In this document: piece by piece, positions 1 to 64,000 of the stretch
Layout: every line of letters starts with the position of its first letter
How positions within the stretch are numbered: position 1 is the stretch's first letter
IMG/VR virus record: IMGVR_UViG_3300023202_000247
Span: 124,001-188,000 of that record
Source of the DNA: a virus
DNA length: 64,000 nucleotides
Reading direction: 5' to 3' (one strand)
Notes under the pieces: generated by a model
What the model saw: the letters and a program-made list of their open reading frames with translations, nothing else
Told to the model about the DNA's origin: nothing
Databases searched by the model: none
Translations under genes and position numbers: made by a program

Positions 1-16
1 AAACACCAAGCTCTAC

Positions 17-286
17 GTGATATTTTTTTTAAAGTCACTCGGCTTGATTATTTTAATCCTAAGCCCGTTTCTTTCGTTTTGGCTAACCAACCTCGGGCCA
101 GAGGTTGAAAGTGAAATATTCATTGACGTAGGCTGCCTTTTCATCATTGGAGGTCTTCTCTTTCGCACGGGTGACGGTTTGAGTGACGAAAAACACAACC
201 AAGACATTTTGAATCCAGCATTTTGGTTCGTACTTGCATCTGTTTGCATTGCAACCATTTTAGCATTTCACTACTTTTTGATTTAA
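17..286 (+). CDS. Small hydrophobic membrane protein, unknown function
   Basis: An 89-residue protein with a GTG start. Residues about 7-24, 34-48 and 69-87 are hydrophobic enough to be three membrane segments, separated by short charged loops. The reading frame is open to the left edge of the window, so the true start may lie outside and the gene may be partial. No family was recognised. A holin or other inner-membrane protein is possible, but nothing specific supports it. Confidence 0.55.
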   Translation: MIFFLKSLGLIILILSPFLSFWLTNLGPEVESEIFIDVGCLFIIGGLLFRTGDGLSDEKHNQDILNPAFWFVLASVCIATILAFHYFLI

Positions 287-297
287 AATTTCACACA

Positions 298-339
298 AAC
301 TCGACACCCAAAAAGATTCGAGATAAAAATTGTCGAGTT
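298..339. repeat. 9-bp inverted repeat downstream of the first gene
   Basis: The arms AACTCGACA (298-306) and TGTCGAGTT (331-339) are perfectly complementary and separated by 24 bases. No run of T follows, so this is not a classical intrinsic terminator. It could be a weak terminator, a processing site or a protein-binding site. Confidence 0.4.
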
Positions 340-370
340 GGTCTTCGATATAGATCGTCCACGCATGGAG

Positions 371-384
371 ATGGTGAATGGTGA
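371..384. repeat. Short tandem repeat ATGGTGA x2
   Basis: Two head-to-tail copies of ATGGTGA (371-377, 378-384) are followed by a third partial copy, ATGG. They lie in the 237-base gap between the first gene and the HU-like gene. They may be part of the control region or simply polymerase slippage. Confidence 0.35.
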
Positions 385-424
385 ATGGTTTAGATCCTCT
401 ACTAAGTAATAGCTGAGTAACAGT

Positions 425-471
425 ACTAGATCAGATCACTAGATCATGATCTATAGACATACTTTAGTATG
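425..471. promoter_or_regulatory. Palindrome-rich control region upstream of the HU-like operon
   Basis: The 9-mer ACTAGATCA occurs twice, 13 bases apart (425-433, 438-446). The second copy overlaps a perfect 14-bp palindrome, TAGATCATGATCTA (440-453). A further inverted repeat, CATACT-TT-AGTATG, occupies 458-471. Stacked dyads just upstream of the first gene of a long co-directional run suggest operators and a promoter here. I could not identify a convincing -35/-10 pair. Confidence 0.4.
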
Positions 472-523
472 GCAGTTTTTCGCAAATAGTTTTTTATGCG
501 AATGTTTTCAGGATGTTTTGTAA

Positions 524-856
524 GTGAGCGAAAATATTGACAAAATCTACGATTTGCCGCCAGATGTCGAGAAATATCTCGAAACCGTTGATGATGGTAC
601 ATCCGTAACTTTAGATGGGTTGATGGAGCTTTTACAAGCTATAATTAGTAAATCTAGTCTTGATAAAGAACGTGTGAAAATAATAACTAGATTATTTTTT
701 CAAGAAATGAGAACCGCACTTCTTCGAGGCGAGACTATTAGCATAAAAAAACTTGGTAAGTTCAAGGTATATAATCCAAACGATGGCTCTTCAAAGAAGA
801 GAGTGTTTCTCAAATTTAAACCATCCCCGCAAATCATAAAGGATATAAATGGATGA
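524..856 (+). CDS. HU/IHF-like DNA-binding protein with shortened arm
   Basis: This 110-residue protein matches the bacterial histone-like HU/IHF pattern: two N-terminal helices, then GETISIKKLGKFKVYN, which corresponds to the conserved GE.V.L.GFG.F turn, then FKPSPQIIKDI, matching the FKP.....DI end. The beta-arm that normally spans about 20 residues between these elements is cut to a few residues (NDGSSKKRV), so DNA wrapping may differ from HU. The GTG start at 524 is set by AGGAT about 9 bases upstream; ATG 513 hits a stop after four codons. It heads the first gene cluster after the palindrome-rich region. Likely role: nucleoid-like DNA binding or genome compaction. Confidence 0.72.
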   Translation: MSENIDKIYDLPPDVEKYLETVDDGTSVTLDGLMELLQAIISKSSLDKERVKIITRLFFQEMRTALLRGETISIKKLGKFKVYNPNDGSSKKRVFLKFKPSPQIIKDING

Positions 857-1094
857 TATCAGACAGGCTAAAAGCAAAGACATTGCAAACTATGTTGTCA
901 TTTATAAGATACTTGGTATACATCGAGAGCTGAGTATAAAATGCATGGAAGAACTTCATAGAAGAGAACAAGCTGGTGATGATTTTGATTACACGGCGTA
1001 TATAAATAAAGAGGTAGAAAAAAGTCCGAAGTCACAAATGTCAGACAAAGATAAAAACATTCTACTGGGAATGTTTAAGATGAGTTTCAAATGA
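849..1094 (+). CDS. Unknown small protein
   Basis: An 81-residue, mostly helical charged protein overlapping the end of the HU-like gene by 8 bases and the next gene by 4 (ATGA), so it is translationally coupled to both. It has no signal peptide or membrane segment and no family was recognised. The middle segment, about residues 25-60, is rich in Glu and Lys and likely helical. Confidence 0.6.
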   Translation: MDDIRQAKSKDIANYVVIYKILGIHRELSIKCMEELHRREQAGDDFDYTAYINKEVEKSPKSQMSDKDKNILLGMFKMSFK

Positions 1095-1588
1095 ACGAAG
1101 CGGATAGTTTAAAGAAAGAGTTGTGTAAAAGAATATTTAACAACCTTGGATTGATACCAAACAACTTCGGTATCGTTGGTATATCATTACCAGAATTTTA
1201 TAGCAAAAAGCCGGTACAAACTGAAGTTGATGGAGAAATTATTACAAATGAAACTTTTGTTGCTACAATTTCATTTGGAAATAAATATGTCATAGGTGTA
1301 ACTAACTTGGGGACACATGATGAACCAGAGTTAACTATGATAATGGAACAGGTTGATTCTGGTATGTTCGGATTCAAACTAGAATACATTGATGACGATG
1401 TTCGTTGTTTGATGGGTCAGCTGCGTGATGGTATTTGGACCGAATTATCACTTACCCATCAACTCAACATGACAATATTTTTCGAAACTATTACAGCTGA
1501 GGGAAAGCTCTGGGAACCTGAGCCGGGTGCGAGTGGGGCGATGCACAAATTGTTGACAGGTGCTCTCGAGCATGATATGTTCGGTTGA
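1091..1588 (+). CDS. Unknown protein, alpha/beta
   Basis: A 165-residue acidic protein whose sequence alternates hydrophobic beta-like strands (FVATISFGNKYVIGV, LTMIMEQVDSG) with polar turns, suggesting a soluble mixed fold. It starts at an ATGA overlap with the preceding gene, and its end is overlapped by the next one. No catalytic motif or metal-binding cluster is evident and no family was recognised. Confidence 0.6.
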   Translation: MNEADSLKKELCKRIFNNLGLIPNNFGIVGISLPEFYSKKPVQTEVDGEIITNETFVATISFGNKYVIGVTNLGTHDEPELTMIMEQVDSGMFGFKLEYIDDDVRCLMGQLRDGIWTELSLTHQLNMTIFFETITAEGKLWEPEPGASGAMHKLLTGALEHDMFG

Positions 1589-1811
1589 AGCGCTCTACGA
1601 GAAAATAATGAAGCTTTATATTCTAACGCGCATCCCGCTAACTACGTTAGAAAATGGTATTGGAGATATCGTATTAGATGAATTGATTGAAGCAGTTACG
1701 ATGCTATCATCAATCATAGTTGACGACGAACAAATAGCAGCTCGACTCATGGAGTCGAATGATAACCTCAAACATGTTTACGAACTAACAATAGAAAAAA
1801 AGAATGTCTGA
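1560..1811 (+). CDS. Unknown small protein
   Basis: Up to 83 residues, probably helical. The GTG at 1560 gives the longest form, while ATG 1572 and ATG 1608 are alternative starts inside or just past the overlap with the previous gene. I cannot decide between them, because no strong ribosome binding site stands out. The C-terminal half (DELIEAVTMLSSIIVDDEQIAARL) is a likely amphipathic helical pair. No family was recognised. Confidence 0.5.
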   Translation: MLSSMICSVEALYEKIMKLYILTRIPLTTLENGIGDIVLDELIEAVTMLSSIIVDDEQIAARLMESNDNLKHVYELTIEKKNV

Positions 1812-2298
1812 TATTAGTACCTTCATATCAAACTACATCGCACAATGTGCAAAAAATGGTAAGTCAGCCTTACTCGAAATCTTCGCAGAAGCGAAGGCTG
1901 AGATTGCTGAAATTGACAAAAAACTTCACGATGCTGATGCTCTAAGAATTAGACGCTCTAATTTGCTCAAACTATTGGGTGAGCTGGGTGATGATTCGAT
2001 GAAGAAAAAGCGTAAGATTCCCGATGGTCCACGCATCGAAATAGATGAGGATGAAGAAGAGTATGAGGCTTTGCGTGCAGCGATTTGTGACACGATTGCT
2101 GATAAAGGCCCGTTAACTAACAGAGAATTGATTCAAGCTGTTGGCTCTTATCAACAAGATATAAAAGTTATTCGAGCTATTAAATGGCTCGGAGAACGAG
2201 AGATTGTTACCAGAGATGGTAGCGATGATAATAAAATCATTCCAGGTTCCAATTGGGACCAAAGAAAACAGGAAGTGGACAATGGATCAGAATCGTAA
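1804..2298 (+). CDS. Coiled-coil protein with C-terminal winged-helix-like domain
   Basis: 164 residues. Positions about 15-60 form a heptad-like, Ala/Glu/Lys-rich helix and 62-85 are a basic then acidic linker. Residues about 85-150 have the length and pattern of a winged helix-turn-helix (ICDTIADKGPLTNRELIQA, then IRAIKWLGEREIVTR). This suggests a DNA-binding or regulatory protein, but the assignment rests on pattern only. It overlaps the gene on each side by a few bases and so belongs to the same transcript. Confidence 0.55.
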   Translation: MSDISTFISNYIAQCAKNGKSALLEIFAEAKAEIAEIDKKLHDADALRIRRSNLLKLLGELGDDSMKKKRKIPDGPRIEIDEDEEEYEALRAAICDTIADKGPLTNRELIQAVGSYQQDIKVIRAIKWLGEREIVTRDGSDDNKIIPGSNWDQRKQEVDNGSES

Positions 2299-2491
2299 AG
2301 GTAAGTCGGTCGATCAACTCGAACCCCAGTATATCAAGAATGGTCTGAAGATCGTTAGTGGTGATGAGGAGACTGGTGAGATTGTTTATGTTTCGCAGAA
2401 GTATCAAGAGTACGTTGCTGATATCGGCGGCGAGCTAAACGTCATTGAGTTCTGTAACTCTTTTTTCTTCATCGACAAACAGGATAACTGA
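2282..2491 (+). CDS. Unknown small protein, last gene before terminator
   Basis: 69 residues starting at ATG 2282, chosen because AGGAA lies about 7 bases upstream; a longer frame opening at 2204 would read through the neighbour's coding sequence. It contains a beta-rich segment (GLKIVSGDEETGEIVYVS) and a C-terminal hydrophobic stretch. It is followed after about 20 bases by a strong terminator, so it closes the first operon. No family was recognised. Confidence 0.55.
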   Translation: MDQNRKGKSVDQLEPQYIKNGLKIVSGDEETGEIVYVSQKYQEYVADIGGELNVIEFCNSFFFIDKQDN

Positions 2492-2510
2492 GAAAAATTA
2501 GTTAACTCAA

Positions 2511-2544
2511 TTCCCCGTCCGGAATCCGGACGGGGAATGCTTTT
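2511..2544 (+). terminator. Intrinsic terminator
   Basis: Perfect 12-bp GC-rich stem (2511-2522 pairs with 2526-2537) with a 3-base AAT loop, followed by GCTTTT. It lies between the 2282-2491 gene and the NADAR gene, so it separates two transcription units. Confidence 0.88.
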
Positions 2545-2558
2545 ATATTGGAGTAAAA

Positions 2559-3239
2559 ATGTCGGAAAAAACTTTGTGGAATTGGCAAGATGAGTATGAG
2601 TTTTTGAGAAATGACTTCAGCGCTGAAGTCCAATTCAATGGCATTACCTTCCCTACTGTTGAGCATGCATTTCAGGCTGCCAAATCTCAAGACCTTAATG
2701 CAAAGCTAAAGTTTACCGAAGAGTTTTTAACTCCTCGAGAAGCTAAGGAAATGGGGCGAACATTAGACCTTCGCCCGGATTGGGATGAAGTTCGTGATGT
2801 TATCATGATGATTTTGGTTCGAGTCAAATTCTTCGACAATGAAGATTTGGGAACCAAACTTTTGGAAACCGGAACTGCTAATCTAGTTATGGGTTTTAGT
2901 ACTCCATCAAAATATGATGCATATTGGGGTGCACTCATTACTGAATGTGATTCGAATCCAATTGTTGATGGAGATAATCGTCTTGGTCGTATTCTAATGG
3001 ATGTTCGACAAGAGTTGGCACTTTATCGTGGTGTTGACCTCAAAGAACTTGACAAACCCAAACTATCTCCGGAACATCAGAAGATTGCAGATGTACTCAA
3101 CAGTTATCTTCCAAGCAAGATAGACTCAGTAGCACTTGCTGGTCTGTTGCTTCGCTATCATGAACGTGATGCCTTCAACGAACCTTTCGTAGAAGAATAT
3201 GATAAGCTATATGATGTTCTAATGAGCTGGGATAGTTGA
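2559..3239 (+). CDS. NADAR (YbiA-like) domain protein
   Basis: 226 residues. Residues about 13-155 match the NADAR/YbiA family: FPTVEHAFQAAK (31-42), TPREAKEMGR (58-67), RPDWDEVRD (72-80), KFF..., LLETG (101-105), YWG (122-124) and GDNRLGRILMDVR (138-150). Family members are N-glycosidases or hydrolases acting on ADP-ribose-type substrates; some reverse guanine ADP-ribosylation in DarT-NADAR toxin-antitoxin systems, others cleave flavin intermediates. Residues 165-226 are a further helical region of unknown role. The gene begins just after a terminator, with its own GGAG site. A counter-defence or NAD-metabolism role is an inference. Confidence 0.85.
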   Translation: MSEKTLWNWQDEYEFLRNDFSAEVQFNGITFPTVEHAFQAAKSQDLNAKLKFTEEFLTPREAKEMGRTLDLRPDWDEVRDVIMMILVRVKFFDNEDLGTKLLETGTANLVMGFSTPSKYDAYWGALITECDSNPIVDGDNRLGRILMDVRQELALYRGVDLKELDKPKLSPEHQKIADVLNSYLPSKIDSVALAGLLLRYHERDAFNEPFVEEYDKLYDVLMSWDS

Positions 3240-3403
3240 TGGATTACGACTTTTCAAAGTTTTCAACAGCTGAAATTGAATATGAGCTGAAGGCGCTTCA
3301 GTCTCAGAAAAATGATCTAAACAAGCAGATAGCACTCATCGATACCGACATAATCGGACTCAAGGAGGAGTTACGTCGAAGAACATCGGAAAAGCAGAGC
3401 TAG
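3239..3403 (+). CDS. Small coiled-coil protein
   Basis: A 54-residue frame whose ATG overlaps the NADAR stop codon (TGATG). It reads as one long helix with heptad character (EIEYELKALQSQKNDLNKQI then LKEELRRR), ending at TAG 3403. Tight coupling to the preceding gene and the clean helical composition support it as a real gene. No function can be assigned. Confidence 0.6.
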   Translation: MDYDFSKFSTAEIEYELKALQSQKNDLNKQIALIDTDIIGLKEELRRRTSEKQS

Positions 3404-3423
3404 CTGATCGTATCTATCAGCGT

Positions 3424-3744
3424 TTGGATAGATCAATCCCCAAGGATGATATCTATGATACCATCGGGTTGATTTGTCAAGAGCTTTCTGTTATGTTGGC
3501 ATCTGAAAAGATCGTCACCGTAAATCACTTCGGCACGTTTAGTCCCTACTTGTATCATGAGCGCGAAGCTCACAACGTTGTTACAGGCAGAATGGAAAAG
3601 TTCCCGGCCATGAAGTCAGTTCGGTTCCATTCTGCCTGGGCTGTTGAGAGACTACTGAAAGATCGTAGGGTGAGGTTTGACGAAAGTGCCAGGGATTCGG
3701 TGGCATGGGCAAAAAAGGTAGTCGGGCACGAAAAAACTGATTGA
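3424..3744 (+). CDS. Second HU-like DNA-binding protein, start uncertain
   Basis: From TTG 3424 this is a 106-residue product, but the HU similarity starts earlier. The in-frame codons from about 3373 encode KNIGKAELADRIYQRL, which is HU helix 1 (compare MNKAELI...). That upstream part has no ATG, GTG or TTG, while AAGGAGGAG lies at 3361-3370. A rare start (ACG 3373 or ATC 3385) is therefore possible. Downstream, EKIVTVNHFGTFSPY matches the HU turn and a full-length arm follows up to RFHSAWAVERLL. A basic C-terminal tail extends beyond HU. Likely role: DNA bending or compaction. Confidence 0.65.
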   Translation: MDRSIPKDDIYDTIGLICQELSVMLASEKIVTVNHFGTFSPYLYHEREAHNVVTGRMEKFPAMKSVRFHSAWAVERLLKDRRVRFDESARDSVAWAKKVVGHEKTD

Positions 3745-3799
3745 CTCTACGATGGGACGAGTTAAGATGATGCTCGTCACCACAACGGAGGTTCAACTC

Positions 3800-4354
3800 A
3801 TGTCCGACAAAGCAGCAGAAGAGACCAAGACCAAGCCCACGACCGAAGCCGCGCCCAAAGGCGAAAAGAAGACTCGACGCAAGCGTCCCAAGCGTCCCGT
3901 TTGGTACGAGTGCCTTGCCATTCGCAAGCAGAAAGGTGAGCCGACTCTCGTACAGGAAAAAATCGTGTTCGATGTCGAGGCTGGCGAAGAGCCGAATGAG
4001 GAAGAGGCCCGTTCCCGATTCAAGACCAGTACCGGCATGAACGCAATCCACGTGATTGGCCCGGCTTACGATGTCGAAAATTTGAAGAACAAGACGGTCA
4101 ACAAGGATCATGTCAATCTGCCGATTGACATGCTGAAGATGACCGGCAAGCAGTGGAAGTCCGTGTATAACGGAATTGAAACCATGGCAAATGGTATCGC
4201 AGCTTGTGAGTTCAATGGTGAGAAGTTCGATGATAACGACCTGTGTGTCGTGAACTTCGGTAAGAAGATCGACAAGGACGCAAAGCGTCCTCGCTTCGGT
4301 GGTGCAACGGCGGTGCTCCGATTCGAGAGCCTTCAGAATCGGGAAGAGCTGTAA
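3800..4354 (+). CDS. GC-rich, probably highly expressed protein with basic N-terminus
   Basis: 184 residues from ATG 3800, which has GGAGG eight bases upstream. The N-terminus is Lys/Thr/Ala-rich and unstructured, with a basic KKTRRKRPKRP stretch around residues 25-36. The rest (about 40-184) looks globular, with a conserved-looking NLPIDMLKMTGKQWKSVYNG segment. Codon use is visibly more GC-rich (AAG, GAC, CGT, GGC) than in the neighbours, which often marks abundant proteins or recent transfer. A strong hairpin follows directly. No family was recognised; a nucleic-acid-binding or virion protein is possible. Confidence 0.62.
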   Translation: MSDKAAEETKTKPTTEAAPKGEKKTRRKRPKRPVWYECLAIRKQKGEPTLVQEKIVFDVEAGEEPNEEEARSRFKTSTGMNAIHVIGPAYDVENLKNKTVNKDHVNLPIDMLKMTGKQWKSVYNGIETMANGIAACEFNGEKFDDNDLCVVNFGKKIDKDAKRPRFGGATAVLRFESLQNREEL

Positions 4355-4380
4355 GACAACTTTTTGTCGAGCCGACCCAA

Positions 4381-4420
4381 AAGGGCGGGCCTCATCATGA
4401 GGCCCGCCCTTGGCGTTTCT
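4381..4420 (+). terminator. Strong hairpin terminator
   Basis: A GC-rich perfect stem (4381-4393 with 4399-4411, loop ATCAT) follows the GC-rich gene by 26 bases. Only a short T-rich tail (GGCGTTTCT) follows, so efficiency is uncertain, but position and stem length support termination. Confidence 0.75.
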
Positions 4421-4446
4421 GGGCATTAAACAAAATGGAGATTGTT

Positions 4447-4812
4447 ATGGGCAGGAAATTTGGAAAATCAAAACTAGAAAAGTTTCGTACATCTTTTGTT
4501 GAAAAGCGTAAGATAATTCTAGATAAACTCAACGCAGCGTCTGAAGATGAGATTGATATTGATGGGGATACGATTGATATGATTCAAGGCGCAGCTCTTT
4601 CAGAATTGGTAAGCAAACTCGGTGAGCGTGACTTGCAGCAATTACGTAAGCTCTCTGAGTCGATTGAGGCAATTGACAATGGTGAGTTCGGCCTGTGCGT
4701 AGATTGTAACGTGGCAATTGGTGAGAAACGTCTCCTAGCACTTCCTGGCGTTGATACTTGCGTGAATTGCGCAGAAGACAGAGAAAGAGAAGCGCGCAAC
4801 TACTTGAAATGA
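4447..4812 (+). CDS. DksA/TraR-family zinc-finger protein
   Basis: 121 residues from ATG 4447 (GGAG six bases upstream; ATG 4435 is less likely). Residues about 10-75 are helical. The C-terminal C4 zinc finger uses Cys84, Cys87, Cys105 and Cys108, within the family pattern IDNGEFGLCVDCNVAIGEKR ... TCVNC. DksA and TraR bind the RNA polymerase secondary channel and change initiation at selected promoters, with or without ppGpp. A phage copy would be expected to redirect host transcription. It is shorter than DksA (about 150) and longer than TraR (about 73). First gene after the hairpin at 4381. Confidence 0.82.
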   Translation: MGRKFGKSKLEKFRTSFVEKRKIILDKLNAASEDEIDIDGDTIDMIQGAALSELVSKLGERDLQQLRKLSESIEAIDNGEFGLCVDCNVAIGEKRLLALPGVDTCVNCAEDREREARNYLK

Positions 4813-4857
4813 TTATAGTTTTGAAATTATCGTGGGCATAAGATACATTAAAAGTGT

Positions 4858-5523
4858 ATGAGGAAGAATTCTGAAGAGGAAGAACAAGAGTACACTTCGT
4901 GCCGAAAATACCAAGATGTTTACGATAAACTTGCAAAGAAAAGAAAGATAATTCTTTCAGAGGAAATAGATAGAAACATTGCAACGGCTATAGTTGGAAT
5001 GCTGTTTCTCTTCGATGTGGAAGATGATGCCACACCAATAGAATTGTACATCAACTCTCCGGGTGGAGAGGTAGAACAGTTCTTTGCCATCTATGACGCA
5101 ATGAACTCAGTTAGAGCCCCTGTTGCAACCTATTGTGTAGGAGAGGCATCTAGTGCGGCGGCAATCCTTTTAGCATCTGGACATAAAGGAATGCGATATG
5201 CTGCACCCAATGCCCATATCATGATTCATCAGATACAAATCTATGGTGGTGTTGATGGTAGTGGTACGACGATAGAGAACGAGGCCAAGGCTATTAAAAA
5301 GATGAAGCGTCATCTTACAGAAATTATAGCAAAGCATACTGGTCAGACTTATCGTAAAGTAAATAGAGACTGTGAGATTGATAAGTATATGACTGCTCAA
5401 GAATCATTAGAGTATGGTATAATTGATCATATCATGCCGATTCAAAAAGAAATTCCAGAGCTGAAGAAATCATCTCGAGGCAGACGTTCCAAGAAGCTTC
5501 CTGCTAAGAATAACGAGGCATAG
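4858..5523 (+). CDS. ClpP-like serine protease
   Basis: 221 residues with ClpP signatures: IELYINSPGGEV (61-72), GEASSAAAILLASG with nucleophile Ser99, IMIHQ with His124, and IDKYMTAQESLEYGIID with Asp175, giving a complete Ser-His-Asp triad. The handle-helix region (about 130-165) is present and a basic tail (about 200-221) is added. ClpP assembles into a barrel peptidase fed by AAA+ unfoldases; no ClpX or ClpA is visible in this window, so it may use the host's or one of the phage AAA+ proteins. Alternatives are prohead maturation protease or host-protein turnover. Confidence 0.88.
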   Translation: MRKNSEEEEQEYTSCRKYQDVYDKLAKKRKIILSEEIDRNIATAIVGMLFLFDVEDDATPIELYINSPGGEVEQFFAIYDAMNSVRAPVATYCVGEASSAAAILLASGHKGMRYAAPNAHIMIHQIQIYGGVDGSGTTIENEAKAIKKMKRHLTEIIAKHTGQTYRKVNRDCEIDKYMTAQESLEYGIIDHIMPIQKEIPELKKSSRGRRSKKLPAKNNEA

Positions 5524-5527
5524 GTAT

Positions 5528-7000
5528 ATGCCACGCAGTAGAGCAAAAGATCCACAGCAAGAGCAGCTTAGAGAGCGTAAAGACCAATGGAATAAAGAGG
5601 TTAGCAAGCTTATTACTGCTCTAATAGCTTTGAAGAAAGGTGTTAATGGTCAACCAATCGATGATATTGGATTGCCATCGTCTAGAATTACAGAGCCACT
5701 TCCACCACAAGTTGGTCAAATTGGAAATGGGTTGGGTACACGTTTCACTCAGATGTTTTCGGATTTGGACCGAATCATTTCTGAGCAAGACTCGTACTCA
5801 TCACAATTCACTCAACAAAGAGAACAAAAGAATCAAGATAGGTTGAGAGAGATGCAAGAAAGAGATAACCTTACAACAGCATCTCTCACCGCTCATGCTT
5901 CGAATAAATTCACGAGGATACTGACGTATCTCAAAAGTCCATTCCAATTTGGAGATAAAGATCGCGCGGCTCGTATTTCTATGTTGAGGGCCGCGGCCAA
6001 AATGTATGACAATGTTAGTGATGTTGGAGATGCCATTCTCAAACGAAACAGAACGTCCATACCAGAAGCTTTTTATGATGCATTGAATATATATCTTACA
6101 GCTGATAAAGAGTTCTTTGATAAAGTAGATGCTTTGTATGAAAGCAAAAAAGCAAAGAAAGAAAAAGTTGAAGAGCTGGTTGGTGAAAAGAAAGAAGAGG
6201 TAAAGCCCAAGGAACCTGAGCCGAATCCTGAGCCTGCTCAGCCTGCTCAGCCGGCTCAGCCAGTTGTCCCAGTTGATTCTGACAAGGACGGTCTCATTAC
6301 AAACAATGAGGTTAAAGTTGGTCAGTTGAAAAGCTTATTGAACCAACAACTTGGAAGAATTGAAAAATTGCAATTATCATTTTCTAAGGTTCAAAATTCT
6401 AATGAGGAAGCTGCAAACTTCAACTCTTACATGGGCTTCTTGCAATCATCCATAACAGATATGATAACTACACTTGATGCTGGTGGAGGTAATATAAACG
6501 AACTTACCAAATCATATAAGAAAATTGATGGTGATTTATCTGCGTTTGAACAACGTATCAGTTCCGTAGCATCGATTGAAAATGAAATGATGCGCAAGGT
6601 TGCTGGTAATATGGTTGGACGCTGGTTCCGTCGTAGACTGCTTGACATATTTCAAAGTGACGATTCAGAACTTAGATTGATACTAGAACAAGATACTAAT
6701 GTTCTTAAAAAAGATTTAAACGAGGTAATGAATGTATTAGAGTCTTCTAGTGCTGATATAGATACGGTTCGGAAACTTGCAGGGGACGTTGCATTGTCTC
6801 TTGCTACCATGGCTGCGACACTTCAACGATTGGCAGGAATTCACAATTCAATTTCTCGTGTCAAACACCTAACTGAAAAGTCTAAAGGTAAGACAATAAA
6901 GCTTTTAGATATTAAAGATGCAGATATAAAAAAACTAAGTTTGATGAGTCGTAAATACTATAGCATTGGCGACAAGATGAAAAAGGATGATGATGGATAA
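5528..7000 (+). CDS. Long coiled-coil protein with Pro-rich linker and EF-hand-like loop
   Basis: 490 residues. A helical N-terminal half is followed at about 226-249 by a charged Lys/Glu tract and a Pro-Ala-Gln repeat (three copies of AQP-type units), then DSDKDGLITNNE (250-261), which has the D-x-D-x-D-G-x-I spacing of an EF-hand or dockerin calcium loop. The C-terminal half is a long helical region with two clusters of basic residues. It could be a virion or scaffold component or a cytoplasmic organiser; no family was recognised. It follows ClpP by 4 bases, which suggests co-expression. Confidence 0.6.
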   Translation: MPRSRAKDPQQEQLRERKDQWNKEVSKLITALIALKKGVNGQPIDDIGLPSSRITEPLPPQVGQIGNGLGTRFTQMFSDLDRIISEQDSYSSQFTQQREQKNQDRLREMQERDNLTTASLTAHASNKFTRILTYLKSPFQFGDKDRAARISMLRAAAKMYDNVSDVGDAILKRNRTSIPEAFYDALNIYLTADKEFFDKVDALYESKKAKKEKVEELVGEKKEEVKPKEPEPNPEPAQPAQPAQPVVPVDSDKDGLITNNEVKVGQLKSLLNQQLGRIEKLQLSFSKVQNSNEEAANFNSYMGFLQSSITDMITTLDAGGGNINELTKSYKKIDGDLSAFEQRISSVASIENEMMRKVAGNMVGRWFRRRLLDIFQSDDSELRLILEQDTNVLKKDLNEVMNVLESSSADIDTVRKLAGDVALSLATMAATLQRLAGIHNSISRVKHLTEKSKGKTIKLLDIKDADIKKLSLMSRKYYSIGDKMKKDDDG

Positions 7001-7418
7001 GGTTTCTATCGGTAATCATGAATTTAAAACTATTGTTGCTATTACTGATGAAGAGCAGCAGCGTGGGTTGATGTTTGTAGAGTGGCCGCCACCCGTTATG
7101 AGTTTTCCAGTCGTTACGGCACAGGTTCGTCAGTTCTGGATGAAAAATACTCAAGTACCTCTTGACATCGTATTCTGCCGTGATAATGTTGTGGTTGCTA
7201 TTTGTGAAGGTGAACCTCACAGTACGAAGATGGTTGGTCCTCGATGTCCAACCGACCTTGTGGTTGAATTACCACATGGCACGGCTGATGCTTGCGGGAT
7301 TCAGCCGGGAGATCCAGTGAGGCTGAAATTGTCTCAGGAGACTCTAACGCGCCGCGCCAAACACCTGATGACCGGCATATTCGGCTCAAAAGGTAAAAAT
7401 CTTGCACGGTCAATCTGA
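6993..7418 (+). CDS. DUF192 family protein
   Basis: About 141 residues from ATG 6993 (AAAAGG six bases upstream; two further ATGs lie directly before). It shows DUF192 hallmarks: EQQRGLMF near residue 20, FWMKNTQVPLDIVFC around 48-62, VVELPHGTADACGIQPGD around 88-105. DUF192 proteins are small beta-barrels of unknown biochemical role, often secreted in bacteria and recurrent in large phages. No signal peptide is present here. A basic tail of about 25 residues extends the domain. Confidence 0.8.
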   Translation: MDKVSIGNHEFKTIVAITDEEQQRGLMFVEWPPPVMSFPVVTAQVRQFWMKNTQVPLDIVFCRDNVVVAICEGEPHSTKMVGPRCPTDLVVELPHGTADACGIQPGDPVRLKLSQETLTRRAKHLMTGIFGSKGKNLARSI

Positions 7419-7422
7419 CCGT
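7404..7422. repeat. Small hairpin at the end of the DUF192 gene
   Basis: CACGGTCA (7404-7411) pairs with TGACCGTG (7415-7422) around a 3-base loop, straddling the TGA stop. There is no T-run after it, so it is probably an attenuating or stabilising mRNA hairpin rather than a full terminator. Confidence 0.45.
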
Positions 7423-7500
7423 GTTATGGTGTAGCTGTAATTGAGCAGCGGCCAACTATAAGGGGTTGACTTTATCGTCAGTCTGGTTAAGTTGTATTTC

Positions 7501-8523
7501 ATGAGCATAGAGAAGTTGAATCAGGTTCTAGATGCCTTTGGTGTTGATGCTACGTGTGTCAATCATCAAATTCATCGTCATATCGCAACCTATGATATAG
7601 AGCTTGCGCCAGGTACTCGTGTCGCCTCGTTGGAAAAGTATGGTCGTGAGATTGCCTTGGCCATCAAATCAAAGACGACTCCAATTTTCAAGGTGGTTAC
7701 CGAGCTTGGAATCGTCAGGATGCAGGTTGCGATGAATGTCTCTGAGACATTGCTTCTCGAAGACATCCTAAATGGCAATGCACCGGTTGATATACAGCTT
7801 CCCATCTTGCTCGGTGAAGATGACACGGGCAACAAGCTCTGGACTGATTTTGCAAAGCACCCACACACATTGGTTGCGGGAGGCACCGGGAGTGGCAAGT
7901 CAACGCTGCTACACGCTCTCATTGCCAATGCTTATTGGCTCACAGCAACTGGTCAGCGCAACGTAAGGGTTTTTCTAGGAGACCCGAAGCGTGTCGAGTT
8001 TTCTGTTTACGATGGTGCTCCAAAGATGAATGGTATCATTCGTACAATCAAGTATGATTACGAATCGATTCTTTCAATGTTTAATATGCTCCATACTATC
8101 ATGGAACATCGATATGCGATGCTTGCCGATCATCACGTTCAAGATATTTCTAAATTGGATGTTCCAATCTATCTCGTTATCATCGATGAGGTTGCAGACT
8201 TGATGATGCAAGATAAAGGTAAGCAGTTTGAAAAGCTTGTTACGAAACTTGCTCAAAAAAGTCGAGCGGCCGGAATCCATTTGGTAATGGCAACACAGCG
8301 TCCCAGTACGGACGTAATTACGGGCCTCATCAAAGCAAACTTTCCTGCGAGAATCGCTTGTAGAGTTGCTAGTCGCACAGACTCCCAGGTTATTCTGGAC
8401 TCTCCCGGTGCTGAAAATCTACTGGGTAAAGGTGATGCTTTGTTGCAAAACCATGAGACAGATAAGCTGCGATTTCAAGCAGCCTTCTTTAGCCCAGAAG
8501 GTTTTAGACAAAAAGCCGCATGA
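7501..8523 (+). CDS. FtsK/SpoIIIE-like DNA translocase motor
   Basis: 340 residues from ATG 7501 (TTG 7492 would add three). The N-terminal 100 residues resemble the alpha/beta part that precedes the FtsK motor. The motor has Walker A AGGTGSGKST (126-135), Walker B YLVIIDEVADLM, and the FtsK signature ATQRPSTDVITGLIKANFPA followed by SRTDSQVILDSPGAENLLGKGD. The N-terminal membrane domain and C-terminal gamma (KOPS-reading) domain of FtsK are absent. FtsK motors are hexameric dsDNA pumps; in a phage this could serve DNA segregation, ejection, or concatemer handling. The gene ends inside a long inverted repeat. Confidence 0.87.
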   Translation: MSIEKLNQVLDAFGVDATCVNHQIHRHIATYDIELAPGTRVASLEKYGREIALAIKSKTTPIFKVVTELGIVRMQVAMNVSETLLLEDILNGNAPVDIQLPILLGEDDTGNKLWTDFAKHPHTLVAGGTGSGKSTLLHALIANAYWLTATGQRNVRVFLGDPKRVEFSVYDGAPKMNGIIRTIKYDYESILSMFNMLHTIMEHRYAMLADHHVQDISKLDVPIYLVIIDEVADLMMQDKGKQFEKLVTKLAQKSRAAGIHLVMATQRPSTDVITGLIKANFPARIACRVASRTDSQVILDSPGAENLLGKGDALLQNHETDKLRFQAAFFSPEGFRQKAA

Positions 8524-8554
8524 ATGATGGGCGCTAAGCGCCCATCATTCATGC
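8518..8554. repeat. Near-perfect 37-bp palindrome over the FtsK-like stop codon
   Basis: Arms 8518-8535 and 8537-8554 are perfectly complementary (18 bp) around one central base. In RNA this makes a long hairpin containing the TGA stop of the translocase gene. There is no T-run after it. It may act as a terminator or RNA-processing signal, or as a DNA site; a cruciform is also possible. Confidence 0.7.
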
Positions 8555-8578
8555 CTGACCTAATTGTTACTAGAATAT

Positions 8579-10039
8579 ATGAATATAATAGAAAGAATAA
8601 ACTCAGAGCCGACAGAATTTTTAGATGAAGATGTTGTAGATGATACTGTGGATGAAATAGTAAACCACTATGATTCTACCTTGAGCAAAATGGCAACGTA
8701 CGCTTACTCTCCGAGGGAGATAGAGGCTAGCGTTGCACGCAATGCATTTAGAGAGATAGCTAGAGAGGAGCTGACAAAAGGCTTCAGGCGCTTCATGCTT
8801 AAGGCAGAGTATTGGAGGGACAAACGTGATATTGACCCCTACCTTCGCGTTTGTATAAGAAGCTTAGCGAACCGTCTCAAGAATGATAAAGAGTGCGCTG
8901 CGCGCTCCATTGTTCCGGTATGTCCGGCTTGCAGAATCTATGGCGAGCGTATCTTTCTCACCACTGATGGTAAAAATCTTCGCTGTACCAATTGTGAACA
9001 CAGACTAAATGAGATTGAAACATTAAATAATCTCGATACGCATCAAATACGCGCAATAGAAACAGAAAAATATTTGAGAAAAATCTTTGAAGTTCATAGC
9101 AAGTCTGGGCACAGATGTCCAGATTGTTCTCGATTCATTCCAGACAGTTACACGCGCCAATTTGGTGTGCGTTGTATATACGATGACTGCGCATGGTTTG
9201 GGTCTAAAGATGACATGGAGAGTATGAATCATCCGGTTGGTTTTTCAACAAGATACTTAATATCTTTAGATAAAGGGCCGACAGATGATTCGACAATTAC
9301 CATGTCGAATTTGATTGGCGATGACAAGCCATCAGCTTTTGACGAGCTTCGCTTTAAAGAAAAAATTCGCAATGACTACGCGCTCGTTGAAAGTGTAATA
9401 TCTGAACAAATTGAATCTATAAATAGAAATGGGGATCAAAAGAAAAACAAGTTAAAGTTATTTATGTATAAAGCATTTCAAAACATGTTGAATAAGTATC
9501 CTGACGATATGCTTTTGTATCTTGTGCATCGACGCCACAATAAAAGCTCAGATCCTATTCAGACGAGGTTGTTTCAAGAATTTGTCAAGTCATTGGAAAA
9601 TGCAATTCCTTTTACGCTAACTCGTAGCGGAGTTGATCGCGAAATTGAAACGTTGCTTGATCCAACTTTAAAGATATTTTTGGGTTGTAGTGAGTTTATA
9701 GCAACTGTTCAAGATGATGGTACGATACCAAACAATACTAAAGAAATTTACATAGGCGGTCGTAAGTCAACAAACTTTGGTCCTTGTTTCATAGGTTACT
9801 TGGTAGATGTAATCGATATAGATACGAATGAATCTTACTTATCAAAGGTTGAGTCTCATACATTTATTCAAGTAAATCTGCCAGAGGAACTGGCTGGTCG
9901 CAAAGTAAAGGTGATTCATTTCAGGATCCCGTCCCATTATGAGATGGGAGGATTAGTATATTTACAAAGAATACGTAAAAAGATAGTTGATAGCATCTTC
10001 TTTAGAAAAAATGGAAGAAGAAGAAAGGCTGGAGAATGA
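8579..10039 (+). CDS. Large zinc-ribbon protein, possibly sigma-like N-terminus
   Basis: 486 residues from ATG 8579 (TTG 8564 would add five). Residues about 45-105 are a helical, basic segment ending DIDPYLRVCIRSLANRLKND, which loosely resembles region 2 of sigma factors. Two or three zinc modules follow: CPACRIYGER...CTNC (about 115-140), then CPDCSRFIP...CIYDDC (about 180-205). The C-terminal 250 residues are unrecognised. A transcription-related DNA- or RNA-binding protein is the best guess, but sigma homology is only suggested by pattern. It is followed with a 4-base overlap by the next gene. Confidence 0.55.
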   Translation: MNIIERINSEPTEFLDEDVVDDTVDEIVNHYDSTLSKMATYAYSPREIEASVARNAFREIAREELTKGFRRFMLKAEYWRDKRDIDPYLRVCIRSLANRLKNDKECAARSIVPVCPACRIYGERIFLTTDGKNLRCTNCEHRLNEIETLNNLDTHQIRAIETEKYLRKIFEVHSKSGHRCPDCSRFIPDSYTRQFGVRCIYDDCAWFGSKDDMESMNHPVGFSTRYLISLDKGPTDDSTITMSNLIGDDKPSAFDELRFKEKIRNDYALVESVISEQIESINRNGDQKKNKLKLFMYKAFQNMLNKYPDDMLLYLVHRRHNKSSDPIQTRLFQEFVKSLENAIPFTLTRSGVDREIETLLDPTLKIFLGCSEFIATVQDDGTIPNNTKEIYIGGRKSTNFGPCFIGYLVDVIDIDTNESYLSKVESHTFIQVNLPEELAGRKVKVIHFRIPSHYEMGGLVYLQRIRKKIVDSIFFRKNGRRRKAGE

Positions 10040-10413
10040 ATAACAGAATAAAAAGAATAAGAGAGTCTGCTAAATTTTTACTTGATACTGGTCTTTTATT
10101 CGAGATAAATCGTCAGATATTGAACCCGTTGGGTCTTGCCTTGGAAGTTGATGTCATTACTGATAAAACAGGAGCTGTTGAAACTGTGTTTGGTAAGGTG
10201 TGGGACTACCGTGATGACCCCGAGGGTATTTTGATGCCAGATGAAAACTATCAAACTGGTTTACAAAAGTTTACAACATTTATGTCTGATGAAGGAAATG
10301 CAATTTTAGAAAGGCGCAAAGCAAACCTTGGATTCATCACTCAGCCGCCTCCAGATGAAAAAGACGATAATGAGGAGATAGAGGAGTCAGATGAAAAAGA
10401 TTCTAATTTATGA
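10036..10413 (+). CDS. Unknown phage protein
   Basis: 125 residues beginning at an ATGA overlap with the preceding gene. The central segment (LNPLGLALEVDV ... GKVWDYRDDPEGILMP ... GLQKFTTFM) looks like a compact alpha/beta domain, and the last 25 residues are strongly acidic and disordered. I do not recognise a family with confidence. Confidence 0.58.
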   Translation: MNNRIKRIRESAKFLLDTGLLFEINRQILNPLGLALEVDVITDKTGAVETVFGKVWDYRDDPEGILMPDENYQTGLQKFTTFMSDEGNAILERRKANLGFITQPPPDEKDDNEEIEESDEKDSNL

Positions 10414-10681
10414 ATCTCATGTGCTCCAGCAAAACAAAGTTAAGACGTTGAATGTTACTTGCATTTTGGAGCCAAGCGTACTAGATCGTATTTGCGCGCT
10501 TTTCCGCAGCGAGCCTCAACCCTCGATACGGGAAGAGGACCAAATGTATATATACGACCAACAATGGTTTGGTCCCAATAGTTCATCAACAATGTGTGAT
10601 GAAGATACATCAGCTATTTTAAATCAGTTTTTGGCTAAAAGCTCGACAGAAACCGGTACTAAGCTCATAGGTATATTATGA
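10391..10681 (+). CDS. Unknown small protein
   Basis: 96 residues, starting 23 bases inside the preceding gene and overlapping the next by 4 bases. The ATG at 10391 has GGAG about 8 bases upstream (GATAGAGGAGTCAG). The product is polar with no clear domain, and the last third is Ser/Thr-rich. No function can be assigned. Confidence 0.5.
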   Translation: MKKILIYESHVLQQNKVKTLNVTCILEPSVLDRICALFRSEPQPSIREEDQMYIYDQQWFGPNSSSTMCDEDTSAILNQFLAKSSTETGTKLIGIL

Positions 10682-11868
10682 ACTTTGATTTAGACAAACA
10701 TACAGTATACCTTACTGTTTATGGTTCACAAGCTTATGGCTTTGCCCGACCGGATTCTGACTGGGATTATCGTGGCATTGCTATTGCTCCATTAAAAACT
10801 TACATCGGAGTTCAATCTCCGTTCGAACAGGCGGTAGATGGGCACAAGGGGAATCATGTATACAAACATTTTCCCCCTGGTATGTTCAATGATGATCCAA
10901 GAGTAACACAGGGAGCAGTTGGTCCGGATATGCAAATCATGGATATCCGGAAGTTTGTTAAACTTGCAATTGATAATAACCCAGCAGTTTTAGAAATTCT
11001 ATTTACGGATCCCAAACATCATATTCGTAAACACTCTGTAATTGAACCTCTCATTGAAAATCGTCATTTGTTCTTGGCAAAGTCTGCCAAGTATAGGTTT
11101 TCAGGGTACGCTCTTTCACAGTTAAAGAGAATTAGAAAACATAGACGTTGGATTGAAAATCCACCCGATCATCAACCAACACGTACCGAGTTTGGTTTGC
11201 CCGAACATAAACTTCTTCAAGGAGATCAAATCGGTGCAGCAGAGAACGTCATCAATAATGAAGTCAATCAATTTATGATTGATCAGACACATTTGTCTGA
11301 AGATACGAAAATCGCATTGCGTCAGGGTGTGTCACGAATGGTGCGTGCTGTTTGGCTGGCAATCAATGACGATAAAGAATTTCCAATTGGACATGATAAA
11401 AAGTTTCAAAACACTGATGAAGCTTTGTTCTTTGGTGCGGCCAAGAACCAAGGTATCAGTGAAAACTTTATGGAGATTCTAAAGAAAGAACGTGACTACA
11501 AACGTGCCAAACAGGAGTGGAATAGTTATCAACGCTGGTTAAAAGAGCGCAATCCTAAACGTGCGGAATTAGAGAAAAAATTCGGATTTGACACTAAGCA
11601 TGCTACACATTTGTTCAGGCTTTTAAGGATGTGTAGAGAAATTCTCGAGACGGGTGAAGTTATCGTAGAGCGTCCGGATGCAAAAGAATTACTCGAAATT
11701 CGTGATGGCAAAATGTCATACGATGAAATCGTAGAGTTTGCTGAGAAAGAAGATGCAGAACTTGATGAGCTGATGCGTAAAAGTTCTTTACCAAGGGTAC
11801 CACCAATCAATAAGATTGATGATATTGTTTCTTCCATAATAATGGAATTCACACTATTTGAAAGATAG
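10678..11868 (+). CDS. RlaP-type nucleotidyltransferase (DNA pol beta superfamily)
   Basis: 396 residues. VYGSQAYGFARPDSDWDYRG (14-33) has the GS(x)nDxD active-site pattern of pol-beta-type nucleotidyltransferases (Gly16-Ser17, Asp28, Asp30), in the form typical of the COG3541/RlaP family linked to RNA repair. The rest is helical, as in that family, with a conserved-looking FSGYALSQLKRIRKHRRW block and a C-terminal helical bundle. Family knowledge: RlaP genes often sit beside RNA ligases; no ligase is visible here. It is followed closely by AAA+ and phosphatase genes. Substrate unknown; RNA 3'-end or tRNA modification are possibilities. Confidence 0.83.
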   Translation: MNFDLDKHTVYLTVYGSQAYGFARPDSDWDYRGIAIAPLKTYIGVQSPFEQAVDGHKGNHVYKHFPPGMFNDDPRVTQGAVGPDMQIMDIRKFVKLAIDNNPAVLEILFTDPKHHIRKHSVIEPLIENRHLFLAKSAKYRFSGYALSQLKRIRKHRRWIENPPDHQPTRTEFGLPEHKLLQGDQIGAAENVINNEVNQFMIDQTHLSEDTKIALRQGVSRMVRAVWLAINDDKEFPIGHDKKFQNTDEALFFGAAKNQGISENFMEILKKERDYKRAKQEWNSYQRWLKERNPKRAELEKKFGFDTKHATHLFRLLRMCREILETGEVIVERPDAKELLEIRDGKMSYDEIVEFAEKEDAELDELMRKSSLPRVPPINKIDDIVSSIIMEFTLFER

Positions 11869-11870
11869 AG

Positions 11871-13166
11871 ATGAACAACAAAAAAGTAGAAAAGATGGCT
11901 GAACAAGCGGTTAAATCCATTAGTAATGATATGGGTGGTGTTTTTCGAGATGCTCTCGAAAAACTTCGCAATGCAGATTTTGATGGGGCTGCTCAAGCAA
12001 TGGCGACTAACATAAATTGGTATGGACGTATCGATGCAAAATTAAATTTGCCCAGTTCATATAACTTTGATGAATTTTTTACAAATGCTATACTATATGC
12101 TGGAGTTAATAGTAACAAAAAAGTTAAATCAATAACTTTCCTAACAGATAAGTTTGTAAAAAAGAATGAAGAGTCAGATGAAGATGCTTGTTATAGAATT
12201 TATGATGAGATACATAAATACTTAATAGCAAACAATGTAAAGCTTTTATATGAGCCCGAAGAGTCAGATTCTCAATGTGCTCATAAAACGGGAATGTACT
12301 TTGGAATAAATTCTTTTGCGGTGTTGAAAAATTGGCAAACATCAAACAATGATTTCAAAATAAGGATGTCATTAGTCTCTTTTGATGAAGAGATTTATAA
12401 AACCTTAAAAGATTTTTGTAAAGGAAGGCTTTTGGAAGAAGATAAAAAATCAAATCTGTATCTTGTTACAGAGGATGATGGAAGTCTTCAGCTTCAAACG
12501 TGTGGAAGACCTGGCGTTAAATTGGAGCGTGAAAACTACGATGAAAAGGTTTTGAAAAATTATGACCTTGTTGTAGAACAGCTGTCAAAAGAAGATCCAT
12601 TTGGCCGGCTTGCTATTTTTCGTGGAGTTCCCGGAACTGGCAAGACATACATGATTCGGTCTCTCATTAATGATGTTGTATTGGAAGATTGTAAATGGGT
12701 TTTTGTTCCGCCCGATCTATTGTCTTTTTCAACAACAAAGCTGACAAAATTGTTCATTGATCATGCAAATGAACATGAAAAGCTCATTATCATCATTGAA
12801 GATGCCGATGATTGTCTCTTAACTAGAGATGAAAAGTTTCGTAGTAGTACTACTAACATATCGAAAATACTGAACATTGCTGATGGAATGATTGGTCAAT
12901 TGCTTGATTTGAGAGTCATTGCTACTACAAATGGAAAGGATGTTGAAATTGACCCAGCTTTGAAACGCTCTGGTAGACTCATCAGTATGGTAGATGTTGA
13001 AATGATATCAGTTAAACAAGCTGCTAAGATATATAAGAGATTGACCGGAGAAGATAGAGAATTCGGTGGTAAGAATATGCAAAGCATCATTCTTGCCGAT
13101 GTTTATGCAGCAGCAGATGTACATAGGAGAAATATTGAGCAAGTGGAGGCCAGCGCCGAAAAGTAA
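11871..13166 (+). CDS. AAA+ ATPase
   Basis: 431 residues. The N-terminal 240 residues are a unique domain. The AAA+ core carries Walker A GVPGTGKT (252-259), Walker B IIIIEDADD (about 306-314), sensor-1 ATTN and a basic KRSGRL segment where the arginine finger sits. It is similar in layout to the Bcs1/proteasomal ATPase branch. It follows the RlaP-like gene by 2 bases and overlaps the phosphatase gene, so the three are likely co-expressed. Targets unknown; remodelling of a protein or RNA-protein complex is the usual activity of this class. Confidence 0.85.
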   Translation: MNNKKVEKMAEQAVKSISNDMGGVFRDALEKLRNADFDGAAQAMATNINWYGRIDAKLNLPSSYNFDEFFTNAILYAGVNSNKKVKSITFLTDKFVKKNEESDEDACYRIYDEIHKYLIANNVKLLYEPEESDSQCAHKTGMYFGINSFAVLKNWQTSNNDFKIRMSLVSFDEEIYKTLKDFCKGRLLEEDKKSNLYLVTEDDGSLQLQTCGRPGVKLERENYDEKVLKNYDLVVEQLSKEDPFGRLAIFRGVPGTGKTYMIRSLINDVVLEDCKWVFVPPDLLSFSTTKLTKLFIDHANEHEKLIIIIEDADDCLLTRDEKFRSSTTNISKILNIADGMIGQLLDLRVIATTNGKDVEIDPALKRSGRLISMVDVEMISVKQAAKIYKRLTGEDREFGGKNMQSIILADVYAAADVHRRNIEQVEASAEK

Positions 13167-13920
13167 TGTTTATGTAATTGGAGATGTGCACGGGCGTTAT
13201 GATCAGCTCGTGCGCATATTCAATCGCATTTTTCCACTTAGAAAAACAGATGGGTTTTACGATAGACTCATCATGCTTGGTGATTATGTAGATAGACACG
13301 TAGATAGCCACAAGGTTATGGACCTTTTGATAAAGGTCAAAAAGAAATACGGTGATCAGATTATATTACTTCGTGGAAATCACGAGGTAATGTTTTTACA
13401 AGGAATCATTCCTGTAAATGATTCTTCAGTTTATCGCATGTGGATGAACAATGGAGGGGATACAACACTCATTGGTTACTTGAACCGGGCAGGCTTGGAA
13501 ATGGAAAGTCCTTTTATTTTTCCAAGGTCTAGTATTCCTCGTATCGTTCCAAAGGAACATCTCAACTTTATTTGTGATGATCTGATTGACTGTTATCTTT
13601 TAGATGATTGGATATTTGCTCACGGAGGGTATGATCCGAATAAAGAGCCCGAAGAGCAAGACAATGAAGAATTACATTGGGGAAATCATATTTTCTCCCA
13701 CGCAAGAATGTATAAGAAAAACAAACGAACACCTCCTTGGGAGAAAACTATTGTTATGGGTCATTACTGGAAAGGTCCGTTTGTTAGCGAAAAGCTTCTC
13801 ATGTTGGATGTATCATCCGATAAAAACATCATGGTTGCTGAGTTACATTCTATGGAAGCGTTTCTTTCAAAGCCAAATAAATCTAGAATGTTCAAGGTTG
13901 ATCTTAATAAAGTTCCATGA
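13135..13920 (+). CDS. PPP-family metallophosphatase (lambda phosphatase/ApaH-like)
   Basis: 261 residues from TTG 13135, chosen because AGGAG lies 5 bases upstream; ATG 13117 (267 residues) is the alternative but has no site. PPP motifs are clear: GDVHGRYDQL (16-25), GDYVDR (49-54) and RGNHE (80-84), with a later FAHGG that supplies a metal-binding His. PPP enzymes use two metals to hydrolyse phosphoesters, as in lambda phosphatase (phospho-Ser/Thr) and ApaH (Ap4A, RNA caps). The first 32 bases lie inside the AAA+ gene. It could act on proteins, dinucleotides or RNA ends. Confidence 0.85.
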   Translation: MSKWRPAPKSNVYVIGDVHGRYDQLVRIFNRIFPLRKTDGFYDRLIMLGDYVDRHVDSHKVMDLLIKVKKKYGDQIILLRGNHEVMFLQGIIPVNDSSVYRMWMNNGGDTTLIGYLNRAGLEMESPFIFPRSSIPRIVPKEHLNFICDDLIDCYLLDDWIFAHGGYDPNKEPEEQDNEELHWGNHIFSHARMYKKNKRTPPWEKTIVMGHYWKGPFVSEKLLMLDVSSDKNIMVAELHSMEAFLSKPNKSRMFKVDLNKVP

Positions 13921-14320
13921 TGTTCTGACGCATTTGATGTGTTATTGTTGGAAATGTATCAGCTAGTTCTTCATACAATGGCCATTTACGATACAACATA
14001 ATATGGCATTTGTAATATGAAGACTGTGCGATAGCATCATAATATTCATTGCACGCTCCGGATAAATGCTCCGGATATAAAACCTTGGCGAATAATAACC
14101 AATCGCCAAGGTTTTTGTATCTTTCAAAATCGTAATCTTCTTTAGCCTGAGCAAAAATTAAAGTGACGCTTTCGCCAAGATAATTATCTTTAGCAAATAG
14201 ATTATCATAAAAAATACTTTTTATATATGCAATTGTTTCTTGTTTGGAAACATTTATGTCATCTACAATTTCATCTATGCATAGTTCAAACTCATTGAAA
14301 TTTGATATAAGCATACACAT
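13904..14320 (-). CDS. Unknown protein, only convincing minus-strand gene
   Basis: 138 residues read leftward from ATG 14320 (14314 is an alternative). It fills the only plus-strand coding gap of this size, and its composition is natural: balanced charge, aromatic-rich segments such as LGDWLLFAKVLYPEHLSGA and SSYYKCHIMLYRKWPLYEEL. This separates it from the shadow frames elsewhere. It overlaps the phosphatase gene tail-to-tail by 17 bases and faces away from the next gene with no gap. No family was recognised and no good ribosome binding site is visible. Opposite orientation suggests separate control. Confidence 0.65.
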   Translation of the reverse strand: MCMLISNFNEFELCIDEIVDDINVSKQETIAYIKSIFYDNLFAKDNYLGESVTLIFAQAKEDYDFERYKNLGDWLLFAKVLYPEHLSGACNEYYDAIAQSSYYKCHIMLYRKWPLYEELADTFPTITHQMRQNIMELY

Positions 14321-14347
14321 ATGCGGATAAATTCACATATGTGCATG
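14312..14347. promoter_or_regulatory. Inverted repeat between divergent genes
   Basis: CATACACATATG (14312-14323) and CATATGTGCATG (14336-14347) are inverted copies with one mismatch, spaced by 12 bases. Each contains CACATATG. The dyad covers the start codons of both divergent genes (14320 leftward and 14321 rightward), which fits an operator controlling both. Confidence 0.5.
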
Positions 14348-14512
14348 AAACCGTTGGAAAAGTTAGCATTACAACTCCTCAATGAAGTTGCAGATGATTG
14401 TGAAAACAAATTGTTCGAATCAACTAAAAATAGTAAACTTTTAGATGAGACGAGTAAAAAAGTGTCGACCATTATAGTAAACATAGTCGAGGAGCAGCAG
14501 AGTCATATCTAA
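14321..14512 (+). CDS. Unknown small helical protein
   Basis: 63 residues from ATG 14321; ATG 14339 and ATG 14345 are alternative starts. It is predicted to be almost entirely helical (LEKLALQLLNEVADDCENKL ... VSTIIVNIVEE). No ribosome binding site is obvious, and the start lies in the inverted repeat. It precedes topoisomerase I by a few bases. No function can be assigned. Confidence 0.5.
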   Translation: MRINSHMCMKPLEKLALQLLNEVADDCENKLFESTKNSKLLDETSKKVSTIIVNIVEEQQSHI

Positions 14513-14525
14513 TGATGTGAGGTCT

Positions 14526-16682
14526 ATGCAATCAAAATTAGTAATAGTTGAGTCACCTGCCAAGGCAAAAACGATTGCCAAATATCTTGGTAAAGATTAT
14601 ATAGTTGAATCTACCATTGGGCACATAGCTGATCTATCTACAGGTGGAGTAAACAGACTCGGTGTAGATATCAAAAATGGTTTTACTCCCAAGTATCAAA
14701 TTCTAAAAGATAAGAAAGATCGTGTTGCGGCAATAGTTGATGCTGCTAAACGTAGTAGCAAAGTATATATAGCATCTGACCCTGACAGAGAGGGTGAAGC
14801 TATTGCATGGCATGTTTTGAATGCGATCAAAAATGCTAACAAATCAGTGAAGCGTGTAGAGTTTCAGGAGATTACACCAGCTGCCGTCAAAAAAGGAATC
14901 TCAAACCCACGAGACTTGGATAAAGCATTGTTTGATGCACAACAGGCTCGGCGCGTTTTGGATAGACTCGTAGGCTTTATGGTATCTCCATATTTATGGG
15001 ATGCCTTTGGTCCTGGTCTCAGCGCTGGACGTGTTCAGTCTGTTTGTTTGCGTCTCATCGTTGATAGAGAAATTGAGATAGAAAATTTCAAACCAGATAC
15101 ATACTGGGAAATTTCAGCAACTCTAGAAAAGAATAAAGAAAAATTTGTTGCCAAATACCCAACTAGAATAAAAGATAAAAAGAAATCGGATAACATAAAA
15201 AATGATTTAGATAACAGTACTTTTAAAGTTATCGATGTAAAAAAGAAACCAAAAAAGGTAAATCCATTTCCTCCATTTACCACGTCCAAGTTACAGCAGC
15301 TGGCAAGTAGTAAGTTCAAGTTCAGTGCAAAGAAAACATTGAGTGTTGCTCAGAGCTTGTATGAAGGTGGTCATGTTACCTATATAAGAACAGATTCGAT
15401 TCGTAATAGTCCAGAATCAATTGCTGCTGCTAGGAAATGGTTGAAAGAAAATAAGTTCGAATATCCCAAATCAGCTAATGCTTATAAAGTAAAGGGAGGT
15501 GCGCAGGATGCGCACGAAGCAATTAGACCAACTAGTGTTGAACAAACACCAGAGAACTTCACTGGAACTGCTGACCAAAAAAAGATTTATCAATTGATAT
15601 GGCAAAGATTCGTTGCAAGTCAAATGCCTCCAGCCGAGTATGATACCGTTGCTGTGGTAGTGCAGTCATCAAAAGGTAATCACAAGCTCAAAGCAAACGG
15701 TCAAACATTAAAAAAACCTGGATGGCTCGAAATATCACCAGATGGCGCTTCGAAAAAGGACGTGAAGCTGCCCAATCTAGATGTGGGCGATGAGGTAAAG
15801 CTCACGCCACCCAAGGTTAAAAATGAAAAGAAAGAGACAAAGCCGCCGCCTCGTTATACCGATGCAACGATGGTTCGAGAACTCGAGACTAAAGGAATAG
15901 GCCGTCCATCAACATTTGCCGCTATTTTATCCAAGATTGCAGATCGTAATTATGTGGAAAAGGAAAACAATCACTATATTCCTACAAAAACCGGACGTCA
16001 AATTATCTTAGATTTAACCAAACATTTTTCATTCATGAATTATGATTACACGAAAAATATGGAGGATCAACTTGATAAGATAGGTGAAGGTAAGCTCGAA
16101 TATATTGAAATGATGAATGGTTTCTTTGCTTCATTTGAAGATGAATTACGTAAAGCTCATTTGTCACAATATAAAGATGGTCAAAGTGATTGTGCCAAAT
16201 GTGGTGGAAGAACCATATTAAAATATGGTAAGTATGGATATTATATTGCTTGTATAGATCGTGATTGTAATCATACACAAAGTGTTGAACTTGATGGAGA
16301 TACTATAAAGTATAAACAGTTCAATAAGATTGTTGATGGTATCGAATGTCCCAAGTGCGGAAGCACGATGGCTTATCGTGATGGAAAGTTCGGTCCATTT
16401 TATGCTTGCACAGTTTTTAGTTGTAAAGGTACTAGAAAAGTTCCTTTTGGAAAACAATGCAAACTGTGTGGGAACGAGTTATATTTAATAGTATTCAAAG
16501 CTGGAACTCCAGAATCAAATATGAAGTTAGCTTGCATGGGATATCCAAACTGTAAAAATGTCGAGGATGTTCCGGATGATGCTGAAATAAATTGGGTTGA
16601 CCCAGCAAAAATCAATCCGAAACATAATAAACAAGCAAAAAAGATATTAAAAAATGGGAAGCGAAGAAATAGATCCAAGTAA
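14526..16682 (+). CDS. topA: DNA topoisomerase I (type IA)
   Basis: 718 residues from ATG 14526 (GTG 14517 adds three). The Toprim domain is at the N-terminus (LVIVESPAKAKTIAKYLG; later SDPDREGEAIAWH). The catalytic tyrosine is Tyr286 in YIRTDS, preceded by LYEGGHVT. The strand-passage region ends near residue 560 and three C-terminal zinc modules follow (CAKCGG..., CPKCGSTMAYRDGKFGPFYAC, CKLCGNEL...). The enzyme relaxes negatively supercoiled DNA through a 5'-phosphotyrosine link. Length and order are those of bacterial TopA, which is uncommon in phages. Likely role: superhelicity during phage replication and transcription. Confidence 0.95.
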   Translation: MQSKLVIVESPAKAKTIAKYLGKDYIVESTIGHIADLSTGGVNRLGVDIKNGFTPKYQILKDKKDRVAAIVDAAKRSSKVYIASDPDREGEAIAWHVLNAIKNANKSVKRVEFQEITPAAVKKGISNPRDLDKALFDAQQARRVLDRLVGFMVSPYLWDAFGPGLSAGRVQSVCLRLIVDREIEIENFKPDTYWEISATLEKNKEKFVAKYPTRIKDKKKSDNIKNDLDNSTFKVIDVKKKPKKVNPFPPFTTSKLQQLASSKFKFSAKKTLSVAQSLYEGGHVTYIRTDSIRNSPESIAAARKWLKENKFEYPKSANAYKVKGGAQDAHEAIRPTSVEQTPENFTGTADQKKIYQLIWQRFVASQMPPAEYDTVAVVVQSSKGNHKLKANGQTLKKPGWLEISPDGASKKDVKLPNLDVGDEVKLTPPKVKNEKKETKPPPRYTDATMVRELETKGIGRPSTFAAILSKIADRNYVEKENNHYIPTKTGRQIILDLTKHFSFMNYDYTKNMEDQLDKIGEGKLEYIEMMNGFFASFEDELRKAHLSQYKDGQSDCAKCGGRTILKYGKYGYYIACIDRDCNHTQSVELDGDTIKYKQFNKIVDGIECPKCGSTMAYRDGKFGPFYACTVFSCKGTRKVPFGKQCKLCGNELYLIVFKAGTPESNMKLACMGYPNCKNVEDVPDDAEINWVDPAKINPKHNKQAKKILKNGKRRNRSK

Positions 16683-16944
16683 AAATACAGATGAAGCTAG
16701 GCAAAGAGCAGTTAAATATCTAAAAAATTATCTTGATGAAATAGATGAGTGTAAAAAGTTAGAAGACTTTTTCATATTAGTTTTATCCGTGATGATTTAT
16801 TCCGAGTTGGTCCAAGCCCATTTCATAGATAGCATGGATGATAATGGCCAAGAACAATTGGCTTCTTTGAAAGATATGGCTGACCAAATCAAAAATGATG
16901 TTGTTGCTGGTTATCATAAGCAGGTAAATCAAAAACTTAATTGA
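16654..16944 (+). CDS. Unknown small helical protein
   Basis: 96 residues overlapping the end of topA by 29 bases. Mostly helical, with one hydrophobic helix (FFILVLSVMIYSELVQAHF, about 44-62) that could be buried or membrane-associated. No family was recognised. Confidence 0.55.
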   Translation: MGSEEIDPSKNTDEARQRAVKYLKNYLDEIDECKKLEDFFILVLSVMIYSELVQAHFIDSMDDNGQEQLASLKDMADQIKNDVVAGYHKQVNQKLN

Positions 16945-16955
16945 AAGATTCACAC

Positions 16956-17234
16956 ATGAAGAAGTTTAAAAGTATCAAGCCGGAAACTGTTACTGTAAAG
17001 TTTGTTCCTTTAGAGGTAGAAGTTGATGGTGATCTTGAGAAGGCGTTGAGAAAATTCAAGATTTTATTTCAACGTGATCGAGTAATTGGACAGTTAAAAG
17101 AGCGCAGGTTTTATGAAAAACCATCGGAAAAGAAGCGGCGCAAGCGTAGAGAAGCGTATGGTCGTAGATTAAAAGATGAAATGATGCGTTCTGGAGAATG
17201 GGATAGGACTAGAAATAGAGAAGAAGATGACTGA
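16956..17234 (+). CDS. rpsU: Ribosomal protein bS21, phage-encoded
   Basis: 92 residues from ATG 16956. VEVDGDLEKALRKFKIL (21-37), then VIGQLKERRFYEKPSEKKRR (43-62), then RREAYGRRL match the bS21 pattern: 'ALRRFK...', 'REFYEKP...RKR' and a basic C-terminal helix. bS21 sits near the anti-Shine-Dalgarno end of 16S rRNA and affects initiation. Phage bS21 genes are known from large phages and are thought to swap into host ribosomes and bias them to phage mRNAs. An extra 20-residue N-terminal segment and an acidic/basic C-terminal tail extend the usual 70-residue protein. It overlaps the next gene by 8 bases. Confidence 0.88.
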   Translation: MKKFKSIKPETVTVKFVPLEVEVDGDLEKALRKFKILFQRDRVIGQLKERRFYEKPSEKKRRKRREAYGRRLKDEMMRSGEWDRTRNREEDD

Positions 17235-18126
17235 GCGATCAGCTGTTATACCAGAACATTTGTTGGTGCCGTATGAGCCAGAACATGCGCGGCTCGATAG
17301 GCCGCCGAAGCCGCCATCGCCAAGACAAATGACTCAACTCAAAGTTGCTTTGGAAGATCGTGGACAACAAACTGTACGTCCCGAACAGCAACCCATTGAT
17401 GATAAACCGGTTCCAATAAAAGCTGGATATGGAAATATCCAGCAGGTGAAAAAACAATTTCCAATTTCTAGAAGGAATAATATGAGTAAGTTACCAGTTC
17501 ACGTAGGCATACATGAAGATTTGGAATGGTCTACAAATAATAGCTTTGAAAATAATGATGAAGTAAATATAGATGTTGATCCTTTAAGTATTGGAGAGTT
17601 TGGTGTTGATGGAGACAGTGTAGCTAAAAACTCATCAGAGGATATGAGTACAGAGGTTAATAACTATATCGGTGCTACCGTATCAGATGCAAAAATGAAA
17701 ATTGCATCTGCACGAACTAATGCTGAACTAAATGATATTGCGAGCGACACTTTATCTAAGATAAAAAAATTGATGTCGATGGTTGACAATGATGTAAAAG
17801 ATCATTTTAATGGATGGGATGTTAAAGTTAAAAATGCATTGAGACAGGCCGCAGCTGAAAGAGTTGCAGCTGTCAAGGGGCAAAAACAAGAAGACCAAAG
17901 TGATCGCGCTCCGATGAAAACAGCTACGGAAGAGCAGTCATATGTTCGTCCAGGACAGTATTGTGTAATTTTTAAAGGTCAAACGCAAGCTGTCACATCT
18001 GATTTTAAAAGCATTACGGAATTCTTAGAAGAATTTTTGAGAAAGAATCCAAATGTAAAACTTTCCGATATCTCCGTTTACAAGAGATTAAACTTGGGTT
18101 TTGGTGTTTATGACAGAAGCAAATAA
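17227..18126 (+). CDS. Unknown protein with Pro-rich N-terminus
   Basis: 299 residues, starting inside the end of the bS21 gene. The first 80 residues are proline- and glutamine-rich and probably disordered. Residues 140-220 are helical, and the C-terminal 60 residues (RPGQYCVIFKGQTQAVTSDF ... ISVYKRLNLGFGVY) look like a small beta-rich domain. It could be a virion or scaffolding protein. No family was recognised. Confidence 0.55.
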   Translation: MTERSAVIPEHLLVPYEPEHARLDRPPKPPSPRQMTQLKVALEDRGQQTVRPEQQPIDDKPVPIKAGYGNIQQVKKQFPISRRNNMSKLPVHVGIHEDLEWSTNNSFENNDEVNIDVDPLSIGEFGVDGDSVAKNSSEDMSTEVNNYIGATVSDAKMKIASARTNAELNDIASDTLSKIKKLMSMVDNDVKDHFNGWDVKVKNALRQAAAERVAAVKGQKQEDQSDRAPMKTATEEQSYVRPGQYCVIFKGQTQAVTSDFKSITEFLEEFLRKNPNVKLSDISVYKRLNLGFGVYDRSK

Positions 18127-18391
18127 AAATGTATCAATACTTCAAATCATCCCTGCTGTTAATTGGTTTGCTATATACGAACATAATGCCGCCGTGGATG
18201 CCAATCGTGCTGTACCCATTTTGTGCTGGGCTTTGGTAGACGACGGCAATAGTAAAACAAAGATTGTTGGAATGGTTAATAAAGAGGACTCTTCAGAAAT
18301 TGTTGATGCATCAACGCTTCCAAACTTCGAAGCATATGAGTTGATGGAAGACCGCATGGAAGAGTTTGTAGATTTAAAAACTATGAACTAA
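18110..18391 (+). CDS. Unknown small protein
   Basis: 93 residues from ATG 18110 (TTG 18101 would add three), overlapping the previous gene by 17 bases. Composition is mixed alpha/beta: VSILQIIPAVNWFAIYEHN, then VPILCWALVDDGNSKTKIVG, then an acidic C-terminal helix. It looks like a small soluble domain. No family was recognised. Confidence 0.55.
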   Translation: MTEANKNVSILQIIPAVNWFAIYEHNAAVDANRAVPILCWALVDDGNSKTKIVGMVNKEDSSEIVDASTLPNFEAYELMEDRMEEFVDLKTMN

Positions 18392-18395
18392 ACTA

Positions 18396-19067
18396 ATGAC
18401 CGAGAAAAAAAGAAAAGCGTCTGATGTGTTGTTGGACATCGAGCGTGGTGTCAAAACATTGCTTGGTATATTCAATACTGTTTCTTTTAATCAAAAAGCT
18501 GTGCTCAACAGATTGAACAACCTGGAAGAGAAAATGGATATGCTGCTTGCTGGTAATGTGCAGCCCCAACAACCAAGTGGGCCAAAGATAGTTAATCCGA
18601 ATTTTCCTCAGGCGTCAGCTTCAAAGTATAACTTCCCACCAGAATTTGCAGCTGCGTTGAAAAACTCGACTGGTCAATTTGATGATGGTGTTGGGGAGCA
18701 ACAGGTTGACCCTGGTGAAACTTTGGAAGAGGAAGTTTTTCACAGGGGAGCACGGCGTGGCTTGAGAGACCCCGGCAAACCATCCGTGTCATTTGACAGA
18801 ACTATCGTTAATCAAACGATATTATTCTCGAACGGAGAGGCATTACCTTATGCCGATATAACTATTACAAATAGTTCAGGAAAAAAGGTACTCAAGAGTA
18901 GAACTAATAATAAAGGTAAATGGTCGGCACCTTTACCAACCGGTGGTTATAATGTTTATGTTACTAAAAGGATGGGAAAAGAAGCTGATAAAAATGTCGA
19001 GATCACATATGAAATTGATATACCAAATGCGCAGACCCATAATCTACCAGAGGTCTCAATCAAATAA
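18396..19067 (+). CDS. Coiled-coil protein with C-terminal carboxypeptidase-regulatory/Ig-like domain
   Basis: 223 residues. Residues 1-50 form a helix with coiled-coil character, 55-125 are Pro/Gln/Glu-rich and flexible, and 135-205 read as a beta-sandwich of the CarboxypepD_reg type: QTILFSNGEALPYADITITN, then KSRTNNKGKWSAPLPTGGY, where the NNKGK turn and 'G.Y.V.V.K' strand are typical. Such domains decorate phage virions and tail fibres. A virion-associated role is likely but not shown. It follows the previous stop by 4 bases. Confidence 0.6.
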   Translation: MTEKKRKASDVLLDIERGVKTLLGIFNTVSFNQKAVLNRLNNLEEKMDMLLAGNVQPQQPSGPKIVNPNFPQASASKYNFPPEFAAALKNSTGQFDDGVGEQQVDPGETLEEEVFHRGARRGLRDPGKPSVSFDRTIVNQTILFSNGEALPYADITITNSSGKKVLKSRTNNKGKWSAPLPTGGYNVYVTKRMGKEADKNVEITYEIDIPNAQTHNLPEVSIK

Positions 19068-19106
19068 TAATTCCACTAGTAATTTTGGTGGAGGAGCAGA
19101 AAGTAA

Positions 19107-19331
19107 ATGAAAACAAGTGAGTTAGTGGCCAGGCGTAACGCGAAACGTAACAAGCGTGCGTCAACATCAGCAGAATATGTTGATGGTGTGCTAACGAAAA
19201 GCCAGCAACGCAAATACAAGGTTGTTACTAGAGGTGATTATAATAAACTCAAAAGAAAAGTTGCCTCTTTGAAACGACAGATTGCTGATATGGAAAATAC
19301 TATTGACGAGCTAGATGATCTAGCGGATTGA
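19107..19331 (+). CDS. Small basic coiled-coil protein
   Basis: 74 residues with GGAGGAG about 13 bases upstream of ATG 19107. The N-terminal 45 residues are strongly basic (ARRNAKRNKRA), and residues 47-72 form a heptad-type coiled coil (KLKRKVASLKRQIADMENTI) ending in acidic residues. A small nucleic-acid-binding or oligomerising protein is possible. No family was recognised. Confidence 0.55.
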   Translation: MKTSELVARRNAKRNKRASTSAEYVDGVLTKSQQRKYKVVTRGDYNKLKRKVASLKRQIADMENTIDELDDLAD

Positions 19332-19349
19332 AGGGTGGTGATATCTTAA

Positions 19350-19742
19350 ATGAAATTAGTATTGGCTTCATACTTTCAACCTGATAATCATGGTACCGGT
19401 CGAAAACTAGGCATCTCTCCAAGTAAACCAGATAGTGTGGAGAGCGATGGTGTATTCGAGCCATTGAGCCCTGGACAATTGTATTGGGATTATCATTATG
19501 AAAAGAATTTCAAAGCTGAAGAAGCGGGCGAAACTTTTGTAACGAAGTTTACCGAGCAATGTAATTCTTTTGTAAAAGATGTGATCAAACAGGCAGAATC
19601 TTCCGGTAAAACTCCACAAGAATTATTGCCATTTAGTGACGGTGACACATTGTTGAGTTGGGAGTTGGAGGGCCATCTTACTTATCGAAGAATCGTGGCA
19701 AACGCATTGCGTGAACTCGGTTATGAGGTAGAAGAGAAATGA
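19350..19742 (+). CDS. DUF488-like protein
   Basis: 130 residues. The start KLVLASYFQPDNHGTGRKLG and the end TLLSWELEGHLTYRRIVANA...LGYEVEE fit the two ends of DUF488 proteins, where the second motif is usually LLCYE...CHR..VA..L. Here the Cys-His part is replaced by Ser/Tyr. DUF488 has no settled biochemical role; links to DNA glycosylase-like folds have been suggested. It overlaps the next gene by 4 bases. The assignment is by pattern and moderately sure. Confidence 0.5.
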   Translation: MKLVLASYFQPDNHGTGRKLGISPSKPDSVESDGVFEPLSPGQLYWDYHYEKNFKAEEAGETFVTKFTEQCNSFVKDVIKQAESSGKTPQELLPFSDGDTLLSWELEGHLTYRRIVANALRELGYEVEEK

Positions 19743-20098
19743 AGAAAAATCTTGCGGCAAAGGTTAACAGGCTGAGTCGTCGGATATCATCTCTCACCAG
19801 GGATCTGGATAGAATAGTCTTGAAGCATGACAAACTCCGACCGCCAGGCGGTATCGAAGGAGCCGCCCAATGGCTCGAGTCGATGCCAATCGAGGACTTG
19901 AACGAGAGTTTGAATTATGATAGAGGCATCTATCCAGATCGCCTGAGCTTACCCGCATTGTATGAAAAGTCTAGACTCAAGCGTTTATACGATGAAAAAA
20001 CTTCAGAAATTGAAGCAGTGATCAGTAAGAGAACTGAAATTGAGTGCGATATCATTCTGGAAAAGATTGAAAAGATTCAATTGAAACCCGAAGAATGA
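19739..20098 (+). CDS. Unknown coiled-coil protein
   Basis: 119 residues. N-terminal and C-terminal segments are long charged helices with coiled-coil spacing (KVNRLSRRISSLTRDLDRIV; KTSEIEAVISKRTEIECDII), joined by a short Pro/Gly-containing middle. It starts at an ATGA overlap with the DUF488-like gene and overlaps the methyltransferase gene by 4 bases, so it is co-translated with both. No function can be assigned. Confidence 0.55.
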   Translation: MKKNLAAKVNRLSRRISSLTRDLDRIVLKHDKLRPPGGIEGAAQWLESMPIEDLNESLNYDRGIYPDRLSLPALYEKSRLKRLYDEKTSEIEAVISKRTEIECDIILEKIEKIQLKPEE

Positions 20099-20778
20099 AA
20101 TATAATATCATCGTTGCAGATCCTCCCTGGAGGTATTCCGATAAATTGAAACATTCCCGTGTAAAGCGCGGGGCTGCTTCGCATTATACGGAAATGGATA
20201 ACAATGCAATTGTTGAATTAGATGTGCAATCAATTGCAGCAAAAAACGCTGTACTTGCATTGTGGTGTACATCATCACACATACCGTATGGTATCCAAGC
20301 CGTTGAAGCGTGGGGTTTCGAGTACAAACAGATGTGTTCTTGGGTTAAGACCAAGAAATCTGCTTTTAATAAACTCATCAAACAGTGTAAGAAAAACCCA
20401 GCCGAGTCAAAAACATTTATTGCAGAATACGATTTGAATGATTCAATAAAAATGAATATGGGTCGTATTTTTCGACTATCGCAAGAATTTATAATCATTG
20501 GAACTCGCGGTAACGTTCAGCCACTTATCAAAAACAAATCCCAACTATCTGTCATGATGTATTGTCCAGCTGGATTAAAGCACTCAGAAAAGCCAGAATT
20601 ACTGCAAGATAGATTAGAGGCTATTTTTCCATCTAAGCGTTTGAAAAGGCTAGAGATGTTTGCGCGACGAGTTCGTCCGGGGTGGGAATGTGTTGGTAAT
20701 GAATGCACGGATTCTCGCGGGGAAGATATCCGTGATTCGATTCTACGATTGAAAAACAACATTAAGTTTAATGGATAA
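20095..20778 (+). CDS. MT-A70-family N6-adenine methyltransferase
   Basis: 227 residues. DPPW (9-12) follows a strand (KYNIIVA) as in the MT-A70 family, HYTEM is at about 31-35, and a LALWCTSSHIPYG block (about 54-66) corresponds to the AdoMet-binding side. C-terminal HSEKPELLQDRLEAIFP and KRLEMFARRVRPGWECVGNE are the standard family end. The enzyme transfers a methyl group from AdoMet to N6 of adenine in DNA (or RNA in other branches). It has no target-recognition domain. HNH genes follow directly. Likely role: protecting phage DNA from host restriction, or regulation. Confidence 0.9.
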   Translation: MKYNIIVADPPWRYSDKLKHSRVKRGAASHYTEMDNNAIVELDVQSIAAKNAVLALWCTSSHIPYGIQAVEAWGFEYKQMCSWVKTKKSAFNKLIKQCKKNPAESKTFIAEYDLNDSIKMNMGRIFRLSQEFIIIGTRGNVQPLIKNKSQLSVMMYCPAGLKHSEKPELLQDRLEAIFPSKRLKRLEMFARRVRPGWECVGNECTDSRGEDIRDSILRLKNNIKFNG

Positions 20779-20786
20779 TATGACCA

Positions 20787-21320
20787 GTGTTAAAAACTCT
20801 ATTATTAGATTCATCGTATCAAACGATATCATTTATTTCAATTAGAAAACTGATTAAACTTGTTGTAAAAGATAAAGTTGATATAATTTCTAGTTGGGAT
20901 AGAAAGTTGCGTTGGGGAGCTGGTGATATGTTTCATCCTTCCGTGGTACGTCTCAAGCATTATATACAGAAACACAGAACTCACGCAAAGTTCAATCGTA
21001 GAGGTGTGTTTAGGCGTGACATGTATGTTTGTCAGTACTGTTCGTGCACTGTTAGTCCTTCGAAGGCAACCCTCGATCACGTGTTGCCTTTGAGTAAAGG
21101 TGGTAAAGGAACATGGGAAAACTGTGTAACATCGTGTAAACCGTGTAATGAAAAGAAGGCAAACCGGACGCCAGAACAGGCAAATATGAAGCTTTTGAGA
21201 AAGCCGGGCCGCCCCAAAAAGACCTTGGTAAACGAGTATATGTTGACTCGTCCAAAGCATGATGACTGGAACCTTTACTTTCCAGAGGTAGAATTGTCTC
21301 AGCATCGTGACCATACATAG
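20787..21320 (+). CDS. HNH endonuclease
   Basis: 177 residues from GTG 20787. The C-terminal HNH fold has CQYCSC ... ATLDHVLPLSKGGKGTWENCV ... CKPCNEKK, that is, two zinc-binding CxxC pairs around the DH and N residues. The N-terminal LLLDSSYQTISFISIRKLI block matches the common bacterial HNH family whose members start 'VLVLN.SYEPL'. Such proteins cut DNA; in phages they may be homing nucleases, host-DNA degraders or packaging helpers. It sits 9 bases after the adenine methyltransferase. Confidence 0.85.
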   Translation: MLKTLLLDSSYQTISFISIRKLIKLVVKDKVDIISSWDRKLRWGAGDMFHPSVVRLKHYIQKHRTHAKFNRRGVFRRDMYVCQYCSCTVSPSKATLDHVLPLSKGGKGTWENCVTSCKPCNEKKANRTPEQANMKLLRKPGRPKKTLVNEYMLTRPKHDDWNLYFPEVELSQHRDHT

Positions 21321-21344
21321 CATTATTCTCGTATTATCTATACG

Positions 21345-21524
21345 ATGTACATTGCGAAAACGAAAAATTCCAACTGTGATGCATGTAGTGCCGAAGTGTT
21401 TGTAAAAGAACTTCGTGTTGCGAAGTTGTCATCGTTTGGCAAGATTAAGCTATGCAAGGCTTGTTACCAGGCTGATGCTGGTACATCGTATAAGCAAGCA
21501 GCTGATATGCTCAAGAAATCATAA
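21345..21524 (+). CDS. Small zinc-ribbon protein
   Basis: 59 residues with two CxxC pairs (CDAC at 11-14 and CKAC at 37-40), the spacing of a minimal zinc ribbon. It sits between two HNH genes and its stop overlaps the next start (TAATG). The intact frame, the cysteine pattern and the coupling support a real gene. Function unknown; nucleic-acid or protein binding is typical for isolated ribbons. Confidence 0.6.
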   Translation: MYIAKTKNSNCDACSAEVFVKELRVAKLSSFGKIKLCKACYQADAGTSYKQAADMLKKS

Positions 21525-21925
21525 TGTATTTCGATAGACAATACGATTATTATTATCTACGTTGGGCCGAACAGGTAAAGCAACGTGATCGTTTTACTTG
21601 TCAGATATGTAAGCGTAGAGGTGGTGAACTGAATGCTCATCACATGAATGCTTGGAATATCTTTACCAAGGAACGTTACGATTTGAGAAATGGTATTACA
21701 CTGTGTCGTAATTGTCACAGTCAGTTTCATGATTTGTATGGATATGGTGGTAATACCAAGTTACAGTTTGCTGAGTACAGATTGATTAGTGAAGTAATTC
21801 TCGACTCGCTTCTTAAAAAATCAAAAGTCGAGCAGGCGACTCGAGAGATCATATCAGAGTTGGAGGGGAAGCCCTTATCTGATGAGCAAGACACCGAAAA
21901 GAAAATTAGTTCGTACACCTGTTGA
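21524..21925 (+). CDS. HNH endonuclease, compact
   Basis: 133 residues. CQIC...LNAHHMNAWNIF...ITLCRNCHSQFHDLYG is a complete HNH/zinc pattern with the double His and CxxCH seen in phage HNH nucleases. The C-terminal 50 residues are helical and do not match a known DNA-binding domain. It starts at a TAATG overlap with the ribbon gene. It may be a free-standing homing nuclease or part of a host-DNA attack set with the adjacent HNH and methyltransferase genes. Confidence 0.85.
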   Translation: MYFDRQYDYYYLRWAEQVKQRDRFTCQICKRRGGELNAHHMNAWNIFTKERYDLRNGITLCRNCHSQFHDLYGYGGNTKLQFAEYRLISEVILDSLLKKSKVEQATREIISELEGKPLSDEQDTEKKISSYTC

Positions 21926-22097
21926 GTTGGAAGCACTCGAAGCCCTTGTGAAAGAAGCACGAGCCGTGACAGCCAAGCTCGATACGAATCGGTGTGCTTT
22001 CTTCATTCATCCTAACGAGCTGAAAAAGCTTAGCAAAGCAGTAGATTATCTAGATAAGTTAGAATCAATGAGGGGTCCTAAGTGTCAAAAAAGTTAA
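21882..22097 (+). CDS. Unknown small protein
   Basis: 71 residues overlapping the end of the HNH gene by 44 bases in a different frame. It is helical and charged, beginning with a basic MSKTPKRK segment, then ELEALEALVKEARAV and a second helix (KKLSKAVDYLDKLES). The long overlap lowers confidence, but the composition is protein-like and no other frame covers 21926-22081. Function unknown. Confidence 0.5.
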   Translation: MSKTPKRKLVRTPVELEALEALVKEARAVTAKLDTNRCAFFIHPNELKKLSKAVDYLDKLESMRGPKCQKS

Positions 22098-22459
22098 CAC
22101 CTACAATTTTGTATAATAGATCAAGAGATATTTGTCTGAAACTTAAGCAATTTAGGGAAATGTTGAGAAATAATTTTGCTGGAGCTGATATTGAAGTTAT
22201 CTCATTATATAGTGACGACTCCATTTCTATTTCTCTAAATAGATTTATAAAAGATTCTACTAGATTTACAGTCGAGCTTGTTGTTGATAAAGATAGTGTA
22301 TCGCTTAATGATCCTGAATTAAGCACTCCTATCATTCTAGACTTAGATGATAGAGATAGGTTTATTAAACAAATGTTAGATATCATGAATGTGCCTGTTT
22401 TTATAGCTGAGTGTGTAAATCGTATGTATCTCGAGGAGACGAAATGGGAAAAAGTTTGA
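22082..22459 (+). CDS. Unknown protein
   Basis: 125 residues from GTG 22082, overlapping the gene on each side. Pattern: an N-terminal helix, three or four beta strands (IEVISLYSDDSISISL; FTVELVVDKDSVSL), then a C-terminal helix. A compact alpha/beta domain is likely. No family or active site was recognised. Confidence 0.55.
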   Translation: MSKKLTPTILYNRSRDICLKLKQFREMLRNNFAGADIEVISLYSDDSISISLNRFIKDSTRFTVELVVDKDSVSLNDPELSTPIILDLDDRDRFIKQMLDIMNVPVFIAECVNRMYLEETKWEKV

Positions 22460-22998
22460 TTCCAGAGTTTAAGTTTTGTTTAGAAGAAGGCTGTGGGGAA
22501 GAGTTTCTTCCATTTAGAAGCGAACCAACAGCGACCGGCTGGGATGTCAAAGCAGCAGTAGACTTGAAACTGTTACCTTTCCAAAAAGCATTGATACCTT
22601 TGGGCATCAAATGTTTTGCACCACCAGGGTGGTGGCTCGAGTTGCGTGCAAGGTCTTCCACTTTTGCAAAGAAAGACTTGCATTCTTTGTACGGTGTGAT
22701 TGATAACGGTTACGAAGGTTCAATCAAATTCGCATGTCAGTATCTTCCGGAGTTGAAACTCGAACTCGGCACTAGCTTTGGTTTTGGGATTCCAATACAA
22801 GATCCCAAAACGGTTTATGCCAATTGTGCTGAAGCACCCTTATTGGAAATAAAAAAGGGAGACAAGATTGGACAACTCGTTCCGTGTAAGTTGGAAACGA
22901 TGAATGTTAAGAATGTGTCCGCTCAAGAATTTGACTTACTCTGTAAGGAAAGAGATGGTCAGAGGGGTTTGGGCGGTTTTGGATCGACAGGAAATTGA
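22444..22998 (+). CDS. dut: dUTPase (trimeric type)
   Basis: 184 residues from ATG 22444 (GAGGAGACG just upstream). All five motifs are present: ATGWDVKAA (about 31-39), ELRARSSTF (about 66-74), GVIDNGYEGSIKF (about 83-95), KGDKIGQLVP (about 140-149) and RGLGGFGSTG at the C-terminus. It hydrolyses dUTP to dUMP and pyrophosphate, keeping uracil out of phage DNA and feeding dTMP synthesis. It is about 30 residues longer than typical dUTPases because of an insertion around 100-130. It precedes MazG-like and barrel genes, suggesting a nucleotide-pool cluster. Confidence 0.93.
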   Translation: MGKSLIPEFKFCLEEGCGEEFLPFRSEPTATGWDVKAAVDLKLLPFQKALIPLGIKCFAPPGWWLELRARSSTFAKKDLHSLYGVIDNGYEGSIKFACQYLPELKLELGTSFGFGIPIQDPKTVYANCAEAPLLEIKKGDKIGQLVPCKLETMNVKNVSAQEFDLLCKERDGQRGLGGFGSTGN

Positions 22999-23001
22999 AA
23001 A

Positions 23002-23250
23002 ATGAGAAATATCATAGAGAAAATAGAAAAGTTAGAAGCTTGGTGGCCATCATTGTCTAGTCCTGAGATTGGTCAGGCATGTTCTTTGGTTCATTCTAAA
23101 TTTGGTCTCAAGCCTTTTGGGTGGATCAAAACCCATCATGTAACCTCTTTAAAAGAAAAAGAACAGCCGTGTTATGTTACGGTTGTACCATATGATGAAT
23201 TATGGTTAACATCTTCATTTGCTGAATATGTGGTGAATGAGCCTCTTTAA
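23002..23250 (+). CDS. Unknown small protein
   Basis: 82 residues, 3 bases after dut. It is rich in Trp and His (EAWWPSLSSPE; FGWIKTHHVTS) with a likely alpha/beta layout. No family was recognised. A following hairpin, GCTTTA-TTTTG-TAAAGC (23279-23295), lacks a T-run. Confidence 0.5.
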   Translation: MRNIIEKIEKLEAWWPSLSSPEIGQACSLVHSKFGLKPFGWIKTHHVTSLKEKEQPCYVTVVPYDELWLTSSFAEYVVNEPL

Positions 23251-23308
23251 AGTCTTTTGATACGGTAGATGAAGAGCTGCTTTATTTTGTAAAGCATAAA
23301 TAATACAG

Positions 23309-24016
23309 ATGAGAAAAATGATGTACCACCATTTTTATCCAGTAATACATGCGCGCTCCCACGTTCAAATCATCAACAATATTGATATGACGTTGGAGGC
23401 TGATTGTGACGGAGTTTTTCTCATCAACCATGGACACATGTCTAGTGTTGATTTTGATAAATCTGTCGCAATTGCTGTAAAACAAATACAACACGTAGAA
23501 TTTGGCAAGCCAGCATTTCGTATAGGTGTAAATTATCTTAACATGACACCAGCTGCTGCCATGCGTAAAGCTGTTGATGTTGGTTGTGGTATGCTTTGGC
23601 ACGACAATGCTCAAACCGATTCTTTCTCTTTGGCCGAGGCTCAAGAGGTTGTAAATATACAAAATAGTGTTGAGTGGCCGCCATTGTATTTTGGCGGCGT
23701 TCAGTTCAAATATCAAGAAAAGCCTCAGTGGGATATCAGCGAATCTTTGAGAAGAGCCTATAGCTACGTTAATGTTCCGACATTATCGGGAGCTGGTACG
23801 GGAAAAGCTGCCAAACAAGGCTTCATAAAGAAGGCGGCCGAAACCGATGTGCGAAGGCCATTGGCATTGGCCAGTGGTGTTACGCTGGATAACGTGGAAG
23901 ATTATCTTTCATATATAAAACATTTTTTGGTTGCATCATCAATTATCGATCAGAAATCTGATGATGAGTGTTTTGATTTTGAAAAAGTTGAAGAACTTTG
24001 TAAGAGAATAAGGTAA
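23309..24016 (+). CDS. BtpA/SgcQ-like TIM-barrel protein
   Basis: 235 residues from ATG 23309. Strand-helix repeats fit a TIM barrel. Closest pattern is BtpA/SgcQ: GVNYLNMTPAAAMRKAVDVG (about 72-91, compare 'GVNVLRNDA.AALAIA'), then WHDNA, and RRPLALASGVTLDNVEDYLSYI near the C-terminus, which contains the usual phosphate-binding SGVT loop. Family function is poorly defined: one member aids photosystem I biogenesis, others neighbour nucleoside metabolism. It lies between dut and a MazG-like gene, so a nucleotide or sugar-phosphate role is inferred. Confidence 0.58.
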   Translation: MRKMMYHHFYPVIHARSHVQIINNIDMTLEADCDGVFLINHGHMSSVDFDKSVAIAVKQIQHVEFGKPAFRIGVNYLNMTPAAAMRKAVDVGCGMLWHDNAQTDSFSLAEAQEVVNIQNSVEWPPLYFGGVQFKYQEKPQWDISESLRRAYSYVNVPTLSGAGTGKAAKQGFIKKAAETDVRRPLALASGVTLDNVEDYLSYIKHFLVASSIIDQKSDDECFDFEKVEELCKRIR

Positions 24017-24017
24017 T

Positions 24018-24353
24018 ATGAAAATACCTGATATACAAAAAAGAGCTAACGCCACAGAAAAAGTCAAAGGATTTCTCGATAGTGAGAAATCCATACCCGA
24101 AGATATTGCTTTGATGCATGCTGAGCTTTCAGAAGCATTGGAAGAATATCGTAAAGGTGTTTCTACCACTGCAATTTATTTCAATGATGATAAGCCGAAC
24201 AAACCCGAAGGTATTCCCGTTGAGCTTGCTGATGTTGTAATAAGAATTATGGGATTTGCTGAGCGTCACGGTATCAACATGGAAGATGCTATCAAGCTCA
24301 AGATGGATTACAATGATACTAGACCTCATATGCATGGCGGTAAGAAGTTGTGA
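24018..24353 (+). CDS. MazG-like nucleotide pyrophosphohydrolase
   Basis: 111 residues. The metal-binding helices ALMHAELSEALEEYRKG (31-47) and IPVELADVVIRIMGF (65-79) carry the ExxE...ExxD arrangement of all-alpha NTP pyrophosphatases, and the end DTRPHMHGGKKL matches the RP..HGGK tail common in phage MazG-like proteins. Such enzymes cut NTPs or dNTPs to monophosphates and can alter ppGpp levels or remove modified nucleotides. It begins one base after the barrel gene, suggesting joint expression. Confidence 0.85.
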   Translation: MKIPDIQKRANATEKVKGFLDSEKSIPEDIALMHAELSEALEEYRKGVSTTAIYFNDDKPNKPEGIPVELADVVIRIMGFAERHGINMEDAIKLKMDYNDTRPHMHGGKKL

Positions 24354-24374
24354 GTTAAGTGAAAATAGTTAAAA

Positions 24375-25397
24375 TTGTATTTAGAAGATAAAGAAGGAAA
24401 ACGGTACCCAGTGAAAACCCGAAGAATACATAAAGTAGCAAAAGCTAGAATAAACAATAGCGATTATAAAGAGAGCGATTATGTTGCAGCTGATCTTGGA
24501 AAGAAACACGTTTCTTCTGAAAAGTGTTCTAATGGAAAACTCTGGTCAGTTTCCAATGATACTGAGTATCGTGGTATTCAGAGAACATCTAAAAAATTAG
24601 AGCCCGGTGTTTATACGTTTCATAGAGATAATTATGGAACTAGTCTTTCTAGAGTTGAATCATTCAATATACACGATCTTATTCAGATAAAAGATACAGT
24701 TACTGATAGTATCATACAAGACATTGATATGTTTTGGGCATCCAAGGAAAAATTCGAGTCGTTCGGGTTTCCTTTTCGTCGTGGTATCTTGATGTATGGA
24801 CCACCCGGCTCTGGTAAATCATGTACGATAAAAATCATTATCAATCGTGTAATTGAAAAAGGAGGGGTTGCTATCAAATTTGAAAACCCTGAAGTATACA
24901 TGGATTGTATACGAATGGTTCGTTCCATCCAACCAGATGTCCCTGTTGTGGCTTTGATGGAAGATATTGATGATATTATTGACCGAGAGGGGGAGTCTAT
25001 GGTCTTAAATGTTTTAGATGGTGTTGAAGGTTATGAAAATATAGTTTACCTTGCAACAACAAACTATCCAGAGAATCTAGAGGGGCGCATCAAGAATAGA
25101 CCATCACGTTTTGATAGGAGGTACCATGTTGGGTATTTCAATGCTGAAGGACGCAAACAATTCATACATTATCTGTGCGAAAAACTAGAATCTAAAGATG
25201 TTGATACAAATATAAATATCGACAAATGGGTTGATGATACCAAAGATTGGACTCCAGCTCATATACAGGATTTGTTCATATCCGTACATTTGTTTGATCA
25301 TAAGTATGATGATACTGTTAGTTTGATCAATGATATGAGAACCAGTAAGATAAGTAGTGATGGTGATAAAGCTGTTCAAGTAGGGTTTGGGCGATGA
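24375..25397 (+). CDS. AAA+ ATPase, second copy
   Basis: 340 residues from TTG 24375; no ATG in frame is well placed. Residues 1-130 are a unique domain. The core has Walker A YGPPGSGKS (141-149), Walker B VVALMEDIDD, sensor-1 ATTN and an arginine-rich RPSRFDRR segment that supplies the arginine finger. The C-terminal lid is present. It resembles the first AAA+ protein (11871-13166) in general layout but not in N-domain. The target is unknown. It overlaps the next gene by 4 bases. Confidence 0.82.
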   Translation: MYLEDKEGKRYPVKTRRIHKVAKARINNSDYKESDYVAADLGKKHVSSEKCSNGKLWSVSNDTEYRGIQRTSKKLEPGVYTFHRDNYGTSLSRVESFNIHDLIQIKDTVTDSIIQDIDMFWASKEKFESFGFPFRRGILMYGPPGSGKSCTIKIIINRVIEKGGVAIKFENPEVYMDCIRMVRSIQPDVPVVALMEDIDDIIDREGESMVLNVLDGVEGYENIVYLATTNYPENLEGRIKNRPSRFDRRYHVGYFNAEGRKQFIHYLCEKLESKDVDTNINIDKWVDDTKDWTPAHIQDLFISVHLFDHKYDDTVSLINDMRTSKISSDGDKAVQVGFGR

Positions 25398-25705
25398 GTC
25401 TAGAATCTTTCAAAAAAGAATTTGATTATCGTCATGATTTTGAAGATTCCGATCTTGATATTTTGAAAGAGCGTTGGCCCGGTGTAGAGTTTTCAAATAT
25501 TCCAGCTAGTTGGATAATTCCGATTGATGAGATGATGGCTTCATTTCGTTATAGTAATCCTGTCAAAAGAGTGTGGCAAAGTCATGGGCAGCTAATTGTC
25601 GAGGCAGATATATTAACTGATATAGAGATGAAAAAGATTGAGGCTTGTGAAAAAAAGCTGAAAAAAGTTGATATTGATTTGTATGAAATATTAGACTTAC
25701 AATAA
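25394..25705 (+). CDS. Unknown protein
   Basis: 103 residues at an ATGA overlap with the AAA+ gene, so the two are co-translated and may act together. The sequence is acidic and mixed alpha/beta with a WPGVEFSNIPASWIIPIDEM segment and a charged C-terminal helix. No family was recognised. Confidence 0.55.
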   Translation: MSLESFKKEFDYRHDFEDSDLDILKERWPGVEFSNIPASWIIPIDEMMASFRYSNPVKRVWQSHGQLIVEADILTDIEMKKIEACEKKLKKVDIDLYEILDLQ

Positions 25706-25730
25706 TGATTGCCGGAATGCCGAGGTAAAT

Positions 25731-26738
25731 ATGCAAACAAAATGGAAAGTGGCAATCGTTGCCGGAATAGTTGCCGTTATAGCGGCATTAGCTTTCATTA
25801 TAAAATATCAGCACGATATGCTTCAACGACAACATGCAATTGAAAAATCTGTTGTTGAGATGAAACTTTTGCAAAATGGTATCGTTCGTTCAGAGGCTAA
25901 ATATGCAACTAAAGATGATATTGAGCGTTTTGCAAAAGACCGTGGATTAGAATTAAAACCAATTAAAGATGATTTGAAAAAATTAGATGCTGAGCTGAAG
26001 GGTGTCAACTCATTACTTACGCGCACACCGGGTCGTGTTGTTGTGGGTGTACCGAGCACATCAATGACTCCGCGGCCAAGTACACCAGAGCCACCCAAGG
26101 CCAAGTGTCCTGATGGTAGTAGCGTTGAGTGCCCGAACCCAGATGAGTTTGGTTATCTTTCAGCAAAACAAAACTTGAGTTTGAATGAACCGTTTGCAGA
26201 TACAACGGAAGTTCCATTTGGTTCGGTTTCATTTAGTGCTTGGAAAGAAAAGCCGTGGGATGTTCGAGTATTACCACGAGATTATCGAGTAATGACCACA
26301 ATAAGCACAGATGAAGATGGCAGACATTTTGTTCACAATAAATTTACAATAACTACTGATGGTAAAGATTATACAATTCCGATTACCAAAAGTGAATTTG
26401 TAGAAAAATATCCAGTAGCAGAGTTTCGTTTTAGTCCAAGACTTTATCTTGGTGTAGATGGCGGTGTGTATTTCGACGGTGGTGCTGCGCTTGTTCCAAA
26501 CGCACAGGTTGCGTTGTTTTCTCATGGAAAAACAAAACTCAATCCTGATTGGACGTTTTTGGGATTAGGTTTTGGATATGCTACACAAGAAGAAGTTGTT
26601 ACGGGAGTTATCAGTCCAGTGAACTATAATATTGGAAGGCATTTACCATTAATGGAAAATTTATTTATCGGACCAACGTTCGGAATTACGATGAATGGAA
26701 ATTTATCTGTGATGGGAGGAATACGTGCTGGCCTATGA
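25731..26738 (+). CDS. Membrane-anchored protein with coiled coil and beta-rich C-terminus
   Basis: 335 residues. One hydrophobic segment (7-24, VAIVAGIVAVIAALAFII) anchors the protein, with a charged helix (25-95) after it, a Pro/Thr-rich linker around 105-125, and a C-terminal region (about 225-335) of Gly/aromatic beta strands such as RLYLGVDGGVYFDGGAAL. The C-terminus would face the periplasm or cell exterior if the N-terminus is inside. No lipobox. Envelope interaction (lysis, superinfection exclusion) is possible; no family was recognised. Confidence 0.6.
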   Translation: MQTKWKVAIVAGIVAVIAALAFIIKYQHDMLQRQHAIEKSVVEMKLLQNGIVRSEAKYATKDDIERFAKDRGLELKPIKDDLKKLDAELKGVNSLLTRTPGRVVVGVPSTSMTPRPSTPEPPKAKCPDGSSVECPNPDEFGYLSAKQNLSLNEPFADTTEVPFGSVSFSAWKEKPWDVRVLPRDYRVMTTISTDEDGRHFVHNKFTITTDGKDYTIPITKSEFVEKYPVAEFRFSPRLYLGVDGGVYFDGGAALVPNAQVALFSHGKTKLNPDWTFLGLGFGYATQEEVVTGVISPVNYNIGRHLPLMENLFIGPTFGITMNGNLSVMGGIRAGL

Positions 26739-26780
26739 CTCTAGGCATAATTTTAGATATCGGTAGGACACGGAGGTATG

Positions 26781-26942
26781 ATGTTTCCTTTTAATAATAA
26801 GCCTAAAGATAAACAAAAAGTTCAGTACGAATACCTCTACATAGAAAAACATATTCCGCAAGATATACCACAACCTCCTCGTAAAAAAGAGGAAAATGAT
26901 GAACGTGGTGTAGTGGTAATAGATATCTATGGCGAAGACTAA
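26781..26942 (+). CDS. Small proline-containing protein
   Basis: 53 residues from ATG 26781 (ATG 26778 also possible) with GGAGG at 26772-26776. It has a polar, proline-rich middle (HIPQDIPQPPRKKEE) and a short beta-like tail (GVVVIDIYGED). The stop overlaps the next gene. The good ribosome binding site is the main support. Function unknown. Confidence 0.55.
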   Translation: MFPFNNKPKDKQKVQYEYLYIEKHIPQDIPQPPRKKEENDERGVVVIDIYGED

Positions 26943-27237
26943 AAAGACGGGAAGACCCCGTAAGTTTTTTCTACCTGCTGATGACGATTTGCTAGTTGTG
27001 GACGCAAATTATTTCAAGCAGATTAAATCTCGGCATCATGCATTGGCATTGGGAATGTCTGTATATGCTGAATTACATGAAAGTTTATGTTTAGATGCAT
27101 TAGAAGGCGATGCATACGTTAAAACAATAAAGATTTCTGATGGTTTGGCACGAAGTCTCTATGAGTTGGATAGAAACTTTCCAAGTCTGATAGATGAAAT
27201 ACGACATATCAAATGTAAATGGGTTAATCAATGTTAA
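26929..27237 (+). CDS. Unknown small protein
   Basis: 102 residues; the ATG lies 14 bases inside the preceding small gene. It begins with a basic AKTKKTGRPRKFF segment, an AT-hook-like GRPRK motif that could contact DNA, followed by a helical domain (YFKQIKSRHHALALGMSVYA). No family was recognised. Confidence 0.55.
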   Translation: MAKTKKTGRPRKFFLPADDDLLVVDANYFKQIKSRHHALALGMSVYAELHESLCLDALEGDAYVKTIKISDGLARSLYELDRNFPSLIDEIRHIKCKWVNQC

Positions 27238-27506
27238 AAATTCATATTCGTCCAGGTACGAGCGAAAGCGCTCTAAAGGCAAAAGCTAGAAAAGCAACTA
27301 TATTATTAGAAGACAACGAAGAGATTTCTATCCTTCTTCAGTTTAGAAGGGGCGATATGAAAAATATAAAAATTGGTATGGTTGCAATGCAAAAGTTTTT
27401 GGACATGATTCTTGATGTTGATATGAAAAATGGCCCAGTAATTTCAATGAAAGATCGTACGATTACAGCTACGATTTCATCTAGAAGGCAATCAATTGCA
27501 TCATGA
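27231..27506 (+). CDS. Unknown small protein
   Basis: 91 residues, overlapping the previous gene by 7 bases and the deformylase gene by 4. The sequence alternates basic helices and beta strands (TILLEDNEEISILLQF; GPVISMKDRTITATIS), fitting a small alpha/beta fold. No family was recognised. Its overlap with the deformylase gene suggests co-expression. Confidence 0.55.
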   Translation: MLKIHIRPGTSESALKAKARKATILLEDNEEISILLQFRRGDMKNIKIGMVAMQKFLDMILDVDMKNGPVISMKDRTITATISSRRQSIAS

Positions 27507-28021
27507 TAGTTACTGATGAAAAACTTCTACGTGTAAAATGTGAAGATGTAAAACCTGAAGAAGTTGCCGAGTTGAAGCTAAAGTTGGAACAAGAGCTTAT
27601 AGCATCGGCGATGAAGGAGATGCCCGGTATAGGTTTGGCCGCACCACAAATCGGTATTCCCAAAAGAATGGCAATAGTTCGCTGCGGTTCTCAGTCAATA
27701 GACTTGGTAAACTGTAAGATAGAATCTGGTTATAACAAGGCTTTATTTGATGGTGAGGGGTGTCTTTCATATCCGGGAAGATATGAAAAAACATTTCGTT
27801 ATCAAGAAATATACGTGACGAACAATTTTGTCGAGCCTCATTCATTTACCGCTACTGGATTAGTAGCCGTAGTGGTCCAGCATGAATTGGATCATCTGGA
27901 CGGAATACTTTTGCCAGATGTTGCTTTAGCAAAACCAAAACAAAAAGTGAAGCTTCGGCCCAACGATAAATGTTCTTGTGGTTCTGGAAAGAAATATAAG
28001 AAATGTTGTGGATTACGATAA
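27503..28021 (+). CDS. def: Peptide deformylase fused to a SEC-C zinc motif
   Basis: 172 residues. The deformylase motifs are complete: GIGLAAPQ (42-49), EGCLS (85-89, metal ligand Cys87) and HELDH (127-131, ligands His127 and His131, catalytic Glu128). Residues 153-172 form a SEC-C motif, CSCGSGKKYKKCCG (Cys157, 159, 168, 169), known from the SecA tail, where it binds zinc and contacts ribosomes and SecB. Deformylase removes the formyl group of nascent proteins at the ribosome exit. Phage deformylases are known; the SEC-C tail suggests a built-in ribosome tether. That role is inference. Confidence 0.92.
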   Translation: MIVTDEKLLRVKCEDVKPEEVAELKLKLEQELIASAMKEMPGIGLAAPQIGIPKRMAIVRCGSQSIDLVNCKIESGYNKALFDGEGCLSYPGRYEKTFRYQEIYVTNNFVEPHSFTATGLVAVVVQHELDHLDGILLPDVALAKPKQKVKLRPNDKCSCGSGKKYKKCCGLR

Positions 28022-28104
28022 TTGAGACGCCTAAATGCCCAAAATTACTGCCTTAGAATAAGTGTTTTAGTTCTAGGCATAACCCAACTATAATGATGTG
28101 ACTT

Positions 28105-28293
28105 ATGGATCAGAAAGACGTAGAAAAGATAACCATGTTAGTTACAGATCTCATTTTGAGGTTATCTGTAATGGAAGATATCTTAAAAGAAAAAGGTTTA
28201 TTGGAAGAGCAGGACTATGTACAGAGATTGGAAATCAAAAGCCGCGCAATGTCCGATCAACTTCGCGATGCCTTGGGCAAAACCGATCCATAG
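28105..28293 (+). CDS. Unknown small helical protein
   Basis: 62 residues, one long helix plus a short second one (VEKITMLVTDLILRLSVMED; QRLEIKSRAMSDQLRDAL). A terminator-like hairpin follows. No family was recognised. The weak imperfect hairpin at about 28049-28079 lies in its leader. Confidence 0.55.
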   Translation: MDQKDVEKITMLVTDLILRLSVMEDILKEKGLLEEQDYVQRLEIKSRAMSDQLRDALGKTDP

Positions 28294-28310
28294 TAAGTTG
28301 CATTTAATTT

Positions 28311-28347
28311 ATGAGCTTGGTAAACTTTACCAGGCTCATGTGTTTTT
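28311..28347 (+). terminator. Intrinsic terminator
   Basis: Arms 28311-28324 and 28326-28339 pair over 14 positions, with one G-T wobble and essentially no loop (in practice 12 bp with a small loop), followed by GTGTTTTT. It falls between the small helical protein and thioredoxin. Confidence 0.78.
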
Positions 28348-28373
28348 GTACTACTTTAAAAATGGAGATGATA

Positions 28374-28655
28374 ATGGATTTTAATGGTTTGTGTGCTGTA
28401 AAGTTTGGAGCAGAATGGTGTGGTCCTTGTAAAATGTTGGAACCAAAGTTGAATAAACTTGGTGAAGAATATCCAGATGTTAATTTTGTTAGTATCAATG
28501 TGGACGACGATCCAGCTTTAGCGAAAAAATTTCAAATCAGAAGCTTACCGACTGTTATATTACTAAACAACGGAGATGAGGTGACTCGTGTCATCGGAGC
28601 ATCTCTGATAACACCTTTGAGAAAAGCTTTTAACGAATTTCTCAAAGCAGCTTAA
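28374..28655 (+). CDS. Thioredoxin
   Basis: 93 residues from ATG 28374 (GGAG six bases upstream; upstream in-frame ATGs at 28311, 28362 and 28368 are less likely, the first because it lies in the terminator stem). The active site is WCGPC (Cys16, Cys19) in FGAEWCGPCKML, and the cis-proline loop is RSLPTVIL. It reduces disulfides, and in phages can support ribonucleotide reductase or act as a processivity factor for polymerase (T7 uses host thioredoxin). No reductase is visible in this window. Starts after the terminator, so it has its own promoter or readthrough. Confidence 0.92.
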   Translation: MDFNGLCAVKFGAEWCGPCKMLEPKLNKLGEEYPDVNFVSINVDDDPALAKKFQIRSLPTVILLNNGDEVTRVIGASLITPLRKAFNEFLKAA

Positions 28656-28670
28656 TGATAAGGATGTAAG

Positions 28671-28979
28671 ATGGCAACAACAACTAGTACTAAGAAAAAG
28701 AAGAAAAATTTTGCTGATGCTGTTTGGGACCAAATTGAAAATCAAACTCTAGAACTTTTTGGATTACCAAATCAATTGGTATCTCATAATGTTAAAAGGG
28801 CTAAGATAACACCTGAATTGCTTCATCTACAGCTAAAGTCTCAAGCTGTTCTTCTTCCACTAGAAGAGATTCTAAAGACAATTGAATATGAAGAGGGAAA
28901 GACATATGAAATTGAGCATCAAATGAGATATATCGTTGTTAGAGAAGTTGAAAAACAAGAAATTAAGAATCTGACTTAA
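28671..28979 (+). CDS. Unknown protein with Lys-rich N-terminus
   Basis: 102 residues. The first 15 are Thr/Lys-rich and probably disordered, and the remaining 85 look like a helix-rich domain (FADAVWDQIENQTLELF; HLQLKSQAVLLPLEEI). It opens the run of unknown genes that continues to 31147. No family was recognised. Confidence 0.52.
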   Translation: MATTTSTKKKKKNFADAVWDQIENQTLELFGLPNQLVSHNVKRAKITPELLHLQLKSQAVLLPLEEILKTIEYEEGKTYEIEHQMRYIVVREVEKQEIKNLT

Positions 28980-28982
28980 AAT

Positions 28983-29408
28983 GTGGAAGAGAATCTATAT
29001 TTAGTTATGGGTTGTTGGGGTCGTCAGGATGATGGTTTCATCAGCTGTCCCAGTGTTGAAAACAGAATCTTGCATATCCACAGCGGTTTGGAAAATTATG
29101 ACGCTATCATGGATTACCTTGATAGCGTCAGACTTTTTGATAGACCTCTTTATGATAACAATGCTATAAGGCATCTTATTTATAATATGCAAGACAAGTA
29201 TTTGGAACAGCTCAGGCCGATTTGGAACCCCAAGAGGTATGACCTATTAGAAAAGTTTATTGTAAGCCACAAAAGCTGTGGTGTATACGTAAAGTTGTGT
29301 TTAATCAATCCCGAATTGGAGCCAAAAAAGGAAGAACGGAGCGATGATGAAGCTGTTTTCGTTCAAGCTGCGCCAAATTTGAAGCTTGTTGATGATACAT
29401 ACAGCTAA
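28983..29408 (+). CDS. Unknown protein
   Basis: 141 residues from GTG 28983. The composition is mixed, with Trp/Tyr/Cys (VMGCWGRQDDGF; SHKSCGVYVKLCLINPEL) and an acidic C-terminal tail. No known catalytic pattern. Three bases separate it from the previous stop, so it is in the same transcript. Confidence 0.52.
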   Translation: MEENLYLVMGCWGRQDDGFISCPSVENRILHIHSGLENYDAIMDYLDSVRLFDRPLYDNNAIRHLIYNMQDKYLEQLRPIWNPKRYDLLEKFIVSHKSCGVYVKLCLINPELEPKKEERSDDEAVFVQAAPNLKLVDDTYS

Positions 29409-29425
29409 TTACATCGCATACTTTC

Positions 29426-29767
29426 ATGAGTACAGTTACAGAAGACGCCTATGAAAGACTCAAAAAAATGCTTGATGGCAAAGAAAAAGAAATCAAGTAT
29501 GTAATGTTAACTTTTTCAGAGAAAGATAAATATGAGATTTATCAACTGATAAAGAATTCTTTGATTAGGCATGCAGATGTTCCAGATTATCACGCAGATA
29601 TATTAAGCGATCATTTACTTACTAGTGTTTTGGGCATATTTGACCTGAAACAAAAGAAACATGCTAACAATATAGCCCGTCAAGGTGGTAAGGTATTGTC
29701 TGAAGAAGAGGTAGAAAAGCAAGAGACCGGAAAGCTTTCTCCTATGTTTTCTCGTGTTGATGAATAA
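29426..29767 (+). CDS. Unknown helical protein
   Basis: 113 residues, strongly helical: YERLKKMLDGKEKEIKYVML, IYQLIKNSLIRH and a charged C-terminal segment (SEEEVEKQETGKL). No family was recognised. It precedes another similar-sized helical gene, and the leaders of both contain a TCGCAT sequence about 10 bases before the start. Confidence 0.52.
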   Translation: MSTVTEDAYERLKKMLDGKEKEIKYVMLTFSEKDKYEIYQLIKNSLIRHADVPDYHADILSDHLLTSVLGIFDLKQKKHANNIARQGGKVLSEEEVEKQETGKLSPMFSRVDE

Positions 29768-29781
29768 TTTCGCATCTTTTC

Positions 29782-30057
29782 ATGGCTGATGAGGTTGATA
29801 AAGCAAATAAAATGCTTGCAATGGAAAGAAGAAAAGAGATTCTTAGTTTAGTTAAAGATATCTTGAGTGGTAAAGTTAATAGTGAAGAAATGCCGCTGAG
29901 TGATTTATTCGAGCTTTGGACTTCAGTTAGAGATCAATATCAGTTATTTGGTCCACGTCGTACTTACATAAGCCCAGATGACAGAAGCTCATATGATTAT
30001 GGATACATGCATATTCATGATATGAATGCTGGAACTCCTAACAACTGGGATGAATGA
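29782..30057 (+). CDS. Unknown small helical protein
   Basis: 91 residues. Helical N-terminal half (KANKMLAMERRKEILSLVKD), then a Tyr/Asp-rich tail (SPDDRSSYDYGYMHIHDMN) that is probably flexible. The leader TTCGCATCTTTTC resembles that of the previous gene (ATCGCATACTTTC), a possible shared signal. No family was recognised. Confidence 0.5.
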   Translation: MADEVDKANKMLAMERRKEILSLVKDILSGKVNSEEMPLSDLFELWTSVRDQYQLFGPRRTYISPDDRSSYDYGYMHIHDMNAGTPNNWDE

Positions 30058-30066
30058 GGTAATAAT

Positions 30067-30462
30067 ATGTCTAGAACAATAAATAAACAACATCTTTATA
30101 GATTGAAAGCGCAAGCCAATGAGGCAAAAATTCAAGGTTTGACAAAGGTTGCCTCTAGCTTGGAAGAGCAGGTAAATAAAGCTGTAGTTAGAGATGATAA
30201 AGTTGGTTATACTTATGATCAAAAATCATTAGAAAAAGATGTAAATAATAGTCTTTGGACTGCTGCTACGAGAATTGCTGATTATCTTGGAGTTGTTGCT
30301 GATGGTCGAACGGTTCAAGGAATTGTTGATTCACTGTCTGAAGAATTATTTTTATCGATTTGTAATGCCTCTAACACTCCAGATGGAGTGGGCAAGTATG
30401 AGCCACAAGTTCCGGGTGAGAATCGTGCCGTTATAGAGTTAGAAATTGAAGCTGAGGATTGA
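30067..30462 (+). CDS. Unknown protein
   Basis: 131 residues with GAGGT about 6 bases upstream of ATG 30067. N-terminal helices with heptad character (LYRLKAQANEAKIQGLTKVA), a central helical domain (SLWTAATRIADYLGVVADGR) and an acidic end. No family was recognised. Confidence 0.52.
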   Translation: MSRTINKQHLYRLKAQANEAKIQGLTKVASSLEEQVNKAVVRDDKVGYTYDQKSLEKDVNNSLWTAATRIADYLGVVADGRTVQGIVDSLSEELFLSICNASNTPDGVGKYEPQVPGENRAVIELEIEAED

Positions 30463-30465
30463 TTC

Positions 30466-30945
30466 ATGACAGAAAGAGTTCCGTTTGGTGCAGATTATGA
30501 TGTAGAGAAAGCTGAGAAACAGCAGCGTGTTGGTTTAAAAATTCAAAACAAACAACCTCCACTGCCAACTCCATCTGAACAACAAGAAAATTTGCACCGT
30601 TCTGCACAACAAGTTGTGAACGATGATCTTGCTTTGGTTCAACAAACGCAACTGTTGGTTAATAAATTCTTAAAAACACTCAATGAAAAAATGTTAAGTG
30701 TGAACAAGTCACCGATAGCGAAGTCTGTTGAGAAGACTAACGTAATGGAACTCGTCAACCTTGCTTTGAGCATCAATCAAGATGAAAACAAACCTGAAGG
30801 TTATGGATCGATAGCATTATGCAACTTACTATTGAAAAGTATGTTGAATCAGCGCGATCGTATAAACGAGTTAGAGTTTAAATTGGAAAAGGTCAGCAAA
30901 GAATTGTCGAGACTCTCGGCCATGGAGACCAATAAAGGTGACTAA
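30466..30945 (+). CDS. Unknown helical/coiled-coil protein
   Basis: 159 residues. The Gln/Pro-rich first half is flexible, and the C-terminal 40 residues form a coiled coil (INELEFKLEKVSKELSRLSA). It follows the previous gene by 3 bases and overlaps the next by 8. No family was recognised; an oligomeric structural or accessory protein is plausible. Confidence 0.52.
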   Translation: MTERVPFGADYDVEKAEKQQRVGLKIQNKQPPLPTPSEQQENLHRSAQQVVNDDLALVQQTQLLVNKFLKTLNEKMLSVNKSPIAKSVEKTNVMELVNLALSINQDENKPEGYGSIALCNLLLKSMLNQRDRINELEFKLEKVSKELSRLSAMETNKGD

Positions 30946-31147
30946 GTATGATAAAATGAGTGAACACCTTCTAGAATTGATTGTAGAAGAGAAGGAACGC
31001 TTTGCAGAATACGAAAGATTATGCACTCACTACGGAGTAGACCCCCATCCGATTGCACAGGCAATGGCAACATCCAGAGTAATGACGCTGGAAGAGATGA
31101 AGAGCGTGCTCCAAGAAACCTTCCAAGAGACAAAGAAACACTCATAA
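30938..31147 (+). CDS. Unknown small helical protein
   Basis: 69 residues from ATG 30938 (a second ATG at 30956 is possible). Helical and acidic (LLELIVEEKERFAEYERL; TLEEMKSVLQETFQ). It precedes the primase zinc-domain gene, whose start lies near or inside its end. No family was recognised. Confidence 0.52.
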   Translation: MTKYDKMSEHLLELIVEEKERFAEYERLCTHYGVDPHPIAQAMATSRVMTLEEMKSVLQETFQETKKHS

Positions 31148-31170
31148 AGGTCGCTAACAAAAAAGCATCA

Positions 31171-31680
31171 TTGAACGATGTATTTGCACAATACAATATT
31201 GTCATAAATAGATTTAATAGTGAAAAATGGAGTGAGAGTATAACGTGTCCTTTTCCCCATCATAAAGGTGGTAAAGAGAGAACTCCTTCATTTGGTTATA
31301 ATTTTGAAGAGGATAGATTCAATTGTTTTGGATGTTCCTCGAGAGGTGGCGCAGTAGAATTCATCAGTTTGATGGAACGAATGCGGCCCGAGTTGGTAGC
31401 TGAACAGCTCATCATTCAAGCCGGTGGATATGATATCACCGATGAAGAAATAGAAAAGAAAGATGAAGGTATAGATAAGGTATTATTTGCATTTGCAATA
31501 TGGTTATCTAACCTTACTCAAAAAAATAGAAATAATAAACCGGTTCTCTCTCAAATTGAGAAAGTAAACTGGTGGTTTGATAATTATTTCTTGAATAATG
31601 CTCCAAGAAATAGAATAGCTCTGGATGAGCTAACGGCCAGAATAGAAAAGGCTAAGGAGATTTTGTCTAAATATGAGTGA
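31171..31680 (+). CDS. Primase zinc-binding (CHC2-type) protein
   Basis: 169 residues from TTG 31171. The frame is open upstream to ATG 31021, but that part translates to low-complexity sequence lying over the preceding gene; the DnaG-like pattern (LNDVFAQYNIVI, compare INDLLARTDIVD) starts about here. ATA 31144, overlapping the previous stop, would give a DnaG-like length but is a rare start. The zinc module is CPFPHHKGG...TPSF ... FNCFGCSSRGGAVEFI. DnaG's zinc domain reads the template and regulates primer length; here it stands alone, and the Toprim half is at 52383-53207. C-terminal 90 residues are helical. Confidence 0.75.
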   Translation: MNDVFAQYNIVINRFNSEKWSESITCPFPHHKGGKERTPSFGYNFEEDRFNCFGCSSRGGAVEFISLMERMRPELVAEQLIIQAGGYDITDEEIEKKDEGIDKVLFAFAIWLSNLTQKNRNNKPVLSQIEKVNWWFDNYFLNNAPRNRIALDELTARIEKAKEILSKYE

Positions 31681-32920
31681 TAAATATATCATCCTTGGAG
31701 ATGTTCACCTTGGTAAAGGTTTGAAGATGGGAAAGCCTGGTGACAATGGTGAACTCAACAGCAGGATAAAAGACCAAATAAAGTTGCTTGATTGGACTTT
31801 GGACAGAGCGCTAGAACATAAAGCAAAAACGATATTTGTAACTGGCGATGTATATGAAGATCCACGTCCCGTTCCGGCACTGATTCGCATCTTCATGGAA
31901 TGGGTAAAGAAATGTGAAAAAAGTGAAATTTCTGTACACGTGCTGATGGGCAATCATGACCTCATCAAAAGTGGTGCTTATACCGTTTCAGCTTTGGATA
32001 TCATTCCAGCAGTAGAGTTGCCCTCAACTAAAGTTTATAAAAATGTTGAAACTCTTCACTTTGATAAAGTATCTTTTACTCTCGTTCCATATAGAGACCG
32101 TCGGTTATATGATGCTGAAACTTTGACAGAGGGTAAAGAAAAACTCTTTGCAGAGTTTGAGAAAGAACATGAGTCGGTTCCAGATGGAAATAAAAAGGTT
32201 CTCATAGGTCACTTGGCGCTAGAAGGTTCGCTCTACGTTGGTGATGAAATAGAAGATATGAGCAATGAGCTTTTTTGTTCATTTCATATGTTTTCTAACT
32301 ATGATTATGTGTGGATGGGACATATTCACAATCCACAAGTATTACAACAAAAGCCACGTTGTGCTCACGTTGGCAGTATGGATCGTTCCGACTTCGGAGC
32401 AAATGAACTCAAGTATGATAAAATCATCATCTTGATTGATCCTGATTCAAAAGAATTCTTTAAAGAAATTATCATACCTACTCGTAATTTACTAGATATA
32501 AAAATTGAAGTGCCCGATGGTAAAGATACCACTGATTTTATCATAAACTATCTTCATTCTTATGATAAAGATAATTCTCTGAAAGATGCTATAGTTAGAT
32601 TAACCATTGAATTAGAAGGCGCAGAGATTTTGAATATGAATCGAAAAAAGGTTCATGAATTCATATTAAACAATCTCGGCGCACATCACATATGTCAAAC
32701 ATCTGAATCTAGAAATATAAGTGTTGTACCTTTAAAGAAAAAAGTAAAAGATGAAAAAACTGGAGAGGATATTGAACAGGATATTCTTATTTTTTCCAAT
32801 GATATGAGTTTAAAAACTGTCATCAACACATATATTGATGCTTTGGAGCTTCCCGATGACAAAGATAGAGAATCTGTTCGGGAATTCATGCTTGATTGCA
32901 TCCAGGAGACTCAAAAATGA
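31673..32920 (+). CDS. SbcD/Mre11-type nuclease (T4 gp47-like)
   Basis: 415 residues. Metallophosphoesterase motifs: ILGDVHLG (7-14), VTGDVYED (about 56-63), LMGNHD (about 91-96), IGHLALE and WMGHIHNPQ. The order GDxH, GDxxD-like, GNHD, GH, GHxH is that of SbcD/Mre11. In GDVYED the last Asp is where the metal ligand falls. With SbcC it forms a nuclease that processes DNA ends and hairpins and feeds recombination-dependent replication. It overlaps the previous gene by 8 bases and the SbcC start by 4. Confidence 0.88.
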   Translation: MSDKYIILGDVHLGKGLKMGKPGDNGELNSRIKDQIKLLDWTLDRALEHKAKTIFVTGDVYEDPRPVPALIRIFMEWVKKCEKSEISVHVLMGNHDLIKSGAYTVSALDIIPAVELPSTKVYKNVETLHFDKVSFTLVPYRDRRLYDAETLTEGKEKLFAEFEKEHESVPDGNKKVLIGHLALEGSLYVGDEIEDMSNELFCSFHMFSNYDYVWMGHIHNPQVLQQKPRCAHVGSMDRSDFGANELKYDKIIILIDPDSKEFFKEIIIPTRNLLDIKIEVPDGKDTTDFIINYLHSYDKDNSLKDAIVRLTIELEGAEILNMNRKKVHEFILNNLGAHHICQTSESRNISVVPLKKKVKDEKTGEDIEQDILIFSNDMSLKTVINTYIDALELPDDKDRESVREFMLDCIQETQK

Positions 32921-35061
32921 TTCCTATAAGCTTATCGATGGTTAATTTTATGAATCATCGAAAAACATTTATAGATTTTTCTACTTTTCAAAAAGCACTT
33001 ATCGTTGCAAAATCGGATAAAGATCCGCGCGTGTCGAATGGTCTCGGCAAAACTACAGTTATTAGTGCGATTGAATATGCTATATTTGGTGAAGTTCCTA
33101 CATCAACTTTGGATAAAGTCGTTCACGATAATCAAAAAAAATGTGATGTTAAGTTTTCTTTTGAACTTGACGGGTGCATCTATCGCATAGAGCGAGCAAC
33201 AACGGCAAAAGGCAAAAGCAATCTCAAGTTTTACCAAGTTATAGATGGTAAAGATGTACCGTTGCATGGCAATCGTGTTCCCGAGACTAAAGCTGAGATA
33301 GCTAAGACTATAAAGATAAGTCATAAAGCATTTTCTCACGCTATCAAGTTTGGTCAACGTGATATCTCGCAAATTGCTGCTGAGAAAACTTCTGATAAGA
33401 GAAAAGCCATTTTGAAAGAACCGCTCAATCTTCAAATATATTCGAAGTTGGAAAAGCAGGCAAAAGAAAAGATGACCGTCATCAACAAAGATGTTCAAGC
33501 TTTGGAGGCGGTTATCGAATCTTTGGGTGACCCAAAGGCAGAGATTGTTGCAGCTGAAAGCGAATTGAAGTTTAGCTCATCCGAAATAGATTCTAAAAAA
33601 GCAACCATACTAAAACTATCTAAATCAATAGATAGTAAAAGAGAATCCCTCGAATCGTTGAAAAAGATGTTATCTTCTTCAGATACTGAAATACATGATA
33701 AAATTTCTCAACTTGGTAAGCGTTCAAAGGAACTGAAAAATATAATTGAATCATCCAATGAACGAGTTCAATCATCCTCAGATGAAATCAAAAAACAAAA
33801 AGCTAAACTGGCATCTCTTCGCAAGACACAGGCTGAGCTAGAAGCCAAGTTATCAAAGTTTGATGAAAATAATTTGCCTGATGCAGATGACTTGTATAAA
33901 AAATTAGATAAAGTATCCAATGATGAAATTGTTGGCGTCAAATTGTTAGCAAAGTTGGAGGCTGAATTTGATCAGGCAAATAAAACGCTCCCTAATGGTG
34001 ATATTTGTTCTGCATGTATGCAACCCATAACAAAAGAACACAGAGATAGTGTCGAACAAGAAGTCAATAAAGTATTAGAAGAAAAAGCTAAACAAATTAA
34101 ACATATCAAAACTAATCTTACAAAGTGTAAGAATAAAAAAGATAGTTTGAAAAAACAGCATGCTCAAGCTTTGAAAACAATTAGTGAATATAAAGATGCA
34201 AAACAAGCAAAACAACGTTTGATAAATGACATTTCTAGTAGCGAAGAATATATTCAAGCTGCTGAAAAACGTATGAATGTTTCTGATGCAGAGGTTAAAA
34301 CGGCTCGTAATGAATTGGAAACTGTTGGGAAAGACCTCGAAACTTTAAAAGATAGCGCCAAAAAAAGCAATGTTGCTGAATTAAATAACAAGATATTTTC
34401 AGCAACGGATGAGCTTCGGGTTTATGAGCGTTCCTTAGAAAATGTAAATGATGAATTACACAAGGCACAGGAACGTTTCGGTTCGGCCACTGCACGCATG
34501 GATTCTGCTAAAAAGAATTTGGAAAAACTGAATAAAAATAACAAACAGTTAAAAGATAAAAAATATCAGCAGAAAATTGGTCAAATTGGAACCCACGCAT
34601 TTTCTTCCGGTGGTATTCCAACGAATATCATTTATAGTGTGGTAAACGAACTTCAATCTGAAACCAACTCTTGGCTCTCAGAGATTAGACCCGACCTCGG
34701 TATTCAGTTTGATGCTGAGCTGAACCTCATCTTCACCGTCTCTGGAAGAGAAAAAGAGTGGTCACAGCTTAGCACGGGTCAACAAATGTATGTTACATTA
34801 GCTATAAAAATTGGTTTGTCTAGAATAATTCAAAAAAAGGTTGGAACGGATATTAGGTTCATGCTTTTGGATGAAGTAGACCAGTCTTTAGATGCCTCCG
34901 GCGTTGAAGCGTATCAAAATATCATGAGAAAGCTCGAAAACGATTTCAAATTACTTGTTGTGACTCATAATGATGAACTCAAAGATAGCTTTTCACATGC
35001 TATATTAGTTGAGGGGAACACTGAAGAGGGCGTTAATGGTACAGTTGTTAGTAGTTGGTGA
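32917..35061 (+). CDS. SbcC/Rad50-type ATPase (T4 gp46-like)
   Basis: 714 residues from ATG 32917, overlapping the SbcD stop (ATGA). The Walker A region is RVSNGLGKTTVISAIEYAIF, long coiled coils flank a zinc hook CSAC (Cys364, Cys367), and the ABC signature LSTGQQMYVTLAIK is followed by Walker B FMLLDEVDQSLDASG and the switch His in VVTHND. This is the usual SMC-like layout. It works with the SbcD partner in end resection. Shorter coiled coils than bacterial SbcC (about 1,050), close to T4 gp46 (560). Confidence 0.92.
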   Translation: MIPISLSMVNFMNHRKTFIDFSTFQKALIVAKSDKDPRVSNGLGKTTVISAIEYAIFGEVPTSTLDKVVHDNQKKCDVKFSFELDGCIYRIERATTAKGKSNLKFYQVIDGKDVPLHGNRVPETKAEIAKTIKISHKAFSHAIKFGQRDISQIAAEKTSDKRKAILKEPLNLQIYSKLEKQAKEKMTVINKDVQALEAVIESLGDPKAEIVAAESELKFSSSEIDSKKATILKLSKSIDSKRESLESLKKMLSSSDTEIHDKISQLGKRSKELKNIIESSNERVQSSSDEIKKQKAKLASLRKTQAELEAKLSKFDENNLPDADDLYKKLDKVSNDEIVGVKLLAKLEAEFDQANKTLPNGDICSACMQPITKEHRDSVEQEVNKVLEEKAKQIKHIKTNLTKCKNKKDSLKKQHAQALKTISEYKDAKQAKQRLINDISSSEEYIQAAEKRMNVSDAEVKTARNELETVGKDLETLKDSAKKSNVAELNNKIFSATDELRVYERSLENVNDELHKAQERFGSATARMDSAKKNLEKLNKNNKQLKDKKYQQKIGQIGTHAFSSGGIPTNIIYSVVNELQSETNSWLSEIRPDLGIQFDAELNLIFTVSGREKEWSQLSTGQQMYVTLAIKIGLSRIIQKKVGTDIRFMLLDEVDQSLDASGVEAYQNIMRKLENDFKLLVVTHNDELKDSFSHAILVEGNTEEGVNGTVVSSW

Positions 35062-35064
35062 AAT

Positions 35065-35778
35065 ATGATTATAGGAATACACGGAAAAGCCGGTTCGGGT
35101 AAAGATACATTTGCAACATATTTGTCAGAAATGGCTAAAACAGAGCATGGTTTTAGAGGGTGTAAGATTGCATTTGCAGATCCCATCAAACGCTATGCAA
35201 AAGATGCTTTTGAATTTTCGGATGAACAGCTTTGGGGAACATCTGAAAAAAGAAACTCTCCGGATAAAAGATATCCGAGACAACATGATTTTAACGATTC
35301 GGGAGAATGTTTTTGTTGTGGTGCACATCGCGATAGCGATTCTCAATGTTATCTTACTCCAAGATATTCTCTTCAACTGATGGGAAGCCAGTGGGGACGT
35401 AAGTGTTATGATGATATCTGGGTTCAAAAGGCTGTGAACACTGCGAATCATTTGCTTGAAAATGATTCGGATTATGTGCCACAACATGGCACGATAAATT
35501 CTTCAATTTTTACAAAACATGATTTCATAAATATCTCTGATTTGAGATTCGAGAATGAAGCTCGCGGCTTGAGACGGGCCGGCGCTCTCTTGGTAAAAGT
35601 TAAGAGGCCCATCTCGTCATTGAGCGGCGCTAGTGCAAATCATGATAGTGAATGGGGCTTGCCAGATGAATTGTTTGATGAAATTATATTAAATGATTCT
35701 GTCCTAGATTCTTTCTTTGAAAAGACTCGAAACTTCTTGGGCAGAATAACACCTTCTATTCTAACCAATAGGCATTGA
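35065..35778 (+). CDS. Deoxynucleoside monophosphate kinase
   Basis: 237 residues. P-loop GKAGSGKDT (7-15) with lid and substrate features of the T4 gp1-type dNMP kinase family: FADPIKRYAKDAF, LQLMGSQWGRKCYDDIWVQ and ISDLRFENEARGLRRAGALLVKVKRP. It phosphorylates dNMPs to dNDPs for phage DNA synthesis. A cysteine pair (CFCCGAH, about residues 74-80) sits in the lid region and may bind zinc. Follows SbcC by 3 bases. Confidence 0.85.
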   Translation: MIIGIHGKAGSGKDTFATYLSEMAKTEHGFRGCKIAFADPIKRYAKDAFEFSDEQLWGTSEKRNSPDKRYPRQHDFNDSGECFCCGAHRDSDSQCYLTPRYSLQLMGSQWGRKCYDDIWVQKAVNTANHLLENDSDYVPQHGTINSSIFTKHDFINISDLRFENEARGLRRAGALLVKVKRPISSLSGASANHDSEWGLPDELFDEIILNDSVLDSFFEKTRNFLGRITPSILTNRH

Positions 35779-35834
35779 TTGATATATTCTTAGATAGAGG
35801 AGGTTGAACATCACATGATGTAAGCAGGTACAAA

Positions 35835-36140
35835 ATGCTCAAAGTAACTACAAGAACTTGTGAAGAATATGAATCTATTCTTCGCTCTCGCGGAGAAGCT
35901 GGATTGTATAAATATGCTTTGGGTCTTGGTGTAATTAATAGGGTTGATTATGCTTTTACAGAGGTGATGTTGCTTGATAAGTCGGACGCTTTTTTCTCTT
36001 TAGCCAGAGGTACGGGCAATGACAATTATTTCGTAATAGGCAGAGTATTACGAAAGGCTGCACACCGTTTATATAGATATGCTCATAAAGATAACGAAGA
36101 GCATCCTGTTAATGGACGCTTTCTCAATCTAGTAAAGTAA
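35835..36140 (+). CDS. Unknown protein
   Basis: 101 residues, basic. GAGGAGG lies at 35797-35803, followed by a minimal ATG-ATG-TAA (35815-35823), before the real ATG at 35835, an odd leader. The protein reads as alpha/beta (EEYESILRSRGEAGLYKYA; DNYFVIGRVLRKAAHRLY). No family was recognised. Confidence 0.55.
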   Translation: MLKVTTRTCEEYESILRSRGEAGLYKYALGLGVINRVDYAFTEVMLLDKSDAFFSLARGTGNDNYFVIGRVLRKAAHRLYRYAHKDNEEHPVNGRFLNLVK

Positions 36141-36157
36141 AATGATAGCATTAGTAT

Positions 36158-37144
36158 ATGTCCGTAATTTCAATAACAATAACAGAAAGTGATGTAGAAA
36201 TCATTGCAGGTATACCTCAAACCGTATCACTTTCGTCCAATATTCCAGCTTCTATTTTTTATACGCTTGATGGTACAGAACCAACTACGTCAAGCAACGT
36301 TTACACTACGGCGCTATCCATTCCAACCAATCAAAACGCGGTAACTCTCAAAGTATTTGCAACTGATGGGGTAAATAGTTCACCAATTTTGACTTGGGAG
36401 TTCAAATCAGATTTCATCGGAGATAGAAGGCCCAGAGATGAAGTCACGAATATTGATAATACATGCAATAAAAACTCTATTTTTGCATCGAGAACCCAAT
36501 CTGGTTCCGCTATTTATGGAAATACTGCCGGCATAACAGTTGACGCTCCAGATTTGCCAGGAATTGGCGATGGTTATGATGGTACTGGTACTAGCAAGTT
36601 TGCTGATTATACCGACCTACCGCTCGATGATTATGAAATCATTTACTCTGAAACAAACTATATAGGAGAAACTGGTAAGGGGCTCGGAACATTACCGGCA
36701 CACGTAACTATACGAATTCCATTTCCCGTTCAAGAACCATCAGTTGGCACCGGCTCCAACAAAACTTCTAGTTTGCTTTTTAATCCAAAAAGTTTGGTTA
36801 TCTTTCAGGATAGCCGTGAACCTGATCCGATACCAACAGTCAACAGACCTTTCTTCTCGTTAGAGAATCAAGAAAAAGCGCGCTATGGTGTTGGTTATTT
36901 TACCACAGCGTTTGAAGGTAATACGGTTCATGGATCAGCTTTAAAGAGTCAATACAATCCAACTGACGGAACTATAACATACTATTATAGAGATTCTTTA
37001 ACTAACAGATGGATTATATCTAAGACGCCTTATACTCCGCAGCCACAGGGAATAAACAATTTGTCTAGAATTGTTTTTGGTCGAGGTGAGGGCGTCGGAA
37101 AAGTATTTAAGTGGATTCTGTTCAAGTACAGAACACTATGGTAA
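36158..37144 (+). CDS. Probable virion protein with chitobiase C-terminal-like domain
   Basis: 328 residues. Residues about 18-75 match the CHB_HEX_C/Ig-like repeat (SIFYTLDGTEPTTSSNVYTT, a typical 'YTTDGSEPT' turn), a beta-sandwich common in tail fibres and adhesins. Residues 85-328 are beta-rich with many Gly, Asp and Tyr and contain no catalytic pattern. No transmembrane segment or signal peptide. Probably part of the tail or a decoration protein; this is an inference from composition. Confidence 0.6.
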   Translation: MSVISITITESDVEIIAGIPQTVSLSSNIPASIFYTLDGTEPTTSSNVYTTALSIPTNQNAVTLKVFATDGVNSSPILTWEFKSDFIGDRRPRDEVTNIDNTCNKNSIFASRTQSGSAIYGNTAGITVDAPDLPGIGDGYDGTGTSKFADYTDLPLDDYEIIYSETNYIGETGKGLGTLPAHVTIRIPFPVQEPSVGTGSNKTSSLLFNPKSLVIFQDSREPDPIPTVNRPFFSLENQEKARYGVGYFTTAFEGNTVHGSALKSQYNPTDGTITYYYRDSLTNRWIISKTPYTPQPQGINNLSRIVFGRGEGVGKVFKWILFKYRTLW

Positions 37145-37150
37145 GATAAC

Positions 37151-37990
37151 ATGAAAATAACAGCCAGCATAAGAGGCGGCTATGATGATACTAATGCAGA
37201 CCTTACTCTTTCTGTAAGTAAAGCTCAATCATTTGATAAATGTGCCGCTAAGTTCAAATATTCTTATATAGAAAAGCTTCCCAAGAAAACTTGGGACTTT
37301 CATATCTTTGGAAAATATCTTCACGATATACTGGAAACGTTTCATCAAAAATATATAGATGGTGATGACCGACCCTCGAACAAGGTGATGACAGAATGTT
37401 TTTCTTCTAGTATGGAACGCTTTCCAGATTTAACTTCTGAACAAAAGGCAGAAGCTTTTCAAATTTGTAAACGTTATTTACAGTTGATGGCTAATGAAGA
37501 AAAAAATGGTACACTGCCAGAGATTTTATCGGTTGAAAAATCATTTTTCATAGATGTTAATGAACAAGTTCTCATCAATGGCTTCATTGATAGAATTCAA
37601 AGAGATAATGATGGCTTGTTACATGTGGCAGATTATAAAACATCGAAAAGTGATCGATATGTCAAGAATGATTTCTTTCAATTGATGACATATGCATTTG
37701 TTTTGATGACGGAGGAACCAAAGCTCGAAAAAATTCGAGCATCGTATATAATGTTACGTTTAGATTGTAAACACATTACAAAAGAGTTTACTAGAGATGA
37801 AGTTATGCCAATCGCAGAAACATTTCTAGAATACGGAGAAAAAATTTCAGAAGAGAAGATTTGGAGACCCAATCCACAATTTCTTTGCAAATATTGCGAT
37901 TATCTTGATATTTGTTCAGATGGCAGAGATTATCTTGACGCTCGAAATATAGAGCATGACTCCCACAGTTGGGGGATTCAATCATGGTAG
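37151..37990 (+). CDS. PD-(D/E)XK nuclease of Cas4/RecB type with four cysteines
   Basis: 279 residues. Core: GFIDRIQRDNDGLLHVADYK (about 140-159), in which Asp142 and Asp156-Tyr-Lys158 form the D...DxK site, then QLMTYAFVLM as the QxxxY motif. A cysteine near the N-terminus (SFDKCAAKFKYS) and the C-terminal CKYCDYLDIC provide four cysteines in the Cx(n)CxxCx5C pattern of Fe-S nucleases such as AddB and Cas4. Such enzymes are exonucleases for DNA ends. It follows the virion-like gene and precedes trigger factor. Probably an exonuclease for recombination. Confidence 0.82.
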   Translation: MKITASIRGGYDDTNADLTLSVSKAQSFDKCAAKFKYSYIEKLPKKTWDFHIFGKYLHDILETFHQKYIDGDDRPSNKVMTECFSSSMERFPDLTSEQKAEAFQICKRYLQLMANEEKNGTLPEILSVEKSFFIDVNEQVLINGFIDRIQRDNDGLLHVADYKTSKSDRYVKNDFFQLMTYAFVLMTEEPKLEKIRASYIMLRLDCKHITKEFTRDEVMPIAETFLEYGEKISEEKIWRPNPQFLCKYCDYLDICSDGRDYLDARNIEHDSHSWGIQSW

Positions 37991-38018
37991 TAGCTGCCTC
38001 GAAACAAAAGGATGGTAT

Positions 38019-38249
38019 ATGCCAAAAAATGAAGAGACGGTTGTTAATGATGCAATTCAATTTTGGAGAGGTTACACCCAAGCAATGGAATCCTTTTTGG
38101 ATAATAACAAAGAAAAGTTAACGGATAGTATATACAAATATGTTACTGATGATATAAATCATGCATCAGATATGGTTGAAGAATATAGAGATAGACTTCA
38201 CATCTTGAAAAGAAAGAAAGTTAAAAATGCAAGAACAAATAAGAAATGA
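38019..38249 (+). CDS. Unknown small helical protein
   Basis: 76 residues from ATG 38019, which has AAAGGA about 6 bases upstream (an earlier in-frame ATG at 37956 lies inside the nuclease gene). It is helical and charged (TVVNDAIQFWRGYTQAMESF; SDMVEEYRDRLHILKRKKV), ending in a basic tail. No family was recognised. It overlaps the trigger factor gene by 23 bases. Confidence 0.52.
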   Translation: MPKNEETVVNDAIQFWRGYTQAMESFLDNNKEKLTDSIYKYVTDDINHASDMVEEYRDRLHILKRKKVKNARTNKK

Positions 38250-39480
38250 CAAGTACAATATTGATTTTGAAAAGTTGGAAGATTGCAAATTCAAAATTTA
38301 TTATGAGTCTAATAAAAGTTCTGTAAAAGAAAAGAGAAGTGAGGCGATTGAGGAGCTTCGTAAGCTTCCAATACCGGGCTTTCGTCCAGGCAAAGCTACA
38401 AATCAAGCTATCGAAAGTAAATTCAGTCAAAAGATTGATGATTATATCGTCAATCAACTAGCTGGTTCCGCTGTAGATGCTGTTCTTTTCGAAACGCAAT
38501 GGAAAACGATTGGGCGGCCTAGAATTGAAAAGTATTCTGTTGATGATGGCAAATTCAATTGTGAGTTTGTTTTGTGTACACGTCCAGCAGTAGAGTTGCC
38601 AGAGTATCAATCTTTTGAAATTCCAAAGCCAGATGTTAATGATGACACTGAAGGACGTGTGGAAAAGATGCTTGGTGATATCCGCATGCGTCACGGTGAT
38701 ACAGAGCTGTATCAAGAGGGTGACTTCGTTGAGCGTGGAGACCAAATAACATTGGATATCAAAGCTACATGCAATGATGTTGTAATTGATGACTTTTGTG
38801 AAAATGGAATTCTTTACCAAGTTGGAAATGGTTGGAAAGACATTTTAGACTTCGATGACAATATCTTGGGAATGATGCCTGATGATATTCGAGAGTTCGA
38901 GGTAACGGTTCCAGTATATGGAAGGATAGATATAAAAGTTACGTTGCATGCTGGTACCAAGAAAAAGATGGCGGCGTTGACCGATGAACTGGCTCAAAAA
39001 GTCGGGCTGGAAAATGTTGATGATATCAAAGAGAAGGTGCGTGTCGTTGTAAAGCAAAATATAGATCAAGAACGCTCTTATCTCGTTGCTGAGCAGGTTC
39101 AAAATAGGCTTTTGGATGAGGCCAAGGTTGATGTGCCAAAATGGCTATTATCTTTAGAGGCGCAAAATGCTGCATCTCAAAGCGGAGTGGAGTTCGAATC
39201 CCTTTCTGATGATGAGAAAAAGATATTTGAACAAGATGCTGAGAAAAGAGTCAAGATGAGTCTCATCTTTGAAACTATTCGTGATGAACAGCCTGAAGCT
39301 GTGCTTAGCGATGAAGAGTTGAGACAAGCTGTGTCACAACAGCTCATGGCTCGTGGAATTGATCCGGAAAAGTTCCTCGTCGAGCAGCATGCACAAGGTC
39401 AACTGTTGGGTATGATGGCTGCGTTGCAACATCAGTACACATTACAATGGCTAATTGATCAGGTTACACTGATTGATTGA
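38227..39480 (+). CDS. tig: Trigger factor
   Basis: 417 residues, near the usual bacterial length (about 430). The ribosome-docking signature GFRPGKA (51-57) is followed by NQAIE..., the PPIase-like domain spans about 150-240 (GDQITLDI ... FEVTVPVYGRIDIKVTLHA), and the C-terminal helical arms cover 245-400. Trigger factor binds near uL23 at the ribosome exit and holds nascent chains; it also has prolyl isomerase activity in many species. A phage-encoded copy is unusual. It begins inside the previous gene and is followed by a small gene with its own GGAG. Confidence 0.9.
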   Translation: MQEQIRNDKYNIDFEKLEDCKFKIYYESNKSSVKEKRSEAIEELRKLPIPGFRPGKATNQAIESKFSQKIDDYIVNQLAGSAVDAVLFETQWKTIGRPRIEKYSVDDGKFNCEFVLCTRPAVELPEYQSFEIPKPDVNDDTEGRVEKMLGDIRMRHGDTELYQEGDFVERGDQITLDIKATCNDVVIDDFCENGILYQVGNGWKDILDFDDNILGMMPDDIREFEVTVPVYGRIDIKVTLHAGTKKKMAALTDELAQKVGLENVDDIKEKVRVVVKQNIDQERSYLVAEQVQNRLLDEAKVDVPKWLLSLEAQNAASQSGVEFESLSDDEKKIFEQDAEKRVKMSLIFETIRDEQPEAVLSDEELRQAVSQQLMARGIDPEKFLVEQHAQGQLLGMMAALQHQYTLQWLIDQVTLID

Positions 39481-39497
39481 TTTGGAGAAAGTAACAA

Positions 39498-39773
39498 ATG
39501 AGTAACAAAGAGTTCCCCAATAAGTGGGCAAAGCTACTATCAGATACCTTTAAAGATGCAGCTCCTTCTATGAAGGAGGAGGAGTTGCGCGATGAGATTT
39601 ACAAGGCAGAAAAAACAATTGCCGCTGTAGAGCAAGATATGGATAATGATATCAAGCTTAAAACTCTCAAAGAAGACCTGAAGGATTTGCAAGGTGATTA
39701 TCGTAAAACGATAAAAGCAGAGCAGGCAAAAATCAAGTATTCTTTGTATGTGTTAAAAAACAGAGGACAGTGA
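39498..39773 (+). CDS. Small coiled-coil protein
   Basis: 91 residues with GGAGAAAG about 8 bases upstream of ATG 39498. An acidic N-terminal segment is followed by a helical region (LRDEIYKAEKTIAAVEQDMD; TLKEDLKDLQGDYRKTIKAE). No family was recognised. It lies 17 bases after the trigger factor stop. Confidence 0.55.
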   Translation: MSNKEFPNKWAKLLSDTFKDAAPSMKEEELRDEIYKAEKTIAAVEQDMDNDIKLKTLKEDLKDLQGDYRKTIKAEQAKIKYSLYVLKNRGQ

Positions 39774-39779
39774 TTTGGA

Positions 39780-40064
39780 TTGATTACTAGGCATACTTTA
39801 AAATCTTGTTGTGGAAAAAAGTCGTATGTGTTCGAAGCAGATACGCCTGTAAAAAAACTCCATTTAGATAAATTCAAACAGAAAGGGTTTTCAGCTCCAC
39901 CACATTTCATAAAAGCCGGGCTTTTTTATGTTCATAAAAAAGGAATAACAGCAACTGCTTCTTTCGGACAAAAACGAATACAGGTACAAGCATCCGGTAA
40001 AAACGCTGAAGCCCTTCTGAATGAATTTGAGAAAATATTAGATGAACTTACCAGAAAACTTTGA
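39780..40064 (+). CDS. Unknown small protein with N-terminal CC pair
   Basis: 94 residues from TTG 39780. The N-terminal HTLKSCCGKKSYVFE and the strand-rich middle (GLFYVHKKGITATASFGQKR) suggest a small beta-containing domain, followed by a C-terminal helix (NAEALLNEFEKILDELTRKL). It overlaps nothing upstream and ends as the next gene begins. No family was recognised. Confidence 0.52.
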   Translation: MITRHTLKSCCGKKSYVFEADTPVKKLHLDKFKQKGFSAPPHFIKAGLFYVHKKGITATASFGQKRIQVQASGKNAEALLNEFEKILDELTRKL

Positions 40065-40072
40065 GGAACCAA

Positions 40073-40342
40073 ATGAGCCGCTTCGGACTAACCAAAGAAG
40101 AATCTTTGGTTCGTTTGGCAGTTATATTACTGTTAACGGATTTGCGCAGGCTTTCTAAAGAAGAATTGCCTGACAATCTTGAAGTGTATCTCGAAAAACT
40201 TGAGTCTTCTGTTGAGGAACTAAAGAAAATGTATGAGCGCGATGCGGATCGCAAGGCGAAATTACGCAGTACCATTCGCGTAAGTTCTATCGCGGTTCGT
40301 GTCGCGTGTCAGTATTTGTTGAAATATGACAAAAATAAATGA
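40073..40342 (+). CDS. Unknown small helical protein
   Basis: 89 residues from ATG 40073 (GAGGAACC just upstream; a TTG at 40061 is less likely). Helical and charged (LVRLAVILLLTDLRRL; YLEKLESSVEELKKMYERD). No family was recognised. Overlaps the next gene by 17 bases. Confidence 0.55.
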   Translation: MSRFGLTKEESLVRLAVILLLTDLRRLSKEELPDNLEVYLEKLESSVEELKKMYERDADRKAKLRSTIRVSSIAVRVACQYLLKYDKNK

Positions 40343-40718
40343 ATTGATATTCGCTATTGAAGATGATGGAGATATCAGTTTCGAACTAGACATGATAGAA
40401 TCATTCTCTGAGTTGATTTTCACTATTAGAAATCATCACATTTATAAGAGAATGCTATTGTTGATAAACAATCGTTTAGGTGATAGAGAATATGTTTGTT
40501 CTGCTATTTATCGAATGTTATCATATGATTGTCAAGGTTTGAACATACATCCTTGGGATGTATCCGTTACATTTCTATGTATAGTATTGTTTGATTCTCA
40601 CCAAGGGCTTCCGATGGAAGTGTCGAGCGCGGTGCGTGACTGTGACATTACCAAGTGGGCCAGCTTGGCTGTTGATAGTGCCGAGTTAAAAGTGTTGTTG
40701 GAGAGAAAAATAGCATGA
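40326..40718 (+). CDS. Unknown protein
   Basis: 130 residues, overlapping the DnaE start by 4 bases (ATGA). Mostly helical with several Cys and His, no metal-binding pattern (MIESFSELIFTIRNHHIYKR; SYDCQGLNIHPWDVSVTFLC). Its position directly upstream of DnaE suggests co-expression with the polymerase. No family was recognised. Confidence 0.55.
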   Translation: MTKINELIFAIEDDGDISFELDMIESFSELIFTIRNHHIYKRMLLLINNRLGDREYVCSAIYRMLSYDCQGLNIHPWDVSVTFLCIVLFDSHQGLPMEVSSAVRDCDITKWASLAVDSAELKVLLERKIA

Positions 40719-43399
40719 TTAATTTACCTTATGTTAGTTTACACAATCAAACTACTTTTTCTACGATGGATGCATTGGTTAGCGTCCAAGAATTGTGTGA
40801 GCTGGCAAAGAAAATGGGACATGAGGCGGTGGCCATTACCGATCATGGAACCTTAGCATCCATGTGGGATGCCTATAAAATAGGTAAAAAGATGGGAATC
40901 AAAGTGATTCCCGGCTGTGAATTCAACTTCGTCGAGTCTGTCGACAATGATGAACCTTTACGTCACATAATTCTTTTGGCAAAAAATGCCACGGGTTATC
41001 ACAACTTACTGCTTCTCAATAAATTAGGCTTTGATAATAAAGCTATCATGTTCAAGTCTGCAATTCCGAGAATTGATTGGAAGCTTTTAGAAGATCACAG
41101 CGATGGTTTGATTTGTACCACAGCTTGTGGCAACGGAATCATCAGTCAGCTCATCATGCAAAAGAAACATGATGAAGCTAAAGAGTCTTTGAAAAGACTC
41201 AAAGATATATTTGGTGATGACCTAGCTATCGAATTGCAAGCACATGCTCTCGTACGAAAAGAGACGGCTTATTCCGGAGCTATTGATCAAAGGTTCATCA
41301 ACCTAAACCTTAAAAAGCTTTCAGAAGAACTCGGCATTAGAGCAATCGTTACGACGAATACACATTATGCTGATAAAGATGATTATCGTGCTCACGATAC
41401 ACTTCTAGCAATTAGAAGTGGTCAAACTGTATTCTCCGGAAATCGATTGAAATACAATGTCAATGATTTTTATTATAAACATCAGTTGGAGTTAGCATCA
41501 TTCTTTGTTCGTTTGCGTGGGTTGTATCCACAAAGCTTTGTTGAAAGTTTGTTTGAGAATACAGTTTACTTTGCAAACAAGTGCGAAGATCCCGAATGGA
41601 TTGATTTGAAGTATTCCAATCCGACCGGGAAGGAGTTGCCAAAATTTCCAGTCAGAGATGAGCCAAATCTAGATGCATTCGATGCTTGGGCAAAAAACAA
41701 TGCTCCCGGTCTTGATGATGACGTTGCGTACTTGAGGTATCGTTGTGACCTGGGATTGAAAAAGATGATCCCAGAATCAAAACATGATGAATACAAAGCA
41801 CGTTTGAAGGAAGAGTTCGATGTTATCGAATATCACGGCTTTAGCTCTTACATGCTCATTGTTGCCGATTTCATTAATTATGCAAGAAAAAATGGTATTC
41901 GCGTTGGACCCGGAAGGGGATCGGTAGCTGGCTCGCTGATTGCGTATCTATTGGAAATTCACGTAGCAGACCCCATCAAGTATGGTCTCATTTTCGCTCG
42001 TTTTCACAACAAAGAGAAAACATCATTTCCAGATATTGATGTTGACTTTGCTCCATCGGGACGTGACGAGGTACAAAACTATATTAGACAAAAATATGGT
42101 GAGGACTATGTTGCTCATGTTTCCAATGTTAATACTATAACGCCGAAGGTGTATGTAAAAGACATTGCCAGAGCACATGAGTTTGGTGGTGATAGAAAAG
42201 AGGCGGTAAAGATTGGAAATGAAATTGCTGACTTCATGCCTTCAGGCCCGAGCGCTCCCAAAAGCTTGGAAAAGGCCAAAGAGGAGTATGCTTTGTTTGC
42301 AGAGGCAATGGTTCAATTTCCGGAGCTTGCGGAGTTTGCCGATAAAATCGGAGGCAAGCCAAGAGCTTGGTCTACACACGCCGGTGGTTTAATCATTGGT
42401 GCCCGACCATTACCGGGTCTCGTTCCAGTACGTCGAGATGTACACGACTCCACGGCAATCGAGTATGACAAAGACAAGGCTGAAGAAATTGGCTTGGTCA
42501 AGATGGATACTCTCGGGTTGGAAACGCTCGACATCATAACCGATACCTATAAGTTGATTAAAGCAGTGGGTAAGGATGTACCACCAGACCCTCCGAGATT
42601 TGATGAATATGACAAAGAAACTTATGATTTAATATCTTCTGGTGATACCCTTTGTATTTTTCAGTTGAGCGGTATTGCGTCCACACTTTGTCAGTCAATC
42701 AAACCAAATAGCATCGAAGAGATTAGTTATATCAATGCGCTCGTACGTCCAAGTGCAAAAGCAATTGTTAAAGATTTCATTGCAACTCGTGAAGGAAAAA
42801 AGAAAGTAGAATTGCTGGATTCTTCTTTGGAACGTGCCTTTGGTGAAACATATGGGTTCGGACTATATGAAGAGTGTTTGCTTTATTTGGCTCAAGATGT
42901 TGCAGGATGGGATCTTCACTCAGCTGATAGGCTGAGAAAACTTACAAAAGAGAAAGGTAAGAATCCCAAAAAAGTTGCTGGGTGGCGTGAAGAGTTCATC
43001 AATGATGGTAAGAGCCAAGGAATTGATGAACATATTGTTACTAAGATTTGGGATGAAGTTGTAAATGGTTTCCAAGGATATGGGTTTAATAAATCATTAT
43101 ATTCTTTGCAGAAAGTTGATACATTTACTAAGGATGGTCAATTTTTAACATCCAAAGCAATTAAATATATAAGTTCAAATGAATATGTGCGTTCTCGTGA
43201 TGAAAAAACCGGTGTGGACATTTATGTTAGGGTAATTGATAATCATGACCACGGAAAGTTAGAAGTTGTTGATATTGAATTAGAAACTGGAGAAAAGGTT
43301 AGATGTACTATGAATCATAAGTTTAGAACAGTTGAAACCGGTGATATGGTACCTCTTCATCAAATTATTGAGAATGACTATTCTATAGTAGTGAAATGA
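40715..43399 (+). CDS. dnaE-N: DNA polymerase III alpha (DnaE), N-terminal part with N-intein
   Basis: 894 residues: 793 of DnaE extein plus 101 of N-intein. The PHP domain (about 1-280) contains LHNQT and AITDHG; the second His of the usual HxH is replaced by Gln, so metal binding may be altered. The polymerase core has GPGRGSVAGSL, the first two catalytic Asp pairs in PDIDVDF (Asp440, Asp442) and the third, Asp598, in KMDTLGL. The extein stops at GYGFNK, just before the SHS of the normal DnaE motif. The protein needs trans-splicing with 45381-46715 to be complete (1,200 residues). It overlaps the next gene by 4 bases. Confidence 0.92.
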   Translation: MINLPYVSLHNQTTFSTMDALVSVQELCELAKKMGHEAVAITDHGTLASMWDAYKIGKKMGIKVIPGCEFNFVESVDNDEPLRHIILLAKNATGYHNLLLLNKLGFDNKAIMFKSAIPRIDWKLLEDHSDGLICTTACGNGIISQLIMQKKHDEAKESLKRLKDIFGDDLAIELQAHALVRKETAYSGAIDQRFINLNLKKLSEELGIRAIVTTNTHYADKDDYRAHDTLLAIRSGQTVFSGNRLKYNVNDFYYKHQLELASFFVRLRGLYPQSFVESLFENTVYFANKCEDPEWIDLKYSNPTGKELPKFPVRDEPNLDAFDAWAKNNAPGLDDDVAYLRYRCDLGLKKMIPESKHDEYKARLKEEFDVIEYHGFSSYMLIVADFINYARKNGIRVGPGRGSVAGSLIAYLLEIHVADPIKYGLIFARFHNKEKTSFPDIDVDFAPSGRDEVQNYIRQKYGEDYVAHVSNVNTITPKVYVKDIARAHEFGGDRKEAVKIGNEIADFMPSGPSAPKSLEKAKEEYALFAEAMVQFPELAEFADKIGGKPRAWSTHAGGLIIGARPLPGLVPVRRDVHDSTAIEYDKDKAEEIGLVKMDTLGLETLDIITDTYKLIKAVGKDVPPDPPRFDEYDKETYDLISSGDTLCIFQLSGIASTLCQSIKPNSIEEISYINALVRPSAKAIVKDFIATREGKKKVELLDSSLERAFGETYGFGLYEECLLYLAQDVAGWDLHSADRLRKLTKEKGKNPKKVAGWREEFINDGKSQGIDEHIVTKIWDEVVNGFQGYGFNKSLYSLQKVDTFTKDGQFLTSKAIKYISSNEYVRSRDEKTGVDIYVRVIDNHDHGKLEVVDIELETGEKVRCTMNHKFRTVETGDMVPLHQIIENDYSIVVK
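43094..43396 (+). other. N-terminal half of a split intein
   Basis: Intein residues 1-101, beginning with Ser1 (SLYSLQKVDTFTKDG, block A). Block B is GEKVRCTMNHKFRT with the expected TxxH. It ends with a short segment ENDYSIVVK. Ser1 instead of Cys1 is an accepted nucleophile. No endonuclease domain lies inside it. The frame stops right where the homing endonuclease gene starts. Confidence 0.85.
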
Positions 43400-45381
43400 C
43401 TAATGACTTAACGCAAAAATTCTTAAATAAGATCCCTAAACAATATCGTGAAAATATTGTGATCTTATCACCAGAAAAAGGTGGCAATTCAAGAGTAGAA
43501 TATCTGCATCCGATTTGTGGATGCAAAACAACCAGTACATTGAAGACTTTTGTTAAGCGAAAGTCTTTTGACAGTTGCTTAAAATGTTCCAATCAAAAAA
43601 ACTTTAACTACTATAAGAGTAAAATTGCTTTTCCGAATAATATAGATTTACTGGAGCCATTTCACGGTGGAGCAACAAAAGTTAGTTTCAAACACAATAT
43701 ATGTGAGTGTATAATAAACACAACATTGTCTAGACTGACCAACAGAGATCAGCTTGATTATTGTAAGAAATGCTATCAAGCATATTATTATGATTCAGCA
43801 TCAAATCTTGACAATGTAAAAATAATTGGTAAAAATAAAGGTTATAATTCTGACGCTGAGTATACATGCTCAAAATGTAGTAAAATATTTTATACGAAAC
43901 TTTCAAATCTTATTAACAGAAAAGATATTAGCAAGTGCCATGAATGCTCTAAACAAGAAACTTTAGATAGTTACTTGACGTTACTTTCTAAAGACATATT
44001 GAATAGAATAAAAGTTTTAAATCATAATGGCAGTTATTCTAGAATTAAATATGATAATCCATGCGGACATCAAACAGAATCAACTATATCTGATTTTGTG
44101 AAGCGCGAACAATTTGACTATTGTCAACATTGTTCTCAAAAAAAGAGTGTTACTGATTACATTGATTTGATTGATAAAAAGTATCATCAAAATATAGAAA
44201 TTGTTAAAGATTTGGGAGCAAAGTCTCCAATTATTTATACGTGCCCATCTTGTGGAAACAAAAGAAGATTAACTGTCAAATCACTACAACGTTTTGACGA
44301 TTGCTTGAATTGTAATAACAGTTGTCGTATTTCAAAGCAAGAAATGATTGATAATCTCAAGCCGTTTTTGAACAACATAAAAATCGTTGATGGTTTTCCA
44401 GGGCATAGAACCAGTGTTGTAACCGGTAACTGCGTTGCTTGTAATTCCAAGGTTGAAAACTATTACTTTAATTTTTCAAGATACTATACTTATTATAACG
44501 AACCAAGATGCAGTAGTTGCAGCCCAAAGAGCATAGAGCAAAAAATGCTGGCCAATTTTGTTGGGTCGTTAACAGATTTCATAGAAAATGATAAGTCAAT
44601 AATCAAATCATCAGAAACAGATCGTAACCTAGAAATCGATATTTATTGTCCTAAGGAAAAGTTTGCTATTGAATATAATGGTTTGCTTTGGCATTCCGAA
44701 AAATATGGAAAAGATAAGAATTATCATTTCTATAAAACAAGACAGTGTCAAGAGCATGGTATATATTTGTTACATATATGGTCAGATAAATATAAGAAAC
44801 ATCCAGAAATATATCACTCTATAATAAGATACTGTTTGGGTAAAATAAAGAATAGAATATTTGCAAGACGCTGTATTTTGAAAGAATTGGACAAGAATAT
44901 CTCAAGAGATTTTTTTACAACAAATCATCTTGATGGCAATGTCGGTTGTCTAAAAGCATGGGGTTTGTTTCATGATGAAAAGTTGATTCAAGCTATCTCG
45001 GTAAGGCGTGTGAGTAAGCAAAACAGTAAATACGCTTCTTATTTAGAAATTGCAAGAATGGCAACTCTTTTAAACCATTCAGTGGTTGGAGGCGAATCAA
45101 AACTGTTGAGCTTTGTTGAAAAGTTTGCTCGTGATAATGAATATGCTGGTATCTTGAATTATGTAAGTGCTGATTTTGGAAAGCCTCAACAAAATAAATA
45201 TCATTTTGAGTACAAAGGTATTACTGATGTTTCGTATTGTTATACGGATGGTAATAAAAGAATTTCTCGACAACGCCTTCAAAACAGACCTAAAGGTGTT
45301 AGTGAGCGCGCTCATGCCAATAGTTTGAATCTCTGGCGCGTTAATCTAACACCAAACTTCATTTATATATTGAATTTCTAA
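43396..45381 (+). CDS. Homing endonuclease, Vsr-like (EDxHD type) with zinc-ribbon repeats
   Basis: 661 residues lying exactly between the two dnaE halves and overlapping both by start/stop junctions (ATGA at 43396, TAATG at 45379-45383). Residues 1-375 hold about six repeats of 60-70 residues, each with two Cys pairs (for example CGC...CLKC, CEC...CKKC, CSKC...CHEC, CGH...CQHC, CPSC...CLNC, CVAC...CSSC), likely zinc ribbons that read DNA. Residues about 377-482 are Vsr-like: Glu381, Asp415 in EIDIY, Glu426/His433 in IEYNGLLWHSE, Asp464 in IWSD. A C-terminal region with SVVGGESKLLSFVEKFARD and QQNKYHFEYKG recurs in phage homing nucleases. Role: spreading itself and the flanking intein. Confidence 0.88.
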   Translation: MTNDLTQKFLNKIPKQYRENIVILSPEKGGNSRVEYLHPICGCKTTSTLKTFVKRKSFDSCLKCSNQKNFNYYKSKIAFPNNIDLLEPFHGGATKVSFKHNICECIINTTLSRLTNRDQLDYCKKCYQAYYYDSASNLDNVKIIGKNKGYNSDAEYTCSKCSKIFYTKLSNLINRKDISKCHECSKQETLDSYLTLLSKDILNRIKVLNHNGSYSRIKYDNPCGHQTESTISDFVKREQFDYCQHCSQKKSVTDYIDLIDKKYHQNIEIVKDLGAKSPIIYTCPSCGNKRRLTVKSLQRFDDCLNCNNSCRISKQEMIDNLKPFLNNIKIVDGFPGHRTSVVTGNCVACNSKVENYYFNFSRYYTYYNEPRCSSCSPKSIEQKMLANFVGSLTDFIENDKSIIKSSETDRNLEIDIYCPKEKFAIEYNGLLWHSEKYGKDKNYHFYKTRQCQEHGIYLLHIWSDKYKKHPEIYHSIIRYCLGKIKNRIFARRCILKELDKNISRDFFTTNHLDGNVGCLKAWGLFHDEKLIQAISVRRVSKQNSKYASYLEIARMATLLNHSVVGGESKLLSFVEKFARDNEYAGILNYVSADFGKPQQNKYHFEYKGITDVSYCYTDGNKRISRQRLQNRPKGVSERAHANSLNLWRVNLTPNFIYILNF

Positions 45382-45491
45382 TGTCAAAAATAAAATCACT
45401 AAAACCGGTTGGTAAATTGCAAACATATGATCTGGAAGTTGACCATCCAGATCATCAGTATTATTTATCAAACGGAGTTTTAACTAGCAAC
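45381..45491 (+). other. C-terminal half of a split intein
   Basis: Thirty-seven residues. Block F is VGKLQTYDLEVDHPDHQYYL, and block G is SNGVLTSN followed by Ser+1 (45492). Asn37 would cyclise at the junction; the penultimate residue is Ser rather than the usual His. Confidence 0.85.
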
Positions 45492-46715
45492 AGCCACTCT
45501 ACACTTTACTCTATGATATCATTTCATACTGCATATCTAAAAGCTCATTTTCCTTTAGAGTTTTTGGTTGCAAACTTGAAGAGTGAGACAAAAAAGACAT
45601 CAAACCCCAAGGCCAAGGACAATGTCTTAAAAATAAAGGACGAGATTCGTAGTCTTGGAATAAAGTTGATTGCTCCCAACGTAAACAACAGCTTGAGGGT
45701 TTACAAAATTATCACCGACAAAACGTTGATGACGGGACTCAACAGCATCAAGTATGTTAGCGATGATGCGATTGAAGATATTGTAGCTAAAAGACCATTT
45801 AAGAGCTATAGTGATTTTATTGCCAGAACAGATAGTCGCAAAGTAAGAGCCAACTCCATTCAAGCCCTTGCAGCATCTGGTTGTCTCGATGATTTCGGAT
45901 TACCACGTAAGTTGATGTTTCTTTACGCATCGGATTTTAGAAAGAAACAAAGCTCGGCTTTGAGAGCAGCCAAAAAGGCTGGTAATGATGAGTTGGTGAA
46001 GCAGATTACCGAAGATTTCGAATATCCATGGCCAGAGGATTCTGAATGGTCGGTGCAAGAACTTTTTGCCTTGGAAGAGTATTTCATGGGGGAGGGTTTG
46101 AGCGGCACGGTACAAGAACGCTATGTCGGTTTCTTCGATTCTAGCTCTATTGATTATAGACTTTTGCCCAAGATGTTTCCATATCGTCTTCTTGACGAAG
46201 ATGATAAAGTTAACAGAAAAAAGAATACACACCCAATACCAAATAGTAAAGTTCCATATTTGAAAGGAATTATAAAAAGACTATTTTCTTTTAAGGTTAA
46301 GAAAGATGATTCGCCAATTCGCGGTCAAGAAATGGCAATTATTACCATACAAGATCCATATGGAACGGATATGACTTGTATAGCGTTTCCTGATACATGG
46401 GTGCATATACAGAAGCGCATCTATGAGGATTTGTCTGGACGCTCTGCAAAACTAGATGTTGGTCTTGCTGTTGCCATGACCGGTTCGTTTCAGCACGAAA
46501 ATGAACATGTTCATTCATTCATCATTGATGATATATTGGATATACAGGAGTCTCCGGCTCTTCCAAAGGATAGAGATTCTAAAAGTATCAAACTGCCTCG
46601 TAAGAAAAAGGTTAAAGAGGACCCCGAGAAATTGGAAAAAGAAGAACTAGCTGAAATCATGGAAGATGATATGATTCAAGAGGGTTTTGTGTTTGATGAG
46701 CCGGAACCATTATAA
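45381..46715 (+). CDS. dnaE-C: DNA polymerase III alpha (DnaE), C-terminal part with C-intein
   Basis: 444 residues: 37 of C-intein and 407 of C-extein. The extein begins SHSTLYSMISFHTAYLKAHF, which continues the DnaE motif broken at the end of dnaE-N. It goes on through the tandem HhH region, then an OB-fold (EMAIITIQDPYGTDMTCIAF ... AMTGSF), and ends in an acidic/basic tail without an obvious clamp-binding QxxL/F motif. Trans-splicing with dnaE-N would give a 1,200-residue alpha subunit. No in-frame fusion with dnaE-N exists. Confidence 0.92.
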   Translation: MSKIKSLKPVGKLQTYDLEVDHPDHQYYLSNGVLTSNSHSTLYSMISFHTAYLKAHFPLEFLVANLKSETKKTSNPKAKDNVLKIKDEIRSLGIKLIAPNVNNSLRVYKIITDKTLMTGLNSIKYVSDDAIEDIVAKRPFKSYSDFIARTDSRKVRANSIQALAASGCLDDFGLPRKLMFLYASDFRKKQSSALRAAKKAGNDELVKQITEDFEYPWPEDSEWSVQELFALEEYFMGEGLSGTVQERYVGFFDSSSIDYRLLPKMFPYRLLDEDDKVNRKKNTHPIPNSKVPYLKGIIKRLFSFKVKKDDSPIRGQEMAIITIQDPYGTDMTCIAFPDTWVHIQKRIYEDLSGRSAKLDVGLAVAMTGSFQHENEHVHSFIIDDILDIQESPALPKDRDSKSIKLPRKKKVKEDPEKLEKEELAEIMEDDMIQEGFVFDEPEPL

Positions 46716-46748
46716 TTGCTCAACTATGTTGAGACTAATAGGTGAACC

Positions 46749-47528
46749 ATGAGATGTATGAATTGTCAGGCAGAAATTCCCCCTGAATGGGTAGCAGCTA
46801 TTCAGCGCAATGAATGCCCAGGATGTGGCAAAGAAATAATGAATGACCGCGCAAAAGAACTTTTGGCAGAATTAACAGATGCAATGGAAAGAATGCCAAA
46901 AAATCCGCAAGGTGTTGCAGGTTGGTTGATGTCCAATTATGAATTTCGTAAAATTGGTGAAGCTGTTCCAACTGAAAGGTTTCACGTTGGTGGGCCCCAG
47001 ATGCCGATGCAAGGAATGCAAGGACACCCTCAAGCTGCTCCCGGTTCCCCAGAACAATTTCTTCAAAACAGTACAGCATACAATACCATACAACAAACAA
47101 GAGCAAAGGTTGCTGAGCGCAACAATCTGAAACAAGCAGCTGCTATGATTAGTCAAGACATGTACGGCAATGGTTCGTCTGAAATTGAAGTACCACCAGA
47201 ACCAGACCCGTTATTGGATGATTTGGGCTTGGAGAGTTTGCCAGATGATATTGATCCAAATACTCGTGCAATGTTGATGGAAGAACAAGAACGTCAAGCT
47301 TATGAACAAATGCGAGGACCAAGAGTTGCAAAATCTTTAGCTTCCCAGGCTGATTTTCACGGAGATGCAAGCCCAGAAGAAATTCAACTCGCTGTACAAG
47401 AGACTTTGAATTATGGTAAAGAACTGGAAGCTAGAAATGAAGAAGTTAAAAATATGCAAAGGATGCAGCGGTTGAAGAATGGACTTGTTCCCAAAGGTCA
47501 AGGAGTCGTAACTCGACGTGACGGTTGA
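46749..47528 (+). CDS. Zinc-ribbon protein, unknown function
   Basis: 259 residues. The N-terminal zinc ribbon is CMNC...CPGC (3-6 and 23-26), residues 30-60 are helical, and 70-110 are Met/Gln/Pro-rich and flexible, with a long charged C-terminal helix region (about 170-250). Position between dnaE-C and recombination genes suggests a replication accessory protein, but no family was recognised. A 6-bp dyad (46719-46733) precedes it. Confidence 0.58.
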   Translation: MRCMNCQAEIPPEWVAAIQRNECPGCGKEIMNDRAKELLAELTDAMERMPKNPQGVAGWLMSNYEFRKIGEAVPTERFHVGGPQMPMQGMQGHPQAAPGSPEQFLQNSTAYNTIQQTRAKVAERNNLKQAAAMISQDMYGNGSSEIEVPPEPDPLLDDLGLESLPDDIDPNTRAMLMEEQERQAYEQMRGPRVAKSLASQADFHGDASPEEIQLAVQETLNYGKELEARNEEVKNMQRMQRLKNGLVPKGQGVVTRRDG

Positions 47529-47529
47529 T

Positions 47530-47895
47530 ATGCCAACTAGAATAATAGATAATAAAAAATTAGAAATTACCAACGATGAATATCGTGCTTATCAAGAATT
47601 ATGCAAAGCATATGATAGGGATAACTTTAAAGGCGAAGAGTTATTCAAAGATCATTTTGAGGTTAATGAGCATGGAATCATAATTTTTGTTAAACCTCCT
47701 AGTCAAAGATATTCTAGTCTAGAAGTGTTTTGTTTTTTGCTTAGTATCATGCAGAATCAACATATACGAATCATGTATGAACAAAACAAGTCTTTGATGA
47801 AAGAATCCGCACAGCATATAAAAAAGCTTAGAGATGAGCTTGATGAATTAAAAGAGGATTTGAAATCAGCTCAAACAGATGTCGAGAAAGGCTGA
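47530..47895 (+). CDS. Unknown protein with C-terminal coiled coil
   Basis: 121 residues from ATG 47530 (GTG 47518 would add four). A beta-containing middle (DHFEVNEHGIIIFVKPPSQR) is followed by a helical, charged end (MKESAQHIKKLRDELDELKE). No family was recognised. It ends just before a hairpin. Confidence 0.55.
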   Translation: MPTRIIDNKKLEITNDEYRAYQELCKAYDRDNFKGEELFKDHFEVNEHGIIIFVKPPSQRYSSLEVFCFLLSIMQNQHIRIMYEQNKSLMKESAQHIKKLRDELDELKEDLKSAQTDVEKG

Positions 47896-47897
47896 CC

Positions 47898-47930
47898 TCT
47901 CAATCTATTGATTGAGATTGCTTTCTGTTT
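47898..47930 (+). terminator. Candidate weak terminator
   Basis: TCTCAATC (47898-47905) pairs with GATTGAGA (47910-47917) around TATT, followed by TTGCTTTCTGTTTT. The stem is short and AT-rich, so it may only attenuate. About 80 further bases before the next gene show nothing else. Confidence 0.45.
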
Positions 47931-48009
47931 TGGTAAAAGCAGCAGCTAATAGTGCAATCATTTTCAAAGGATGCTGTACTTCTAAAAGTCACAAACAGAG
48001 GAAATCAGA

Positions 48010-48483
48010 ATGGATCAAGCAGAGCTAGAAGATTTTCAGAAATCGCTTCACACCGAAAAAGACCTCACGGAAGCCGATAAATTCACCCAAGCCTTTGAAA
48101 AGGTAATGGAGGAGTTGGATGTATTGTATCGTGGAGTATATGACAATGATGAAGCGCTGAGAACAGCGGCTCTCTGTCTAATTGCTCAGAGGCATTTGAT
48201 AAACGCTATTGGCGCGAGCGAATTCAAGGCGCGCTCTTTGAAGCGCGATATCGATTTCAAAAAAGCTGAGGTTTATTCAGATTTGAAATTGGCAACACCC
48301 CAAGGTGGCAAAAAGCTTACGGAATCTGCTCTTCAGCAATTAGTTAATAAAGATTCTGATGTACACCAGTTATATTTAGATCAAGCAGAAGCGGAACGGG
48401 AGTACAAAGAGTACTCCAATATGTTGATGCTATTGAAAGATGCACATATAACATTTAGATCAGTATCGAAAAAAGGTGACTAA
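48010..48483 (+). CDS. Possible recombination mediator (UvsY-like by position)
   Basis: 157 residues, 2 bases upstream of the RecA/UvsX-like gene, with AGAGGA before its ATG. Helical, with a lysine-rich segment (KARSLKRDIDFKKAEVYSDL) and an end (VNKDSDVHQLYLDQAEAERE ... LLKDAHITFRSV) whose layout resembles the end of T4 UvsY (D-D-V then a helix before an 'IK' end). The similarity is weak and read by eye; location is the stronger argument. Mediators load recombinase onto SSB-covered DNA. Confidence 0.5.
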   Translation: MDQAELEDFQKSLHTEKDLTEADKFTQAFEKVMEELDVLYRGVYDNDEALRTAALCLIAQRHLINAIGASEFKARSLKRDIDFKKAEVYSDLKLATPQGGKKLTESALQQLVNKDSDVHQLYLDQAEAEREYKEYSNMLMLLKDAHITFRSVSKKGD

Positions 48484-48485
48484 TA

Positions 48486-49517
48486 ATGCCAAGAACAGCA
48501 AAAGTAAAACAGGATAAAGAAACAGAAGATAAAACAATAGAAGAAACAGATTCAACAAAAAACAAGCCAAAGTTTGTGCCTACCGGTATCAACATCAATA
48601 AGTTGGTGAAATCGGTCCAAGGTAGATATGCTAAGTCTAAGAAAGACAAAGATCACTCTACTGATATTTCTACTGGTAGTGAAATAAAAGTATTCAGTGA
48701 CGACGAAGATTTCGTTCTATCGGAAGACTTGCGTAAGTGGTGGCAACCTCTTACTGGGATCAAAGGGTGTCCATTTGGACGTATCGTGCAAATTGCTGGT
48801 AAACCTGATAGCGGTAAATCAACAACAGCAATGCTTTTCATGAAGGCAGCCCAAGAAGCCGGATATTTGGTAATTTTATGGGATGCTGAAAAGAAATTCA
48901 GTACTAAGAGATACGATAATAATATCGGCGGTGACAGTTCGTCACTTTTGATTACCAGAAACAAAAGTGTAATTGAGGGCGCAAAGCAAGTTCACTGGTA
49001 TATCAATGATGCTAAGTCCCAAAATCCAGATGTCAAGATTTTGGTTGTTTGGGACTCAGTTGGAGCAACGCTCAATACTACTGAAGATATCGATGATGAT
49101 AAGCAAGATTATAGTACGCAGCCTGGCGTAACGGCCAAACAAGTATCTTGGGCCATTCGAAAGTTCAATGCTTTGGCTGAAAGGTATAAGAATGCCAAAA
49201 ATGGCAGAGAAACAATATCAATTCTTTGCGTCAACCAAATTTACCAGTTGATTGGTTCTCCAGGTTCCAAAGAAAAAGGTGGAGAAGAGTTATATTATTT
49301 GTCGAGCCTGATTCTTCAGCTGACTAGAAAGTCAGATTTGATACGACAACGTAACAAGCAAAAAGTTAAATATGGTATCGTTTCGAGAGCTAAAGTTCGT
49401 AAAAATCACTTGTTTGATGGAGACGATTGTATAGCTGAATTGGAGCTAGTTGTGTCTGCAAATGGCATCGAGTTAAAAGATGAAATTTCTGATGAATTTT
49501 TAGAAGAGGATATGTGA
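48486..49517 (+). CDS. RecA/UvsX-like recombinase
   Basis: 343 residues. The N-terminal 95 are variable and charged. Walker A is GKPDSGKST (105-113), Walker B is ILVVWDSVGA (about 182-191), and VNQIYQLIGSPGSKEKGGEE (about 243-262) corresponds to the L1/L2 region with the GG(E/K) element; the C-terminal region is short. It forms filaments on ssDNA and pairs homologous strands, driving recombination-dependent replication and repair. Lies between a possible mediator and the SSB candidate, the same trio as T4 uvsY-uvsX-gp32 (by function, not by homology shown here). Confidence 0.9.
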   Translation: MPRTAKVKQDKETEDKTIEETDSTKNKPKFVPTGININKLVKSVQGRYAKSKKDKDHSTDISTGSEIKVFSDDEDFVLSEDLRKWWQPLTGIKGCPFGRIVQIAGKPDSGKSTTAMLFMKAAQEAGYLVILWDAEKKFSTKRYDNNIGGDSSSLLITRNKSVIEGAKQVHWYINDAKSQNPDVKILVVWDSVGATLNTTEDIDDDKQDYSTQPGVTAKQVSWAIRKFNALAERYKNAKNGRETISILCVNQIYQLIGSPGSKEKGGEELYYLSSLILQLTRKSDLIRQRNKQKVKYGIVSRAKVRKNHLFDGDDCIAELELVVSANGIELKDEISDEFLEEDM

Positions 49518-49520
49518 TAA

Positions 49521-49850
49521 ATGCCTGAAGATATTACACTTTCTGTCGAGAGCGAAACTTACTTTAATATCAACAGATCAGCTAATGATCCGGTATATAT
49601 ATTGATAGTTGAGCACCCTGAAAAAAAGGATAAACTCATCTATTTTAAAGCACCCAAATATGAAAGGATGGCAGCCTCAGTGAAGGCAAAAGGAACAGAA
49701 ATAACAAAAACACAATTTAACAGTTTAGAAAAAGATCCGAATACAGAAATAGAAACGAAACAGGGAATTCGAGAAAGAGAATTCCCTTGGCATACAGTTA
49801 GAAGAATAGACAATTTATCATACAGACCGAAAACAAAGGAAAACAAATGA
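49521..49850 (+). CDS. Unknown small protein
   Basis: 109 residues, 3 bases after the recombinase and overlapping the SSB candidate by 4. Alternation of beta strands (PVYILIVEHPEKKDKLIYF) and charged turns suggests a small beta-rich domain. Its position suggests a recombination or replication partner. No family was recognised. Confidence 0.55.
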   Translation: MPEDITLSVESETYFNINRSANDPVYILIVEHPEKKDKLIYFKAPKYERMAASVKAKGTEITKTQFNSLEKDPNTEIETKQGIREREFPWHTVRRIDNLSYRPKTKENK

Positions 49851-50620
49851 CTGAAAATAACAAAGGTTGGGGAATTACAGACTGGGATAACGTTGATGAC
49901 GTGTCCAACAATGGCAAAAAGTTTGACGATAATATTGAGTTTTTGCCATTTATGAAAACATCCGATGGAGATAATGAGTTTAGGCTTGTCAGTCCTCCAG
50001 CAGAGTACAACTATGTCGAGCTTCGTACCGGAAAGAAATATCCGGAGCGCGTCAACACTTCTTTTCCAAAAGTAAAGAAGGAAGAGTGTCCGTTGGTCAG
50101 CAGAGGCTTGTACGTGAAAAAGCGTTACATGGCAATTGTTATAAACCGTAAAAATGGAAAGCTAGAGTGTCTCGACATGTCTAAATCCGTTGGTGGGCAG
50201 ATCAAAGCTTACAAGAAGAATTCGAAGTGGGGCGATCCGCTCAAGTACGACTTGAACTTGCAACGTGATAGCACACAACCACCTGCCAAGTTTTACAACT
50301 TGCAAGCCATACCTCCAGAGCCTCTTAGCGAGGCTGACCTCAAGATGATCGAGGAAAGCAAAGAGGCGATTCGTGCGACTTTGATGGTTCGTACAACGCC
50401 ACCGAGCCCGGAAGCGGTTTTGCGCCGCATCGAAAAGCTCGGTATCGATCTGGACGAACAGGTTCGTTTGGAGGAAGAGGCGCAAAAGAAAATGCGCGAG
50501 GAGCGTGAAGCAAAGAAAAAGAAGGCAGCTGCTGAAAAGGCTGAAGAGTCTGACAGCGGTTCGCTCGAGGCGGCTGATGATGATGATTATTCATTCGATC
50601 AGCCAGCTGCTCAAGTGTGA
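49847..50620 (+). CDS. Candidate gp32-like single-stranded DNA-binding protein
   Basis: 257 residues. An N-terminal ITDWDNVDD segment is followed by a core with aromatic/basic strands KKRYMAIVINRKNGKLECLD (about 90-109), SVGGQIKAYKKNSKWGDP and YDLNLQRDS, a pattern seen in phage SSB-like proteins. The C-terminal 45 residues run from Glu/Ala/Lys-rich helix to an acidic tail ending in SLEAADDDDYSFDQP, which in SSBs recruits partners. It follows the recombinase by one small gene. No CCCH zinc of T4 gp32 is visible, so the assignment is by layout. Confidence 0.62.
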   Translation: MTENNKGWGITDWDNVDDVSNNGKKFDDNIEFLPFMKTSDGDNEFRLVSPPAEYNYVELRTGKKYPERVNTSFPKVKKEECPLVSRGLYVKKRYMAIVINRKNGKLECLDMSKSVGGQIKAYKKNSKWGDPLKYDLNLQRDSTQPPAKFYNLQAIPPEPLSEADLKMIEESKEAIRATLMVRTTPPSPEAVLRRIEKLGIDLDEQVRLEEEAQKKMREEREAKKKKAAAEKAEESDSGSLEAADDDDYSFDQPAAQV

Positions 50621-50642
50621 ATTTAGACACACTTGAATGATG

Positions 50643-50678
50643 AAAAGGGTGGTACTTTATGTACCACCCTTTTTCTTT
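50643..50678 (+). terminator. Strong intrinsic terminator
   Basis: A 13-bp perfect stem (50643-50655 with 50661-50673, loop TTTAT) followed by TTCTTTG. It is preceded by a smaller hairpin over the stop codon (TCAAGTGTG at 50611-50619 with CACACTTGA at 50628-50636). Together these end the recombination block. Confidence 0.88.
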
Positions 50679-50693
50679 GTTATATTTCTTAGT

Positions 50694-51218
50694 ATGAGAA
50701 TACTAAGTGTAGATGTTAGCACGACAACAATAGGTTATGCTATTTTTGATAATGGTAAATTGATACATTGCGATTATTATAAACCAAATAAGAAAAATGG
50801 AAAGTTTGCGATGTTGGACAAAACCATAGAGTGGTTCAATAAGTTATTGAAAAAATATAAACCTGATGAAGTTGTTGTTGAGGATATCATCAAACACATG
50901 ATGGGAAAGTCCAGAGCTGATACGGTTATAATACTTTCAGTTATAAATAGAATAATTGGTTTAACATGGTATAAGTTTTCAGGCAAAGAGCCTCATCTTT
51001 TGAATATAAATAAGATTAGATCGGTATTGAAGATTGATGGAAGATTAAAAAAAGAAGACGTGCCAATGGCAATCGAACATCATTTAGGTGTCGAGTTTCC
51101 CTGGGTCACTCGCTATATAAAGAAAACAGGTGAGCACAAAATCTGTACCGAAAGTTATGATGTTGCCGATGGAATTGCCGTGGGCGTTGCATATTTGAAA
51201 CTCAATGAATCGATCTGA
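50694..51218 (+). CDS. RuvC-like Holliday junction resolvase
   Basis: 174 residues from ATG 50694 (a longer frame from 50637 lies in the terminator). RuvC-fold acidic residues: Asp7 in MRILSVDVST, Glu63 in EVVVEDIIKH, and Asp156/Asp159 in SYDVADGIAVGVA, as in phage and poxvirus RuvC proteins. RuvC cuts four-way DNA junctions made during recombination and packaging. Short spacing between the terminator and this start (about 18 bases) suggests its promoter overlaps the hairpin region. It overlaps DnaJ by 14 bases. Confidence 0.83.
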   Translation: MRILSVDVSTTTIGYAIFDNGKLIHCDYYKPNKKNGKFAMLDKTIEWFNKLLKKYKPDEVVVEDIIKHMMGKSRADTVIILSVINRIIGLTWYKFSGKEPHLLNINKIRSVLKIDGRLKKEDVPMAIEHHLGVEFPWVTRYIKKTGEHKICTESYDVADGIAVGVAYLKLNESI

Positions 51219-52020
51219 AGCATTAAAAATATTCAATCTCGAAGAAGGTTTTTCCGAAGAGCAATTGAACAAAGCTTATAGGAAGCTTGCGGCTAAATTA
51301 CATCCAGATGTAAACCATGAAGATGGAGCTTCTGAAAGGTTCGTAAAGATATCTTCAGCATATGAATACTTAAAGAAAAACCCACGGCCACAATCCGATA
51401 TTCCAAATGCACGGTCGTATAATTGGCATATGTGGGATATGATGAACAAGGTTCGAAATATCTACGATGATGTTAGAATAGAAAAACCTGTAAATATAAA
51501 CATTTCGTTTGTTGAATCTTTACAGGGTTGTAGTAAAAATATAAAGTATAAAGCTAGTCTTGGATGTCCAGATTGTAATAGAAGTGGAAGAGTAGCTGGT
51601 CAGCAAAAGAAATGTGAAAAGTGTAATGGAACTGGTTATGTTGGTGCAGATAGAGAAGCTGTAGTTACGTTACCGCCTGGCATACAGACTGGTGTAGTTC
51701 AAGTTATAACACCGATGAATGATTTCGTAAGGCTGAACATTTCTGTGGAACAACATCCAACGATAAAAAGGTTTGGAAATTTTGATGTTATATCTATTAT
51801 AGAGGTAAGTCTATTGGAAGCCTTGGAAGGTACGAGTAAATCTGTTGAAACTATTAAAGGAAAAAAGAAACTCAAAATACCTCCGGGTACAAAAAATGCA
51901 GATCAGTTGAGAATAAAAGGTGGTGGTGTGGCCGGTTTGGGGCATCACTATTTCAAAGTTGATGTCTCATATCCAACAGATACATCCTCTTTAATTAAAT
52001 TTCTAAAAGAAACGGAATGA
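51205..52020 (+). CDS. DnaJ-like J-domain co-chaperone
   Basis: 271 residues. J-domain: YRKLAAKLHPDVN with His33-Pro34-Asp35. The Gly/Phe linker is short, and the zinc region has only two CxxCxxxG modules (CPDCNRSG at 121, CEKCNGTG at 137) where bacterial DnaJ has four. The C-terminal substrate domains are present (VEQHPTIKRFGNFDVISIIE ... IPPGTKNADQLRIKGGGV). J-proteins activate host DnaK ATPase and deliver substrates to it. Probably helps fold phage proteins or disassembles complexes during replication. Confidence 0.88.
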   Translation: MNRSEALKIFNLEEGFSEEQLNKAYRKLAAKLHPDVNHEDGASERFVKISSAYEYLKKNPRPQSDIPNARSYNWHMWDMMNKVRNIYDDVRIEKPVNINISFVESLQGCSKNIKYKASLGCPDCNRSGRVAGQQKKCEKCNGTGYVGADREAVVTLPPGIQTGVVQVITPMNDFVRLNISVEQHPTIKRFGNFDVISIIEVSLLEALEGTSKSVETIKGKKKLKIPPGTKNADQLRIKGGGVAGLGHHYFKVDVSYPTDTSSLIKFLKETE

Positions 52021-52023
52021 ATT

Positions 52024-52386
52024 ATGGGATTCAGAGTAAATTGTGATATTGATTATGAAGACGACAAAGGCAAGAAGGTCAAATGTCGAAATGAAATGGA
52101 ACCAAGTCTTGGCAAAGATGGATTGCTGTATTGTGAGTGCGGCAAAAAAATGAAAAATCAAGATTGTTTGTCACCGTTTGCAAAAAGACAAATGGTTACA
52201 TTGGGTCAAACTAAACATAACGAAAAAAGCAGACAGGCTTTTTCGGTTAAGTGTGGTGCATGTGGTAAAGACTCCACGCCAAAGTTAAAGAATAACAAAG
52301 TTTTTTGTACGGCTTGTGAAAAAGAGTTAAACGTCACTGGACCCATGTTGCAAGTTTTGAAGATGAATATCAAAGCGGCTAAATGA
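52024..52386 (+). CDS. Zinc-ribbon protein, unknown function
   Basis: 120 residues, 3 bases after DnaJ and overlapping the primase gene by 4. Cysteine pairs: RVNCDIDY, KVKCRNE, YCECGKK, VKCGACGKD and FCTACEKE, suggesting two zinc ribbons. No other feature is seen. Its position suggests a replication or transcription accessory role. Confidence 0.6.
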   Translation: MGFRVNCDIDYEDDKGKKVKCRNEMEPSLGKDGLLYCECGKKMKNQDCLSPFAKRQMVTLGQTKHNEKSRQAFSVKCGACGKDSTPKLKNNKVFCTACEKELNVTGPMLQVLKMNIKAAK

Positions 52387-53207
52387 CATTTACAGTTGAT
52401 GATATCAAAGAACGTTCGGAGATGTTTGGGCAAGTTGTTGCAGCATGCAGACAGCTTTTGTATACACCACAAGCAAACTCTGCGCGCGAATATATAGAAA
52501 AACGTATCGGTAAGAAAGCATGTTTGGATTGGGAAGTTGGTTATTTCCCACCAGATTCTCACCTTCATCAACTTCAAGAGTTGTTGGAACCGGATCTTTT
52601 GGAAAAACTATTTTTAATATATCCAAAGTATATTAACGGTAGCAAGATACAACATGGACATTTTGATATTCACAACATAGTGATGCCTTTCAAAGACGAA
52701 CACGATAATATCATATCGATACTTGGCCGTTCTCTTCTTTCAAAAGAAGAGTTGAAGTTAATGTGTTGCGATAAATACAAATATTCATTTGACTCTTTCA
52801 AAGGGCAATATGTTTTTGGATTGAGCCGTGCCAAAGAAAACATAATAAGCACAAACTGCGTGGTTTGTGTTGAAGGTCAGTTTGACTGCATAGCATGTCA
52901 CAAAGCTGGACTTGCGAATGTTGTTGCATTGGGCTGTGCAGACATGAGTAGAATTCAGTTTTTCAAACTTAGGAGATATGTAAAAAATATCATATTGATG
53001 TTTGATAACGACGAATCTGGTACTAAAAACAAAAAAAGATTGAAGCGTCGTTTCAATAATTGGACAGAGATGAAATCTGTTCTTGTGCCGGGTCAAGGAA
53101 AATACAAAGACTTTGACGAATTTTTTCTGAAAGAGCCTGATGAGGCTTATGTTTCTGTCATCATAGATAATATGAAAAAACATTTCAACAAAGTGGAGTT
53201 AGCTTGA
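52383..53207 (+). CDS. DnaG-type primase catalytic (Toprim) protein
   Basis: 274 residues. N-terminal SAREYIEKRIGKKACLDWEV and GYFPPDSH fit the N-terminal part of the DnaG core ('..YL..R......  .FGIGYAP'). The Toprim site is VVCVEGQFDCIACHKAGLAN with catalytic Glu, then LMFDNDESGTKNKKR with the DxD. There is no zinc domain, which is provided by the separate gene at 31171-31680, and no helicase-binding C-domain. It synthesises RNA primers for lagging strands. Overlaps its neighbours on both sides by 4 bases. Confidence 0.88.
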   Translation: MTFTVDDIKERSEMFGQVVAACRQLLYTPQANSAREYIEKRIGKKACLDWEVGYFPPDSHLHQLQELLEPDLLEKLFLIYPKYINGSKIQHGHFDIHNIVMPFKDEHDNIISILGRSLLSKEELKLMCCDKYKYSFDSFKGQYVFGLSRAKENIISTNCVVCVEGQFDCIACHKAGLANVVALGCADMSRIQFFKLRRYVKNIILMFDNDESGTKNKKRLKRRFNNWTEMKSVLVPGQGKYKDFDEFFLKEPDEAYVSVIIDNMKKHFNKVELA

Positions 53208-53686
53208 AGCAAAACAAAAAAAAATATGAAATGAAAGTTTTCATAGACAGAACTAAAAATAAATCTGATCGATATCAAGCAGCTTTGGTAGAGTCGGCAT
53301 ATTCTCCAGATGTCATTACAAAATATGCTGAAGCTGATATGGTCGAAACCATGGACCATCATTATGATCTGAGAGATGAACTTGATGAGTTATGGGACGA
53401 GCTCAAAAAAGAATATTGGAGATTGGTTGATACGGAGCTTACCCAGCGACAAGCCCAGGTACTACACCTTTACGCTAAAGAAAAAACTCAAACTGAAATT
53501 GCAAAGATATTAAATGTAAACCAATCCAGTGTTACGAAGAGTATGAATGGCAATTGTGACTATAGAAAAGGTAAGCGTATTTATGGTGGAGCGAACAAGA
53601 AGTTGCGTAAATTGGCCGCCAACGATGAAAAGATTCAAAAAATTCTATTAAGAATGAAAGAAATCCAAGAAGAATTAGAATATTGA
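53204..53686 (+). CDS. HTH protein, sigma-region-4-like
   Basis: 160 residues from TTG 53204; ATG 53231 is the first ATG. Residues about 70-110 form a helix-turn-helix of sigma region 4 type: LTQRQAQVLHLYAKEKTQTE followed by IAKILNVNQSSVTKSMNGN. The rest is charged helix, and sigma region 2 is absent. Possible phage transcription regulator, or a DNA-binding protein for late expression. A short gap follows before the next gene. Confidence 0.68.
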   Translation: MKQNKKKYEMKVFIDRTKNKSDRYQAALVESAYSPDVITKYAEADMVETMDHHYDLRDELDELWDELKKEYWRLVDTELTQRQAQVLHLYAKEKTQTEIAKILNVNQSSVTKSMNGNCDYRKGKRIYGGANKKLRKLAANDEKIQKILLRMKEIQEELEY

Positions 53687-53713
53687 AGTATAGGAGTATA
53701 AAGCGGAGTATTC

Positions 53714-53938
53714 TTGAAACATTGTAAAAAATGTAATTACAATCAGATTCATGATGAAAGATTATCCCATCCCATTGGAGATGGGGTATTCCGTTGTCAA
53801 TCCCGTGAAAGCAGCTTTCAGCCAATTAATATGGCAGATGCTGCTTTTTCCATGTTGGATGACATTTTGCAAGACCTAAATGGTATTACTATAGAAGAGT
53901 GGGCAATATCTGTTGCCGATTCAATTTGCTCGTGTTGA
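53714..53938 (+). CDS. Unknown small Cys-containing protein
   Basis: 74 residues from TTG 53714 with GCGGAG 8 bases before. CKKC near the start, a further isolated Cys (FRCQS) and a helical C-terminal region ending CSC suggest metal binding. No family was recognised. About 60 bases of AT-rich sequence follow before the next gene. Confidence 0.5.
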   Translation: MKHCKKCNYNQIHDERLSHPIGDGVFRCQSRESSFQPINMADAAFSMLDDILQDLNGITIEEWAISVADSICSC

Positions 53939-53998
53939 AATTTCTACTATTTATTTCATATCTTTTTGACGTTCGAGCATTTGCCTCATGGAGAAATA

Positions 53999-54496
53999 AT
54001 GATTAAATTTGTAGGATTAACTGATAGTGACATTGCAGCAATGGACAAAAATGTCAATGCTAAGAAGTTCTATCGTCTAGCTGATGTCAAAGATAAAATC
54101 GAAAAGGTTGCTTTTGACGTTGTTAGATTCAAAGACTCTGATGACTTTAGTAACTTATGGGTGGTTGAGAATCACAATGGCGAAGATGTTATCGTTGCTA
54201 TGTATGATGACGAACCGCTCGAGTCAAAGTCCAGTACTGAGAAACAAGCGTCTTGGCAGGCTTTACCAGATCGTACCCGCAGCAGCGTCACAGTTTTTTA
54301 TCAAGGAAATCCAATTCGCAAGATTGCTCTGAAAGATATGGGTTATGAGTCAGATCAGGCGCAGCTCATTTGTAGAACACTGAAGCAGAAGCTTGCTTCA
54401 GATGTTTCATTTAGAAACAAATTCATGCGCGATCTTCCAAATCAAGTAAGAAACGATATTTTTGATCGTTATCCTGAACTAAAGGGTGAGAAATGA
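53999..54496 (+). CDS. Unknown protein
   Basis: 165 residues from ATG 53999 (GGAGAAA 4-9 bases upstream; an in-frame start at 53966 is less supported). Beta-rich first half (IKFVGLTDSDIAAMD ... LWVVENHNGEDVIVAMYDD), then a helical C-terminal half (YESDQAQLICRTLKQKLASD). It is followed at a 4-base overlap by a large unknown gene. No family was recognised. Confidence 0.55.
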   Translation: MIKFVGLTDSDIAAMDKNVNAKKFYRLADVKDKIEKVAFDVVRFKDSDDFSNLWVVENHNGEDVIVAMYDDEPLESKSSTEKQASWQALPDRTRSSVTVFYQGNPIRKIALKDMGYESDQAQLICRTLKQKLASDVSFRNKFMRDLPNQVRNDIFDRYPELKGEK

Positions 54497-56133
54497 GACC
54501 AGAAGATTTAGCAAGCGAAATAAAAAATGCTGCTGAAATTCTCAAACAGAATGAGAAATTTGCTACAGCTGTTCTTGCTGCAAAGGCAAGTCGTGCAGCA
54601 AAGGAGCGCCCACATGATGCTTCTTTGGTAACTGCCCGCAATGTCTTGAAAAAGATGGCAGAGAGCAAAACATTCATCTCCAGAGCCGAATTGAACAAGC
54701 TCTATGATGATTTATACAGTCCAAGCTCTTCGTTGTCGCGTGTTTTTGCTGAAGAATTGAATCGTAACGTATTGAAACCTTCCGTGGTTATGAAACGTGA
54801 TGAGTTCGAGGATCAACCGCTTTCACGTGATTATACCAAGGTTGGAGACCCGCTTCTCATGAATGCGCTTGCGGGTGCATTTGATGACAATCCAACGGCT
54901 CGTTTGTATTCGAGTGCAGATGGAAAAGCAGCACAAAAAAGCTGTTACGCTGAGCTTTTGGGATCGGGCCTTCCACCTGACAGTGTTGATGTTTTTGCTG
55001 GCCAAGGTGACGTCATAGTCTGTCAAGCTACGTACGACACACCGAAGGGTAAAGCTCACGTATTAGTTCCGGTTGAAATGTCCGAAGGGCAAGCGCTGCT
55101 TCCTTCTTTGTTTTTAACAAGAGCTGGTTTTGCTGATATAGACCGAAATCTGTTGGAAAACCATATCAAATCTACAGCAGGCAAAAATTTTAAAGTTGAT
55201 GGTCAGGCGTTGCTGAGCGTGATTGCAGCTGCAAAAAACGGTGTTGAAACCGTTGATGAGGTTGATATGGCTGTAATGCGCTTGAATGCGCAAACAGAAA
55301 CTCCACATGCCCATCAGCTAGATGGCATTACTTACCAGCAATTGGATGATGAAAATCCAAATGTAGAAATTCCAGAGGTTGAAAAAGATCCAGAGGTATT
55401 GTCTTTTGCAGAGCGTTTGTCTTCACCGGATGGTATTGCCAGGCAGGTTTTTGGAGAGCGTGTTGTTCAAAATGGTTTGAATATGGTTGCTCGCCATCTC
55501 AAAGGCATGGGATTTGGATCAGTTCAAGTTAAAGTTGCAAGTTGCAAAGATGAAGGCTTTAGCGTTGCTGCTCGTATCAACCATCAATATGGCATTAGTG
55601 TTCCTGTAAATGTTGAGAATTCTTTGGTTCATCCGCCAACATTGGCATTTGCTAATGGTCAAGTTGAAGATTTTTCTGCGCAGGGTATTTCCAATTTGGT
55701 TGCGTCCAACGGTGTTGGAGATGTTCGAATGGCATCGGCTGCAAACCCTTCATATGGAATGAAGCCGAGCGAGCTGATGGCACAGGTTAGGGCTGGTATT
55801 GCTGAAAGCAATTTTGTCAAGGTAGAAGACGCAATTACGGCTCTTGGAGAGGTTGATGTTCAAGCACAGCAAAACGCAATTCAATTGTTTTTGGAGTCAA
55901 ATAATCCAAATACATTGGCCAAAGTTGCGAGTGAACAACGTGGTTGTTCTCGAATCGTAAAGAATAGCACACATTCACAGCCTTTGTGTGGTCACTTGAT
56001 GAAGCCACTTTCAGAGGTTTATCAAGATAAGCATGGTAATTGCCGACCACTTTATGCTAAGAGCATGGAGGAAACAAGTGAGGGTGAGGGCGGCACTTTC
56101 ATGACATATGAAGCATTTTGGGGATCTAAATGA
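54493..56133 (+). CDS. Large unknown protein, possibly virion-associated
   Basis: 546 residues. Residues 1-55 are helical, 130-240 look alpha/beta, and 310-430 repeat short strands (SVQVKVASCKDEGFSVAARI). The C-terminus carries a Cys/His-containing segment with CSRIVKNSTHSQPLCGHL and DKHGNCRPLY that could bind metal. GC use is similar to neighbours. It opens a block of long genes leading to the terminase, which favours a head or ejected-protein role, but no family was recognised. Confidence 0.55.
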   Translation: MRPEDLASEIKNAAEILKQNEKFATAVLAAKASRAAKERPHDASLVTARNVLKKMAESKTFISRAELNKLYDDLYSPSSSLSRVFAEELNRNVLKPSVVMKRDEFEDQPLSRDYTKVGDPLLMNALAGAFDDNPTARLYSSADGKAAQKSCYAELLGSGLPPDSVDVFAGQGDVIVCQATYDTPKGKAHVLVPVEMSEGQALLPSLFLTRAGFADIDRNLLENHIKSTAGKNFKVDGQALLSVIAAAKNGVETVDEVDMAVMRLNAQTETPHAHQLDGITYQQLDDENPNVEIPEVEKDPEVLSFAERLSSPDGIARQVFGERVVQNGLNMVARHLKGMGFGSVQVKVASCKDEGFSVAARINHQYGISVPVNVENSLVHPPTLAFANGQVEDFSAQGISNLVASNGVGDVRMASAANPSYGMKPSELMAQVRAGIAESNFVKVEDAITALGEVDVQAQQNAIQLFLESNNPNTLAKVASEQRGCSRIVKNSTHSQPLCGHLMKPLSEVYQDKHGNCRPLYAKSMEETSEGEGGTFMTYEAFWGSK

Positions 56134-56867
56134 GCGCACTAACCGTATCTAAAAAACTAAAAGCTCTCGCACGTCAGATTGAAGAAGCATCTGAAGAATT
56201 ACGAGCAGATGCTCAAAGTGATGAGAGCCTATTTGATTTTGTCAATCTTGCAGTTGCCAAAGCTATTTGTACGATAGATGAGGCTTCCAATGGAATCGTG
56301 TCGAGTTCTTCTGGAGAGGTTACTCCTGAGAATTTGGAAGAGATGGCAAGAATAGCAGATGCTTGGGATGAAAGTGGAGATGAGCTTTTGAGCAAGCAAG
56401 CACATGTATTAGATGAAATTTTGTTTGCATTGTCTTCTCCAAAAAATGTTATGGCTCAAGTTCAAGAGCGTCAAAACAAAAAAATTGAAGAGTTGAGGCA
56501 AAAAGGTCGTACCGAGACTAGAGTTAAAGATTATGAAGAGCCTCAAAAAAGACTAAATGATATGTATAAGACCGAGCAAATTGCTGATGCTGTAAAGAAA
56601 AATGTAAAAGATTTTAGACCTTTACAAGCTCCATTGCAAACCAGAAGTTGTCCAGATCATCCGGGTACTGGCATGAGTCGTGTTAGCGATAGGGTTTACC
56701 AGTGTTCTTTGGATGGTAAGATATATAATTATGAGATGGGTTACACCACTGAAAAAGGTGAGACGGTACCCGGTTCCAGTGTAGAAAATCAAATCCCGGA
56801 CTGGGGCGCGGTTAATCCGGGTCACACTATCTTCAACACACGCGAAGATATTTTACGTGGCAGCTAA
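56130..56867 (+). CDS. Unknown protein with C-terminal Cys/His segment
   Basis: 245 residues, starting at an ATGA overlap with the previous gene. The N-terminal 130 residues are helical and acidic, and a charged linker follows. About residues 170-200 hold RSCPDHPGTGMSRVSDRVYQ then CSLDG, a Cys/His pattern seen in minimal zinc ribbons. The last 45 residues are polar, with NPGHTIFNTRED. It is probably linked in function to the previous gene. No family was recognised. Confidence 0.52.
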   Translation: MSALTVSKKLKALARQIEEASEELRADAQSDESLFDFVNLAVAKAICTIDEASNGIVSSSSGEVTPENLEEMARIADAWDESGDELLSKQAHVLDEILFALSSPKNVMAQVQERQNKKIEELRQKGRTETRVKDYEEPQKRLNDMYKTEQIADAVKKNVKDFRPLQAPLQTRSCPDHPGTGMSRVSDRVYQCSLDGKIYNYEMGYTTEKGETVPGSSVENQIPDWGAVNPGHTIFNTREDILRGS

Positions 56868-56892
56868 CCAACAGCGATAGAACGATGAAAAC

Positions 56893-57648
56893 ATGGCCAA
56901 GAAGAAACCTTCCGATTTTTCAAAAATCATCAATCATCCTGAAAAGGATAGTATAATAAGCAGACTCGTCTCGGGCGATCCACCCGAGATGGTAAGCGAA
57001 TACTTGAAGGTTAAGTATCCTGGCAAAGATCAGGTGCATTTGCGCATACCGATAACTATTCTCAAAGAGTTTTCGCAAAAATATCTTGATCGATATAAAT
57101 TCATGGAAAAGCTGGTTGAGGACCAAAAGAATGGTCAAATCAGCGATGAAATATCAAAAAGTCTCATCAACAATAAAACATGGAGAGACCGAGTTGCCGA
57201 GTTTGCTGATAAGGAAATTGACTTAAAGCAAAAAATACAACAGCTTGTCATAATCATCGAAGCTCGTGCTGAACAAATCTTTGATAAACTTCAGGAAAAC
57301 CCGCTTCCAAGCAAGCATGATTATATCCTAATTCAGTATTTGGAAAAGTTAATCATGGCTTGTGAGAAGGCTGACAAGATTGTGAATGAACGTCCTGATT
57401 CTGTGGTTCAACACAACATCACCGTACAGATGGTTGAGCAACAATCAGCTTTCATTCAAGAGGCAATACGAGATGTTTTGCAAGAAATGGATCCGGAATT
57501 TAGCGCGAAGTTCTTGGAGCGACTGAGCGCAAGGTTGCAAAACATGGATACATCAGCATCGGTAAAGGTAAAGCCATTGCAGTTCAATAAAGATGTTAAA
57601 AGGCTATTAGATTCTTCGGAGGCTGAGTTTGAGGATGACAATGATTGA
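56893..57648 (+). CDS. Candidate terminase small subunit
   Basis: 251 residues. The N-terminal 65 residues, KIINHPEKDSIISRLVSGDP followed by PEMVSEYLKVKYPG...LRIP, look like a small helical DNA-binding domain. The central part is a long helix (EFADKEIDLKQKIQQLVIII) that would oligomerise, and the C-terminus is acidic (SEAEFEDDND). This order (HTH, oligomerisation helix, acidic tail) is that of small terminase subunits, and the large subunit lies about 5.5 kb downstream. No specific homology was recognised. Confidence 0.45.
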   Translation: MAKKKPSDFSKIINHPEKDSIISRLVSGDPPEMVSEYLKVKYPGKDQVHLRIPITILKEFSQKYLDRYKFMEKLVEDQKNGQISDEISKSLINNKTWRDRVAEFADKEIDLKQKIQQLVIIIEARAEQIFDKLQENPLPSKHDYILIQYLEKLIMACEKADKIVNERPDSVVQHNITVQMVEQQSAFIQEAIRDVLQEMDPEFSAKFLERLSARLQNMDTSASVKVKPLQFNKDVKRLLDSSEAEFEDDND

Positions 57649-59536
57649 TGTTAATTCTGTAAAAGATAAAGTTAATGATTACTTTTTTACTCAGCTAGAC
57701 CAACGGCTGAGTTTTTTGCCAGATGATATGCAGGAAGAGTATGTAAGTGATGCAATTGCAATGACCAATGTTGGCGTTCGAAGCACAGAAGAACAAAAGG
57801 TTTTTTACTATATAGTTACACACGTACCACAAATTGCAAAAGAGTTGTTGGTAAATCCGTCACCAGATGTAATGGCAAAAATTTCGGCAATTGTATTTCA
57901 GAATAGAAATGAAATGCCAATTAATAACATATACAAATTCTTTTTGGCAGTTGCTGAAGCCGCTAAAAGTCTAGGATTAAACATTGTAAAAAAGGCATAT
58001 CCGCAAGGCACAACGGCAAATCCGCTTTATCCCGTATATGACATACGAAGATGGATGAGTGCAACACGAGGCATATATTCGAGGGTTCGTGCTGGCGAAG
58101 ATTTCAACGAAGCTTTTGCACAAATTACCAGAGATTGGAATACGATGGATAAAATAGATTTCAAACATTGGTTGAGGTTTTACCAAGAGGGCGCAGATAA
58201 AAAATATAAATTTGCACAACAGCAGCAACAATCTGTGCCGCCTGATTATTATTTTTCAGATAATGGTTTTTTTGTTCCCAATAAAGTTGATCCACAACAG
58301 CTAAAGGGACAACTGCCTGGTCGTGAGGTTTTTCAGTCTGGTCATGATGCTAGAAGACAGCAACACGCTTTTGATCCTGATGAGGCCAGGCAGAAAATCG
58401 AAATGCAAAGAGCAAAAATCATTGGTAGGTTGAATGCCGCAGAAAAGCTCCTCTGTTCGATTGAAGGTCAGATGTTTGCTGGTGATAACCAGGCAGAAAT
58501 GTTGCAACTTTTACACGCTTTAAAAATGAGAGTACAAACAGCAAACAAGCTTTCTACTCGATCGTCCTTATTTATCGATTATATTTATAGAGTTGCTAAC
58601 ATGTTAGCAGATACTAATAGGCAAAAACCAGCGGCTTTTTTCTATAAGGTTGCTCAAAGCGTAGAAGATCCGACTGCTGCTTTGTTGGGAGAAGAGTCTG
58701 GGGCTACTGAGACAAAGTCGGATGATGCTCAGCCAGATGCTCTCGAGATGCTAGAGAATGAACCAGAGTTGGGTGGTGGCAATATGACACAGCCACCAGT
58801 TGATAGTGGAGCATCGGAACAAACGAGACAAGCTTTCAAAGAGTTTTTTTCCAGGTTAGAAACAGGACTTGGATTCATAGATGAAGACGATGAAGACGAT
58901 GAAGATGAGTCAAAGGTTGCTGCTGTAAACTATGATTTAATAGTCGAAGGACAAGAACTTCAACCACCTCAAATGAATGAAACAATTGAGGTTAGTGAAG
59001 ATGAAATTCCACAGGGGGAACCAGCAGATGCACCAGATGTGTTCGAGCAAGCCTTAGCAAACATAACTGTAAAAGATGTTGTAGACAGGTTAGAGGTTTT
59101 GAGTGGACTTTTCAAGAAAAGAGAAATTGCTAAAGAGTTGTATGTTATCGATATGATGATGGATAAACTTGGTCTCAGTGTTTATTTCCCAGGTCTTGGT
59201 GAAGCAACGAAGAGCGCTCTAGAGTCCAATGGTTATGTGTCTACACGCATAGATGATATTCTTAGTAAACTTCGAGGTTCATTGATGAGCGAAGAGGTTG
59301 ATGGAATGATTGAGGGGTTCGAAGAGCCAGCTGAAACAACTCCAGAAGTTGAGATGGTCAAGCAAAAACTTGATAATGCTGAAGAGCGTGACAAAGAAAG
59401 AAAAGATAGGCGAAGAGTTAAAGAAGATCAAAAACTCATGGGTGGCGGCGATGATGAAAAGCCAAAACCTGCCACTACGGAGCTTCAAGGTCCGGCAACT
59501 GTAGAGCGTTCACGTCCAATTCCAGAAATTAGATGA
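57641..59536 (+). CDS. Large unknown protein with acidic low-complexity segments
   Basis: 631 residues from ATG 57641 (GAGG about 6 bases upstream; earlier in-frame starts at 57629 and 57635). Residues about 20-200 are globular and helical, Gln-rich at about 195-205. The segment around 425-435 is a run of Asp and Glu (DEDDEDDEDES), and 500-560 is helical. The C-terminus is charged, ending in a Pro/Thr-rich tail. It may be a scaffolding or head-assembly protein; no family was recognised. Starts inside the previous gene. Confidence 0.52.
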   Translation: MIDVNSVKDKVNDYFFTQLDQRLSFLPDDMQEEYVSDAIAMTNVGVRSTEEQKVFYYIVTHVPQIAKELLVNPSPDVMAKISAIVFQNRNEMPINNIYKFFLAVAEAAKSLGLNIVKKAYPQGTTANPLYPVYDIRRWMSATRGIYSRVRAGEDFNEAFAQITRDWNTMDKIDFKHWLRFYQEGADKKYKFAQQQQQSVPPDYYFSDNGFFVPNKVDPQQLKGQLPGREVFQSGHDARRQQHAFDPDEARQKIEMQRAKIIGRLNAAEKLLCSIEGQMFAGDNQAEMLQLLHALKMRVQTANKLSTRSSLFIDYIYRVANMLADTNRQKPAAFFYKVAQSVEDPTAALLGEESGATETKSDDAQPDALEMLENEPELGGGNMTQPPVDSGASEQTRQAFKEFFSRLETGLGFIDEDDEDDEDESKVAAVNYDLIVEGQELQPPQMNETIEVSEDEIPQGEPADAPDVFEQALANITVKDVVDRLEVLSGLFKKREIAKELYVIDMMMDKLGLSVYFPGLGEATKSALESNGYVSTRIDDILSKLRGSLMSEEVDGMIEGFEEPAETTPEVEMVKQKLDNAEERDKERKDRRRVKEDQKLMGGGDDEKPKPATTELQGPATVERSRPIPEIR

Positions 59537-59545
59537 GGTTTCTAA

Positions 59546-60292
59546 ATGCCCGACTTAAAAACTCTATTGGACACATTGTCCATGATAGCTAGAGATGAGG
59601 GACTTTCTATCCCTTACATAGTCGGTGGTGTGCCTAGAGACAAGGTACTCGGAGTAGCTGAAAGAATTGATGATGTAGATTTGACCACTGGTGATGGCAC
59701 CATTCATACTTTGGCAAGCATATTTAACAGAAGAATACCAGATTCATATTTAAAAGTTATGAATGATGGTCACTCTCAGGTAACAGTTGATGACTATAAG
59801 TTTGACTTTTCTTCTAACTTTAGAAGTCCAGGAATAAAGCAAGCACTGCAAAAAGCTGGATTAAAAAATCCAAGTGAGATATTGATGGAGTTATTGAGTC
59901 GTGATTTCACAGTAAATGCTTTGCTCATGACACTAGATTTGAAAAGTATCAAAGACCTTACTGGTCGTGCTATACCGGATATAGAAAAGAAACTATTGAG
60001 AACATGTTTGCCACCACATGTGACATTTGGTGATGATAAAAAGAGAATAATTAGAATTTTATATGTTGCCGCTAAACTTGGATTAACAGTTAATGGTGAC
60101 ATAGTTGAATGGGTGCGTAAAAACCCTCAAAAAATAGCAGAAGTAAAACCTCAGTACTTGAAGCAAAAATTGCAACAAGCATTGGATTATGATTTTGACA
60201 GAACCATAGGTTTGATTAACGATATGAATTTGTGGGATTATATTCCTATTACAGAGGATCTTTTGCCTTACTTTACGTCGAGGCAATTATGA
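59546..60292 (+). CDS. CCA-adding/poly(A) polymerase-like nucleotidyltransferase head domain
   Basis: 248 residues, well below the about 400 of full enzymes. Head-domain motifs: IVGGVPRDKVLG (25-36), DDVDLTTGD (42-50, the catalytic Asp pair), LLSRDFTVNAL (about 116-126), and GDDKKRIIRILYVAAKLGL (about 162-180), the class II signature with the neck. The C-terminal body and tail that hold the tRNA are shortened. Such enzymes add CCA to tRNA or A-tails to RNA. No tRNA gene occurs in this window. Its place in a virion-type block is odd. Confidence 0.8.
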   Translation: MPDLKTLLDTLSMIARDEGLSIPYIVGGVPRDKVLGVAERIDDVDLTTGDGTIHTLASIFNRRIPDSYLKVMNDGHSQVTVDDYKFDFSSNFRSPGIKQALQKAGLKNPSEILMELLSRDFTVNALLMTLDLKSIKDLTGRAIPDIEKKLLRTCLPPHVTFGDDKKRIIRILYVAAKLGLTVNGDIVEWVRKNPQKIAEVKPQYLKQKLQQALDYDFDRTIGLINDMNLWDYIPITEDLLPYFTSRQL

Positions 60293-60912
60293 GTAGTACA
60301 AAAATACAAAAGGCGCTCGAAAGCGGTAAAAGAGTTACGATAGTTGAATCAGCTAGAGGTCCACTCAACTCAGAGTACGAGTCATCCAATGTAAAGCGCC
60401 AGGTTCCTAGTGGAATGACTCGTGTTGACATGGATGTACGTCCAATTGGCAATAGTGATGCTATTTTCAAAAATTATGATTATGCCGGCGAAGATGCTCC
60501 AGGTCCAAATAAACCAAGTTTGGGTATGTATTCTAAGATGAGCGAATACGATAGTGCTGAACAGTATATAGAAAAAGACAGATTAGCTCGTGAAAACAGA
60601 ACTGAAAGTGACTTGAAAACGGTTTCTAAATCTAAAAAGAAAAAAGATAAGAAGCGTGTTGATATGGACACACGTCCGTACCCCAATCCAATATTTACTA
60701 ATTATGATTATACCGATGCGGATGCTGATGAGACCTCTCCGGGTGGAGGTTTTTATCATGGTATTCCTGGCGGTGGCAAAAGCAGTGTAAAAGAATGGGT
60801 TGATGATAAACGCAAGCAAATGGAAAAAAGAAAGAAAACTTTGAGCTATTATGCTGATAAGTTAAAGAACGCCGACATTGAAGACACGATGAAGGTTTTA
60901 GGTTTGAAATGA
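60289..60912 (+). CDS. Unknown protein with internal repeat
   Basis: 207 residues from ATG 60289 (overlaps the nucleotidyltransferase stop by 4). Two copies of the unit RVDMD(V/T)RP...IF(K/T)NYDY...A.A occur at about residues 45-68 and 125-146, each preceded by a basic segment (the second after KSKKKKDKKRVDMD). The C-terminus is a charged helix. It is possibly a virion or scaffold protein with short binding motifs. No family was recognised. Confidence 0.55.
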   Translation: MSSTKIQKALESGKRVTIVESARGPLNSEYESSNVKRQVPSGMTRVDMDVRPIGNSDAIFKNYDYAGEDAPGPNKPSLGMYSKMSEYDSAEQYIEKDRLARENRTESDLKTVSKSKKKKDKKRVDMDTRPYPNPIFTNYDYTDADADETSPGGGFYHGIPGGGKSSVKEWVDDKRKQMEKRKKTLSYYADKLKNADIEDTMKVLGLK

Positions 60913-61460
60913 GTAAAGGTGTTAAAAAACTTGCAGTAATTCGTGAGAATTCGGATGTAAGGTGTCCTTTTGGGTTGAGTATTCCAAAGGCTTGTCACGT
61001 TGCCGGTGAGTATGTTGATAAAATGGCTCCGCTGGAAGACCTTCCAATGGAAACCACTGAAGAAGAAAAACAGTTGGTTGCCAAAGCAAATAACAAGTTG
61101 CTATCATGGGCATTGATGCAAGATACTACAGAGATTAAAACCTGTAAATATTTATCATCATTTTTCAAAGATAAAAGCGCTGTTGATTGTAACTGGGGAG
61201 ACACGGCTGCTGGAACGCCCAACAGTGCAGCATTACTAGGCTCTCCTTTTTATTCTAGAATATTTTCTGGAGTAGGTTTAGATGGTTTATATAGTTATCC
61301 TATAGGATGGTATGCGGATTATAACATAAGTAGGAACCTATTTTATGGAATTTATTCTTTACAAGGTGGGCTCAACACTCCTGATGTTTTGATAAAAATA
61401 GCTGATTCGGTGCTTTTAAACAGCTGTTTGGAGAAAGCTCATATCAATAAAAACGGTTAA
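60909..61460 (+). CDS. Unknown protein, cysteine-containing
   Basis: 183 residues. Cysteine-containing segments (VRCPFGLSIPKACHVAGEYV; CKYLSSFFKDKSAVDCNWGD) and an aromatic Gly-rich middle (GLDGLYSYPIGWYADYNISR) give it a globular look. It starts at an ATGA overlap with the previous gene. No signal peptide. No family was recognised; placement suggests a virion-assembly protein. Confidence 0.52.
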   Translation: MSKGVKKLAVIRENSDVRCPFGLSIPKACHVAGEYVDKMAPLEDLPMETTEEEKQLVAKANNKLLSWALMQDTTEIKTCKYLSSFFKDKSAVDCNWGDTAAGTPNSAALLGSPFYSRIFSGVGLDGLYSYPIGWYADYNISRNLFYGIYSLQGGLNTPDVLIKIADSVLLNSCLEKAHINKNG

Positions 61461-61488
61461 TTACATAACTTTAATGTGAAGGTTATCA

Positions 61489-62421
61489 ATGACTTTAGAA
61501 AAGAAATCTCAATTTGGCAATGATCTCTCCGGTCTGGAAAGTATGGAGGTTTCAACTGACGCTTTGTCAGATGAAATTCTCGGTGGAGGGTATGACAACG
61601 TTTCGTTCAGTGATGATCAATCATTTGCTGATGATGACGAAAACGATTTGGATATCGAACCGGGCCACGTGGTGGTCTTCGAGCTTGATGAAATACCAGG
61701 GGCTGACGGTGAAGACATTTTTGTTTCAGAAGAAGATGATGAAATAGAGGTGTCTACTGATGAAGATAAAGATATAGAAGTTGAAGAGCCAGATGCTTGG
61801 AATTGGCAAGCAAAAGGACTGCCAAATTTTTTGGATTGGCTCTTGGAAATGATCAATGCTGTTCCAAGACACTCGGGACGAGACACTACCGGACTAGAGC
61901 GTGCAGTTTCATATTTTGAAGCTTTGGACAAAGAAATATCCAAGGCAATGAGAATGGACTATAAAGATGAAATTGATTCGGCCAAGGCCGAGGAAGCGCG
62001 TTCTCAAATTGAAAAGGGCTTGGAAAGACTGCTTGATAGGTTGGAAAAGGTTCGTTCAACGAAGTTCAAAAGAAAAAGCAAGAAAAAGGCTTGGTATGAT
62101 GTTGACGATAGTATCGTCAAAGAAGCTCAGAAATCTACAAGAATCAATGGTATTACAATAACAGTTCCATTATTTATCTCAACACTTGCTCGTACTTGTA
62201 TCAACGGAATGGTGAGCGCAGGTCATGATATTGAAGATATGTTTCAAAAGCTTGCTAAGAGATACAATTTAACTCCGAGAGAAAAGGCTGAGCTAGTTCA
62301 GCTTTTGAGAGATATGGGATATATGCATTCAACTTCTAGAGATAGAGGATTGGAGTTTAATGAAAAATTTGATCCGACATCGGAAGAAAACTTTGACTAT
62401 GCGGCCAACTACTGGGGATAA
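61489..62421 (+). CDS. Unknown protein with very acidic N-terminus
   Basis: 310 residues. Residues 1-100 contain many Asp/Glu (FADDDENDLDIE; SEEDDEIEVSTDEDKDIEVE) and are probably disordered. Residues 105-200 form helices with basic KFKRKSKKKAWYD at about 198-210, and 215-275 are a second helical region. The acidic segment may mimic nucleic acid or bind a basic partner. ATG 61489 has GAAGG about 9 bases upstream. No family was recognised. Confidence 0.55.
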   Translation: MTLEKKSQFGNDLSGLESMEVSTDALSDEILGGGYDNVSFSDDQSFADDDENDLDIEPGHVVVFELDEIPGADGEDIFVSEEDDEIEVSTDEDKDIEVEEPDAWNWQAKGLPNFLDWLLEMINAVPRHSGRDTTGLERAVSYFEALDKEISKAMRMDYKDEIDSAKAEEARSQIEKGLERLLDRLEKVRSTKFKRKSKKKAWYDVDDSIVKEAQKSTRINGITITVPLFISTLARTCINGMVSAGHDIEDMFQKLAKRYNLTPREKAELVQLLRDMGYMHSTSRDRGLEFNEKFDPTSEENFDYAANYWG

Positions 62422-62424
62422 TAA

Positions 62425-63081
62425 ATGAGTAAAGCATTAAAAATTGATGTTCCTGTAACAAGGGATAAAAATGAAATAGAAAGATCGGGAAAGCTTAGCG
62501 GTTGGCTTGCGGACTTTGCAGATCATTATAAGCAAATGGAATCGCAGCAAAAAACAGCTGTAGAAGTAAACACTGGCCCGTCTATTCAAGAGAAAATGCA
62601 TGCCATTTTGAATGGCAATTCTCGCTACAACAACGTTGAAGAGGCTGTTGCGGATTTACACGAGCGCACCGGACTGAAACAATATTTGGAAGCTAAGGCT
62701 TCTGATGTTTCAGATGCTGCTAAATATATTTTAGCAGATGATGAAGGTGGTGACGAAAAAAAAGCTGAAAGGCCGGCATTGCTAGAGCGAGTTCCTGCTA
62801 TAGAGCATTACATTCGCAACATGGTGAACAATGGAGCTAGCTTGCCGGCAATACTATTTGGAATAGCTTCAACATTTGTACAAGATGGTGTAAGCGATCA
62901 AGATATTGATGACATGGATCTTGCCAGATATATCAATCAGTTCATCATGTCCAGAGAACCATCTGAGACACCATTGGATGATCCAAACATTGGTAGAGAT
63001 GTTGGCCTCAAAGTTGATTTGCATGATGTTGATCAAAACAAAGACCCATTTGTCGGCTTGACTCCAAAAAAGGTAATGTAA
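62425..63081 (+). CDS. Unknown protein preceding the terminase
   Basis: 218 residues, 3 bases after the previous gene. Helical and acidic: EEAVADLHERTGLKQYLEA, then DDEGGDEKKAERPALLERV. The C-terminus has VGLKVDLHDVDQNKDPFVGL. It may be a packaging or head protein judged only by its position next to the terminase. No family was recognised. Confidence 0.52.
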   Translation: MSKALKIDVPVTRDKNEIERSGKLSGWLADFADHYKQMESQQKTAVEVNTGPSIQEKMHAILNGNSRYNNVEEAVADLHERTGLKQYLEAKASDVSDAAKYILADDEGGDEKKAERPALLERVPAIEHYIRNMVNNGASLPAILFGIASTFVQDGVSDQDIDDMDLARYINQFIMSREPSETPLDDPNIGRDVGLKVDLHDVDQNKDPFVGLTPKKVM

Positions 63082-63112
63082 TCAATAATATGCATAATAT
63101 CAATTATTTTAT

Positions 63113-64000
63113 ATGGTTGATGTTAACATTAGTCCTTTAGATGCATTTAAAAGCAGCATTCTAAATTTAGATCCTGTTGCATTTTGCGAAAATAATTTGA
63201 CGCTTGATGGTCAACAGTTTCGTTTAACCAATAATGGTTACAAACCATTTGCTGATATTTATCGTTATATCGGCATCAAAGCTTTGGAGCCAGATGCATT
63301 GCCGGTAATTCTCGTTAAAGGCAGACAGGTGGGCGCAACTACGATGGCAGCTGCGCTTGCGTGTTATTTCATGGCCAGTAGGTTATTTGGAAATAACGGT
63401 AGGCCGCCAATGCGTGTGATTCACCTGTTTCCTACTTTGGGAATGGCAGCTGCTTATTCCAAAATGAAATTCAGCCAAATGGTTGGTTCTGCAAAGCCAG
63501 CTCCAGGTGAATTTAAAGGAAATGGTGCTCCAAAAACATATATAGAAAAAGAGCTTGATACTAGTAGCCCAGCTAATAACAACCTTCATTTCAAGAAATT
63601 TTTGGGTGATAACCAGTTGGAAATAGAAAGCACTGGTCCTGACGGAAACAGACTTCGTGGACGTACAACAGATTGTATTCTAGCTGATGAAGTTCAAGAC
63701 ATTCCACAGATAGCCCTTGGTGCTATTACCAAGACACTTACCAAGGCTCAATATGGTAAATCAGCGCAAGGTATTCAAGTTTATTTTGGAACACCAAAGC
63801 AAAAAGGTACAGCTTATTATAATATGTGGATGAAATCCACACAGCAATATTACCATTTAAAATGTGAAGAATGTGAATCTTATTTTCCGTTGTACAGACC
63901 AGATGTTGAATGGGAAAGTATATGGCTGTATGGTTACATCGTTAAATGTACCGAATGTGGACACGAGCAAGATAAGCGTGTAGCTGCTGAAAGTGGAAAG
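63113..64000 (+). CDS. Terminase large subunit, partial at right edge
   Basis: 296 residues are visible from ATG 63113, and the frame runs off the window. The ATPase has a Walker A-like KGRQVGATTM (about 69-78), Walker B DCILADEVQD (about 183-192), and a coupling-like FGTPKQKGTAYYNMW (about 224-238). A zinc pair pattern (CEECESYF ... CTECGHE) follows at about 254-285. The C-terminal RNase H-like nuclease is outside the window. The protein pumps DNA into the head and cuts concatemers. About 30 bases of AT-rich sequence precede it. Confidence 0.82.
   Translation, partial: MVDVNISPLDAFKSSILNLDPVAFCENNLTLDGQQFRLTNNGYKPFADIYRYIGIKALEPDALPVILVKGRQVGATTMAAALACYFMASRLFGNNGRPPMRVIHLFPTLGMAAAYSKMKFSQMVGSAKPAPGEFKGNGAPKTYIEKELDTSSPANNNLHFKKFLGDNQLEIESTGPDGNRLRGRTTDCILADEVQDIPQIALGAITKTLTKAQYGKSAQGIQVYFGTPKQKGTAYYNMWMKSTQQYYHLKCEECESYFPLYRPDVEWESIWLYGYIVKCTECGHEQDKRVAAESGK

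What the first reader, a model, noticed from the sequence alone, without database searches (positions are those of the whole stretch)
40715..46715. Fractured DnaE: split intein with a homing endonuclease gene between the two halves
DnaE is encoded as two proteins. The first ends with an N-intein (Ser1 at 43094, block A, block B with TxxH). The second begins with a C-intein (blocks F and G, SN junction, Ser+1 at 45492). A complete homing endonuclease gene fills the gap and overlaps the flanking genes at both ends (ATGA 43396, TAATG 45379). Spliced product would be 793 + 407 = 1,200 residues. The same arrangement was described as 'fractured genes' with Vsr-like nucleases (Dassa et al. 2009). This example in a phage replicative DnaE may be new.
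Basis: partly seen in the sequence, partly recalled or inferred. Interest (0 to 1): 0.9.

Follow-up and report, generated by a model that had tools for sequence, protein, structure and literature searches.

The report
Phage DnaE split by homing intein
In a very large bacterial virus, the gene for its main DNA-copying enzyme is broken in two by a selfish DNA-cutting gene, and the two protein pieces carry matching halves of a self-splicing tag that should join them again; about 45 related loci show the same break at different stages, so the history of such splits can be traced.

Summary
I found the same intein at the same dnaE site (FNK|S...TSN|SH) in 45 other loci, and uninterrupted dnaE in 21 close relatives.

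(2) In 25 relatives a different HEG starts inside the N-intein gene in another, open frame (25 of 25; about 1.5 expected). In the window that frame is full of stops and another HEG (zinc repeats + EDxHD nuclease + Mom/GNAT-like domain) fills the slot. (3) The intein's closest solved relatives, by sequence and predicted fold, are cyanobacterial DnaE split inteins, inserted 4 residues away.

Splicing and cleavage are inferred, not shown. The kind is known (Dassa 2009, read only through citing papers); I found no report of it in phage DnaE.

The parts
40715..43093 (+). N-extein: DnaE residues 1-793 (PHP, polymerase and finger domains)
43094..43399 (+). N-intein, 101 aa plus stop; Ser1 at 43094
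43304..43324 (+). Intein block B CTMNHKF (TxxH); in relatives the majority HEG starts over this Cys codon
43396..43399 (+). ATGA overlap of N-intein stop and HEG start
43396..45381 (+). Homing endonuclease gene, 661 aa
43396..44529 (+). HEG part: about six CapR-like zinc repeats of ~60 aa
44530..44805 (+). HEG part: EDxHD/Vsr-like nuclease core (E413, D415, E426, H433)
44848..45270 (+). HEG part: Mom/GNAT-like domain (approximate limits)
45379..45383 (+). TAATG overlap of HEG stop and C-half start
45381..45491 (+). C-intein, 37 aa, ends TSN
45423..45491 (+). Intein blocks F and G
45492..46715 (+). C-extein: DnaE residues 794-1200, Ser+1 at 45492

Best explanation
This is a fractured dnaE. A split intein with a homing endonuclease gene between its halves sits at the conserved FNK|SH site of a jumbo-phage replicative polymerase. 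The three genes have overlapping, probably coupled start and stop signals. The N- and C-intein fragments associate, fold into one intein domain and join Lys793 to Ser794 (Ser1 acyl shift, Ser+1 transesterification, Asn cyclisation without a penultimate His), giving a 1,200-residue DnaE. The endonuclease is expected to cut intein-free dnaE of co-infecting phages at the empty site, so that repair copies the whole unit (N-intein, HEG, C-intein). The HEG in this slot can be lost, replaced or recombined while the split intein stays, because the polymerase depends on it. Shown here by sequence: anatomy, intein-free alleles, recurrence, incongruent trees, HEG turnover, constraint on the ORFs. Inferred: splicing, target site, cleavage, homing.
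For: Precisely placed intein halves and intact HEG. Same intein at the same residue in 46 loci including the window, 44 split and 2 contiguous. Uninterrupted alleles in 21 close relatives that align straight across the junction. AlphaFold model of a contiguous family member, pLDDT 92, best PDB match the Npu DnaE intein. GC of the whole insert differs from both exteins. A 15-locus clade has support 100/100 in the DnaE tree, but holding it together in the intein tree is rejected (AU p = 0.015), consistent with horizontal movement. The HEG family profile hits the EDxHD enzyme 3r3p. Third-codon-position bias shows purifying selection on both HEG types. No Rfam intron in the region.
Against: No splicing or cleavage was measured. 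Block A is atypical and the penultimate His is missing (the Ssp DnaE intein also lacks it, PMC4031507 reference list). The nearest intact homologue of the window HEG in a dnaE slot, L136, is only 43% identical and its 3' end lies on another contig, so activity at this site is unproven. Records are metagenomic assemblies.
Confidence: 0.87

Rival explanations
1. Two-subunit polymerase: the halves work together without splicing, and the intein remnants are decayed.
For: Two separate ORFs; block A atypical; penultimate His absent.
Against: All key splicing residues are conserved across 46 loci that differ widely elsewhere; the C-intein is 57-81% identical to the window's in 29 relatives while adjacent extein is often 30-40%; two relatives keep the intein in one continuous frame. 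A decayed remnant would not be conserved so.
Confidence: 0.06
2. The HEG does not home to this site. It is a free-standing phage endonuclease that settled in a gap left by an earlier HEG, and the split intein is now immobile.
For: The window HEG belongs to a very common free-standing phage family (522 relatives); the majority HEG of this slot is a different type and its nested frame is closed in the window.
Against: Two more loci, L136/L091 and L130, have the same HEG type in exactly the same slot; the insert has uniform base composition; HEG ORF intact.
Confidence: 0.25
3. Intervening sequence removed at RNA level (group I or II intron) or continuous frame by frameshifting.
For: Large phage genes are often interrupted by introns with HEGs (PMC12350094, PMC3984707).
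Against: No Rfam match at E <= 1; both flanks encode intein domains in frame with the exteins.
Confidence: 0.02

Closest known systems
Fractured genes (Dassa et al. 2009, doi 10.1093/nar/gkp095; not held here, known through citing papers)
   Same: Conserved enzyme gene interrupted by a split intein, with a free-standing EDxHD/Vsr-type endonuclease gene between the intein halves; mainly phages
   Different: Extein is a phage DnaE. The published list could not be read; a citing paper names nrdA and nrdJ (PMC3653736). The HEG here has CapR-like repeats and a Mom/GNAT-like domain, and in relatives the usual HEG starts inside the N-intein gene
Cyanobacterial split DnaE inteins (Ssp/Npu DnaE)
   Same: Same extein family and split position; closest solved inteins by sequence and by predicted fold; no penultimate His; NCBIfam models of split DnaE halves (PRK09532, PRK07373) extend over both window inteins
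   Different: Insertion 4 residues downstream (FNK|S, against Y|CFNKS in cyanobacteria, from general knowledge); Ser1/Ser+1 instead of Cys/Cys; halves adjacent with a HEG between; phage genome
Split PolB intein of jumbo phage MIJ3 (PMC6892783)
   Same: Jumbo phage, replicative polymerase, split intein, endonuclease gene in the gap
   Different: Family B polymerase, different intein (block G LVHN|S), HNH endonuclease
CapR-like/EDxHD HEGs of phage group II introns (PMC12350094)
   Same: Several ~60-aa CapR-like domains followed by an EDxHD/Vsr-like nuclease
   Different: Here in a split intein; about six repeats, plus a C-terminal Mom/GNAT-like domain
Contiguous DnaE mini-inteins of Rhodococcus phages NiceHouse, Grayson, Francesca (L002, L004, L005)
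   Same: Same dnaE insertion site FNK|S
   Different: Single ORF, Cys1, THN ending, no HEG

Membership tests
Fractured gene (split intein + HEG in gap) | Conserved extein gene split into two ORFs carrying N- and C-intein at the break | tested here: met
Fractured gene (split intein + HEG in gap) | Free-standing endonuclease gene between the intein halves | tested here: met
   ORF 43396-45381, PHROG homing endonuclease
Fractured gene (split intein + HEG in gap) | Uninterrupted alleles of the gene in relatives | tested here: met
   21 close intein-free relatives
Fractured gene (split intein + HEG in gap) | Halves trans-splice | not testable with these tools
   needs expression; residues consistent
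Intein (class 1) | Nucleophiles and blocks A, B, F, G | tested here: met
   Ser1, TxxH, F:4 Asp, F:13 His, Asn, Ser+1 present; block A weak; G:6 His absent (nomenclature PMC4031507)
Intein (class 1) | Hint fold | tested here: met
   model of the contiguous homologue L012, pLDDT 92, best PDB hit NpuDnaE intein; window halves 46% and 65% identical to it. The window pair itself could not be folded as one chain
Cyanobacterial DnaE split intein allele | Insertion at Y|CFNKSH of DnaE | tested here: not met
   window site is FNK|SH, 4 residues downstream; the cyanobacterial site is from general knowledge
EDxHD/Vsr homing endonucleases | EDxHD nuclease core | tested here: met
   E413, D415, E426, H433 invariant in 35; profile hit 3r3p E 4e-5
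EDxHD/Vsr homing endonucleases | Site-specific DNA cleavage and homing | not testable with these tools
   biochemical assay needed

The most novel reading that the evidence does not exclude
Phage dnaE fractured by this mobile unit is the kind of source from which the cyanobacterial split DnaE inteins arose: a homing endonuclease gene broke a contiguous DnaE intein, was later lost, and other genes then separated the two dnaE halves. The states seen in present-day relatives (contiguous; split with nested HEG; split with empty gap; split with unrelated genes between; re-fused with the C-half start Met still inside) are snapshots of the steps.
Probability: 0.2. Interest if true: 0.85.

Novelty: new variant of a known kind. 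Interest (0 to 1): 0.63.

Why it matters
Split DnaE inteins are the workhorses of protein ligation, and how a contiguous intein becomes split is unsettled. This phage family puts the intermediates side by side in one gene at one site, with the endonuclease present, replaced, lost or crowded out by other genes. It also offers dozens of new natural split-intein pairs, many with Ser1 and Ser+1 as nucleophiles, close to Npu DnaE but inserted at a different site. The nested reading frame (HEG starting inside the intein's catalytic block B) suggests one way in which endonuclease and splicing domain become tied together.

Tried and rejected
Intron explanation: Rfam at E <= 1 found nothing. A second, continuous dnaE in the same record: none. 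Chance ORFs: rejected by profile hits. Close relatives of the HEG: a scan with the HEG alone found none; an alignment-based scan gave 522 relatives of the nuclease-Mom part and the key homologue L136. Correlation between the extein -1 residue (K/R with intein, M/V without) and intein presence looked striking, but only 1-2 informative independent pairs remain, so nothing is claimed. MAFFT put separate C-intein rows onto the N-intein, so they were left out for folding. Foldseek on the HEG model found only the GNAT-like part; the nuclease assignment rests on sequence profiles. Dassa et al. 2009 is not held, so its list of exteins could not be checked.

Full report
Observation. DnaE-N plus N-intein is 40715-43399, HEG 43396-45381, C-intein plus DnaE-C 45381-46715. 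Removing 101 + 37 intein residues leaves 793 + 407 = 1,200 DnaE residues. The window is positions 124001-188000 of a 321,461-base IMG/VR virus record. dnaE and the HEG were found once each in that record.

Identity of the parts. The N half carries PHP, polymerase and finger domains, the C half an HHH domain. The intein fragments match TIGR01445, PF14890 (below its cut-off) and TIGR01443. Their best solved relatives are DnaE inteins: phmmer 4e-7 for the N-intein; with a family profile 4e-11 for 7qil and 4e-10 for Npu, then Ssp at 9e-6, with gp41-1 next at 1e-4. A contiguous family member, L012, was folded from an alignment that includes the window N-intein (pLDDT 92, pTM 0.84); its best PDB matches are the NpuDnaE intein chains of 4kl5. 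Residues present: Ser1, Thr B:7, His B:10, Asp F:4, His F:13, Asn G:7, Ser+1 (numbering after PMC4031507). His G:6 is Ser; PMC4031507 cites a structure of the Ssp DnaE intein that also lacks it.

The HEG. The 661-aa protein has about six ~60-aa C-x2-C repeats with a weak CapR match, a nuclease domain whose E413, D415, E426, G429 and H433 are invariant in 35 homologues, and a C-terminal Mom/GNAT-like domain. The family profile hits 3r3p 'Mobile intron protein' (E 4e-5), from general knowledge the EDxHD enzyme I-Bth0305I. The repeat-plus-EDxHD design matches the HEGs described in phage group II introns (PMC12350094).

Relatives. Scans of IMG/VR with the halves and with intein alignments, one of GTDB contigs and inspection of L136 gave 46 distinct loci (window included) with both intein halves, all in DnaE at FN[K/R/Q...]|S...TSN|SH. 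States: 25 split with the majority HEG (zinc-finger, partly ROS/MUCR-like, N-terminus and a Vsr-like nuclease, 320-470 aa; truncated in L013); L100 and L124 split with an HEG outside the nested arrangement; 3 chimeric HEGs (L016, L041, L060) with one window-type repeat joined to the majority nuclease; 3 window-type (the window; L136, whose C half is probably L091 on a second contig of the same metagenome; L130, a Thioploca MAG contig where the HEG is internally deleted); 9 split with no intact HEG; 2 (L072, L073) with 3.5-4.6 kb of unrelated genes between the halves; 2 contiguous (L012, L118). L118 keeps the C-half start Met inside the joined frame, which suggests re-fusion. Twenty-one close relatives have an uninterrupted dnaE, 56-59% identical over the N-extein (L042, a partial contig, 65%), that aligns straight across the junction.

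A nested gene. In all 25 majority-type loci the reading frame +2 to the intein is open from the Cys codon of block B to the end of the N-intein, with ATG or GTG over that codon in 24. Shuffling synonymous codons predicts about 1.5 of 25 open. In the 18 other split loci tested, 3 are open. The loci were grouped partly by seeing an overlapping ORF, so the fair comparison is majority-type HEG present (25 of 26 open, counting L100) against absent (3 of 17); it stays very strong. In the window this frame has stops near intein codons 74, 76, 79, 82, 91 and 93, and the HEG starts instead at the ATGA. The simplest reading is that the window lineage lost the nested HEG and received a different one.

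Mobility. The DnaE tree has a 15-locus clade with support 100/100. Holding the same loci together in the intein tree is rejected (AU p = 0.015), so the intein has probably moved between lineages; 138 columns are few, so details of the intein tree are weak. The insert differs from both exteins in base composition (0.31-0.32 against 0.39-0.41). Majority-type HEG pairs have dN/dS of about 0.13-0.19, window against L136 about 0.34 near saturation, with third codon positions changing most.

Mechanism. Shown by sequence: anatomy, conservation, intein-free alleles, HEG turnover, tree incongruence. Inferred: trans-splicing of DnaE, cleavage of the empty site, copying of the unit by repair. Conserved motifs such as FNKSH suit a homing site, because the recipient cannot easily change them (general knowledge of homing endonucleases).

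Novelty. Fractured genes with EDxHD/Vsr HEGs were described by Dassa et al. 2009 (not held; cited as such in PMC12350094). A jumbo-phage split PolB with an endonuclease gene in the gap is known (PMC6892783). I found no report of a fractured phage DnaE in searches of the held library, which lacks most subscription papers. The relation to cyanobacterial DnaE inteins is suggestive, not proven: the sites differ by four residues and no tree with cyanobacterial inteins was made.

Noticed in passing
G000:C1:102628-103299 (L049): Contiguous intein in a AAA+ ATPase-like protein, inserted in the P-loop (GPMG|C...HN|CGKS), with an HNH-like insert
   Followed up: partly
G000:C1:310694-311851 (L218): Large contiguous intein, LAGLIDADG-like, in a ribonucleotide reductase that looks like class II NrdJ (GQ|C...HN|SGRRG)
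   Followed up: partly
L009, L013, L041 (N-extein near window DnaE residue 400): A second, contiguous intein at the motif GPxRG|S of the same DnaE: mini-inteins in L009 and L013, a much larger one, LAGLIDADG-like, in L041
   Followed up: partly
L018-L043 compared with intein-bearing loci: Residue before the junction is Met or Val in 19 of 21 close intein-free relatives but mostly Lys or Arg in intein-bearing ones; possible escape from homing or a splicing preference, but not statistically independent
   Followed up: partly
L072:7240-10731, L073:7243-11868: dnaE halves separated by several unrelated genes (pilus-assembly-like proteins; in L073 also a TnpB-like protein and a DNA methyltransferase)
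   Followed up: partly
L064, L070, L110: N-inteins that start with Thr instead of Ser or Cys
   Followed up: no
window:44848-45270: The HEG and many Hef-like relatives carry a C-terminal Mom/GNAT-like domain; Mom of phage Mu modifies DNA, so a nuclease fused to such a fold is worth a look
   Followed up: partly
window:38227-39480: Phage-encoded trigger factor-like chaperone (TIGR00115, 168.7 bits, just under its cut-off)
   Followed up: no
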